A DNA stretch of 39,472 nucleotides from Dehalococcoidia bacterium (GTDB lineage Bacteria > Chloroflexota > Dehalococcoidia > SM23-28-2). The stretch is from positions 231,089 through 270,560 of the forward strand of contig CP070630.1 of NCBI GenBank assembly GCA_020356025.1, written 5' to 3'. The notes under the pieces were generated by a model that did not search any database, was not told where the DNA came from, and worked only from the letters and a program-made list of their open reading frames with translations. The position numbers were made by a program, and so were the translations under genes. Positions within the stretch are counted from its first letter, which is position 1; every line of letters begins with the position of its first letter. Positions 1 through 39,472 of the stretch are shown here, in pieces.

Positions 1-261
1 GCTGACTACCGGCGTGGGCACAGGCGAGTCGCAGAGGTATGTGTGGATGCCGTTGGCGGCCGCCACCTCGGCGACGGCGGCGGCGAAGTCCTCGGAGGCG
101 AAGCGGGTATCGTAGCCGATCACCAGGCCTCGCTGGGCCAGGCCCGTCTCCTTCAGGTAGAGGGCGACGCTCTGGGCGCAGGCGCGGACGTTCGGGAAGG
201 TGAAGTCTTCGGCGATGATGGCTCGCCAGCCGTCTGTGCCGAACTTGATCTCGGTTGTCAT
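1..261 (-). CDS. Phosphoglucomutase/phosphomannomutase family protein (N-terminal part, cut by window edge)
   Basis: The reverse strand from the ATG at 261 reads 87 codons without a stop and leaves the window. It begins MTTEIKFGTDGWR, the N-terminal signature of alpha-D-phosphohexomutases, which move phosphate between C1 and C6 of glucose or mannose. The phosphoserine loop lies beyond the edge, so catalytic competence cannot be judged. An AAAGGG ribosome site lies about 11 bases upstream. The gene starts 16 bases after the nucleotidyltransferase stop and is the last visible member of the operon that begins at the SAM riboswitch. Together the two would make a sugar-1-phosphate and then an NDP-sugar. 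Substrate is not determinable. Confidence 0.88.
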   Translation of the reverse strand, partial: MTTEIKFGTDGWRAIIAEDFTFPNVRACAQSVALYLKETGLAQRGLVIGYDTRFASEDFAAAVAEVAAANGIHTYLCDSPVPTPVVS

Positions 262-277
262 CACTGAAAGCCCTTTC

Positions 278-991
278 CTAGCCAGTTGGCCCCGGCTCTT
301 CCGGGGCGAACAGAGGCAGATCCCGGGCCGCTTCCGTGAGGTCCTTGACTGTATCGATGGAGCGCCAGTAGCCGCGGGCGCGGTAGGACCGCAACTGGCC
401 CCTCTCGGCCAGCAAGGGGAAGGCGGTGTCCTCGTGGTCGCCCAGGTCCGGCAGGAGGTCGAAGAAGGGGCGGGAGAGAACGTAGAGGCCGGCGTTTATC
501 CAGTGGGGCAGGCGCGGCTTCTCCTCGAAGCGGATGATGCGGCCGTCACGAGTCACGCGCACGATGCCGTAGGGGCTGACGAAGCGGGTCAGCATGACGG
601 TGGCGACTGCTCCCGAGGCGCGATGGGCGCGCAGGATGGGGGCCAGAGGCTGGTTGCAGAGGACGTCGCCGTTGGTGCCGATGAGCAGCTCTTCTGAGGG
701 GGGCACGCGGCTGAAGGCGAGCTTGAAGGCGCCGCCTCGGCCCAGGGGCTCGTCCTCCAGCGAGTAGTCGATGGTCAGACCCCAGCGGCGGCCGTCGCCA
801 AAGTGACTCTGAATCACATCCGATCGGTAGCCGCAGAGGAGGAGGGCGTGGGTGACACCGTTGTCGCGCAGCCAGGTCAGGTGGTACTCGAGGATGGGCT
901 TGCCGGCCAGGAGGACCATCGGCTTTGGCCGATCCTCGGAGAGGGGGCGCAGGCGTTCGCCCTTGCCGCCAGCCAGAACCAAGGCGTACAT
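278..991 (-). CDS. Sugar-phosphate nucleotidyltransferase
   Basis: 237 residues starting MYALVLAGGKGERLRPL, the nucleotide-binding signature of the NTP_transferase family, followed by the DRPKPM segment that contacts the sugar phosphate. Such enzymes condense NTP and sugar-1-phosphate to NDP-sugar and pyrophosphate. The length fits the short single-domain class (mannose-1-phosphate guanylyltransferase-like or glucose-1-phosphate thymidylyl/cytidylyltransferase-like) without a C-terminal left-handed beta-helix. A longer open frame extends upstream into metK, but the conserved family start is the ATG at 991, four bases after the metK stop. It is translationally close to metK and followed by a phosphohexomutase, suggesting a nucleotide-sugar module appended to the methionine operon. 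Exact sugar unknown. Confidence 0.85.
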   Translation of the reverse strand: MYALVLAGGKGERLRPLSEDRPKPMVLLAGKPILEYHLTWLRDNGVTHALLLCGYRSDVIQSHFGDGRRWGLTIDYSLEDEPLGRGGAFKLAFSRVPPSEELLIGTNGDVLCNQPLAPILRAHRASGAVATVMLTRFVSPYGIVRVTRDGRIIRFEEKPRLPHWINAGLYVLSRPFFDLLPDLGDHEDTAFPLLAERGQLRSYRARGYWRSIDTVKDLTEAARDLPLFAPEEPGPTG

Positions 992-995
992 GGGC

Positions 996-2234
996 CTAGC
1001 GGCGGGCTCCCTCGGCCAGAGGCAGGCCGGCCTCTCGGCGCAGAAGCTCCGCCTTGTCCGTCTTTTCCCAGGGGGCGTCGATGTCCTCACGGCCGAAGTG
1101 GCCATAGGCGGCGGTAGCCCTGTAGATGGGTCGCCGCAAGTCGAGGTGGCGCACTATCGCCGCCGGCCGCAGGTCGAAGTGCTTCTCGATTAGCCCATCG
1201 ATGACATCGTGGTCGACGTTTTGGGTGCCGAAGGTCTCCAGGGAGACGGAGACGGGGTGGGCGACTCCAATGGCGTAGGCGAGCTCGATCTCTGCCCGGT
1301 CAGCCAGGCCGGCGGCGACGATGTTCTTGGCCACATAGCGGGCGGCATAGGAGCAGGAGCGGTCGACCTTGGTGGGGTCCTTGCCTGAGTAGGAGCCGCC
1401 GCCGTGGCGGCCGCTGGAGCCGTAGGTGTCGACGATGTTCTTGCGGCCGGAGAGGCCGGAATCGCCCTTGGGGCCGCCGATGACGAACCTGCCGCTGGGA
1501 TTGATGCGATAGGTGGTTTCGCTGTTGAGAAGCTCGGCGGGGATGACGTGGTTCACTACGTTTTCCATGATGTCGGCCTGGAGATGGGCGAGCTCAATGC
1601 CGTCATCGTGCTGGCTGGAGACCACCACCGTCTTCACGCGCTTGGGTACGCCGAAAGAGTACTCGACCGTTACCTGCGACTTGCCGTCGGGCCGGAGATA
1701 GGGGATTATTCCCTCGTTGCGCACCTGGGCCAGTCGGCGGCAGAGCTTGTGGGCCAGGGAGATGGGCAGGGGCATAAGCTCGGGCGTCTCGTTGCAGGCG
1801 AAGCCGAGCATGATGCCCTGATCGCCGGCTCCCAACTCAAGCTCCTCGGCTTTCTCCCATCCCTCGCGAACCTCGAGGGGTGTGCTGACCGCCTCGGCGA
1901 TGTCGGGCGATTGTTCCTTAACCGATACGACCACGCCGCAGCTCTCGGTGTCGAAGCCGTACTCGGGCTTGGTGTAGCCGATCTCGCGGATGGTCTGGCG
2001 GGCGATCTTGGTGTAGTCCACGTGGTGGGTGGTGGAGATCTCGCCGATGATGACCACGAGGCCGGTGGTGGTCGCGACCTCGCAGGCCACGCGGGCGGAC
2101 GGGTCGTGGCGCAGGATGTCGTCCAGGACGGCGTCGGCGATCTGGTCGCACATCTTGTCTGGGTGGCCCTCGGTTACCGACTCCGAGGTCACCAGCATGG
2201 ATGGGGAGCTCATCAGGGTCATGCGTGTGGGCAT
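996..2234 (-). CDS. metK: S-adenosylmethionine synthetase
   Basis: 412 residues. MetK makes SAM from ATP and methionine. Visible hallmarks are GHPDK (residues 23-27), [10 protein letters not shown] (135-144; the usual form has F for L) and the P-loop-like [16 protein letters not shown] (278-293), where the family consensus is [16 protein letters not shown]. Length is slightly above the roughly 385-400 typical, due to about 10 extra N-terminal residues. The ATG at 2234 is supported by an AAAGGAGG site about 10 bases upstream. It lies 22 bases after ahcY and 4 bases before the nucleotidyltransferase. It is under the SAM riboswitch at 6491-6622, so excess product should shut off its own synthesis. 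Confidence 0.97.
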
Positions 2235-2256
2235 GGGCTTTGTCCTCCTTTGGGTC

Positions 2257-3534
<1,278 letters not shown>

Positions 3535-4482
3535 TTATTGGCCTCCTTCCGAAGCCTTACCTTCAGCCTGATAATTCAGCAGCACTATCTCTCGTCCGTC
3601 CTCGGCCCGGCGACGAGCCAGAGCACGCCGTACCAAGGCGACGAGGCCGATCATGTCCTTTCGCCGCGCGCCTGACTCGATGAGGCGGCACTCCTCTCGG
3701 TAGCCCAGCCGCTCGTAGAGGCGGATGGCGACCTCGTTCCTGGCATCGACCGTCAGCAGCACATCGGGGCAGGTCTTGAGCAGCTCAGCGGTCACGGCGC
3801 TGGTGGCGACGCTGCCATAGCCCTGGCCTCGATAGCGAGGATGGGTCATGATGTTGCCCACCAGTGCCAGTCTCTGAGAGGGGGCTACCACGTGGGTTCC
3901 GGCCATGGCGACCAGTCTCTGGTCGGCATAGACGCCATAGTACACGCCGTTGACCAGCACGGCGGCTGGATAGGAGCCGAGACCCTCGCTGTGCTGGAGG
4001 GCATTGACCGCTCCGATGTCCGCTCTGTGGAGACGCTGCGCAGGTCCCGCGATCGGCTGGAAGCTCGCGGCCGACACGGACATGCGCAGGGAAGGCCCCG
4101 GCCGCGACAGGACGAAGTGGCGCTGGGCGACGGCCAGATGGTCTAGCTGGAAGGTGGCGAAGGTGAGGCGGGGGCCCGGGTGTACGCGGCAGAGGGCATC
4201 CAGGGCCTGGGGATCGCCCAGGGCGACCAGGGCGGGGCCCAGGCCGCTGCGTGAGTGGACGAGCAGCGCCTGGCCTTGAGGGCCGTGGGCGTGCCACCAC
4301 TCGCTGCGGGGGAAAAGGCGCGGGTCCAGGTGGGCCAGGGCGTAGGCGACGTAGGTTCGTTGGCCCTCCAGCAGGGGCCGAATAACCTCTGGGTTGACGA
4401 GACGCTCCACGACGTACTGCGCCCGCTGCTTGGCGGCTGTCCTGGGCCCGAAGATGCTTTCCTTTAGCCTGTCGGTCAGCAT
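3535..4482 (-). CDS. GNAT-family N-acetyltransferase with N-terminal extension
   Basis: About 315 residues. The C-terminal half has the acetyl-CoA binding motif A (HPRYRGQGYGS) followed by VDARNEVAIRLYERLGY, diagnostic of GNAT acyltransferases. The first 150 or so residues form a separate region resembling the N-terminal half of two-lobed GNAT proteins and could set substrate specificity. ATG at 4482 has GGGAAG upstream; a TTG six bases earlier is also in frame. It starts 2 bases after the mtnP stop and its stop abuts the ahcY start, so it is embedded in the methionine salvage operon. Substrate is unknown. The context suggests an amine or thioether intermediate of the pathway, or protein acetylation, but this is only inference. 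Confidence 0.88.
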   Translation of the reverse strand: MLTDRLKESIFGPRTAAKQRAQYVVERLVNPEVIRPLLEGQRTYVAYALAHLDPRLFPRSEWWHAHGPQGQALLVHSRSGLGPALVALGDPQALDALCRVHPGPRLTFATFQLDHLAVAQRHFVLSRPGPSLRMSVSAASFQPIAGPAQRLHRADIGAVNALQHSEGLGSYPAAVLVNGVYYGVYADQRLVAMAGTHVVAPSQRLALVGNIMTHPRYRGQGYGSVATSAVTAELLKTCPDVLLTVDARNEVAIRLYERLGYREECRLIESGARRKDMIGLVALVRRALARRRAEDGREIVLLNYQAEGKASEGGQ

Positions 4483-4484
4483 GG

Positions 4485-5369
4485 TCAACTTCCCGTGGGC
4501 TCGCCGACTATGTACTTGCCGATGATGGGTGCCAGGTTGCTCTTGGTTTCCTCGGGTACGATGTCAAGGGGGGTGATGAGTGCATCTCGGAGGGCGCTGG
4601 CGCAGAGGCAATCGCGGCGGGTGGGCAGGCCGGACAGGGCCAGGCGCACCGTCCGCTGGGCGACTTCGACCGTCTTGGCGAGGTTCGACACGATCATCTC
4701 AGCCGTCACGGATTCGTGGCCCTCGTACCAGCAATCGTAGTCGGTGACGCAAGCCAGGGTGGCATAGCAGATCTCGGCCTCGCGGGCCAGCTTGGCCTCG
4801 GGCAGGGCAGTCATGACGATGAGGTCGGCTTCCCAGGAGCGGTAAAGGTTGGACTCAGCCTTGGTCGAGAAGGCGGGACCTTCCATGACCACCAGGGTGC
4901 CGCCGTCGTGGACGGTGGCGTCGGTCTGGCCGGCTGATTGGCAGAGGTTGGCGCGCAGGACGGGGCAGAAGGGCTCGGCGAAGGCGATGTGGGCCGTCAG
5001 CCCCTGGCCGAAGAAGGTGGCGGGACGGCCCTTGGTGCGGTCGATAAGCTGGTCGGGCACGGCCAGGTGGCGGGGCTCGATCTGCTGACGCAGGCTGCCG
5101 ACAGCGCACACGGCGATGATGAACTCGACTCCCAGGGTCTTGAGGGCATAGACGTTGGCGCGCGCCGGCAGCTCGGAGGGGAGGAGGCGGTGGCCGCGGC
5201 CGTGGCGGGGCAGGAAGGCCACTCGCACGCCGTCGAGGGTGCCGATGACGATGGCGTCGCTGGGCTGGCCGAAGGGAGTGGTTTCGATGCGGGCTTCCTC
5301 GATATCGGTCAGGCCGTCCATCTGGTAGAAGCCGCTGCCGCCGATGATCGCCACGCGAGCCTCAGGCAT
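4485..5369 (-). CDS. mtnP: 5'-methylthioadenosine phosphorylase
   Basis: 294 residues of the PNP/MTAP class II phosphorylase family, cleaving methylthioadenosine with phosphate to adenine and 5-methylthioribose-1-phosphate. Visible are GGSGFY near the N-terminus (phosphate site), PRHGRGH, the MEGPAFSTKAE segment and MTALPEAKLAREAEICYA with TDYDCW, a form characteristic of MTA phosphorylase rather than plain purine nucleoside phosphorylase. The chosen ATG at 5369 has AGGAGGGGG about 8 bases upstream and overlaps the end of mtnA by 8 bases. A longer frame upstream is mtnA shadow. Its product is the substrate of the upstream MtnA, which supports the specificity call. Confidence 0.94.
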   Translation of the reverse strand: MPEARVAIIGGSGFYQMDGLTDIEEARIETTPFGQPSDAIVIGTLDGVRVAFLPRHGRGHRLLPSELPARANVYALKTLGVEFIIAVCAVGSLRQQIEPRHLAVPDQLIDRTKGRPATFFGQGLTAHIAFAEPFCPVLRANLCQSAGQTDATVHDGGTLVVMEGPAFSTKAESNLYRSWEADLIVMTALPEAKLAREAEICYATLACVTDYDCWYEGHESVTAEMIVSNLAKTVEVAQRTVRLALSGLPTRRDCLCASALRDALITPLDIVPEETKSNLAPIIGKYIVGEPTGS

Positions 5370-6420
5370 GGCGAACCCCCTCCTGCTGGAAGAGCTGCGG
5401 CAGGGACTTGGCGTACGGGTCGCGGACGACACCTCTCTCGGTGATGATGGCCGAGACGTAGCGGTGGGGCGTGACGTCGAAGGCGGGGTTCAGGGCCTCG
5501 GTGCCTGCAGGGGCTACGGCTACGTCGGCGAAGGCGGTCAGTTCTTCCGCTGAGCGCTCCTCGATGGGTATCTGGTCGCCGCTGGTGGTGTTCAGGTCGA
5601 TGGTGCTGGTGGGCGCGGCGACGTAGAAGGGGATGGCGTGCTCGCTGGCCAGGACGGCGAGGGTGTAGGTGCCGATCTTATTGGCGACGTCGCCGTTGGC
5701 GGCGATACGGTCGGCTCCCACGATGACGCAGGCGATGGCGTCGCGGCGGCGCATGAGGAAGCCGGCGGCGTCATCGGCGATAAGGGTGGCGGGGATGCCG
5801 TCGCGGGCTAGCTCCCAGGCGGTGAGGCGTGCCCCCTGAAGGAGAGGGCGCGTCTCGCTGTGGTAGACGCGCGAGAGCTTGCCTTGCTCCCAAGCCGCAC
5901 GGATGACGCCCAGGGCAGTGCCGCTGCCGCCGGTGGCCAGGGAGCCGGTGTTGCAGTGGGTGAGGACGGCGGAGCCGGCAGGGATGAGCTGAGCGCCGTG
6001 TTGGCTGAGGCGGCGGTTGGCCTCCGCGTTCTCTTGGTGGATGCGCAGAGCCTCCGCTACCAGCGCCTCCTGGGCGACCTGAGGGTCGGCAGCCGCTTCA
6101 GCGACCAGGGTCATGCGCTCGAGGGCCCAGGAGAGATTGACGGCGGTAGGGCGGGTAGACGCCAAGGCCTCAGTGATCGGTCGCAGTTGGGCCAGGAAGA
6201 CCTGCATGTTCGAGGCCTGGATATGGCGGGCAGCGAGGGCCATGCCGTAAGCGGCAGCGATGCCGATGAGAGGGGCGCCTCGCAGGCGCATCTCGCGGAT
6301 GGCCGCCGCCATCTGGAGGTGGTCGTCCAGTTCCAGGTACACTTCCTGGTGAGGGAGTCGAGTCTGGTCCAGGAGGCGGACCCTATCATTCGCCCACTCG
6401 ATAGCCTTTATGCCTTGCAA
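5362..6420 (-). CDS. mtnA: Methylthioribose-1-phosphate isomerase
   Basis: 352 residues with the proposed start. MtnA converts 5-methylthioribose-1-phosphate to methylthioribulose-1-phosphate. Visible are RGAPLIGIAAAYG, the catalytic-cysteine stretch THCNTGSLATGG and the aspartate stretch VGADRIAANGDVANKIGT, all family hallmarks. The open frame continues upstream to 6609, but that part is the SAM riboswitch and its terminator, so it cannot be coding. I choose TTG at 6420: it gives MQGIKAIEW, matching the family N-terminus, and has GGTGAGG six bases upstream. GTG at 6432 is the alternative. First gene of the operon. Later salvage genes (mtnB, C, D or mtnK-type) are not in the window. Confidence 0.93.
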   Translation of the reverse strand: MQGIKAIEWANDRVRLLDQTRLPHQEVYLELDDHLQMAAAIREMRLRGAPLIGIAAAYGMALAARHIQASNMQVFLAQLRPITEALASTRPTAVNLSWALERMTLVAEAAADPQVAQEALVAEALRIHQENAEANRRLSQHGAQLIPAGSAVLTHCNTGSLATGGSGTALGVIRAAWEQGKLSRVYHSETRPLLQGARLTAWELARDGIPATLIADDAAGFLMRRRDAIACVIVGADRIAANGDVANKIGTYTLAVLASEHAIPFYVAAPTSTIDLNTTSGDQIPIEERSAEELTAFADVAVAPAGTEALNPAFDVTPHRYVSAIITERGVVRDPYAKSLPQLFQQEGVRHA

Positions 6421-6449
6421 GTATGACCTCACCGTCGGCGGGGTATAGC

Positions 6450-6476
6450 AAAAAACTTCTCGTGGTGTGAGAAGTT
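6450..6476 (-). terminator. Intrinsic terminator of the SAM riboswitch
   Basis: On the minus strand an 8-bp stem (AACTTCTC at 6476-6469, GAGAAGTT at 6461-6454) with a 7-nt loop is followed by TTTT, giving a six-T run. It sits between the SAM-I aptamer and the mtnA start, in the right place to end transcription when SAM is bound. Confidence 0.9.
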
Positions 6477-6490
6477 CTTTCCATCCACCC

Positions 6491-6622
6491 GCTCTCATCT
6501 TTCCCTTCGCCTGAACCGAAGGGTCGGACTTGGCACCGTGTCCGGCCTTGAGCAAACCGCTCTGGGACGGATCGGTTGCCGGGTTTCCTTGGGCCGTTCC
6601 CTCCACCACTCTGGATAAGAGC
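6491..6622 (-). promoter_or_regulatory. SAM-I riboswitch (S box)
   Basis: Read on the minus strand, this has the S-box hallmarks in order: GCTCTTATC opening P1, AGAGTGGTGGAGGGAA, GGCCC..GAAACCCGGCAACC, then GGTGCCAAGTCC and the closing GATGAGAGC. P1 is 9 bp (6614-6622 with 6491-6499, one G-U). It is followed by a terminator hairpin at 6450-6476 and then mtnA. By analogy with the class it is an OFF switch: SAM binding stabilises the aptamer and lets the terminator form, lowering expression of the whole SAM-cycle operon. Confidence 0.97.
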
Positions 6623-6652
6623 GTCTGCGGGCCCTATTCGATTTTCTAATTG

Positions 6653-6682
6653 ATGTTAGCCCAGGGGGTTAATTGGTGTCAA
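6653..6682 (-). promoter_or_regulatory. Sigma70-type promoter of the SAM-riboswitch operon
   Basis: TTGACA (6677-6682) and TAACAT (6653-6658) on the minus strand with an 18-base spacer. Transcription would begin around 6645, some 20 bases before the riboswitch P1. The -35 box lies just past the stop of the lipoprotein gene. Confidence 0.75.
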
Positions 6683-6683
6683 G

Positions 6684-7910
6684 CTATTCTGGCAGACGCT
6701 CCTCCTTGGCGTCGACATCGTCCAGACGCCAGCCCTCTTCGCTCTGGACGAGCTCATAGGTGATTCGAAACCGCCGCTGGACCATGTCCGGCCCCTCACG
6801 GCTGAAAGCCATGATGACAACCTGTACGGACATCTGCTCGTCTTCCTGGCTGGGCGGCATCATTTCCTCCACCGCGGTGCCGGTGGCATTACGAAAGCCG
6901 TTTACGAAATCCGACCAGGGTTGGAGCTTCTGTCGGTCGGGCGACTGGAGGTTGAAGGCCTCTTTGAACAACGCGCGAGTGGCTTCGAGCTTTCGACGAG
7001 CCGCCGCGAGTGCGGCCTCGCTGTCGTCGTCGGCGATCTCGTGCAGGAGCTCTTCAGAGATTGGCTCGTCGGTGCTGGTTAGCCACTGCCAAACGAGAAA
7101 GCGCTGGAAGTCCTGCCAGGGCTCGGCGGTGACGGTGGCGGCTGCCACAGCCGCCAGGTAGTCCAAAACGGTCTGGGTGGGCATGTTGGCCGAGGCACCT
7201 TCCAGGGGCGGCGCTGCTCGCTGCCAGTGCAGGCCGGAGCCAGTCCAGCGAAAGGTGAGATAGAAGGCGGCGGCAACGCCGTCGCTCATGCCTGCGTCCA
7301 GGAGGACTAGTTCGTCCAGGCCGTCGTTGTCGGTGTCGACGGCCAGGGCGGGCGACATCAGGCCGTCGGGCGCCAGGTTGTCCAGGCTCTGGTGGAAGGG
7401 GCGGAGGCCCTGCTTCAAGGCTGGCGCTGGCTCCATGATCTCGGCGGCTGAGGAATCGAGAAGGCTGAGGCCGGCCAGGGCGGGCTGTTCGTGGCTGTCC
7501 AGCTCGATGAGGGCCATGAACAGGCCCTCGGGCAGCTCCAGGACCTGCGACTCAGATGGCTCTTCGCCGTCCGTGACTGGGCCATGGAGGTGGAGGAAAG
7601 CCGCCAGTTGGGGCTGATCAGGGCGGGTGAGGTGACCGATGAGGCGTCCCAGAACCGCGATGATCCAGGAGGGTTCGTCCTCAACATCGTAGATGGGGAA
7701 CGGATCGCCGGAGCCCAGCGGCGCCAGGGCGACGCCGGGGAAGGTGAGGGCGAGGAGGGCGTCGGTGGATAGCTCCTCGAGCTGCTGGCGGAGCTGGGCC
7801 TCCAGCGGCGGGGTAGGCGACGGCGTCACCTCTTCTTCTGCTCCCTGGCAGGCTGCAAGGATGGCATTCAGGGCCAAGAGGAGAAGAGCTGCTAGCGTCT
7901 TTGCGCGCAT
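6684..7910 (-). CDS. Secreted lipoprotein of unknown function
   Basis: About 408 residues. A short basic N-terminus, hydrophobic stretch LAALLLLALNAIL and lipobox LAAC make a classic signal peptidase II site, so the mature protein should be lipid-anchored outside the membrane. A TPSPTPP linker follows. Mid-protein, DTDNDGLDE followed by LVLLD (about residue 192-206) resembles calcium-binding DxDxDG loops of FG-GAP-like repeats. The C-terminus (RRFRITYELVQSEEGWRLDD) resembles NTF2-like or DUF4878-type 'YELV..EGGWR' tails of lipoproteins. ATG at 7910 is preferred over GTG two codons upstream; neither has a strong ribosome site. Its 3' end directly precedes the SAM-operon promoter, so it is probably a separate unit. 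I do not recognise a named family. Confidence 0.82.
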   Translation of the reverse strand: MRAKTLAALLLLALNAILAACQGAEEEVTPSPTPPLEAQLRQQLEELSTDALLALTFPGVALAPLGSGDPFPIYDVEDEPSWIIAVLGRLIGHLTRPDQPQLAAFLHLHGPVTDGEEPSESQVLELPEGLFMALIELDSHEQPALAGLSLLDSSAAEIMEPAPALKQGLRPFHQSLDNLAPDGLMSPALAVDTDNDGLDELVLLDAGMSDGVAAAFYLTFRWTGSGLHWQRAAPPLEGASANMPTQTVLDYLAAVAAATVTAEPWQDFQRFLVWQWLTSTDEPISEELLHEIADDDSEAALAAARRKLEATRALFKEAFNLQSPDRQKLQPWSDFVNGFRNATGTAVEEMMPPSQEDEQMSVQVVIMAFSREGPDMVQRRFRITYELVQSEEGWRLDDVDAKEERLPE

Positions 7911-8044
7911 GGGCACCGAGCCATTGATTCGCGATTGCCGACCGACCCTCTAATTGGAAGGCCGCAGAAATCTAGTATAGCCCAGAGTGAGGGTGAAGGG
8001 GAGTAGGGCTGTGATGGCGGGCAGCGGGCCAGGGGGAGCTATCC

Positions 8045-8074
8045 TTGACCGCCTTCGCTGGCGACAACTACAAT
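8045..8074 (+). promoter_or_regulatory. Promoter of the M20 amidohydrolase-plsX unit
   Basis: TTGACC (8045-8050), 18-base spacer, TACAAT (8069-8074). Predicted transcription start near 8081 leaves a leader of about 40 bases before the ATG at 8122, and rules out the upstream in-frame starts from 7987. Confidence 0.65.
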
Positions 8075-8121
8075 GGAGCCGTGCTTTCCCCGATAGCATC
8101 TTTCAGAGGGCAACCCCGGAT

Positions 8122-9300
8122 ATGAGTCGCCTTGACGACGTGAAGAAGAGGGCCATAGACGAGATCGAGGCCCGTCGTGACGAGCTCATAGAGCTCAGCC
8201 TACGCATCCATGCCAATCCCGAGATGGGCTTTCGTGAGGCGAAGGCGGCCGGCTGGCTGACTGACTACTTGGAGGCTGAGGGCTTCGCTGTGGAGCGAGG
8301 CATCTGCGAAATAGGGACCGCTTTCCGAGCTAGCTCCGGCAGTGGGCGGCCGCGAGTGGCCTTTCTAGCCGAGTACGATGCGCTGGCTGGCATCGGCCAC
8401 GGCTGCGGCCATAACATCATCGCTATGGCTTCGGTGGGGGCGGCCATCGCCACCAAGGCTATCGTTCCAGAGGCAGAGGGAACGGCCCTGGTCATCGGGA
8501 CGCCGGCTGAGGAGAGCGCCGGTGGAAAGGTATTTATGGCCAATCGGGGCGCTTTCGACGATCTGGACGTAGCCATGCTGGTCCATCCAGCGAACCGCGA
8601 CGTGGCGGTGACCTATGCCCTGGCTCTGCTCGCGCTGGGCGTGCAGTATTTCGGCAAGGCGGCCCACGCGGCCGCTCGCCCCGATGCGGGGATCAATGCC
8701 CTGGATGCCCTGGTCATTGGCTACAGCAGTGTCAATGCCCTGCGGCAGCACATTCGCGAGTCCGCGCGCATCCACGGCATCATAACCGACGGCGGCCAGG
8801 CAGTGAACGTGGTGCCGGAGCACGCGGCGGGTACTTTCCTGCTCAGGGCTGAGGACGACGACTACCTGGAGGAGCTAAAGGAGAAGGTGTTGGCATGCTT
8901 CCGGGCGGGTGCGGAGGCCACCGGCGCTCGTCTGGAGTACCGGTGGGGAGAGGAGGCCCGCTATCGGGCCATGCGCAGCAATCGCACGCTGGCCGAGGCG
9001 TATCGGCGCAACATGGAGGCCCTCGGCCGCCAGGTGCAGGAGGAGGACAGCCAGCGCTCGATGGGCAGCACGGACATGGGCAACGTTAGCGTTCTGGTGC
9101 CTGCCATTCATCCGACGGTAGCCATCGCTCCGCCGGATGTCCCGATCCACACGCCTGAGTTCCGGGACATTGCGGCATCGGAGGCGGGTCATCGCGGGCT
9201 TCTGGACTCCGCCAAGGCCATGGCCATGACGGCAGCAGATGTACTGCTGGACGCGGACCTCCGCCGTGGGATCGAGGAGGAGTTCCGTGGCGGCGAGTGA
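8122..9300 (+). CDS. M20-family metal-dependent amidohydrolase
   Basis: 392 residues. Zinc-binding motifs of the M20D amidohydrolase group are visible: EYDAL (84-88), GHGCGHN (92-98), GTPAEE (126-131), a later HP pair and the dimerisation-domain GKAAHAA followed by PDAGINALDA. The GHGCGHN form is typical of AbgB/PM20D2-like enzymes that hydrolyse N-acyl or dipeptide amide bonds (for example p-aminobenzoyl-glutamate). The exact substrate is unknown. ATG at 8122 (MSRLDDVKKRA) follows AGAGGG and agrees with the promoter at 8045-8074; an open frame extends back to 7987. The stop overlaps the plsX start by 14 bases, implying co-translation. No signal peptide, so cytoplasmic. Confidence 0.9.
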   Translation: MSRLDDVKKRAIDEIEARRDELIELSLRIHANPEMGFREAKAAGWLTDYLEAEGFAVERGICEIGTAFRASSGSGRPRVAFLAEYDALAGIGHGCGHNIIAMASVGAAIATKAIVPEAEGTALVIGTPAEESAGGKVFMANRGAFDDLDVAMLVHPANRDVAVTYALALLALGVQYFGKAAHAAARPDAGINALDALVIGYSSVNALRQHIRESARIHGIITDGGQAVNVVPEHAAGTFLLRAEDDDYLEELKEKVLACFRAGAEATGARLEYRWGEEARYRAMRSNRTLAEAYRRNMEALGRQVQEEDSQRSMGSTDMGNVSVLVPAIHPTVAIAPPDVPIHTPEFRDIAASEAGHRGLLDSAKAMAMTAADVLLDADLRRGIEEEFRGGE

Positions 9301-10342
9301 GCCACTGATCGCCCTGGATGCCATGGGCGGCGATCATGCCCCTGAGGAGATCGTGAAGGGGGCGGTGCTGGCCGCTCGCGAGCTGGGAATACAGGTCGCG
9401 CTGGTGGGGCCATCGGCGCTGGTGGAGGAGGAGCTAGCAAAGGGAGGGCAGCGGCCGGAGGGCATTCGGGTGGTGGCGGCCAGCGAGGTTATCGCGATGG
9501 ACGAGCATCCCGCTCAGGCCGCTCGACACAAGAAGGACTCCTCGATTGTGGTGGGGCTGAAGCTGGTCAAGCAGGGAGAGGCGGACGCCTTCGTCTCTGC
9601 GGGCAATACGGGGGCGGTGCTGGCGGGCTCCATCATGTACCTGGGGCGGGTGCGAGGCATCGAGAGACCATCTCTGGTGGCGCTGCTTCCTCTGTCGGGT
9701 CGCCTGACGCTTCTCCTCGACGTGGGGGCCAACGCCGACTGCAAGCCGAAGTACCTGTTGCAGTTCGCCGAGATGGGCAGCGCCTATATGGAGCGAGTGT
9801 GGAAGGTGGAGAGACCGCGGGTGGCTCTGCTAAGCATCGGCGAGGAGGAGACGAAGGGCAGTCTGTTGGCCCAGGAGGCCTATGCTCTCCTGAAGAAGGC
9901 GAGCCACCTCAACTTCATCGGTAACGTGGAGGGGAGGGACGTGGCCAGCGATGTGGCCGACGTCATCGTCACCGACGGTTTCACTGGCAACGTGGTGGTC
10001 AAGACCATGGAGGGGATGGCTTCTTTCATCAGGGGCCAGCTCGAGGGTGCCATCAGGAGCAAGTGGTATTATATGCTGCCGGGTCTGGCTCTGAAGGGGG
10101 CTTTTCGCGGCGTGCAGAAGCGTACCGACCCCCGGGAGTACGGCGCAGGGCCCCTTCTGGGGGTGAGAGGGCTGGTGTTTGTGGGGCATGGCCGGAGCGA
10201 TGCTGTGGCTATCAGGAGCGCCCTGAGGGTGGCCCGGGAGGCGGTCGTGTCCGGGATGCTGGAGGCTATGCGGCCGTCGCCGGAGACGGATCAAGCTGTG
10301 GCTGAAGCGCCCGGAGGGGGCAGGAATCCGGCCGGAGGGTAA
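9287..10342 (+). CDS. plsX: Phosphate acyltransferase PlsX
   Basis: 351 residues. PlsX makes acyl-phosphate from acyl-ACP, the first step of the PlsX/PlsY route to phosphatidic acid. It shows DAMGGDHAPEEIVKG at the N-terminus, SAGNTGAVLAGS, DVGANADCKP, and FIGNVEGRD followed by DGFTGNV, all family hallmarks. Start is GTG at 9287 inside the upstream gene, with GAGGAGG six bases before it; the open frame upstream of this is shadow. PlsX is often followed by fabD/fabH or acpP, but here the next gene is a thioredoxin-like protein 39 bases on. The C-terminus has about 20 extra polar residues. Confidence 0.96.
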   Translation: MAASEPLIALDAMGGDHAPEEIVKGAVLAARELGIQVALVGPSALVEEELAKGGQRPEGIRVVAASEVIAMDEHPAQAARHKKDSSIVVGLKLVKQGEADAFVSAGNTGAVLAGSIMYLGRVRGIERPSLVALLPLSGRLTLLLDVGANADCKPKYLLQFAEMGSAYMERVWKVERPRVALLSIGEEETKGSLLAQEAYALLKKASHLNFIGNVEGRDVASDVADVIVTDGFTGNVVVKTMEGMASFIRGQLEGAIRSKWYYMLPGLALKGAFRGVQKRTDPREYGAGPLLGVRGLVFVGHGRSDAVAIRSALRVAREAVVSGMLEAMRPSPETDQAVAEAPGGGRNPAGG

Positions 10343-10381
10343 CTTTCGTACAGATAGAGGAGGCTGGGAAAGGAGTGAGAG

Positions 10382-10711
10382 ATGGCAAAGCCCGGAGAGG
10401 TCAATGATGGCCAGTTCGAGAGCGAAGTGTTGAAGGCGGAAGTACCGGTGCTGGTGGACTTCAGGGCGCCCAGGAGCGGCCCCTGTCGGATGGTGGATCC
10501 GATTGTTGAGGAGCTGCCGGAGGAGTACGGCGACAGGGTGACGTTCCTAAGGATTAACACCGACGACAACGTCAACACAGCCAGCCAGTACGGCATTCGC
10601 GCCATTCCCACCCTTCTCGTGTTCAAGGGCGGCCAGCCGGTGGGTCAGGTCATCGGCTTTCGCCCCAAGAGCGACCTGAAGAAGGTCATCGATCAGGCCC
10701 TGTCGTCGTAG
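10382..10711 (+). CDS. Thioredoxin-like protein lacking the nucleophilic cysteine (SGPC active site)
   Basis: 109 residues with a complete thioredoxin fold signature: buried Asp26, active-site segment, RAIPTLLVFKGG with cis-Pro76, and the C-terminal helix. The active site reads FRAPRSGPCRM where the family has FWAPWCGPCRM: residues 28, 31 and 32 are R, R, S instead of W, W, C (numbering coincides with E. coli TrxA). Cys35 is kept. The three codons are AGG, AGG, AGC, each one first-position T-to-A change away from TGG, TGG, TGC. Without Cys32 it cannot do dithiol-disulfide exchange by the normal mechanism; it could act by a mono-thiol or binding role. AAAGGAG ribosome site; likely co-transcribed with plsX; tRNA-Sec follows 30 bases later. 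Confidence 0.9.
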   Translation: MAKPGEVNDGQFESEVLKAEVPVLVDFRAPRSGPCRMVDPIVEELPEEYGDRVTFLRINTDDNVNTASQYGIRAIPTLLVFKGGQPVGQVIGFRPKSDLKKVIDQALSS

Positions 10712-10741
10712 AGCAGAGCCTGGCCAACGGTGGTCAGACGC

Positions 10742-10838
10742 GGGAGTGGATGGGCCCCGGTGGGCCTCTCGGTCTTCAAAACCGATGCGGGGCGGTAGGA
10801 CCGTCCTGGGTGGGTTCGACTCCCATGCACTCCCGCCA
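10742..10838 (+). tRNA. selC: tRNA-Sec (anticodon TCA)
   Basis: 97 bases folding as a bacterial selenocysteine tRNA. Acceptor GGGAGTG pairs with CACTCCC (seven pairs, the eighth is G-G), discriminator G10835 and encoded CCA at 10836-10838. The D stem has 6 pairs with the tRNA-Sec type CGGT loop (10752-10767). The anticodon stem TCGGT/ACCGA holds loop CTTCAAA with anticodon TCA at 10776-10778. A long variable arm has 7 pairs and an AGG loop (10790-10806), and the T arm has TTCGACT. Its presence implies the organism makes selenoproteins. The partner genes selA, selB and selD are not in this window. Confidence 0.95.
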
Positions 10839-10879
10839 CTATTTGGAATCCGGAGTTGCCTAAGGATTTAGTGTGGATG

Positions 10880-11698
10880 TCAGGCAGGCGCGCGTTTGTG
10901 CATTGCCTTGACGGCGTACATCTGGGTGTCAGCCCGCTGCACTATTTCATCAGCGTTGTCGCCAGCCCAGGGGTAGCCGGAGACGCCCAAAGACACACGT
11001 AGCTCGACCTGCACGCCGTCCTCACTGACGACCAACGTCTCGTGCAGGGCGCGCTGCAAACGGTCCGCCACAATGAAGGCAGCATCCCTATTGGTGGCGG
11101 GCATGATGACGGCGAACTCATCGCCGCCGATGCGGGCCGGCACATCGGAGTCGCGCAGGGTCTCCGGCAGGCGCTTGCCGACGTGGGCGAGGACTACATC
11201 GCCGGCCTTGTGGCCGTAGCGGTCATTTATCGCCTTGAACCCGTCGATGTCCAGCACGAGCACGGCCAGGTGGCGCCGGAAGTTGCGGGCCAACTCGAGC
11301 TCGCCGTGCAATCTGTCATAGAAGTAGCGCCGATTGGGCAGGTCTGTGAGGTCGTCCCGCATGGCCATGTCCTGCAGTTCTAGGTGGCGGACCGTGGTGC
11401 GGGTCTCGTATCGTTGTACCGAATGGAGGAGGCGAGTTCGGCACAGGGCACCGACAGCGAAGCCGAGCATGCCGACGCTCAGGATGACGGACGCTATTAC
11501 CAGCAGATCGAACTGCTCCGGGCCGAACGCTTTCTGAACCAACACGACGGCCAGACCGGCGACAGCCGCCACAAGGCTTGCGATTGGGAGCAGGAAAGTC
11601 CCCCGGCTTTCGGCGACGCATTCAGGTCTGGAGTCGGTTGTCACCGCCTGACTACGGCTGTTCTGTTGAGCGGAGTGGATCGTTCGCGAAGTCTTCAT
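10880..11698 (-). CDS. Membrane-anchored diguanylate cyclase (GGDEF)
   Basis: 272 residues. Two hydrophobic segments (about 35-55 and 65-87) would anchor it, followed by a GGDEF domain starting at DDLTDLPNRR (115-124). The catalytic GGDEF is intact at 191-195, so it should make c-di-GMP from two GTP. RDSD at 182-185, five residues before GGDEF, matches the RxxD inhibitory site, so product feedback is expected. The short N-terminal part has no recognisable sensor domain, so the signal is unknown. ATG at 11698 has only a weak AAGAAG ribosome site. It stands alone, convergent with selC and divergent from holA. Confidence 0.93.
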   Translation of the reverse strand: MKTSRTIHSAQQNSRSQAVTTDSRPECVAESRGTFLLPIASLVAAVAGLAVVLVQKAFGPEQFDLLVIASVILSVGMLGFAVGALCRTRLLHSVQRYETRTTVRHLELQDMAMRDDLTDLPNRRYFYDRLHGELELARNFRRHLAVLVLDIDGFKAINDRYGHKAGDVVLAHVGKRLPETLRDSDVPARIGGDEFAVIMPATNRDAAFIVADRLQRALHETLVVSEDGVQVELRVSLGVSGYPWAGDNADEIVQRADTQMYAVKAMHKRAPA

Positions 11699-12052
11699 CG
11701 CTTCTTGCTAGCCTGTCATTATCCTTTGTTGCGCCTCGCCGCCCTGGCAGCCCTCGGGGACGCGCTGGCCTGTGCCTGCTCCATCGCTTCGCCAGCCCGA
11801 GCCAGCCGTTTGGCGGCGTATAGGACAGCCTCTGCCAGCCTTACAAGGCTGTCTGCGGTCGTTCCGTCTTTTGCCCAGCAAGGCCGTCGTTAGGCGGCTG
11901 CGCGCGCTCAACCAGAAGCCCTATCTGCTCTTTGCTCCATTATGTAGGACGCTTAGGCGAAAAATCGGTTACAGGTTCTGTTCTCCATTGGGTAATGAAT
12001 GTGGGTGGCGCAAGGGACGCGCGTGGAACAGGGGCACGGGCAGTAGGTGGTG
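11699..12052. other. Intergenic stretch without a convincing gene
   Basis: About 350 bases between the divergent diguanylate cyclase and holA. Short open frames exist on both strands but none has a ribosome site or family resemblance. A perfect 7-bp inverted repeat (CAGCCTT at 11836-11842, AAGGCTG at 11845-11851) is the only clear structure. A minus-strand frame ending just before the cyclase start encodes a helix-like, Ala/Arg-rich stretch but lacks a start codon. Confidence 0.5.
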
Positions 12053-12080
12053 TTGAGGGCTGACCCTCGCCTGGTATATG
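12053..12080 (+). promoter_or_regulatory. Promoter of holA
   Basis: TTGAGG (12053-12058), 16-base spacer, TATATG (12075-12080). The implied start near 12087 gives a nearly leaderless mRNA beginning at the ATG at 12093. Confidence 0.5.
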
Positions 12081-12092
12081 CTCGCAGCGGCG

Positions 12093-13097
12093 ATGCTCTA
12101 CGTTCTGTACGGACGCGACGACTTCTCGCTGCGGGAGGAGCTGGCTCGCATCAAGGGCGAGCTTGACTCCGACGGTATGCTTTCCTCCAATACGGACGTG
12201 CTGGACGGGCGTGAGGTCAGCCCGGAGCAGCTTATGGCCATCTGCAACACGATGCCCTTCCTCAGCGCTCATCGTCTGGTGGTGGTGGAGGGTCTGCTCA
12301 AGCGGTTCGGCCGTCCGGAGCGGCCGCGTCGGGGCGCTCGCGCTGGCAAGGGAGGGGGCACGGAGGCGCTGGAGCGCTGGCGGGGGCTGGCCGACTACGC
12401 CCAGCGCATGCCGGACACGACGACGCTGGTCCTGGTGGACGAGGAGCTCTCGGGTAAGAATCCGCTGTTGGAAGCCCTCAAGCCGGCAGGACAGGTTCGG
12501 GATTTCCGCCCGCTGCGGCCGGGGGCGGTGCTTCAGTGGATCCTGGAGCGGGCGCAGAGCAGGAGCATCGACATCTCGCCGGCGGCGGCGCGGCTCCTGG
12601 CCGATCTGGTGGGGAACAACCTGTGGGTGCTGGCGAGCGAGCTGGAGAAGCTGGCGGCCTACGCTCAGGGCCGACGGGTCGAGGGGGCGGACGTGAGGGA
12701 TTTGGTGAGCGAGGCGCGGCAGGTCAGCATCTTCGCGATGGTGGATGCGATCGTCGAGAAGCGAGGGGCGATGGCTCTGCGCCTCCTGCGGCAGCTGAAG
12801 ACGGCGGGAGCGGAAGGGGGCTACCTTCTGGCCATGGTGGTGCGGCAGTATCGGCTGATCATCCAGGCCAGGGAGCTGATGAAGGCGGGTCTGGCCACGC
12901 GGGAGATCGGCCAGCGATTAGGGGTGGCGTCTGAGTTCGTTCTGCAGCGGATTCTGGACCAGGCTCAGCGCTACTCGCTGTCGCGGCTGAAGGCTGCCTA
13001 TCGGCGGCTGCTGGAGGCCGACGTTGGGGTGAAGCGGGGGCACTACGACGAGGAGCTGGCGCTGGAGTTGCTGGTGCACGACCTGGCCAGGATATGA
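12093..13097 (+). CDS. holA: DNA polymerase III delta subunit
   Basis: 334 residues with the delta-subunit layout: an N-terminal MLYVLYGRDDFSLREEL start (degenerate AAA+ domain without a working Walker A), FLSAHRLVVVEGLL, TTLVLVDEEL, then the helical region WVLASELEKLAAYAQG and the C-terminal collar LLEADVGVKRGHYDEELALELLVHDLARI. Delta opens the beta clamp within the clamp loader. ATG at 12093 gives the family N-terminus; an in-frame ATG five codons earlier overlaps the predicted -10 box. An extra basic Gly/Arg loop (RPERPRRGARAGKGGG) lies near residue 75-90. Usually this gene neighbours rpsT or comEC, neither of which is seen. Confidence 0.93.
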   Translation: MLYVLYGRDDFSLREELARIKGELDSDGMLSSNTDVLDGREVSPEQLMAICNTMPFLSAHRLVVVEGLLKRFGRPERPRRGARAGKGGGTEALERWRGLADYAQRMPDTTTLVLVDEELSGKNPLLEALKPAGQVRDFRPLRPGAVLQWILERAQSRSIDISPAAARLLADLVGNNLWVLASELEKLAAYAQGRRVEGADVRDLVSEARQVSIFAMVDAIVEKRGAMALRLLRQLKTAGAEGGYLLAMVVRQYRLIIQARELMKAGLATREIGQRLGVASEFVLQRILDQAQRYSLSRLKAAYRRLLEADVGVKRGHYDEELALELLVHDLARI

Positions 13098-13137
13098 GCG
13101 CGGAGGGTGGGCGCGGGTTCGGACTCTTGGCTGCCGC

Positions 13138-13779
13138 TCAGGGGGAGTGGATGGTGAGCAAGACCTTTCCCTGCACCTCCACGTTGGCGGGGTCGGTGTA
13201 GATGGGGGCCATGGTCTGGTTGGCTGGCTGGAGACGGATGCGGTCGCGCTCGTGGTAGAAGCGCTTGAGGGTGGCTTCCTGCTCCCGCTTGAGCCACGCG
13301 GCCACCATATCGCCGTTGTCGGCGGTAGTGGCGGCCTCCATGAGGACGATATCGCCGTCGTTCACCAGGGCGTCGATCATGGAGGTACCTTTAACGCGCA
13401 GACCATAGACATTGCGGCGGTTGCCGACCATGTCCCGGGTGACCTCAATGGACTCGGAGTGGTCTATGTTGCTCCAGGTGTCGGCGGTGGGCACCGGTAT
13501 GGGCTGGCCGGCGGCGATCTGGCCGATGATGGGCACGGCCAGCGCGCGCGGTCGGCGGCCGCCACGCTCTAGGAGCTCGATGGCGCGCGACACCTCGCGG
13601 TCGCGGCGGATGTAGCCATCGCCCTCGAGCTTCTTCAGGTTGTAGTCCACCACCGAAGTGGAGCTGATACTGCATCCGTCCTGGATCTGGCGAATGCTGG
13701 GGGGATAGTCGTGCTCGTCGATGAACTGACGAATGAAGCGGAGGATGCTCTGCTGTTTGGGCGAGAGGTCCTTGGCCAT
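13138..13779 (-). CDS. lexA: LexA repressor
   Basis: 213 residues. The N-terminal winged helix (LSPKQQSILRFIRQFI, PPSIRQIQDGCSISSTSVVDYNLKKLE) binds SOS boxes; the C-terminal S24 domain self-cleaves when RecA is activated. The cleavage site is Ala90-Gly91 (QIAAGQP), the catalytic serine is Ser133 (GTSMID) and the lysine Lys172 (TLKRF). All are present, so it should be a functional SOS repressor. ATG at 13779 has AAAGGAGGAG. The promoter at 13822-13850 and the GAAC-N4-GTTC box at 13801-13812 lie between, so it should repress itself. It is divergent from a hydrolase gene. Confidence 0.97.
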   Translation of the reverse strand: MAKDLSPKQQSILRFIRQFIDEHDYPPSIRQIQDGCSISSTSVVDYNLKKLEGDGYIRRDREVSRAIELLERGGRRPRALAVPIIGQIAAGQPIPVPTADTWSNIDHSESIEVTRDMVGNRRNVYGLRVKGTSMIDALVNDGDIVLMEAATTADNGDMVAAWLKREQEATLKRFYHERDRIRLQPANQTMAPIYTDPANVEVQGKVLLTIHSP

Positions 13780-13800
13780 ACACTCCTCCTTTATGTCGCC

Positions 13801-13820
13801 GAACTAGTGTTCTGTCGAAC
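13801..13820. promoter_or_regulatory. LexA operator (SOS box)
   Basis: GAACTAGTGTTC (13801-13812) is a GAAC-N4-GTTC palindrome, the Gram-positive type SOS box. An overlapping reversed palindrome GTTCTGTCGAAC (13809-13820) shares the GTTC. The site is just downstream of the lexA -10 box and about 20 bases before the lexA start, which fits autoregulation. Confidence 0.85.
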
Positions 13821-13821
13821 A

Positions 13822-13850
13822 AGTATACTGGCAAGGAGACAAGTTGTCAA
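13822..13850 (-). promoter_or_regulatory. lexA promoter
   Basis: On the minus strand TTGACA (13845-13850), 17-base spacer, TATACT (13822-13827). The -35 box overlaps that of the divergent promoter at 13844-13872, and the SOS box lies at about +3 to +20. Confidence 0.85.
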
Positions 13851-13872
13851 TCCCCAGCGGCCCTAGTACAAT
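13844..13872 (+). promoter_or_regulatory. Promoter of the FAH-family gene
   Basis: TTGTCA (13844-13849), 17-base spacer, TACAAT (13867-13872). Its -35 box is the near-complement of the lexA -35 box on the same bases, so two polymerases could not bind both promoters at once. Transcription would begin near 13879. Confidence 0.7.
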
Positions 13873-13894
13873 TCCGTTTCGAGGCAAACGTGCT

Positions 13895-14674
13895 GTGAGG
13901 ACCCCTTCTTTGCGATTCGCGCGATTTCGCCACGGCCGTCGCCAGGGATATGCGCTGGTGGAGGGCGAGCTGCTCAGGCCGATCGTCGGCAGCCCCTTTG
14001 GGCGCTGGCGGTCGGGCGAGGAGACCGTGGCCCTATCGCGGGTGAGGCTGTTGGCGCCCGTGAGGCCGTCCAAGATCCTGGCAGTGGCCCTCAACTACCG
14101 GAGCCATCTGCACCAGTTCGACCAGAACTCAGCGCCAGCGAAGCCCGAGCTGTTCCTCAAGCCGCCCTCGGCCGTTGTCGGGCCTGAGGAGGCGATCGTT
14201 CTGCCGCCCACCGCGGAACGGGTGGACTACGAAGGCGAGCTGGTGGCGGTCATCGGGCGGCGGGCCAGAGACCTGAAGCCTGACGAGGCCCTGGCCCATG
14301 TGCTGGGCTACACCTGCGGCAACGACGTCAGTGCGCGCGACTGGCAGCAGGGCGACCTCCAGTGGTGGCGGGCAAAGGGCTGCGACACCTTCGCACCCCT
14401 CGGCCCGTGGATCGCCACCAACCTCGATCCCACGAACCTGGAGTTGCAAACGCGTGTTAATGGAGAGACCGTCCAGCGCACCAATACCTCTCTCCTGATC
14501 CACGACGTGACCCGCCTGGTGAGCTTCGCGAGCCAGATGATGACCCTGGAGCCAGGCGATCTTGTTTTTAGCGGCACGCCGGGGACGACTTCACCGCTGA
14601 AGAGAGGCGACGTGGTCGAGGTGGACATCGGCGATATTGGCGTGCTGCGCAATCACGTAGAGGCGACAGTGTAG
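13895..14674 (+). CDS. Fumarylacetoacetate hydrolase-family protein
   Basis: 259 residues. Motifs of the FAH/HHDD isomerase-decarboxylase fold: ALNYRSHLHQ, ELFLKPPSAVVG, DYEGELVAVIGR with the metal-binding glutamates, GNDVSARDWQ with the metal aspartate, and FSGTPGTTSPLKRGDVVEVDIGDIG. Members hydrolyse or decarboxylate 2-oxo-acid products of aromatic or sugar-acid breakdown; substrate cannot be told. The open frame starts at 13844 but the promoter lies inside that part. GTG at 13895 (GAGG upstream) or TTG at 13910 (giving the family-like LRFARF start) are the realistic starts. Divergent from lexA with an overlapping promoter; no pathway partner nearby. Confidence 0.9.
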   Translation: MRTPSLRFARFRHGRRQGYALVEGELLRPIVGSPFGRWRSGEETVALSRVRLLAPVRPSKILAVALNYRSHLHQFDQNSAPAKPELFLKPPSAVVGPEEAIVLPPTAERVDYEGELVAVIGRRARDLKPDEALAHVLGYTCGNDVSARDWQQGDLQWWRAKGCDTFAPLGPWIATNLDPTNLELQTRVNGETVQRTNTSLLIHDVTRLVSFASQMMTLEPGDLVFSGTPGTTSPLKRGDVVEVDIGDIGVLRNHVEATV

Positions 14675-14813
14675 CAACTTCTGCCTCTCTATCTTGACAT
14701 TGCTCTAGAGGAGTGCGTGCTGGCGCTGGCTCGGCAGCAGTTGAGGAGACGGAGAGGGAACGGCGAGCGGCCCGGTGAGAGGGCCGCCTAGACGAGAGGC
14801 AGGGCGGGCCTTA
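14675..14813. other. Intergenic stretch with long-range inverted repeat
   Basis: Gene-free. CTGCCTCTC (14681-14689) can pair with GAGAGGCAG (14794-14802), enclosing a 7-bp hairpin GCGGCCC/GGGCCGC (14767-14787) and other short pairs. It also holds a possible 24-codon GTG frame after AGAGGAG. Nature unknown; see findings. Confidence 0.4.
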
Positions 14814-14844
14814 CAGAAACAAGAACACCCCGGCGGCCGGGGTG
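14814..14844 (-). terminator. Terminator of the small gene at 14873-15205
   Basis: 8-bp GC stem CACCCCGG/CCGGGGTG with a 3-nt loop (14826-14844). On the minus strand it is followed by TTCTTGTTTCTG, a U-rich tail, 29 bases after the stop codon of the minus-strand gene. Confidence 0.7.
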
Positions 14845-14872
14845 CTCCGGAGCTTCGGCAAAGGGTATCTGG

Positions 14873-15205
14873 CTAGTTCTCGCTGGTGCCCGTCGAGGTG
14901 CGGGTGCCCACGGACTGCACCACTTTTTCGGCTTCGGCGGAGACGCCTTCGGCCGTGCAGTCGCGGTAAGTGGCGAAGATGGCGCGATCGAGCACGCGCA
15001 AGCCCGAGGGCTTGAGCTGGGCCTTCTGTTCCTGGCGCAGGCAGAGCAGGTGGTTCAGCCGCCGCAGGAAGTGGAGCTGCAAGCTAGAATAGCGATCCTC
15101 CGCCCCCTCCAATAAGGCAGCCAAGTCATCCTTGACCTCATGCTGCGCGCCTAAGTACTCCATGCCAGCCCCATCCTCACTTGAGAGAATCGTCATTAAT
15201 AGCAT
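14873..15205 (-). CDS. Small hypothetical protein
   Basis: Up to 110 residues, unrecognised. It is mostly helical in character (DLAALLEGAEDRYSSLQLHF, RRLNHLLCLRQEQKAQL) with two cysteines and a Thr/Ser-rich tail; no signal peptide or membrane segment. Starts at 15205 (GGGGGAAAGGG upstream, spacing short), 15196 and 15163 (residue 15, giving MEYLGAQHE) are all possible. A good terminator directly after it (14814-14844) supports it as a real transcription unit. It lies behind nothing and before the FAH gene on the other strand. Could be a small regulatory or structural protein; no function is offered. Confidence 0.6.
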   Translation of the reverse strand: MLLMTILSSEDGAGMEYLGAQHEVKDDLAALLEGAEDRYSSLQLHFLRRLNHLLCLRQEQKAQLKPSGLRVLDRAIFATYRDCTAEGVSAEAEKVVQSVGTRTSTGTSEN

Positions 15206-15328
15206 AGCCCTTTCCCCCTGAAAAGGGCAAGGAGGGGCCGGTAGACTATCGGTGAGAATTTGGTAGATAGGAGGAGAACCTAAGAGGGAGGGAGCCCCTG
15301 TTGCTCTCGGAAACTCGGTTGTGGCCCT

Positions 15329-18300
15329 CTAGTCGTCCGCTGGCTGCCCGCGCAAGCGGCTGCGCGCGTCGTCCACCAGGCTGTAGACCACCGGGATCAC
15401 GAGCAGGGTGAGGATGGTAGAGGTGAACAGCCCACCGATGACGACCGTGCCCAGCTCGGCGGCGATGAGGATACCCTCATTGAGGCCCAGGGAGAGGGGG
15501 ATGAGGGCGAAGATGGTGGCAACGGCGGTCATCAGGATGGGGCGGGCGCGGACGCGTCCGCTGTGGATGAGGGCGTCGTGGGCGGGAAGGCCGCGGGCGC
15601 GCTGCTGCTCCACAAAGGTGATGAGGACGATGGCGTTGGTCACCACGATGCCGATGAGCATGAGGAAGCCGATCATGGCTGGCAGGCCGATCTCGCGCTG
15701 GGTGACGAACAGGGCGAAGAAGGAGCCGATGGTGGCGAAGGGGAGGCTGGCCATGATGATCAAGGGGTTCACCACTGAGCCCAGGCTGGCTACCATGACG
15801 ATGTAGACAATGAAAACGGCAACGAGCAGGATTACATACAGGGAACTGAAGGCCTCCTCCTGTTCCTCAAAGATGCCGCCCTTCTTGATGTCCACGCCGG
15901 GGGCTTCTTCAACCTGACCGATGGCGTCGTCTACCTTGCCGGAGACGGCGCGAATGTCATCGCTGGTGATGGTGCCGTAGATGGTGGAGGCCCGCCGCTG
16001 GTCGACGCGGCTCACCTGTACGCGGCTCTCGGCTTCGTCCACCGTGGCCACGTCGCCCAAGGTGGGCGTCCCTCCGGGGGCCAGGGGCAGCAGCGGCAAC
16101 ATATCCCGTGATCCTTCGTCGCCGTCGCTGCCGTCGTAGACCACCCGCACGTAGACGTCGGTCGTCCGATCTTCTAGCTGTGCCTCGGTGGCCTTCCGGC
16201 CGAAGAGGACATCCCTCACCAGCAGCGACACATCCTCGGCGCTGAGGCCGTAGGCTGAGGCCTCTTGGGGGTCCACTTTCACAGCTACTTCGGGCCGGGC
16301 AGACATCAGGTCACTCCTGACATTCGTCAGGTCTTTGATCTCCCTCAAATTCGAGAGAAGCTGGTCGTTGGCGTCCTGCACGTCCTCCAGGGTTTCCGCC
16401 GAGATCGTGATCTCCAGCTGGTTGGTGTGGGCGGCACCAGACGTTTGCTGCACGCTGACCTCTTTCTCGCCGGGCAGGGCAGTCAGCGCGTCCCGAAGCC
16501 AGTCTGCCGCGTCGTCCATGTCGACGCCGTCGGAGTAGGTGAGCCACATGTCGATGGTGCCGGTGGTGGGGACGCGTCCGAAGAACAGCTGGAAGGAGGC
16601 TATGGCTCCGCCAGGATCGGGTTGCCCAATCATCATGTCATAGGTGTCCAGCCCCTCTGCCCGGCCCAGGAGTTCCTCGATCTCCTGGGCCTTGGCTTCG
16701 GTAGTGGTCAGGCTGGTGCCAGGGGGAAGATCGACGCGGGCCTGGATGGTATTGCCTCCTCCGCCTGGCAGGAAGCTTATGCCGATGAAGGGGAGAAGGG
16801 CAAAGCTGCCGACGAACAGTACGACGCCCGCCGTCAGAGTGGCGAGGCGGTGTCCCAGGGCCCAGCGGAGGACGGGGGTGTAGATGCGTTGCAGCCAGGT
16901 CTCTTCATGGTCGTCCTCGCCGGACGATCGGCGGGGCTGGCCAGCGCCGAAGGCGAGCAGCCGTCCGAGCCAGCCCGGACGGCCGCCCTGCGCTCCTGCC
17001 ACCGGCAGGAGGTAGCGGGCCAGGACGGGCACCACCGTCAGAGCCACCACCAGGGAGGCGAGGAGGGCAATGGTGATGGTGAGAGCGAAGGAGAGGAAGA
17101 ACTCGCCCACCAGCCCTCCGGCCAGGGCCAACGGTAGGAAGACGGCCACGGTGGTCAGGGTGGAAGCGAAGACAGCCGTGCCTACTTCGCGGGTGGCGGT
17201 GTAAGCAGCCTCCGATAGCTTCTCGCCCTGGCGAGCATGACGGTAGATGTTCTCCAAGACGACGATGCTATCGTCCACAACGCGGCCGATGGCCACCGTG
17301 AGGCCGGCCATGGTGATGAGGTTCAGGGTGATGCCCTGCCAGGCCAGAACGATGAGGGCGATGATGATGCTGAGGGGAATGGAGACGGCGGTCACCAGGG
17401 TGGTGCGCAGGCCGGTGAGGAAGAGATATATGACGACGACGGCGAAGAAGAAGCCGAGGAGTGCCTCACGGACCAAGGCGTCGATGGACTCCTCAATGAA
17501 GTCTGACTGGTCGTAGATGGTGATAATCTCTACTCCCGTGGGCAGGAGAATCTCGCTGATCTTGTCCTGAATGTTGTTGGCCACCTCCACGGTGTTGGCG
17601 TCGGTTTCTTTTACCGCGGTGATGGAGATGCTGGGCTCGCCATTGGTGCGGCTGATGGCGGCGAAGGGGTCAGGGGTCATCTCCACCTGGCCGATGTCGC
17701 TTATCAGGACGGGCGATGCAGCCTCAGAGTTCGCGACTGCCAGGTTGCTGATGTCCTCCAGGGATGTGTAGCTAGAGGTGGTGCGCACTGGCAGCACCTG
17801 TCCGGCGCTGTCGAAGATGATCCCGCTGGGGCTGGAGACGTTATTCTCCTCGAGCGCCGTGATCACCTGCTGGGTAGTGAGCCCGTACAGGGAGAGCTGC
17901 TCGGGGTCAAGGATGACATCGAGCCGCTGGGGGGCTGCGCCCTCGACGGCGACCTTGGCCACGCCCTCCACTCGCTGTATTGCCGGAAGGACATCCCTGC
18001 GGGCTATGATCTCCAGCTCCGAAACATCCCGTTCGCCCTTGAGGCTGAAGAAGATGACGGGAAGGTCGGCCAGGTCGAAGCGGTCCACCGATGGCTGGCT
18101 CGCGCCACTGGGCAAGGCAAGGTTGTTGACGTTGGCCTCGATCTCCTGCTCCATCTTTTCCAGGTCGGTGCCGTAGTCGAACTCGGCGCTGACCACGGAC
18201 AGGTTCTCGGTGGAGATGGAGTGGAGCTCCTTGAGGTCGCCAATGCCGGCTACGGCGTCCTCCACAGGTATGGTCACGTCCTCAAGGACAGCGTCAGGGC

Positions 18301-18475
18301 TGGCGCCGGGGTAGGTGGTAGCGACGGTGACCACCGGGAAGCTGATGTCGGGAAAGAGCTCGGTCTTGAGGCGGAATATGGCAAGGACGCCTGCCACGAT
18401 CACCAGAAGGGTGACCAGGAAGACAACGGTTGGCCTGCCCAGGGCGAGACGGGTGATGCCGGTTATCCAGTCCAC
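15329..18475 (-). CDS. RND-family efflux transporter (AcrB/SwrC-like)
   Basis: 1048 residues, the full length of an RND pump. The first membrane helix is at about 16-34, followed by a large extracytoplasmic loop starting FPDISFPVV; helices 2-6 are around 335-490, a second loop, and helices 8-12 at the C-terminus. The helix-4 proton-relay pair Asp401-Asp402 (GRVVDDSIVVLENI) matches AcrB Asp407/408, so it should be proton driven. It belongs to the SwrC/YerP/HAE1 branch found in monoderm and Chloroflexota genomes. GTG at 18475 overlaps the MarR stop by 13 bases. No periplasmic adaptor or outer-membrane gene is present. Likely exports drugs or lipophilic compounds under MarR control. Confidence 0.95.
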   Translation of the reverse strand: MDWITGITRLALGRPTVVFLVTLLVIVAGVLAIFRLKTELFPDISFPVVTVATTYPGASPDAVLEDVTIPVEDAVAGIGDLKELHSISTENLSVVSAEFDYGTDLEKMEQEIEANVNNLALPSGASQPSVDRFDLADLPVIFFSLKGERDVSELEIIARRDVLPAIQRVEGVAKVAVEGAAPQRLDVILDPEQLSLYGLTTQQVITALEENNVSSPSGIIFDSAGQVLPVRTTSSYTSLEDISNLAVANSEAASPVLISDIGQVEMTPDPFAAISRTNGEPSISITAVKETDANTVEVANNIQDKISEILLPTGVEIITIYDQSDFIEESIDALVREALLGFFFAVVVIYLFLTGLRTTLVTAVSIPLSIIIALIVLAWQGITLNLITMAGLTVAIGRVVDDSIVVLENIYRHARQGEKLSEAAYTATREVGTAVFASTLTTVAVFLPLALAGGLVGEFFLSFALTITIALLASLVVALTVVPVLARYLLPVAGAQGGRPGWLGRLLAFGAGQPRRSSGEDDHEETWLQRIYTPVLRWALGHRLATLTAGVVLFVGSFALLPFIGISFLPGGGGNTIQARVDLPPGTSLTTTEAKAQEIEELLGRAEGLDTYDMMIGQPDPGGAIASFQLFFGRVPTTGTIDMWLTYSDGVDMDDAADWLRDALTALPGEKEVSVQQTSGAAHTNQLEITISAETLEDVQDANDQLLSNLREIKDLTNVRSDLMSARPEVAVKVDPQEASAYGLSAEDVSLLVRDVLFGRKATEAQLEDRTTDVYVRVVYDGSDGDEGSRDMLPLLPLAPGGTPTLGDVATVDEAESRVQVSRVDQRRASTIYGTITSDDIRAVSGKVDDAIGQVEEAPGVDIKKGGIFEEQEEAFSSLYVILLVAVFIVYIVMVASLGSVVNPLIIMASLPFATIGSFFALFVTQREIGLPAMIGFLMLIGIVVTNAIVLITFVEQQRARGLPAHDALIHSGRVRARPILMTAVATIFALIPLSLGLNEGILIAAELGTVVIGGLFTSTILTLLVIPVVYSLVDDARSRLRGQPADD

Positions 18476-18924
18476 GCGTGCTGCTCCTGGCGGCTGAGGG
18501 CGCCGACAATGATGGCAAGGGCCTGCTCGATGGTCTCCAGGTCGGCGCTGTCCATGCGGTCAAGGAGTTCGGACAGCCAGTCCTGGTGCGAGGTCCACAA
18601 CCTATCGATGAGGCGGTGGCCGCGGGCGGTCAGGCTGTTGAGGATGCGGCGGCGATCCTGGTGATCAGGGCGACGGACGATGAGGCCACGCTCCTTCAGG
18701 CGCTCAAGCACGCCGTTCATGGTGGGCAGGGAGACGCCCATGGGCTCGGCCAGGCTGCTGCAGGGAAGGGGCCCATCGACAAAGAGAGAGAAGAGGACTT
18801 TGAGTTGGGGCATGGTCAGGTCGAGGCGGTGCCAATCGCGGGGAACCTGGTTACGGGACGTTCTGAAGAAGTCCTCAGCCAGGGAGAGGATGCGCTCTTT
18901 TTGGTTACGGTACTGGCTAGCCAC
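18463..18924 (-). CDS. MarR-family transcriptional regulator
   Basis: About 153 residues. The winged helix is visible as LTMPQLKVLFSLF, SSLAEPMGVSLPTMNGVLERLKERGLIVRRPDHQDRRR (split by me into helix-turn-helix and wing with the DxRR tip) and a C-terminal dimer helix. MarR proteins dissociate from DNA on binding aromatic or lipophilic ligands. The open frame reaches 19041 but runs through the promoter, operator and an upstream hairpin. GTG at 18924 has GAGG nine bases before it and gives normal family length; GTG at 18930 is too close to that site. First gene of the efflux operon; probably autorepressor and repressor of the RND pump. Confidence 0.93.
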   Translation of the reverse strand: MASQYRNQKERILSLAEDFFRTSRNQVPRDWHRLDLTMPQLKVLFSLFVDGPLPCSSLAEPMGVSLPTMNGVLERLKERGLIVRRPDHQDRRRILNSLTARGHRLIDRLWTSHQDWLSELLDRMDSADLETIEQALAIIVGALSRQEQHAWTG

Positions 18925-18943
18925 CGGCACTTGCCTCTGCAAA

Positions 18944-18966
18944 ATACTTAGGGTTGCGCTAAGCAT
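18944..18966. promoter_or_regulatory. Inverted-repeat operator, probable MarR site
   Basis: ATACTTAG (18944-18951) and CTAAGCAT (18959-18966) form a near-perfect inverted repeat with 7-base centre. It overlaps the -10 box (18962-18967) of the MarR-RND promoter, the position expected for a repressor of its own operon. Confidence 0.7.
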
Positions 18967-18990
18967 ACCGCCGGTTCTGGCTGAAGTCAA
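18962..18990 (-). promoter_or_regulatory. Promoter of the MarR-RND operon
   Basis: TTGACT (18985-18990), 17-base spacer, TATGCT (18962-18967) on the minus strand. It lies inside the longest open frame of the MarR gene, which is the main reason for choosing the downstream GTG start. Confidence 0.8.
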
Positions 18991-19042
18991 GTCCTCCTGG
19001 CCCTGAATCCCCGTGCTAGGGAAGGCCTCAAGCGGGGACAAG

Positions 19043-19075
19043 AAGGAGGGCGGCCAGAGTCTGGCTGCCCTCCTT
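19043..19075 (-). terminator. Strong hairpin, probable terminator of the zinc-ribbon gene
   Basis: 15-bp stem with one G-T pair (19043-19057 with 19061-19075) and a 3-base AGT loop, about 38 bases after the stop of the minus-strand gene at 19114. The following tail (CTTGTCC) is only weakly T-rich, so termination strength is uncertain. It separates that gene from the MarR promoter. Confidence 0.55.
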
Positions 19076-19113
19076 GTCAGCGTGGCGTGCCTGCCCGATG
19101 GGCAGGTTTGGGT

Positions 19114-19320
19114 TTACAGTCGCAGCTTACCGTGAGATGGCTGGCGTCGGCGCTGGCGGTGAGGTGCTCCTTCCTCGGCCTGAAGCTCTTCGGCGGCCAT
19201 GGCACCGACTTCGTAGACGTAGCCACAGCAGAGGCAGGAACTGTACGAGCCGTACCAGTCCTGTTCCATGATCATGGAGCCACGACAGCGGGGACAGACT
19301 CTGGGCGGAGAGGCTTGCAT
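19114..19320 (-). CDS. Small zinc-ribbon protein behind a c-di-AMP riboswitch
   Basis: 68 residues. Two cysteine pairs, CPRC (about 9-12) and CLCC (about 29-32), with spacing right for one zinc ribbon, followed by GYVYEV and a charged tail (EELQAEEGAPHRQRRRQ). No signal peptide. ATG at 19320 has GGAAGGGGG about 12 bases upstream. It is the only gene between the c-di-AMP riboswitch/terminator (19401-19560) and the hairpin at 19043-19075, so it appears to be a single-gene unit under that switch. The fold suggests nucleic-acid or protein binding; actual role unknown. Known targets of this riboswitch class are mostly potassium transporters and cell-wall enzymes, so this would be unusual. Confidence 0.8.
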   Translation of the reverse strand: MQASPPRVCPRCRGSMIMEQDWYGSYSSCLCCGYVYEVGAMAAEELQAEEGAPHRQRRRQPSHGKLRL

Positions 19321-19400
19321 CGCTACTTCGAACCCCCTTCCGTTGGCCGTGTCGCCCAGAGGCTCGTTCCTGCCTGGCCAAGCAGGGCCTCGGGCGGCAC

Positions 19401-19439
19401 AAAAAAGGCCTTTTGCCAGTAACCGCCGGCAAGGCCTTT
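19401..19439 (-). terminator. Terminator of the c-di-AMP riboswitch
   Basis: On the minus strand AAAGGCCTT...GCC (from 19439) pairs with GGC...AAGGCCTTT (to 19404) and ends in a six-T run (19406-19401). It directly follows the ydaO-type aptamer and precedes the zinc-ribbon gene. Confidence 0.85.
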
Positions 19440-19440
19440 C

Positions 19441-19560
19441 GTGCGCCTCCGAGGTTAGTTGACGGATTCGGGTTGAAAGGCTAACCCTACCCTCGCTTCA
19501 GCGAGAGATTCACCCCGGAATATGGTCCCCCGTGTCGCCTACAGCGACTTCGGCGCGGGC
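19441..19560 (-). promoter_or_regulatory. ydaO/yuaA-type c-di-AMP riboswitch
   Basis: On the minus strand the order of conserved blocks matches the ydaO class: GCGCC (P1), a small hairpin GTCGC/GGCGAC, ACGGGGGACC, GGGGTGAATC, the hairpin CTCGCTGAAGCGAG, GGTAGGGTTA, CCCGAATCCGTCA and CTAACCTCGGAGGCGC closing P1 (19443-19447 with 19552-19556). One block reads GTCAACTAACC where the usual form is GTCAGCTAACC. Riboswitches of this class are OFF switches for c-di-AMP. A perfect promoter lies upstream and a terminator downstream. Confidence 0.93.
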
Positions 19561-19580
19561 GATCGTGACTTCAATCACAT

Positions 19581-19608
19581 ATTATAGCAACAAGTAAGAA
19601 TCTGTCAA
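19581..19608 (-). promoter_or_regulatory. Consensus promoter of the c-di-AMP riboswitch unit
   Basis: TTGACA (19603-19608), 16-base spacer, TATAAT (19581-19586) on the minus strand: both hexamers are perfect sigma70 consensus, the strongest-looking promoter in the window. Transcription would begin near 19574, just before the aptamer. Confidence 0.9.
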
Positions 19609-19662
19609 GATAGGTGCTGGCAACTGCCTGTTGCTGGCCTTTGCTCGCCTGGGGGTTGCCTC

Positions 19663-19691
19663 TTGACCGAGGGAAGAGCGGATGATACTTT
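19663..19691 (+). promoter_or_regulatory. Possible promoter of the peptide ABC importer
   Basis: TTGACC (19663-19668), 17-base spacer, TACTTT (19686-19691), 60 bases before the permease start. The -10 match is only moderate. Confidence 0.4.
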
Positions 19692-19750
19692 CACTCCACT
19701 GATAACATGTTAGCAACAGTCATTCGCAGCCGCTAGGGGACACGCCAGCA

Positions 19751-20710
19751 GTGCAGCAGTACATCGTCCGGCGTGCTCTTCTCAACGTCCTGGTGATCTT
19801 CATGGTCATTACCATGGTCTTCCTTGGCCTGCGGCTGACGCCGGGCGACTTCGCTGTGCGTCAGGCGGGGGCGCAGATCCCGCAGCATTCGACGGAAGAG
19901 GCGAAAGAGATCGTCCGTCACGATCTGGGCCTGGACAAGCCGATGCCTAAGCAGTACTGGGAGTTCGTGAGCGGCCTCTTCCAGGGCGATCTGGGTGACT
20001 CCTTCGTCAGCAAGGAACCGGTCATGCTGGAGCTGAAGGACCGGTTGGCGCCCTCTATCGAGCTGGGAATCCTCCAGATCGCAGTCGCGATAATGGTAGC
20101 TGTGCCCATAGGCATTATCTCGGCCATTCGCCAGGACACGTGGCTGGACTACATTCTCCGCATGTTCGCTATCTTCTGGCTGGCCGTGCCCTCTTTCTTT
20201 GTGGGTGTGCTGCTCCTTTACTCTTTGGCCCGTTGGGCTCACTGGAGTCCGCCCATTACCAACTACAAAGGCTTCTTTGATGATCCTCTTTTGAATATGC
20301 AGGCCATGTTTCTCCCAGCCTTGGCGGGGGGTCTGGCCATTGGCGCTATTATCATGCGGTTTCTGCGATCACAGATGCTGGAGGTGCTCCGTCAGGACTA
20401 CGTGCGTACTGCCTGGTCAAAGGGTCTGCGGGAGCGAGCGGTGGTCTTAAGACACGCCCTCAAGAATGCTCTTATTCCTGTTCTTACCGTCATCTCCCTC
20501 CTCCTCGCGACCGTGGTCAGCGGCAACGTGGTCCTGGAGACCCTCTTTCAGGTGCCGGGCATTGGCTTCTACGTGGTCAATGCCATTCAGCAGTACGACT
20601 ATCCGGTGGTCCAGGGAGTAGTGCTTGTGATGGCCGCAGGTCTGGTGTTCGTGAACCTGCTGGTAGACATGACCTACGCCTGGCTGGACCCCCGGATTCG
20701 CTACGGATAA
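19751..20710 (+). CDS. Peptide/nickel-type ABC transporter permease (DppB-like)
   Basis: 319 residues. Six predicted membrane helices with the DppB layout: N-terminal YIVRRALLNVLVIFMVITMVFL, long first loop with GLDKPMPKQYWEFV, and the EAA-type coupling loop DYVRTAWSKGLRERAVVLRHALKNALIPV that contacts the ATPase. GTG at 19751 is the first start with this N-terminus, though the ribosome site (AGGGG) is rather distant. Followed 24 bases later by the DppC-like permease and then the receptor. No ATPase gene is nearby, so ATP hydrolysis must come from subunits encoded elsewhere. Substrate (peptide, nickel, other) unknown. Confidence 0.94.
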   Translation: MQQYIVRRALLNVLVIFMVITMVFLGLRLTPGDFAVRQAGAQIPQHSTEEAKEIVRHDLGLDKPMPKQYWEFVSGLFQGDLGDSFVSKEPVMLELKDRLAPSIELGILQIAVAIMVAVPIGIISAIRQDTWLDYILRMFAIFWLAVPSFFVGVLLLYSLARWAHWSPPITNYKGFFDDPLLNMQAMFLPALAGGLAIGAIIMRFLRSQMLEVLRQDYVRTAWSKGLRERAVVLRHALKNALIPVLTVISLLLATVVSGNVVLETLFQVPGIGFYVVNAIQQYDYPVVQGVVLVMAAGLVFVNLLVDMTYAWLDPRIRYG

Positions 20711-20734
20711 TCGGCTGCTGGAAGGAGGGGTCCC

Positions 20735-21694
20735 GTGCTGGCGGGACAAGAAAGGGCCGAGGTGGAGGTCCTCGCCGTGGCGGAGGAGCTTGCTCAGCCG
20801 CAACGGCCGGGCTGGCTCTTGCTGGTCGGGCGCTTCATATGGCGCAAGCCTCTGGGCGCTTTCGGGCTGGCGGTTGTCTTGTTGATGGCAGCGGCGGCCG
20901 CCGGTGCGCCCTGGCTCTGCCGCTATGACGCCGAGGAGACATTTCGGGTTGCCAACCCCAGCTACGTGCCGGGCTCAGCGGAGCCGGAAGAGAAGTTGGA
21001 CAGCCGCTCGGGCCCGAGCTGGGAGCACTGGTTCGGCACTGACCAGTTTGGCCGCGACAACTACTCGCGAGTGGTCTGGGGTGCGCGACGTTCACTGGGA
21101 GTGGGGCTGGGCGCTCTGCTGTTCGCCATCATCTTCGGCACAACCATCGGCATCGTGTCGGCCTACTTCCGTGGGTGGTTCGATATGCTCGTCCAGCGAG
21201 TCATGGACTCCATCCAGGCCTTTCCGGCGATGCTGATCCTGCTGCTACTGGTGAGCCTCACGGAGCGCAATCTGATTACTCTGACAATGGGCTTGGGCTT
21301 TGTGGTCATCACCGCCGCGCAGCGCATCGTGCGCAGCGCCGTCCTGTCGGCGCGCGAGGACCCACACGTGGAGGCAGCCAGGGCTATCGGCTGCTCTCCC
21401 ATCCGCCTGATGGTGGTGCACATACTGCCCAACGTGGCGGCGCCGATAATTGTCATCTTCTCCATTGGGATTGCCAGCGTTATCCTGGCGGAGGCCGCGC
21501 TGGGATTCCTGGGATTGGCGCCTATCGAGCCGCCATCCTGGGGCATGATGCTGGACGAAGGGCGGCGGTACATGACGAGTCAGCCGTCGACGATGCTGGC
21601 TGGCGGCGCAGCGATAACTCTGACGGTGATGGGCTTCAACCTGGCGGGGGATGCCCTGCGCGATATCCTCGACCCGCGCATTCGCCTTAGCTAG
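20735..21694 (+). CDS. Peptide/nickel-type ABC transporter permease (DppC-like)
   Basis: 319 residues. The N-terminal OppC-type region has helix FGLAVVLLMAAAAAGAPWL, then HWFGTDQFGRDNYSRVVWGARRSL, the conserved 'GTD..GRD..SR...GAR.SL' signature, and the EAA loop EDPHVEAARAIGCSPIRLMVVHILPN. GTG at 20735 has GGAAGGAGG close upstream. It forms the heterodimeric pore with the preceding permease. About 35 bases separate it from the receptor gene. No ATPases follow. Confidence 0.95.
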   Translation: MLAGQERAEVEVLAVAEELAQPQRPGWLLLVGRFIWRKPLGAFGLAVVLLMAAAAAGAPWLCRYDAEETFRVANPSYVPGSAEPEEKLDSRSGPSWEHWFGTDQFGRDNYSRVVWGARRSLGVGLGALLFAIIFGTTIGIVSAYFRGWFDMLVQRVMDSIQAFPAMLILLLLVSLTERNLITLTMGLGFVVITAAQRIVRSAVLSAREDPHVEAARAIGCSPIRLMVVHILPNVAAPIIVIFSIGIASVILAEAALGFLGLAPIEPPSWGMMLDEGRRYMTSQPSTMLAGGAAITLTVMGFNLAGDALRDILDPRIRLS

Positions 21695-21728
21695 GGGAGC
21701 TCTAGGATAAGGCAAGGGAGGTGTGACT

Positions 21729-23543
21729 ATGGATGAGTCGCATTACTGGCGACGCTTCTGGCGTCGGCGGCTGTCGCGACGGCGGATGCTGCAGGCGGCT
21801 GCGCTTGGCGGCGCCGGTCTTGCGGCGGCCGCTGTGGTGGGCTGCGCGGAGGAGGAGAAGGAGGCCACGCCGACGGCTCTGGCCAGTCCGACCATTGCCG
21901 CCACTCCCACGCCCTACGTATACGAGCCGGCGGCCTATACGGGCGGTACGCTGCGCTTGCCGGGCTACGAGGCCTTCGTGTTCGATACCCTGGATCCCCA
22001 CCAGACGGAGTTCGGGCCTGTCGTCAGCTCTCATTCTGCGGTTTTCAGTAAGCTTCTGAGGTACGAAGACATCGAGCGGGGGGTCATCGTTCCCGATCTG
22101 GCCGAGGCGATGCCGGAGACGCCTGACGAGATTACGTACATCATCCGGCTAAGGCCGGGCGTGCGCTTCCACCAGCCCAGTGCCGTCCTCGACCGGTCGG
22201 CCAGTGACGAAGAGAAGGCGGTGGGCGGCCGCGAGCTGACGGCGGAGGACGTGAAGTACAGCTTCGAGCGGCAGATGAACGAGGAGAGCCCGCGGCGGGC
22301 GCTCTACCTCCGCGCCCATCAGTATGAGACCATCGATAGCATAGAGGTGGTGGACTCGCTCACGCTCACGATCCGCACCAAGCGGCCGACGGCTCCATTC
22401 ATGCACTACCTGGCTGATAGCAGTGCCTTCATCGTGGCCAAGGAGCTGGTGGACGAGAACGACGAGATGAACCGGCAGGCGGCGATGCTGGGCACCGGGC
22501 CGTTCATGTGGGATCAGCTGAGGCCCTTGAGGGAGGCATCCTTTGTGAGAAACCCTGACTGGTTCGGCTGGGGGGAGCCGGAGCTGGGCAGGCCTCACGT
22601 CGACGGCTATAAGTCCTTTTTCCTGTTCGACGATGCCTCCGTTGAAGCGGCGTTTCGCACCAAGAAGCTGGATGTGGCCTTTCAGGTGAACAACCCCGAG
22701 TGGGTGATCAAGCTGAGGGAGGATGAGCCCGACCTGATCAGCGTCGACAAGGGCTTCGCGGCTTGGGTCAAGGCCGCCTTCATTATCGACCAGCCGCCCT
22801 ACAACGACATCAGGCTGCGGCGAGCCATCCATCTGGCCAGCGACCGCCAGCAGATGCTGCAGGCCTTCTGGCAGGGCTATGGCAAGATGCAGGGGCCGGT
22901 GGGGTGGGTCCTGACGCAGTGGGCCCTGCCACAGGAGGAGTTGCTCAAGAAGCCCGGCTATCGGCTGAGCAAGGAGGAGCGGGAGCAGGACGAGCAGGAG
23001 GCGCGTCGGCTCTACGAGGCGGCGGGGAGCCCCGACCTGAAGGTCATCTTCGCGGATCAGCCGGCCTACATCCAGCAGTTCGCTCCCCAGTATGAGCGAC
23101 AGCTGGAGGAGGTTCTGGGTGCTAAGGTCGATTACGATATATGGACCTACCCCCAGATCTCGGCAGCGTCGGCTCGGGGCGAGGCTCCATTTGTCTTCGC
23201 CTATGACAACGGCTGGATCGACCTGGACGACTGGCTCTATCCGTACTTCCACACCGATGGGCCCAAGAACGATTCCGGCCTGTCGGATGCTACCCTGGAC
23301 GGGATGCTGGAGGCTCAGAGGAGGGAGTTCGATCCTGCGGAGCGGCAGCGGCTGGGCTACGAGATCCAGAACTACCTGCTGGACAACGTTCTGACTCGGG
23401 TGGACTTCGTCGCCGCTACGTGGCTATGGGTGGCCTGGCCCTACTATCGCAACTTCCGCCCCATACCTTTCTTCGGGAACTCGTTCCTGATGGCCGATGC
23501 CTGGCTCGACCAGTCGAATCCCGTTTGGGGGAGCAGGCCCTAG
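21729..23543 (+). CDS. Peptide-type ABC transporter substrate-binding lipoprotein, Tat-exported
   Basis: About 604 residues, family 5 solute-binding protein. The N-terminus RRFWRRRLSRRRMLQAA is a twin-arginine signal, and GLAAAAVVGC supplies a lipobox, so it is exported folded and lipid-anchored. A Thr/Pro/Ala linker is followed by GGTLRLPGYEAFVFDTLDPHQ, the usual family-5 beginning, and LAEAMPETPDEITYIIRLRPGVRFH, also hallmark. ATG at 21729 has GGGAGG at good spacing; GTG two codons upstream is too near it. It delivers ligand to the two preceding permeases. Ligand unknown; family 5 includes peptide, nickel, opine and sugar binders. Confidence 0.94.
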   Translation: MDESHYWRRFWRRRLSRRRMLQAAALGGAGLAAAAVVGCAEEEKEATPTALASPTIAATPTPYVYEPAAYTGGTLRLPGYEAFVFDTLDPHQTEFGPVVSSHSAVFSKLLRYEDIERGVIVPDLAEAMPETPDEITYIIRLRPGVRFHQPSAVLDRSASDEEKAVGGRELTAEDVKYSFERQMNEESPRRALYLRAHQYETIDSIEVVDSLTLTIRTKRPTAPFMHYLADSSAFIVAKELVDENDEMNRQAAMLGTGPFMWDQLRPLREASFVRNPDWFGWGEPELGRPHVDGYKSFFLFDDASVEAAFRTKKLDVAFQVNNPEWVIKLREDEPDLISVDKGFAAWVKAAFIIDQPPYNDIRLRRAIHLASDRQQMLQAFWQGYGKMQGPVGWVLTQWALPQEELLKKPGYRLSKEEREQDEQEARRLYEAAGSPDLKVIFADQPAYIQQFAPQYERQLEEVLGAKVDYDIWTYPQISAASARGEAPFVFAYDNGWIDLDDWLYPYFHTDGPKNDSGLSDATLDGMLEAQRREFDPAERQRLGYEIQNYLLDNVLTRVDFVAATWLWVAWPYYRNFRPIPFFGNSFLMADAWLDQSNPVWGSRP

Positions 23544-23553
23544 AGGGCGGCCG

Positions 23554-24342
23554 CTAGAAGACGGCAGTGGTGCTGGCGCCATCCACCTGGATGGTGGCGC
23601 CGCTGATGTAGCGAGCCTGGTTCGAGGCCAGGAAGGCGACGAGGGCAGCGACGTCAGCGGGGTCGCCGAGGGAACCGGTGGGCGTTCTGCTCTCCTCCTC
23701 CTCGAGTACCTCCTGGAAGGGGCGGCCCTCCCGTTGGGCACGTGCCTTGAACAGGGAGAGGAGCCGCTGGGTGGCGATGTTGCCTGGGCAGACGTTGTTC
23801 ACGGTGATGCCATCCTTGCCTACCTGCCGCGATAGGGTCTTGGCCATGCCCACTACCCCCAGGCGGACGGCGTTAGAGAGGATGAGGCTGTCGATCGGCT
23901 GCTTGACGGCCACTGAGGTGATGTTGATGACCCGTCCGCCTTGCCGGCGCAGGTGAGGTAGCGCCTCGCGGGTGGTGCGGACGGCGCTGAGGAAATTCTG
24001 GTCGACGGCCTGCTGCCACTCCTCCTCGGAGAAGTCGTCGAAGGTGCCGGGGGGAGGGCCGCCGGCGTTGTTGACCACGATGTCGATGCGGCCGAACGTT
24101 TTGGCGGCCTCGCGGACGAGACGCTGGATGTCGTCGTAGCTGGACATGTCGCAGACCAGGGGCAGGACACGGGCCCCCGTCTGCGAGCGGATCTCCTCGG
24201 CGGTGGTCTTGAGATCGTCCTCGCCGCGGGCGCAGATGGCGACATCGCACCCCTCCTGGGCCAGGGCAAGGGCGATGGCCTTGCCGATGCCGCGGCTGGA
24301 GCCGCCCACTATCGCTGCCTTTCCCGTCAGTCCTAGTTCCAT
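23554..24342 (-). CDS. SDR-family protein without the YxxxK motif
   Basis: 262 residues. NAD(P)-binding GGSSRGIG (13-20) and NNAG (91-94) are intact, as is the serine of NITS (Ser143). The region that normally reads YxxSK is LILSNAVR (153-160), with Leu for Tyr and Asn for Lys, so the standard catalytic dyad is absent. This matches a known 'BKR-like' SDR subgroup (often annotated 3-oxoacyl-ACP reductase) that carries LSNA.R in this place. ATG at 24342 has AGGTGG upstream. It is convergent with the ABC importer, no operon partner. Activity and substrate unknown; a reductase with altered chemistry or a cofactor-binding regulator are options. Confidence 0.9.
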   Translation of the reverse strand: MELGLTGKAAIVGGSSRGIGKAIALALAQEGCDVAICARGEDDLKTTAEEIRSQTGARVLPLVCDMSSYDDIQRLVREAAKTFGRIDIVVNNAGGPPPGTFDDFSEEEWQQAVDQNFLSAVRTTREALPHLRRQGGRVINITSVAVKQPIDSLILSNAVRLGVVGMAKTLSRQVGKDGITVNNVCPGNIATQRLLSLFKARAQREGRPFQEVLEEEESRTPTGSLGDPADVAALVAFLASNQARYISGATIQVDGASTTAVF

Positions 24343-24423
24343 CTTTCTGCCACCTTGTCTTCTATCGAATACTCCTCTCCAGGTATGGTATTCGATCTGG
24401 CGGCAGTGTCAAATGGCCATTAC

Positions 24424-24460
24424 CTCCGCTCATGGTTCGACAGGCTCACCATGAGCGGAG
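24424..24460. repeat. REP-like palindrome, copy 1
   Basis: A perfect 13-bp inverted repeat (CTCCGCTCATGGT at 24424-24436, its complement at 24448-24460) around an 11-base loop TCGACAGGCTC. A second palindrome 22 bases on shares the loop but not the arms. Similar TTCGACA-GCTCA palindromes are known as dispersed repeats in many bacterial genomes. Confidence 0.75.
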
Positions 24461-24482
24461 ATGGGCAGGCGGTTCAAACCGC

Positions 24483-24507
24483 TCGCCCTGAGCGTGTCGA
24501 AGGGCGA
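24483..24507. repeat. REP-like palindrome, copy 2 (inverted orientation)
   Basis: TCGCCCT (24483-24489) and AGGGCGA (24501-24507) flank an 11-base loop. On the minus strand the loop is TCGACACGCTC, 10 of 11 identical to copy 1, so the two copies lie head to head. It is just upstream of the cobalamin-operon promoter. Confidence 0.7.
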
Positions 24508-24547
24508 ACGACGGCGCTCTTTCAACGGCCTCGGCCCTTGCTTGTCC

Positions 24548-24576
24548 TTGACAGGCAAGGGGGCGTCCGCTATAGT
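24548..24576 (+). promoter_or_regulatory. Promoter of the cobalamin-riboswitch operon
   Basis: TTGACA (24548-24553), 17-base spacer, TATAGT (24571-24576). Transcription would begin near 24583, about 30 bases before the riboswitch P1. Confidence 0.88.
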
Positions 24577-24610
24577 CCAGGTGTTTCCTGTACCTTAGTA
24601 ATCGAATAGC

Positions 24611-24746
24611 GGTTGGCAAGGGTGCCCCGCAGGGCCTCCGCCTGAGGCGGAGGCCGGGGTTAAAAGCGAAGCCGGTGTGAGACCGGCGCTGTCCCGCAAC
24701 TGTAATCCGCTGTGGGCGGAAAGTCAGGTCGCCTGCCCTTGTCAGA
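24611..24746 (+). promoter_or_regulatory. Cobalamin riboswitch
   Basis: Shows GGTTGGCAAGGGTGCCCCG, GCCGGGGTTAAAAGCGAAGCCGG, the B12-box region GCGCTGTCCCGCAACTGTA and GGAAAGTCAGGTCGCCTGCC. P1 pairs GGCAAGGG (24615-24622) with CCCTTGTC (24736-24743). It is followed by a terminator at 24799-24840 whose 3' arm is the same GGCAAGGG, giving an evident switch. It controls the vitamin B12 import operon and should be OFF when adenosylcobalamin (or another cobalamin) is bound. Confidence 0.95.
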
Positions 24747-24798
24747 TGCACCAGTCTTCGAGGGAGAGGCATGGGCACATGCGGTGGAAGAGCACGCG

Positions 24799-24840
24799 AG
24801 CCCTTGCCGGTCTGAAGGCAAGGGTTTGTTGTTTCTTCTG
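24799..24840 (+). terminator. Terminator of the cobalamin riboswitch
   Basis: AGCCCTTGCC (24799-24808) pairs with GGCAAGGGTT (24817-24826) around an 8-base loop, followed by TTTGTTGTTTCTTC. The 3' arm can alternatively pair with the P1 strand CCCTTGTC at 24736-24743, which would prevent the terminator. Confidence 0.88.
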
Positions 24841-24916
24841 CCCGAAGGTCTATTCGAAAAGTCCTTCGCCAATCTCGAGGCGGGGGACTTTCTGCGTCCC
24901 TCAGAAGGGAGGAGAT

Positions 24917-25882
24917 GTGATCAGTCTTGTTCAGCGTGGCCTGCTGTTGCTGGCGCTCGTCGGCGTCCTGGCGGTGGCTGTGGCCTGCGAGGACGGCGGT
25001 GGGGAGCCGACGCCGAAGGCATCGCCCACCGTCCTGGCGGCCGTGCAGGTTCCGTACCCGCAAAGCATCGTCGATACGGTGGGGCGCGAGGTCACGATGG
25101 AGGCGCAGCCGCAGCGCATCGCTTCGCTCTCGCCGGCGGCCACGGAGATCCTCTTCGCGATCGGCGCGGGCGATCAGGTTATTGCCGTCGACATGTACTC
25201 GAACTATCCGGAGGAGGCCACGACCCGCCAGCAACTAGACGCCTTCCAGCCCAATCTGGAGGCCATCGCCGGGGTCGGGCCGGACCTTGTACTGCTGTTC
25301 TACGACCCGGAGGAGCTTTCCGATTCGCTCGAGAGGCTGGGCATCACGACGGCGGTGCTGGGCTCTATCGAAGAAACGCCCGAATCGGTGGAGGCCGTGT
25401 TCGACCAGATACGGCTGCTGGGCCAGATGACGGACCATGTTCAGGAAGCCGAAGACCTGGTGGCGGAGATGCAGGACCGCGTTGACGCCATCGAGGAGGC
25501 CTTGGCGGACGTGGAGCAGGGGCCGCGCATCTTCCACGAGGTGGACGCGATGCTGTACACGGCAGCGCCCGACAGCTTCGTCGGTGGCCTGTACAAGATC
25601 CTCAAGGCACAGAACATCGCCGCAGGGACTGACCAGCCTTTCCCGCAGCTCAGCCAGGAAGTGATCATCGAGAGGGACCCGGAGGTGATCATTCTGGCCG
25701 ACGGCGGCTACGGCGAGTCGCCGGACACGGTGAAGGGTCGTCCCGGCTGGGGGAACATCTCGGCGGTGCGGAACGATCGCATATTCGTTATCGATCCGGA
25801 CATCGTGAGCCGGCCGGGGCCGCGCTGCGTGGAGGCCCTGGAGGCGCTGGCCGCGTACCTCTATCCGGAGAGGTTTGAGTGA
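24917..25882 (+). CDS. btuF: Cobalamin ABC transporter substrate-binding lipoprotein
   Basis: 321 residues. The signal peptide ends in lipobox AVAC (21-24), so it is lipid-anchored. The periplasmic-binding-protein domain (PF01497 type) begins PQRIASLSPAATEILFAIGAGDQVIAVD, and FQPNLEAIAGVGPDLVLL is the usual BtuF/FecB signature. The C-terminal RNDRIFVIDPDIVSRPGPR fits too. GTG at 24917 has GGGAGGAG; the open frame runs back through the riboswitch but that part is RNA. Its stop overlaps btuC by 4 bases. The riboswitch and the following cobO make cobalamin/corrinoid the likely ligand rather than iron siderophore. Confidence 0.93.
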   Translation: MISLVQRGLLLLALVGVLAVAVACEDGGGEPTPKASPTVLAAVQVPYPQSIVDTVGREVTMEAQPQRIASLSPAATEILFAIGAGDQVIAVDMYSNYPEEATTRQQLDAFQPNLEAIAGVGPDLVLLFYDPEELSDSLERLGITTAVLGSIEETPESVEAVFDQIRLLGQMTDHVQEAEDLVAEMQDRVDAIEEALADVEQGPRIFHEVDAMLYTAAPDSFVGGLYKILKAQNIAAGTDQPFPQLSQEVIIERDPEVIILADGGYGESPDTVKGRPGWGNISAVRNDRIFVIDPDIVSRPGPRCVEALEALAAYLYPERFE

Positions 25883-26970
25883 GGCTCTTCGGCTCTGCGG
25901 CTAGGGTTGAACCGTCACCGGAGGCCGCTTTCGCCGCCCTGCTGGGGCGGGCGCTCTGGCCGCGGCTGGCAGTGGGCCTGGGGGCCCTGTTGGGGGCAGC
26001 CATGCTGGCCGCCGCCATCGGGCCGGCGGACATCCCGGCCGACGCCACTGCGCGCATCATCCTCTCGCGGCTGCCGGGCGTGAGCCTGGCCGATAGCCTG
26101 CCGCAAAGCTGGCGGGACATCGTGTGGGAGGTGCGCCTGCCGCGGGTGGTGATGGCGGGCCTGGTGGGGGCGACTCTGGCGCTCTCCGGCGCCACGTACC
26201 AGGCCGTCTTCCGCAACCCCCTGGCCGACCCCTACCTCATCGGCGTGGCGGCCGGGGCCGGCCTGGGAGCGACCGCGGTCATCGTGTCGCCGCTGGACTA
26301 CACGGTCGGCGGCGTGAGCCTGGTGCCGCTGGCTGCTTTCGGCGGCGCTCTCACGGCGGTCGCCCTGGCCTACGCGCTGGCGCGCGTCGGGCGGACAGTG
26401 CCCACCGTCACGCTGATCCTGGCCGGAGTGGCTATATCGTCTATCGCCACGTCGGCGATGTCCTTCCTCATGATCAACAACAGCCAGCGGGTGCACACCA
26501 CCCTGACGTGGATCCTGGGCGGCTTCAACCTGAGCGAGTGGGGCAAGCTGTGGTGGGTGCTGCCGTACGTGCTGCCGGCGGCGTTCATCATCCTGCTCTA
26601 CGGACGCATCCTGAACGTGCTGCAACTGGACGAGGAGCAGGCGCAGCAGCTTGGGGTGAACGTGGAGCGGGTGAAGCTGCTGCTGCTGGGGGCGGCGTCG
26701 CTGGCCGCGGCGGCGGCCGTCTCCGTGAGCGGGATCATCGGCTTTGTGGGGCTGATCGTGCCGCACGCGGTGCGCCTCATCTGGGGGCCGGACTATCGGC
26801 AGCTCTTGCCGATGTCGATGGTCCTGGGCGGCGCGTTCCTCATCCTGGCCGACCTGCTGGCTCGTACCGTCAATTCGCCCAGCGAGATCCCGGTGGGCAT
26901 CATCACCGCCTTCTGCGGCGCGCCTTTCTTCCTCTACCTGCTGCGGATGCGGCAGCGGGCGGTCTTCTGA
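25879..26970 (+). CDS. btuC: Cobalamin ABC transporter permease (FecCD family)
   Basis: 363 residues, about ten hydrophobic segments. Hallmarks are LPRVVMAGLVGATLALSGATYQAVFRNPLADPYLIGVAAGAGLG (shown only in part here: RNPLADPYLIG), GRTVPTVTLILAGVAISS, and the C-terminal GFVGLIVPHAVRLIWGPDYR, all typical of BtuC/FhuB-type permeases. An N-terminal extension of about 30 residues precedes the first helix. GTG at 25879 overlaps the btuF stop (GTGA), indicating translational coupling. Works with the flanking receptor and ATPase. Confidence 0.94.
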   Translation: MRLFGSAARVEPSPEAAFAALLGRALWPRLAVGLGALLGAAMLAAAIGPADIPADATARIILSRLPGVSLADSLPQSWRDIVWEVRLPRVVMAGLVGATLALSGATYQAVFRNPLADPYLIGVAAGAGLGATAVIVSPLDYTVGGVSLVPLAAFGGALTAVALAYALARVGRTVPTVTLILAGVAISSIATSAMSFLMINNSQRVHTTLTWILGGFNLSEWGKLWWVLPYVLPAAFIILLYGRILNVLQLDEEQAQQLGVNVERVKLLLLGAASLAAAAAVSVSGIIGFVGLIVPHAVRLIWGPDYRQLLPMSMVLGGAFLILADLLARTVNSPSEIPVGIITAFCGAPFFLYLLRMRQRAVF

Positions 26971-26977
26971 GGGCGAC

Positions 26978-27802
26978 ATGCTGGAGGTACGCGACCTGAC
27001 GGTAGCCTACGGTAAGCTCGTCGCTCTGCGACAGGTGAGCCTGTCGCTGGGGGCGGGCGAGCTGTTGGGGGTGGTGGGGCCCAATGGCTCGGGCAAGTCG
27101 ACGCTGATTCGGGCCATCACGCGGCTGGTGCGGCCTCTGGGAGGCTATATCCGCCTCGACGGGAAGGAACTGGGGAGCCTCTCCCAGCGAGAGCTGGCGC
27201 GATGGGCGGCGGTGGTGCCCCAGCGCCCATACCTGCCCGATGTGTTCACTGTGCTGGAGGTGGCTCTGATGGGCCGCACTCCTCACCTGGGTCTGCTACA
27301 ATCGGAGGGACGGGCCGACCTGGCAGCGGTGCGGCGAGCTCTGGAGCAGACCGATACCTGGCAGCTAGCCGGCAGGCGGATGGGCGAGCTCTCGGGAGGC
27401 GAGAGGCAGCGGGTGGTGGTAGCGCGCGCTCTCGCTCAGGAGACGCCTCTCCTGCTTCTGGACGAGCCTACCGCTCACCTGGACATGGGCCATCAGGCGG
27501 CGGTGCTCGATCTGGTCAGGCAGCTCTGTCGAGGGGAGGGCAAGGCCGGGCTGGCGGCCATTCACGACCTGAGCCTGGCCAGCCAATACTGCGACCGATT
27601 GGTGATGCTGAACGAAGGCCGTATCGTTGGTGAAGGGGAGCCAGAGGAGGTGCTATCGCCGCAGCTTCTGGCCTCCGTCTATGGAACGCGGGTCTCGGTC
27701 TTCAGCCATCCCCTGACCGGGCGGCCGGTGGTGACGCCGATGTCGGGGGACTCTCGTGCGGGCCTGGAGGCGAGAGGAAGCGTCGGCACGTTCAGGAGCT
27801 GA
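26978..27802 (+). CDS. btuD: Cobalamin ABC transporter ATPase
   Basis: 274 residues. Walker A GPNGSGKST (34-42), Q-loop VPQRPY, signature LSGGERQRV (138-146), Walker B LLLLDEPT (158-165) and H-loop AIHDLS are complete, so it is a competent ABC ATPase of the FecE/BtuD type. ATG at 26978 follows the btuC stop by 7 bases with GAGGG upstream. The C-terminal tail RPVVTPMSGDSRAG extends past the core domain. It energises the btuF-btuC importer; gene order F-C-D is standard for corrinoid uptake. Confidence 0.94.
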   Translation: MLEVRDLTVAYGKLVALRQVSLSLGAGELLGVVGPNGSGKSTLIRAITRLVRPLGGYIRLDGKELGSLSQRELARWAAVVPQRPYLPDVFTVLEVALMGRTPHLGLLQSEGRADLAAVRRALEQTDTWQLAGRRMGELSGGERQRVVVARALAQETPLLLLDEPTAHLDMGHQAAVLDLVRQLCRGEGKAGLAAIHDLSLASQYCDRLVMLNEGRIVGEGEPEEVLSPQLLASVYGTRVSVFSHPLTGRPVVTPMSGDSRAGLEARGSVGTFRS

Positions 27803-27805
27803 AGA

Positions 27806-28342
27806 ATGGCGGCAGAAGACGCGGAACGCCAGGCACTGGTCATCGTGCTTACCGGGCGCGGCAAGGGCAAGACCACGGCTGCTCTGGGGGTGGTCTTGCG
27901 CGCCAGGGGCCGCGGCATGAAGACGGTCGTCCTGCAGTTCATGAAGGCGAGGACGAGCAACTACGGGGAGAATCGGGCGGCCAAGAAGCTGGGGATCGAG
28001 ATAATCCCTTTTGGCGAGGGGTTTACCTGGCGGTCCGAGGACATCGAGAAGGACAAGGCCACCGCCCGCGAGTGCTGGGAGTTAGCGCGCGAGAAGATCG
28101 GCTCCGGGCAGTACGGCATCGTCGTCCTGGACGAGATGACGTATCCGATGAGCTACGGCTGGATTGCTGTCGAAGAGGTGATCGATACCCTGCGACAGCG
28201 GCCGCAGGGCCTGCACGTGATCATCACCGGCCGCGATGCTCCCCAGGAGCTGATCGACTTCGCGGACGTGGTGACGGAAATGCGGGAGGTCAAGCACCCG
28301 CATCAGAAGGGGCTCAAGGCTCAGCCGGGCATCGACTTCTGA
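27806..28342 (+). CDS. cobO: Corrinoid adenosyltransferase (CobA/CobO/BtuR type)
   Basis: 178 residues. The P-loop GRGKGKTT (17-24) and the segments QFMKARTSNYGEN, FGEGFTW, IVVLDEMTYPMSYGWI and HVIITGRDAP are hallmarks of ATP:cob(I)alamin adenosyltransferase, which makes adenosylcobalamin from imported corrinoid and ATP. Starts 3 bases after the btuD stop with AGGAG upstream. Being inside the cobalamin-riboswitch operon explains the logic: import, then activate, then shut off. It also supports a salvage lifestyle for B12; no de novo genes are seen here. Confidence 0.95.
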   Translation: MAAEDAERQALVIVLTGRGKGKTTAALGVVLRARGRGMKTVVLQFMKARTSNYGENRAAKKLGIEIIPFGEGFTWRSEDIEKDKATARECWELAREKIGSGQYGIVVLDEMTYPMSYGWIAVEEVIDTLRQRPQGLHVIITGRDAPQELIDFADVVTEMREVKHPHQKGLKAQPGIDF

Positions 28343-28354
28343 GGCAGCGCTGCC

Positions 28355-29056
28355 ATGATACCCATCGGCGATAGCGTGCGCGCCCGCACGTTTCCCTGCG
28401 TCAACATCGCCATCATCATCGCCAACTGCCTGGTGTTCCTCTATGAGGTGGGGTTTGCCAGCAACATCAACAAGTTCTTCTTCGACTGGGCGGTAGTGCC
28501 CGTTAGGCTGACCGACTATCTGGACAACCCAGGGGATTATTCTCTGCGCGTTCTCTTCACGCCGATAACCGCCATGTTCCTCCACGGCGGGTGGTTTCAC
28601 ATCATGGGGAACATGATCTTCCTGTGGGTGTTTGGGGACAATGTGGAGGATGCCCTGGGGCATGTTCGCTACCTGGTGTTCTACTTCGTTTGTGGTATCG
28701 CCGCGGCGGCGGCTCAGGTATGGGTGGATCCTAACTCGGCGGTGCCGATGGTGGGGGCCAGCGGTGCCATCGCCGGCGTGCTGGGGGCCTATCTGCTGCT
28801 CTATCCCCGGGCCACAATAGCGACCCTGATAATGCCGTTCTTCTTCTGGACGGCCTACGTACCGGCCTTCCTGCTGATCGGCTTCTGGTTCTTGATCCAG
28901 GTATTCAACGGGGTGGCCTCGATCGGCTATGCCGTAGGTGCCAGCGAGGGTGTGGCCTGGTGGGCGCACGTGGGAGGCTTCTCGGCCGGCTTCCTGCTGC
29001 TCTGGCTCTTCCGTCCTCGTCGTCCGAGCGTGGACGTCGGTCGATCGCTGCGGTAG
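28355..29056 (+). CDS. Rhomboid-family intramembrane serine protease
   Basis: 233 residues, six or more hydrophobic segments. The conserved HGGWFHIMGNMIFLWVFGDNVED region (starting at about 77), the catalytic serine in GASGAIAG (Ser136) and the partner histidine in WWAHVGGF (His205) are all present, so it should be an active rhomboid that cuts within membranes. A large cytoplasmic or luminal insert follows the first helix. ATG at 28355 is 12 bases after the cobO stop with GAGG upstream, so it probably rides on the cobalamin operon. A link to B12 is not established; it may simply be read-through. The substrate is unknown. Confidence 0.93.
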   Translation: MIPIGDSVRARTFPCVNIAIIIANCLVFLYEVGFASNINKFFFDWAVVPVRLTDYLDNPGDYSLRVLFTPITAMFLHGGWFHIMGNMIFLWVFGDNVEDALGHVRYLVFYFVCGIAAAAAQVWVDPNSAVPMVGASGAIAGVLGAYLLLYPRATIATLIMPFFFWTAYVPAFLLIGFWFLIQVFNGVASIGYAVGASEGVAWWAHVGGFSAGFLLLWLFRPRRPSVDVGRSLR

Positions 29057-29170
29057 GTTAGGCCCATCGCTGATGCTTGGGCGACTCCCCACTACGCCTC
29101 AAGGCGTCAGATGGCAGTTTCACTCGGGCGGCCGGTCTTCGGGAACGCTGTGCTCTACGGGAGACGTGGT
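29057..29170. other. Short gap between convergent genes
   Basis: Only a weak 6-bp inverted repeat ACGCCT/AGGCGT (29094-29107) is seen; no T-run, so it is not a convincing terminator for either side. Confidence 0.4.
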
Positions 29171-29374
29171 CTATTTGCTGGCCGGAGCGCGTGGTGCTTG
29201 GGTCTGACCTCGTCTCGAGTAGCTGAAGTCATTGGAGAATTGCCGGCGAGCGGCGCACCACTTGCAGACGCCTTCGGTCGTGGAGCCATTTGGGTTTCCG
29301 AGCAACCAGTGGTGGGCGCTGTGCGAGCAGGCCGGCGTGGCTGTGGGAGTGACTGCCGCGCTCTCGTCTACCAT
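29171..29374 (-). CDS. Small HHW/CxxC zinc-binding-type protein
   Basis: 67 residues from the ATG at 29374. The pattern C-x4-HHW, then P-x-G, then G-x-C-x2-C (CSHSAHHW, NPNG, GVCKWC) with a following RRQFSNDF looks like a conserved mini zinc-binding module that I believe recurs as a small hypothetical family in Chloroflexota and Actinomycetota; I cannot confirm this here. The start has only a weak ribosome site, but an upstream 21-codon frame (29368-29433) with a good site overlaps it by a few bases and could couple translation. A longer frame to 29722 antisense-overlaps the neighbouring gene and is not credible. Function unknown. Confidence 0.6.
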   Translation of the reverse strand: MVDESAAVTPTATPACSHSAHHWLLGNPNGSTTEGVCKWCAARRQFSNDFSYSRRGQTQAPRAPASK

Positions 29375-29433
29375 CGTCCGCGCCTGTGGGTCGAGCGGCG
29401 CGAAAGGCCGCCCAGGTAAAGCTTGTGTGCCAT
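29368..29433 (-). pseudogene. Short frame beginning like an RRM protein, possible remnant or leader peptide
   Basis: ATG at 29433 after GAGAGGGGAA encodes a 21-residue peptide starting MAHKLYLGGLS, which resembles the RNP2 beginning of bacterial RRM proteins (usual form KLYVGNLS). It then turns basic and ends in a TAG overlapping the start of the HHW/CxxC gene. It could be the decayed 5' end of an rbp-type gene or a leader peptide. Chance resemblance cannot be excluded. Confidence 0.3.
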
Positions 29434-29498
29434 GGATGATTCCCCTCTCTTCGACCCTTGGACAGTCACCAGCCGGTCGCGTCTCGTTCCGCTGGAAG

Positions 29499-29527
29499 GA
29501 AAGAGGGGGGCACAGCCCCCCTCTTTC
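29499..29527 (-). terminator. Perfect hairpin terminator after the double zinc-ribbon gene
   Basis: 13-bp perfect stem GAAAGAGGGGGGC/GCCCCCCTCTTTC with a 3-base loop, 11 bases after the stop at 29538. The stem ends in CTCTTTCCTTCC on the minus strand, moderately pyrimidine-rich. It separates this gene from the downstream small genes. Confidence 0.75.
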
Positions 29528-29537
29528 GATGTCAGAC

Positions 29538-29861
29538 CTAGTAGCGGGGTGAGGAAGCAGCGGGTTGCTGCCGGAAGCAGTCGCTACAGTAAACTGGGCG
29601 GTCGCCACGCGGCAGGAAGGGGACTTCTGTATCCTTGCCGCACTGGGCACAGACGGCGGGATGCATCTCTCGCGGGGCCCGACCATAGCCGCCGCTGTTA
29701 CCGCCGTAGCCGCGTTCGGCACGACGGGCTTGGCGGCAGTCCGGACAACGCTTGGGCTCGTTGGTGTAGCCCTTTTCGGCGTGATAGGCCTGGTCGTCAG
29801 CGCTGAAAGTGAAAGACTGACCGCAGTCTTGACAGGTGAGAGTCCTATCCTCGTAACTCAT
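29538..29861 (-). CDS. Double zinc-ribbon protein
   Basis: 107 residues. The first half (LTCQDCGQSFTFSADDQAYH, NEPKRCPDCRQARR) is the treble-clef/zinc-ribbon domain of the PF13451-like 'probable zinc-ribbon' family. A Gly/Tyr/Arg linker GYGGNSGGYGRAPRE follows, then a second ribbon CAQCGKDTEVPF, RPVYCSDCF, the CxxC-TEVPF-YCxxCF type common in Chloroflexota and other bacteria. Eight cysteines give two zinc sites. ATG at 29861 has a perfect AAAGGAGGT site. The glycine-rich linker is like those of RNA-binding proteins, suggesting nucleic-acid binding; the role is not known. It has its own terminator. Confidence 0.88.
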   Translation of the reverse strand: MSYEDRTLTCQDCGQSFTFSADDQAYHAEKGYTNEPKRCPDCRQARRAERGYGGNSGGYGRAPREMHPAVCAQCGKDTEVPFLPRGDRPVYCSDCFRQQPAASSPRY

Positions 29862-30011
29862 CGATGACCTCCTTTCGCTCTATAGTTGGCGAAGGCTTGG
29901 TCACCGAGATCCAGGACGCTGGAGGGAATGCACGCGGACAACTAAACGATCACCACTGGGAGAAGCTTACCACAGGATGGAGAAATGCGCAAGGGTGCTT
30001 TTCTGCGCGGC

Positions 30012-30821
30012 CTAGGCGCGAAACTCGATGCGGGTGAGCAGTCGCCGCTCCGCCTCGGCGGCCACTTCCTCCACCAGGCCGCCGGCCACCCGGCCAACAA
30101 GGCGCTCCAGGATAGCCCGCCGCGGCCGCAGGTAGGCCAGCCGTCGCGGCACTCTGCCCAGCTCGGTGGCCATGTCGATGGCTGTGTCCAGGTCGCCCAG
30201 TTCATCCACGAGGCCCAGCTCTTTGGCCTTGCGGGCGGTGAACATCTCGCCGGTAGCGAGGCTGCGCACCTTCTTTGGCTGCAGACGGCGGGTGCGGGCC
30301 ACGGCGTCCACGAACCAGTCGTAGTACTCGTCCATGAGGGTCTGGAGCTTCTTCTGCTCCTCGTCGGTGGGCTCGCGGAAGGGCTGGAACATGTCTTTGA
30401 AAGTGCCGGCCTTGGTCACGAACACCTTCACCCCCAGGCGCTGCAGGAGCTCGCTGATGACGGGTCGGATGGAGATGACGCCGATGGAGCCCACTATCGC
30501 CGTGGGGATGGCCACCACCTTGGTGGCGGCGCAGCTCGCCAGGTAGCCGCCGGAGAGACCCGAGCCGCGGATGAAGGCGATGACGGGTTTCTTGGCTGCC
30601 ACCTTGGCTATACCGCGGTGGATCTGCTCGGCGGCGGCGGCCGAGCCGCCGGGGGAGTCGATATCCACTACCATCGCCCTCACGCGAGCGTCGTCACGCA
30701 GGGCGCTGAACATGCGACCGTAATCGGGGCTGCGGATGGTCGCTCCCAGGACGCCGAAGAGTTCAACGATCCCGATCCTGGGGGCCAGCCACGGCAGACC
30801 TATCGGACGGAACTGAGTCAC
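30012..30821 (-). CDS. sppA: S49-family signal peptide peptidase (SppA-like)
   Basis: 269 residues. Oxyanion/substrate region VVDIDSPGGS (52-60), catalytic Ser90 in GLSGGYLAS and catalytic Lys142 in GTFKDMFQPF give the Ser-Lys dyad of SppA; the AIVGSIGVI stretch is also typical. It lacks the N-terminal membrane anchor and the duplicated domain of E. coli SppA, like the short bacterial/archaeal forms, so it may be cytoplasmic or peripherally attached. The start is GTG at 30821 with GAGG eight bases before it. Likely degrades cleaved signal peptides or membrane-protein fragments. No operon partner. Confidence 0.92.
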   Translation of the reverse strand: MTQFRPIGLPWLAPRIGIVELFGVLGATIRSPDYGRMFSALRDDARVRAMVVDIDSPGGSAAAAEQIHRGIAKVAAKKPVIAFIRGSGLSGGYLASCAATKVVAIPTAIVGSIGVISIRPVISELLQRLGVKVFVTKAGTFKDMFQPFREPTDEEQKKLQTLMDEYYDWFVDAVARTRRLQPKKVRSLATGEMFTARKAKELGLVDELGDLDTAIDMATELGRVPRRLAYLRPRRAILERLVGRVAGGLVEEVAAEAERRLLTRIEFRA

Positions 30822-30984
30822 GTCTTAACCTCGCAGAACTCGCGATGCCTCAGCCTGCCTCCTGGCAGGCTCTGGAGCCAGTATAGCGCGGATGGGTCCG
30901 AAACGAAACCGAGGCTTTTGGCGGCGGCCTTCTAGTATGCTATCATCAGCCTGCTTGCCGGTGCTGGGAGGTTATCGGGGTAGG

Positions 30985-32172
30985 ATGCGCATAATTCTTT
31001 TCACTGGCAAGGGCGGGGTAGGCAAGACCACCATGGCAGCCGCCACTGCCTTGCGTGCGTCGCAGCTAGGCCATCGCACCGTCGTCCTAAGCACCGACGT
31101 CGCGCATAGCCTGGCCGACTCCTTCGACTTGCCCCTGGGGTCTGAGCCTGTGCCTATCGGTGCCAACCTGTGGGGCCAGGAGACCGACGTCTACTACAAC
31201 CTGGAGAAGTACTGGGGCACGGTGCAGCAGTGGCTAAGGGCGCTTCTCGCCTGGCGCGGCCTGGACGAGCTGGTGGCGGACGAAGTGGCTACTCTGCCGG
31301 GCATGGACGAGCTCTCCAACCTCCTGTGGATCAACGATCACTATGCCAGTGGCCGCTACGACGTGATCATCGTGGATTGCGCTCCCACCGGCGAGACCCT
31401 CAGGCTGCTAAGCTTCCCCGACATCGCCGGCTGGTGGGTGGAGAAGATCCTGCCCATCCATCGGCGGATGGTGAAGGTGGTCCGGCCGATGGTGCGGCCC
31501 TTCAGCGATATCCCTCTGCCGACGGACGAGGTGTACGGGGCTGGGGAAGACCTTTTCCGACGTCTGGAGGAGCTGCGGGTCCTTCTGAGCAGCCTCGATG
31601 AGACATCGGTGCGTCTGGTTCTCAATCCGGAGAAGATGGTGATCAAGGAGGCCCAGCGCACGTTCACCTATCTCAACCTGTACGGCTACGCGACCGATGC
31701 CGTGATCTGTAATCGGCTCATTCCTGAGGAGGTGGAGGATCGCTACTTCCAGAGCTGGAAGACGGCTCAGGAGCAGTACTTCCGCCTTATCCAGGAGTGC
31801 TTCTCTCCTCTGCCGCTCTTGACAGCGCCCCTGATGGAGCAGGAGGTGGTGGGTCTGGAGATGCTAGAGCAGATGGCGGCCGCCCTCTACGACGATAAGG
31901 ATCCCACCCAGCTCTTCTTCCGCGGCCCTGTCCAGGAGGTGACGAATGAGGACGGGCGATATGTGCTGACTATCGCTCTTCCGTTCGTCAGCAAGGAGGA
32001 ACTTTCGCTGACGCGGTCAGGGGACGAGCTCACGATCAACGTGGGGAGCCTCAGGCGCAGCATCATCCTGCCGCGCATGCTCCACGGCCTGAGCACGCTG
32101 GGGGCCAAGTTCGAGGGGGACAAGCTGCGCATCGCCTTCGGCGAGGCCTTGGAGGAGGAAGAGTCGGCGTGA
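30985..32172 (+). CDS. ArsA/GET3-like ATPase with C-terminal HSP20-like domain
   Basis: 395 residues. Deviant Walker A GKGGVGKTT (8-16), STDVAHSLADSFD (switch I), IIVDCAPTGETLRLLSFPD (switch II) and the ADP-contact stretch VICNRLIPEE match the ArsA/GET3 family. The last 80 or so residues (GRYVLTIALPFVSKEELSLTRSGDELTINVG) form an ArsA_HSP20-type alpha-crystallin domain. No arsenic genes (arsB, arsR, arsC) or metal-cysteine cluster are seen, so arsenite pumping is unlikely; a chaperone or membrane-protein targeting role is more plausible. ATG at 30985 matches the family start; the frame upstream is spurious. Convergent with the winged-helix gene. Confidence 0.9.
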   Translation: MRIILFTGKGGVGKTTMAAATALRASQLGHRTVVLSTDVAHSLADSFDLPLGSEPVPIGANLWGQETDVYYNLEKYWGTVQQWLRALLAWRGLDELVADEVATLPGMDELSNLLWINDHYASGRYDVIIVDCAPTGETLRLLSFPDIAGWWVEKILPIHRRMVKVVRPMVRPFSDIPLPTDEVYGAGEDLFRRLEELRVLLSSLDETSVRLVLNPEKMVIKEAQRTFTYLNLYGYATDAVICNRLIPEEVEDRYFQSWKTAQEQYFRLIQECFSPLPLLTAPLMEQEVVGLEMLEQMAAALYDDKDPTQLFFRGPVQEVTNEDGRYVLTIALPFVSKEELSLTRSGDELTINVGSLRRSIILPRMLHGLSTLGAKFEGDKLRIAFGEALEEEESA

Positions 32173-32217
32173 TCGGCAGGATGGGCGAATAGCTGGTGTG
32201 GCAGTGCCAATTGGATG

Positions 32218-32508
32218 CTAGGGAGCCTGGGCTGCGTCGCAGATGATCTTGCCAACGTCCACTACCGTAACCTGGCCGTAGACCGGATGGCTCAGGATGG
32301 CTTCCCGATTGAGGGTGTAGGCGTTTCGCCGGCCCACCTTGCGCTTGCGGATGAAGCGATCCTGCTCCAGCTCCCGCACGATCTGATAGACGGCCCGCTC
32401 CGTTAGTCCTGTGCTCAGGGCGATCTCTCGCAGGGTAGCCTGAGAGTTCTGGACGATGTGGAGGATCACCAGGCCGTGGTTGCTGAGAAAGTTCCATTTC
32501 TTGGGCAT
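32218..32508 (-). CDS. Small winged-helix transcriptional regulator
   Basis: 96 residues. The pattern NHGLVILHIVQNSQATLREIALSTGLTERAVYQIVRELEQDRFIRKRKVGRRN is a MarR/ArsR-type winged helix: LREIALSTGLTERAVYQIV is the helix-turn-helix and RKRKVGRRNAY the wing. It ends with a short tail DVGKIICDA. It has no visible ligand domain. ATG at 32508 with GGTGAG upstream. It might control the AT-rich promoter region to its right or another target; no operator can be assigned by sequence alone. Confidence 0.85.
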   Translation of the reverse strand: MPKKWNFLSNHGLVILHIVQNSQATLREIALSTGLTERAVYQIVRELEQDRFIRKRKVGRRNAYTLNREAILSHPVYGQVTVVDVGKIICDAAQAP

Positions 32509-32750
32509 AGCCTACTCACCCTTCCCTAGAGGCGAAGCGTCCGCTTCGCTTCTGCTCTTGAGCGCCTCTGGACGGCCGGCCGCTAGCGTCCCCAGAGCCC
32601 CAAATAGTGGGGCTGCAGCCAGGGAACGGGTGAGGCGCTGCCCGAGGAGGACATCCCCGTTCACTGAATGGGCGGCATGATTGAGAGCCATAGGTTTGGT
32701 CATGTCCCCGCCATTCGGCCAAGATTTTTTACCATTTTTTATCATAGGTA

Positions 32751-32779
32751 TTGACAAGTGGTGAAATGGCTGCTATTGT
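32751..32779 (+). promoter_or_regulatory. Promoter in the AT-rich region, probably for the sigma factor
   Basis: TTGACA (32751-32756), 17-base spacer, TATTGT (32774-32779). It would give a leader of about 195 bases before the sigma-factor gene. Confidence 0.7.
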
Positions 32780-32787
32780 TGTTAGGT

Positions 32788-32813
32788 CAATATAGATTTC
32801 CAATTCTATATTG
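32788..32813. promoter_or_regulatory. Inverted-repeat operator candidate
   Basis: CAATATAGA and TCTATATTG form a perfect 9-bp inverted repeat with an 8-base centre, placed at about +2 to +27 of the promoter at 32751-32779. Typical size and position for a repressor site. The regulator is unknown; the winged-helix protein at 32218-32508 is a candidate by proximity. Confidence 0.6.
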
Positions 32814-32983
32814 GCATGGTAAAAGAGTCATATTAGTGCCCTAATAATTGTCTAGGAGAGCCAAAGTCGTTGCTCTCATTATGCAGAAAGAATACGGCTA
32901 TTGTCTAGTGGCCCAGTTCTATAGAAAGGCTTCTAGGAAGCGCAATCGGGATTTTTGGATGACAGGATAGGGGGAAACGGCAC

Positions 32984-33544
32984 TTGAGAAGTGTCGACGT
33001 ACACGAGCCTCTCAGTCGGCCGGGGGACGTGAGCGTCGGGGAGCGCATCTTTCAGGACTTTGCCGAGCGCTACCGTCAGTACTTCCCGCGAGTGTTCGCC
33101 TATGTGTACGGGCGAATACGGGACGTCCAAGCAGCCGAGGACATAGCATCAGAGGTCTTCGAGAGGGCTTTCGTTAAGGCCGAGACCCTTCGGCACGAAG
33201 AAGCCTTCGGCACCTGGCTGTTCACCATCGCTAGAAACCTCCTGATCTCCTACTGCCGCAAACGCAGCCGCTTTGGCGGCCCAGTCAACAGTGATCTGAT
33301 AGACTCCTTGCCGGGGGAAGATGTCCCTGAGGATAGTTATCTAGAGCGCGAGGAAGTGGCCAAGATTATGGGCCATGTCCGGCGCTTCCCGCGGAGGGAG
33401 CAGGACATCATCGCCCTGAAGTTCGATGCTGAGCTGACGAACGTGCAGATCGCCGGGATAATGAACCTGAGCGAAAGCAACGTGCGGGTCATCCTCTGCC
33501 GCACGCTGCAAAAGCTAAGGAAGATTCTTCAGGAAGAAGCCTAG
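32984..33544 (+). CDS. ECF-type RNA polymerase sigma factor
   Basis: Up to 186 residues. Region 2 (RYRQYFPRVFAYVYGRIRDVQAAEDIASEVFERAF, with the WLFTIARNLLISYCRKR region 2.4 end) and region 4 (FPRREQDIIALKFDAELTNVQIAGIMNLSESNVRVILCRTLQKLRK) are complete; no region 3, so it is an extracytoplasmic-function type. The start is TTG at 32984 with GGGGGA upstream; GTG at 33029 is an alternative. No anti-sigma gene or transmembrane partner lies beside it, which is unusual for ECFs: control may be transcriptional through the unusual upstream region, or its anti-sigma may be elsewhere. Its regulon is unknown. Confidence 0.92.
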   Translation: MRSVDVHEPLSRPGDVSVGERIFQDFAERYRQYFPRVFAYVYGRIRDVQAAEDIASEVFERAFVKAETLRHEEAFGTWLFTIARNLLISYCRKRSRFGGPVNSDLIDSLPGEDVPEDSYLEREEVAKIMGHVRRFPRREQDIIALKFDAELTNVQIAGIMNLSESNVRVILCRTLQKLRKILQEEA

Positions 33545-33635
33545 CTCGCCTCTCCAGAGGCAAACCGGAAGGCCATAGACCTTTCGTCCTCAGGCTGAAT
33601 CGCCCATCAGGTATGCCCCAGCATGGCGTTGTGCG

Positions 33636-34424
33636 TTAGGCCGCCGCAAGTTGGCGGACGCGCTCCACGAGCATCGGCAGGGAGGTGCCCGCCAGCGTCC
33701 GCAGGATGATATCGCACAGGGGGGTCAGGGCCGTCTCGTTGGGGTTGACCTCGATGAGCTTGCCGCCAGCCATTTTCACGTCCTGGGGGAAGCCGGCCGC
33801 CGGATACACTGTCCCCGAGGTGCCTACAAGGAGCATGCAGGTGCACATGCGGGACTGGCGGATGCACTCCTCCAGGGCGTCGTGGGGTATGGGCTCGCCG
33901 AACATCACGGTGTCGCTCTTCACCATGCCGCCGCACTCGGGGCACTTGGGGGGCAGTTCCTCGACGGTGAACTCGTCGATGGGCCAGCGGGTATTGCAGC
34001 CGATGCAGCGCAGCTTCACGCGGCTGCCGTGGATCTCGGTGATGGCCGTACTACCTGCCTCCTGGTGGAGGTTGTCGATGTTCTGGGTGATGATGTGCTG
34101 AAGCTGGCCCATTTGCTCCAGCTCGGCCAGGGCGTAGTGGCCGGGGTTGGGCCGGGCCTGGTCGAGGGCATCGATGAGTTCCTGCAAGGGGCCGGTGCCG
34201 CTCATCCTCTCCTCCCACCACTTCTTGGGGTCGCGCATGAAGCTCTGGTAGCCCAGCATGTCCGGTTCGCCGTACTTGGTCCAGAGGCCGCCTGGCCCTC
34301 GAAAGGGAGGGATGCCGCTCTCCACCGAGTGGCCTGCCCCCACCAGGGCCACCACGTGGCTGGAGTCCACCACCAGGTGGGCGGCCTCCTCTACGAGTTC
34401 CTCCAGTAGCTCTTCGCTGGTCAT
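33636..34424 (-). CDS. Sir2-family NAD-dependent protein deacylase
   Basis: 262 residues. NAD site GAGHSVESGIPPFRG (29-43; usual form GAGxSxESGIPxFR), TQNIDNLHQEAG (113-124) and catalytic His132 in IHGS are present. Four cysteines at 140, 143, 161, 164 make the structural zinc site. The common TQNIDGLH has N for G, a small variation. Sirtuins remove acyl groups from lysine and make nicotinamide and O-acyl-ADP-ribose. ATG at 34424 has AGGAG. It is 33 bases after yjbQ and probably co-transcribed with it. A GNAT acetyltransferase elsewhere in the window need not be its partner. Confidence 0.94.
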   Translation of the reverse strand: MTSEELLEELVEEAAHLVVDSSHVVALVGAGHSVESGIPPFRGPGGLWTKYGEPDMLGYQSFMRDPKKWWEERMSGTGPLQELIDALDQARPNPGHYALAELEQMGQLQHIITQNIDNLHQEAGSTAITEIHGSRVKLRCIGCNTRWPIDEFTVEELPPKCPECGGMVKSDTVMFGEPIPHDALEECIRQSRMCTCMLLVGTSGTVYPAAGFPQDVKMAGGKLIEVNPNETALTPLCDIILRTLAGTSLPMLVERVRQLAAA

Positions 34425-34457
34425 CTCTTTCTCCTGCGTCTCAGCGCCGGTCTGCCC

Positions 34458-34886
34458 TCACTGTGAGGCTTCGTCCGGGTCGGCGGCTTGGCTGGGGAGC
34501 ACCTGCACGAAGATGGTCCTGTCGCGCGGCCCATCGAACTCGCATAGGAAGACGCCCTGCCAGCGGCCCAGGGCCAGGCGCCCGTTATCGATGGGAACCA
34601 TCAGGGAGAGCCCCGTCAGGGTGGACTTGATGTGGGCGGGGGCATTGCCCTCTAGGTGGTGGTAGCTGCCTCTGCTAGGGACCAAGGTGTTCAGGCGGTC
34701 CAGGATGTCTCGTCCCACGGAGGGGTCGGCGTTCTCGTTGATGATGATGCCGGCAGTAGTGTGCGGCAGGTACAAATAGCAGACGCCTTCCTGGACGCCG
34801 CTGCGGCGGACGACGTCGTTGATCCTCTGGGTGATCTCCTCCAGTACTTCCTTGCCCCTGGTGAAAACGTTAATGTGCAATGGCAC
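34458..34886 (-). CDS. YjbQ/UPF0047 family protein (secondary thiamine-phosphate synthase type)
   Basis: 142 residues of the YjbQ family: [23 protein letters not shown], the conserved HTTAG and NENAD motifs, and [17 protein letters not shown], with three catalytic-type polar groups. E. coli YjbQ has weak thiamin-phosphate synthase activity when overproduced, giving the family's database name. It sits divergently next to thiD and close to the TPP operon, which makes a thiamine role more interesting. GTG at 34886 has AAGGAG. A perfect TATAAT lies at 34919-34924 on the minus strand, but no convincing -35 accompanies it. Confidence 0.93.
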
Positions 34887-34960
34887 GATCCACGCTCCTT
34901 CCCCTTTTCCGCTGCCTCATTATAGCGTGAACTTCCCTTGTTGGCGCTAGCGTTGTTTTC

Positions 34961-34989
34961 TTGACGGCTGTGAAGCCGTCTGCTACGTT
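34961..34989 (+). promoter_or_regulatory. thiD promoter with embedded palindrome
   Basis: TTGACG (34961-34966), 17-base spacer, TACGTT (34984-34989), just before the ATG at 35004. A perfect 7-bp inverted repeat GACGGCT/AGCCGTC (34963-34980) with a 4-base centre runs from the -35 box through the spacer, a possible operator. Confidence 0.5.
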
Positions 34990-35003
34990 GCCGGCGAGAA
35001 GCC

Positions 35004-35807
35004 ATGAAGAAAACGGTCATGACGATCGCCGGCTCCGATTCGAGCGGCGGCGCCGGCATCCAAGCCGATCTCAAGACCTTCGCCGCTCTGGGCGTATACG
35101 GCACCTGCGCCATAACCGCCGTCACCGCTCAGGAGAGCACGGGGGTACAGGCCATCCACGAGCTTCCGTCAGAGCTGGTGGCCGCCCAGATCGATGCCGT
35201 CGTGCGGGACATGGGCGTCGACGCCGTGAAGACGGGGATGCTGGCCAATGCGGGGATCGTTCGTGTCGTGGCGGAGAGAGTGAGGCAGCATCGCCTGCCG
35301 AACCTGGTGGTCGATCCGGTGCTGGCCGCCAAGAGCGGCGACCCCCTGTTGAGGGAGGATGCTCTGAGCGTTCTCAGGGGGGAACTGCTCCCGCTGTGCA
35401 CTGTGGTCACGCCCAACATCCCAGAGGCGGAGGCGCTGGTGGGACGCCGCCTGAAGACGGATGAGGATCTGCAGGGGGCGGCGCAGGAGATAGCGGCGCT
35501 GGGGGCCAAGAACGTGGTGATCACCGGCGGGCATGCCTCGGGGCCGGAGGCGGTGGACCTGCTGTATGACGGCAAGGGCTTTTGGCACTTCTCGGAGCCG
35601 CGTCTGGCCACGAGCCACGGGCGAGGCGTGGGATGCACCTTCGCCTCGGCCATCGCCGTTCGGCTGGCACAGGGGGCTGACATCGAGGAGGCGGTGGGGA
35701 GCGCCAAGGAGTATGTGACGGCGACTCTGGAGCACGCCTTGGCTCTAGGGAAGGGGCCGGGGCCGGTGCATCACTTCTACGAGTGGTGGGAGGGCGGCGG
35801 TCGTTGA
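35004..35807 (+). CDS. thiD: Hydroxymethylpyrimidine (phosphate) kinase
   Basis: 267 residues. ThiD phosphorylates HMP and HMP-phosphate to HMP pyrophosphate, the pyrimidine half of thiamine. Hallmarks are [20 protein letters not shown] at the N-terminus, [18 protein letters not shown] and the catalytic anion hole/cysteine GVGCTFASA. The start ATG at 35004 matches the family N-terminus. It lies 230 bases before thiC, with its own promoter upstream; the TPP-riboswitch promoter begins in its last codons, so thiD may escape the riboswitch. Confidence 0.96.
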
Positions 35808-35832
35808 CTTTGGCTCGCCTGCATGCTAATCT
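35804..35832 (+). promoter_or_regulatory. Promoter of the TPP-riboswitch operon
   Basis: TTGACT (35804-35809), 17-base spacer, TAATCT (35827-35832). The -35 box overlaps the thiD stop codon. Transcription would begin near 35839. Confidence 0.75.
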
Positions 35833-35851
35833 GAAAGTGCAAACTGAATAG

Positions 35852-37398
<1,547 letters not shown>

Positions 37399-37426
37399 AG
37401 GTTCGGACAGAAAGGGAACCGTCGCC

Positions 37427-38215
37427 ATGGAAGACTATCTGGAGATCGCTGGCAAGAAGTTTCGCTCTCGCCTGATGGCGGGCACGGGGAAGTACCGCAG
37501 CACCGAGGAGATGCTGGGCGCGCTTGAGGCCTCGGGGACGGAGATCGTGACGGTGGCCATCCGCCGCCTGAACCTGGACAACCCCAAGGAGAAGACCCTC
37601 CTGGACCTCATCGACTGGAGCAAGTACACGATCCTGCCTAATACCGCCGGTTGTCGCACGGTGGAGGAGGCCCTGCTGACGGCCCGCCTGGCGCGCGAGG
37701 TTACCGGCTCCGACTGGATCAAGCTGGAGGTGATCCCCGATCCCAAGTACCTCCTTCCCGACGCGGCGGGCACGCTGGAGGCGGCTCAGGTGCTCATCGG
37801 CGAGGGCTTCAGCGTCTTGCCTTACATACACGCCGACCCCATCCTGGCCCGTCGCCTGGAGGAGGGGTGTTGCGCCACTGTGATGCCGCTGGGCTCGCCT
37901 ATCGGCTCTGGACGGGGCATCTTCACGCTGGAGGAGATCCAGATAATCGTGGAGGAGGCGAAGGTGCCGGTGGTGGTGGACGCCGGCCTGGGGGTGCCCT
38001 CCGACGTCTCTCTGGCGATGGAGGTCGGGGCCGACGCGGTGCTGGTCAATACGGCTATCGCCGAGGCGAAAAACCCTACCCTGATGGCCGAGGCCTTCCG
38101 TCTGGGGGCGGAGGCCGGACGGCGGGCGTATCTGGCAGGACGCATCGCCAAGAAGGCATACGCGTCCGCCAGCAGCCCGATCGAGGGCGTGGCGCGGCCG
38201 GCCGCTGGTTCCTGA
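37427..38215 (+). CDS. thiG: Thiazole synthase
   Basis: 262 residues. ThiG assembles thiazole phosphate from deoxyxylulose-phosphate, dehydroglycine and ThiS-thiocarboxylate. [13 protein letters not shown] holds the lysine that forms the imine; [37 protein letters not shown] and [28 protein letters not shown] (in parts) are hallmarks. ATG at 37427 has AAAGGG. Its stop overlaps the thiE start by one base (TGATG), and 28 bases separate it from thiC. Confidence 0.96.
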
Positions 38216-38865
38216 TGAAGCTGCCCATCCCCTGTCTGGCCCTTATCACCGACCGCCGCCTGTGCGAGCGCCTATCGCTGGAGGAGGCGGTGGCGCGAGC
38301 GATCGGTGGGGGGATCAACGTGGTGCAACTACGGGAGAAGGACCTAGCCGCGGCCGAACTTGTGCCTCTGGCCGACCGCCTGCGGGCGATAACGCGGGAC
38401 AAGGCTCTTCTAATCGTGAACAGCCATCTGGATGTAGCGCTGATCTGCGGCGCCGACGGCGTTCATCTGCCGGAAAGGGGCCCGTCGGTGGCGGCGACCC
38501 GCCGTCTGGCGGGGAATGGCCTCATCATCGGGCGCTCCGTGCATAGCGTGGAGGAGGCGGTGAAAGCCGAGGAGGAGGGCGCGGACTATGTGCAGGTGGG
38601 GGCCATCTTTCCCACCCGCTCTCACCCCGGCCCTCCCCCTGGGACAGGGCTCCTCGAGAGCGTCGCCGCCAGGGTGAGCATCCCTATTGTGGCCGTGGGC
38701 GGCATCACCGCCCGCAATGTGGGCGAGGTGATGCAGGCAGGGGCCAGAGGCGCCGCGGTCATCTCGGCTATCCTGGGCTCGCCCTCGCCCGGAGCGGCGG
38801 CGCGGCGGCTGGCTGAGGCGATGGTCGAAGCGGCGGCAGTGCCTGCCCGGAGGATGAGGACGTGA
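38215..38865 (+). CDS. thiE: Thiamine-phosphate synthase
   Basis: 216 residues. ThiE joins HMP-pyrophosphate and thiazole phosphate to thiamine phosphate. The TIM-barrel signature VVQLREKDL, LLIVNSHLDVAL, GADGVHLPE, GRSVHS, FPTRSHPG and VAVGGITARNV are all in place. ATG at 38215 overlaps the thiG stop. The stop overlaps the thiS start (GTGA). It has the expected neighbours and overlaps, so the operon is tightly coupled. Confidence 0.96.
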   Translation: MKLPIPCLALITDRRLCERLSLEEAVARAIGGGINVVQLREKDLAAAELVPLADRLRAITRDKALLIVNSHLDVALICGADGVHLPERGPSVAATRRLAGNGLIIGRSVHSVEEAVKAEEEGADYVQVGAIFPTRSHPGPPPGTGLLESVAARVSIPIVAVGGITARNVGEVMQAGARGAAVISAILGSPSPGAAARRLAEAMVEAAAVPARRMRT

Positions 38866-39065
38866 TCACTCTTACTGTGAACGGCGAGAAGCGAAAGCTG
38901 GAGGGGCCGGTCAAGCTTACCGCCTTCCTGGAGACCCTCGACTTCAATCCCCGCTACGTGGCCGTGGCCCACAACGGGACCGTGCTCCAGCGCAAGAAGT
39001 GGGCGGAGGTCGTCCTTCAGGACGGCGACGTGCTGGAGATCGTGCGCATGGTAGGGGGAGGCTAG
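38862..39065 (+). CDS. thiS: Sulfur carrier protein ThiS
   Basis: 67 residues, ubiquitin-like fold. Begins MITLTVNGEKRKL (GTG start) and ends in VGGG, giving the C-terminal Gly-Gly that ThiF adenylates and that becomes a thiocarboxylate, the sulfur donor for ThiG. The body FLETLDFNPRYVAVAHNGTVLQRKKW is typical. It overlaps thiE by 4 bases. ThiF is not in the window and must be supplied elsewhere or by the unseen rest of the operon. Confidence 0.95.
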   Translation: MITLTVNGEKRKLEGPVKLTAFLETLDFNPRYVAVAHNGTVLQRKKWAEVVLQDGDVLEIVRMVGGG

Positions 39066-39075
39066 GGCTTTTTTC

Positions 39076-39472
39076 ATGGCAGCTCGCGACGTGATCATCG
39101 TTGGCGGTGGCGTTATTGGCTGCGCCATCGCCTACTATTTGTCTGAGGCAGGCGTACGGGTGACCATCCTCGAGCGGGAGGAGGTCGGCGGCGAGGCGTC
39201 GGGGGCGTCGGCGGGCATCCTGGCCCCGCTGGAGCTGTCCGTGGAGCAGGGCCCTCTCCTGAACCTTTGCCTGGCCGGCATGCAACTCCATCCCTCGCTC
39301 GCCGACAGCCTGGGCGAGCAAACGGACATCGATGTCGAGTACCTGCGTTCGGGCATCCTGCGGGTGGCCCTCAGTGACGAGGACGTCGCCGATCTTCATG
39401 CTGTTGTGGAACGCCAACGGCCTCAGGGCGCGATGCAGTGGGTGGATGCAGAGGCGCTGCGGCGGCTGGAGC
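39076..39472 (+). CDS. thiO: Glycine oxidase ThiO (N-terminal part, cut by window edge)
   Basis: 132 codons to the edge. Starts MAARDVIIVGGGVIGCAIAYYL, the FAD dinucleotide-binding GxGxxG of the DAO family, then LEREEVGGEASGASAGIL, the GASG/AGIL motif common to glycine oxidases. ThiO makes dehydroglycine with oxygen, in place of the oxygen-independent ThiH, which suggests an at least partly aerobic organism. Starts 10 bases after thiS with no strong ribosome site. The 3' part lies outside. Confidence 0.93.
   Translation, partial: MAARDVIIVGGGVIGCAIAYYLSEAGVRVTILEREEVGGEASGASAGILAPLELSVEQGPLLNLCLAGMQLHPSLADSLGEQTDIDVEYLRSGILRVALSDEDVADLHAVVERQRPQGAMQWVDAEALRRLE

Follow-up and report, generated by a model that had tools for sequence, protein, structure and literature searches.

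In the window analysed here (the whole stretch of 39,472 nucleotides from a Dehalococcoidia bacterium), a c-di-AMP riboswitch of the ydaO class (RF00379) lies ahead of a gene for a 68-residue zinc-ribbon protein, and both this unit and the association of its two parts across relatives are solid. We consider it probable that the unit is monocistronic and ligand-activated (ON), and that it makes an accessory zinc-ribbon factor for a conserved macromolecule. With a little less assurance we also favor the broader hypothesis that in Dehalococcoidia an inverted, c-di-AMP-activated ydaO riboswitch drives a class-specific zinc-ribbon effector beside c-di-AMP-repressed osmolyte genes of the same genome; if true, one second messenger would produce opposite transcriptional outputs via one aptamer class. 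The c-di-AMP riboswitches described so far are OFF switches for transporters, osmolyte genes and cell-wall genes; within one order about half of the RF00379 copies precede tiny zinc-ribbon open reading frames (ORFs), and the anatomy of one family of these units (family A, that of the window) predicts activation. If confirmed, this would be an ON-type member of the c-di-AMP riboswitch class whose sign of control is reversed by the expression platform alone, and it would point to a hitherto unassigned downstream effector of c-di-AMP. A literature search for c-di-AMP riboswitches in connection with zinc ribbons, Chloroflexi or Dehalococcoidia gave no relevant paper, and an earlier listing is possible.

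Layout of the transcription unit

The unit is read from the minus strand, and its parts had been named in a preliminary description made from the sequence: a TTGACA-16-TATAAT promoter, a ydaO-class aptamer, a terminator with six Ts, a single small gene with CPRC and CLCC, and a strong hairpin at the end. Each is present. The promoter consists of a −35 element, TTGACA (19608-19603), and a −10 element, TATAAT (19586-19581), separated by a 16-nt spacer, and a putative palindromic operator, TGTGATTGAAGTCACGA, with the CRP/FNR-like spacing TGTGA-N6-TCAC, overlaps the expected start site (19579-19563). A covariance search places the aptamer at 19565-19431, matching RF00379 over its full length (model positions 1-134; E 3.1e-17) with 80.2 bits, far above the gathering score of 38. 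The intrinsic terminator (19440-19401) is a hairpin at 19440-19407, with a folding energy of about −21 kcal/mol, followed by six U residues at 19406-19401. The ORF of the zinc-ribbon protein occupies 19320-19114; it encodes C-x2-C-x16-C-x2-C, with CPRC at residues 9-12 and CLCC at residues 29-32, and ends in the basic tail RQRRRQPSHGKLRL. By folding, a strong hairpin closes the transcript at 19074-19043. The same genome carries six RF00379 copies and a gene with a diadenylate cyclase domain.

Downstream of the unit, marR and an RND gene follow on the same strand, both in the window and in its nearest relatives, and the small ORF might only open a longer transcript whose true target is a MarR-RND efflux operon. 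We hold this to be very improbable: the hairpin at 19074-19043 stands in between, and the class shows varying neighbours, among them an ABM-domain gene and a response regulator, whereas the riboswitch-gene pair is constant. Of 77 relatives, 58 have a terminator-like hairpin after the gene, as the window does, which fits a one-gene transcript.

Several other features were recorded in these surroundings. At 22 of 56 family-A loci (for example, L116 and L126) an ABM-domain (PF03992) gene lies downstream on the same strand, beyond a terminator-like hairpin in the loci inspected. Elsewhere in the window are a SAM riboswitch (6492-6621, minus strand), a cobalamin riboswitch (24603-24754, plus strand), a TPP riboswitch (35848-35962, plus strand) and a selenocysteine tRNA gene (10742-10834, plus strand; 79.4 bits).

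Distribution of the riboswitch and its gene families

RF00379 is found in 25 of 25 genomes of the order, with 85 copies in total, and 43 of the 85 have a small CxxC...CxxC ORF within 400 nt downstream. These 43 divide into 24 of family A, eight of family B, ten of family C (one entry, G003:C13, being doubtful) and one more that is C-like, as counted by a pattern search rather than from curated annotation. Family A, with its tail RQRRRQPSHGKLRL, stands behind the riboswitch in 24 of the 25 genomes; the missing genome is a 76%-complete assembly. Downstream of the remaining copies lie lysine 2,3-aminomutase, an operon for a VTT-domain membrane protein, and aminotransferase-like, glycosyltransferase-like and a few other genes (names given from reading the sequences). 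The view of the preliminary description that a zinc-ribbon gene is the sole target, and a new kind of output, therefore stands for this transcript but not as an isolated case, because several small zinc-ribbon families fall under the same riboswitch class.

Beyond the order, 80 named family-A loci belong to Dehalococcoidia or to unplaced Chloroflexota records, Tepidiforma flava among them, and in a phylum-wide sample family-A matches were confined to this class. An Rfam scan detected RF00379 just upstream of family A at 44 of 60 named loci (20/20, 17/20 and 7/20); in most relatives, homologues of the gene sit behind a c-di-AMP riboswitch, a recurrence on which the preliminary description had made its reading depend. 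The loci among the 60 that lack RF00379 come mostly from one group with near-identical proteins (L158, L160-L171). No weak RF00379 match was found when 12 riboswitch-less family-A loci were rescanned at E<=1, and most genomes of such loci carry RF00379 elsewhere; in a minority of relatives, the gene is kept and the riboswitch is absent. Across 393 genomes of the class, RF00379 occurs in 133 of the 135 with strong family A (E<=1e-20) versus 22 of the 258 without, a co-occurrence at the level of genomes rather than adjacency, for which a Fisher p-value overstates independence given the kinship of the genomes.

Outside the order, the CxxC...CxxC pattern was applied to 60 high-scoring riboswitches of the class. 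It flags 24, at least two of them falsely (a haem-type motif in one case, a nonsense frame in another), and the same 60 also lie ahead of other types of small protein, of trehalose-phosphate-synthase-like genes and of transporters. One recurrent type behind these riboswitches reads PWWRR...RRCPEC...YCPxCH...PEWRFG (L214, L215, L223, L225, L250 and others), and another is helical with two CxxC motifs (L207, L212, L228). In the genome of the window, a family B zinc-ribbon gene lies behind a c-di-AMP riboswitch (G000:C1:13684-14087; L001/L008), and a paralogue at G000:C1:1285814 (L009) has no RF00379. Two adjacent c-di-AMP riboswitches at G000:C1:2005001-2006781 (L002, L006) precede an aminotransferase-like and a lysine 2,3-aminomutase-like gene respectively, an arrangement that suggests control of the osmolyte beta-lysine.

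The family-A promoters share a further pattern. In 21 of 24 leaders of the order, GT[T/G]-type and TCACAA-like half sites lie over the start, against a shuffled expectation of 0.15 in 24, although the pattern was written after viewing the family-A leaders. It appears in one of 61 other c-di-AMP riboswitch leaders of the order and in none of 60 in the class sample. The pattern is not universal, being present in nine of 43 riboswitch-bearing family-A leaders of the wider class, and 10 of 13 relatives without the riboswitch also have it ahead of the gene. This putative operator may provide a second, protein-based layer of control.

Pseudoknot, terminator and the predicted sign of control

The solved ydaO RNA contains a stable pseudoknot, and in the ydaO sequence printed with it CUCCUUCG in the loop complements CGAAGGAG in the tail (PMC5393176). 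The window has the same complementarity between a loop strand in the aptamer, GCCUUUC (19481-19475), and a tail strand, GAAAGGC (19440-19434), with seven contiguous pairs, and complementarity of at least 5 bp is present in 188 of 188 Dehalococcoidia leaders. The loop/tail pairing score is 17.3 for native leaders versus 12.9 +/- 0.3 with re-dealt tails, and 17.0 versus 15.6 +/- 0.4 inside family A, both contrasts being inflated by shared ancestry. Because the loop CCUUUC is invariant in the alignment of leaders of the order, covariation within family A is limited there, and support for the pairing comes from the wider set.

The tail strand has a second role: it is also the base of the 5' shoulder of the terminator. 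In the window the 5' arm spans the whole 7-nt pseudoknot core, and the terminator does not stand apart from the aptamer as it does in the OFF type. The arm likewise covers the core in 21 of the 22 family-A leaders scored in the order, the lone exception (G007) having the same strands and being mis-called by the script, which picked another core; in the wider class the arm covers the core in 15 of 18 family-A leaders. The overlap is seen in zero of seven family B leaders and zero of four family C leaders, and among other leaders in 10 of 19 in the order and seven of 31 in the class sample. Eight Bacillota leaders served as reference, six of them located before APC permease or TrkA/H genes; overlap was called only in L264, where the script chose a U-run within a hairpin and not the terminator; in the Bacilli APC-permease and TrkA/H leaders, the terminator starts 8-31 nt past the pseudoknot strand. 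The lysine 2,3-aminomutase c-di-AMP leader of the window's own genome also has its terminator away from the pseudoknot.

Folding bears on the same point. With the pseudoknot strand held unpaired, family-A terminators lose 8.2 kcal/mol on average, as computed by programs that model neither pseudoknots nor kinetics. The shoulder's pairing loss exceeds 0.3 in only 12 of 22 family-A leaders, since a partial upper stem or substitute pairing is still possible. Three reference leaders (L264, L267 and L268) were read in this folding-cost test at a U-run other than the true terminator, so that the reference mean is unreliable and the comparison of positions is the better control.

For riboswitches, an aptamer overlapping the terminator shoulder has been taken to mean an ON switch and a c-di-AMP aptamer standing apart an OFF switch, predictions that were confirmed experimentally (PMC9337991). 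Since this overlap reasoning applies to family A, its members should be ON, and we infer that in the family-A riboswitch c-di-AMP likely prevents termination, opposite to the known ydaO riboswitches. In the proposed mechanism, the strand 3' of the aptamer (GAAAGGC...) would form the terminator base when no ligand is present, and transcription would stop ahead of the gene; the c-di-AMP-folded aptamer would capture this strand in its own pseudoknot, the terminator would lose the part of its stem adjoining the U-tract, and RNA polymerase would read into the zinc-ribbon gene. High c-di-AMP would accordingly switch the zinc-ribbon protein on, while other c-di-AMP leaders of the same genomes with a recognisable terminator (for example, those of lysine 2,3-aminomutase and VTT-domain membrane genes) have the ordinary OFF anatomy.

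The opposite sign, in which the ligand promotes termination as in known ydaO riboswitches and the cell makes the zinc-ribbon protein at low c-di-AMP, has precedent on its side: the c-di-AMP riboswitches described in PMC6488665, PMC9960051 and PMC9337991 are all OFF, no ON-type ydaO switch was found in the accessible papers, and strong terminators directly follow the family-A aptamers. We nevertheless judge it unlikely, as almost every family-A leader scored uses the strand of the ligand-bound pseudoknot for the terminator's 5' shoulder as well, and pseudoknot and terminator cannot coexist where one strand serves both. No other antiterminator strand stood out, and many of the truncated folds pair the tail with the loop of the pseudoknot.

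Compared with ydaO/yuaA (RF00379) leaders such as those of B. subtilis ydaO/kimA and B. thuringiensis kdpFABC, the ON layout proposed for the window keeps the aptamer family, core, pseudoknot and downstream intrinsic terminator. It differs in its target, which is a small zinc-ribbon gene and not one for K+ transport, osmolytes or the cell wall, and in the terminator's sharing of the pseudoknot strand, which predicts ON rather than OFF. The Na+-I (DUF1646) riboswitch resembles the window unit in having an aptamer strand in common with the terminator shoulder, again in an ON layout, but differs in aptamer and ligand (PMC9337991). A tandem Na+-I/c-di-AMP leader of a beta-lysine gene is known from Dehalobacter sp. 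CF (PMC9337991), and the genome of the window too has a c-di-AMP-type lysine 2,3-aminomutase leader; in contrast to that tandem, the zinc-ribbon unit has a single aptamer, lacks one for Na+ and is predicted to have the opposite sign. Outside the order the expression platform of family-A leaders may differ, because a recognisable U-tract is absent in more than half of them (18 of 43 were scored with a terminator). Tepidiforma flava, a named isolate, carries the same unit, and the ON prediction is therefore directly testable.

The zinc-ribbon protein

The small ORF is a genuine gene, because its product is 96, 91 and 84% identical to those of three relatives and the codon differences are mostly synonymous (12 synonymous versus 3 other, 18 versus 6, and 17 versus 11). 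Its very short length, and Pfam matches that all fall under the cut-off, are what would be expected if the ORF were spurious and the riboswitch either a remnant or a functional small RNA. With conservation so strong at the protein level, with cysteines and tail invariant and with the gene retained even without the riboswitch, the chance of this is negligible. Among 52 homologues, Cys 9, 12, 29 and 32 and nearly all of the tail RQRRRQPSHGKLRL are invariant, K65, L66 and R67 varying slightly.

An AF2 model (pLDDT 77) forms a beta ribbon with strands at 15-21, 24-29 and 35-38 and a short helix, the tail being less certain. Its two CxxC knuckles lie in the beta ribbon, making the modelled protein a C4 zinc ribbon with predicted zinc binding. 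Searches of Pfam, NCBIfam and PDB sequences returned ribbon matches below threshold only. The Lar restriction-alleviation protein (PF14354) reached 20.7 bits against a gathering score of 28.6, and RPB9/TFS-type transcription factor ribbons reached 15.3 against 25.2 bits (PF02150) and 15.3 against 120 bits (NF047723). A Foldseek fold search gave nothing significant, its best match being ZifS TTHA0897 (PDB 8yoz; E 0.09, TM 0.42). RPB9/TFIIB ribbons, Lar and ZifS share with the window protein a C4 ribbon and a similar size, but they have no significant sequence relation to it, and the tail RQRRRQPSHGKLRL lies outside the matched stretches.

A LysW-like or rubredoxin-like carrier, or a metal handler, for osmolyte metabolism would suit either sign of control; osmolyte genes (lysine 2,3-aminomutase, trehalose-phosphate-synthase-like) stand under the same riboswitch, and there is a weak LysW match (E 0.85). 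The C-terminus of LysW is acidic. That of the window protein is conserved and strongly basic, unlike LysW, and the weak profile matches are mostly to RPB9/TFIIB/Lar-type ribbons, so that a carrier or metal handler seems improbable. The preliminary description had suggested a small nucleic-acid- or protein-binding effector. Most plausibly the protein would be an accessory factor that binds nucleic acid, RNA polymerase or the ribosome. The basic C-terminal tail is its most conserved part, more so than the ribbon; as a guess from this conservation, the protein may touch a partner that itself changes slowly, for instance RNA polymerase or the ribosome.
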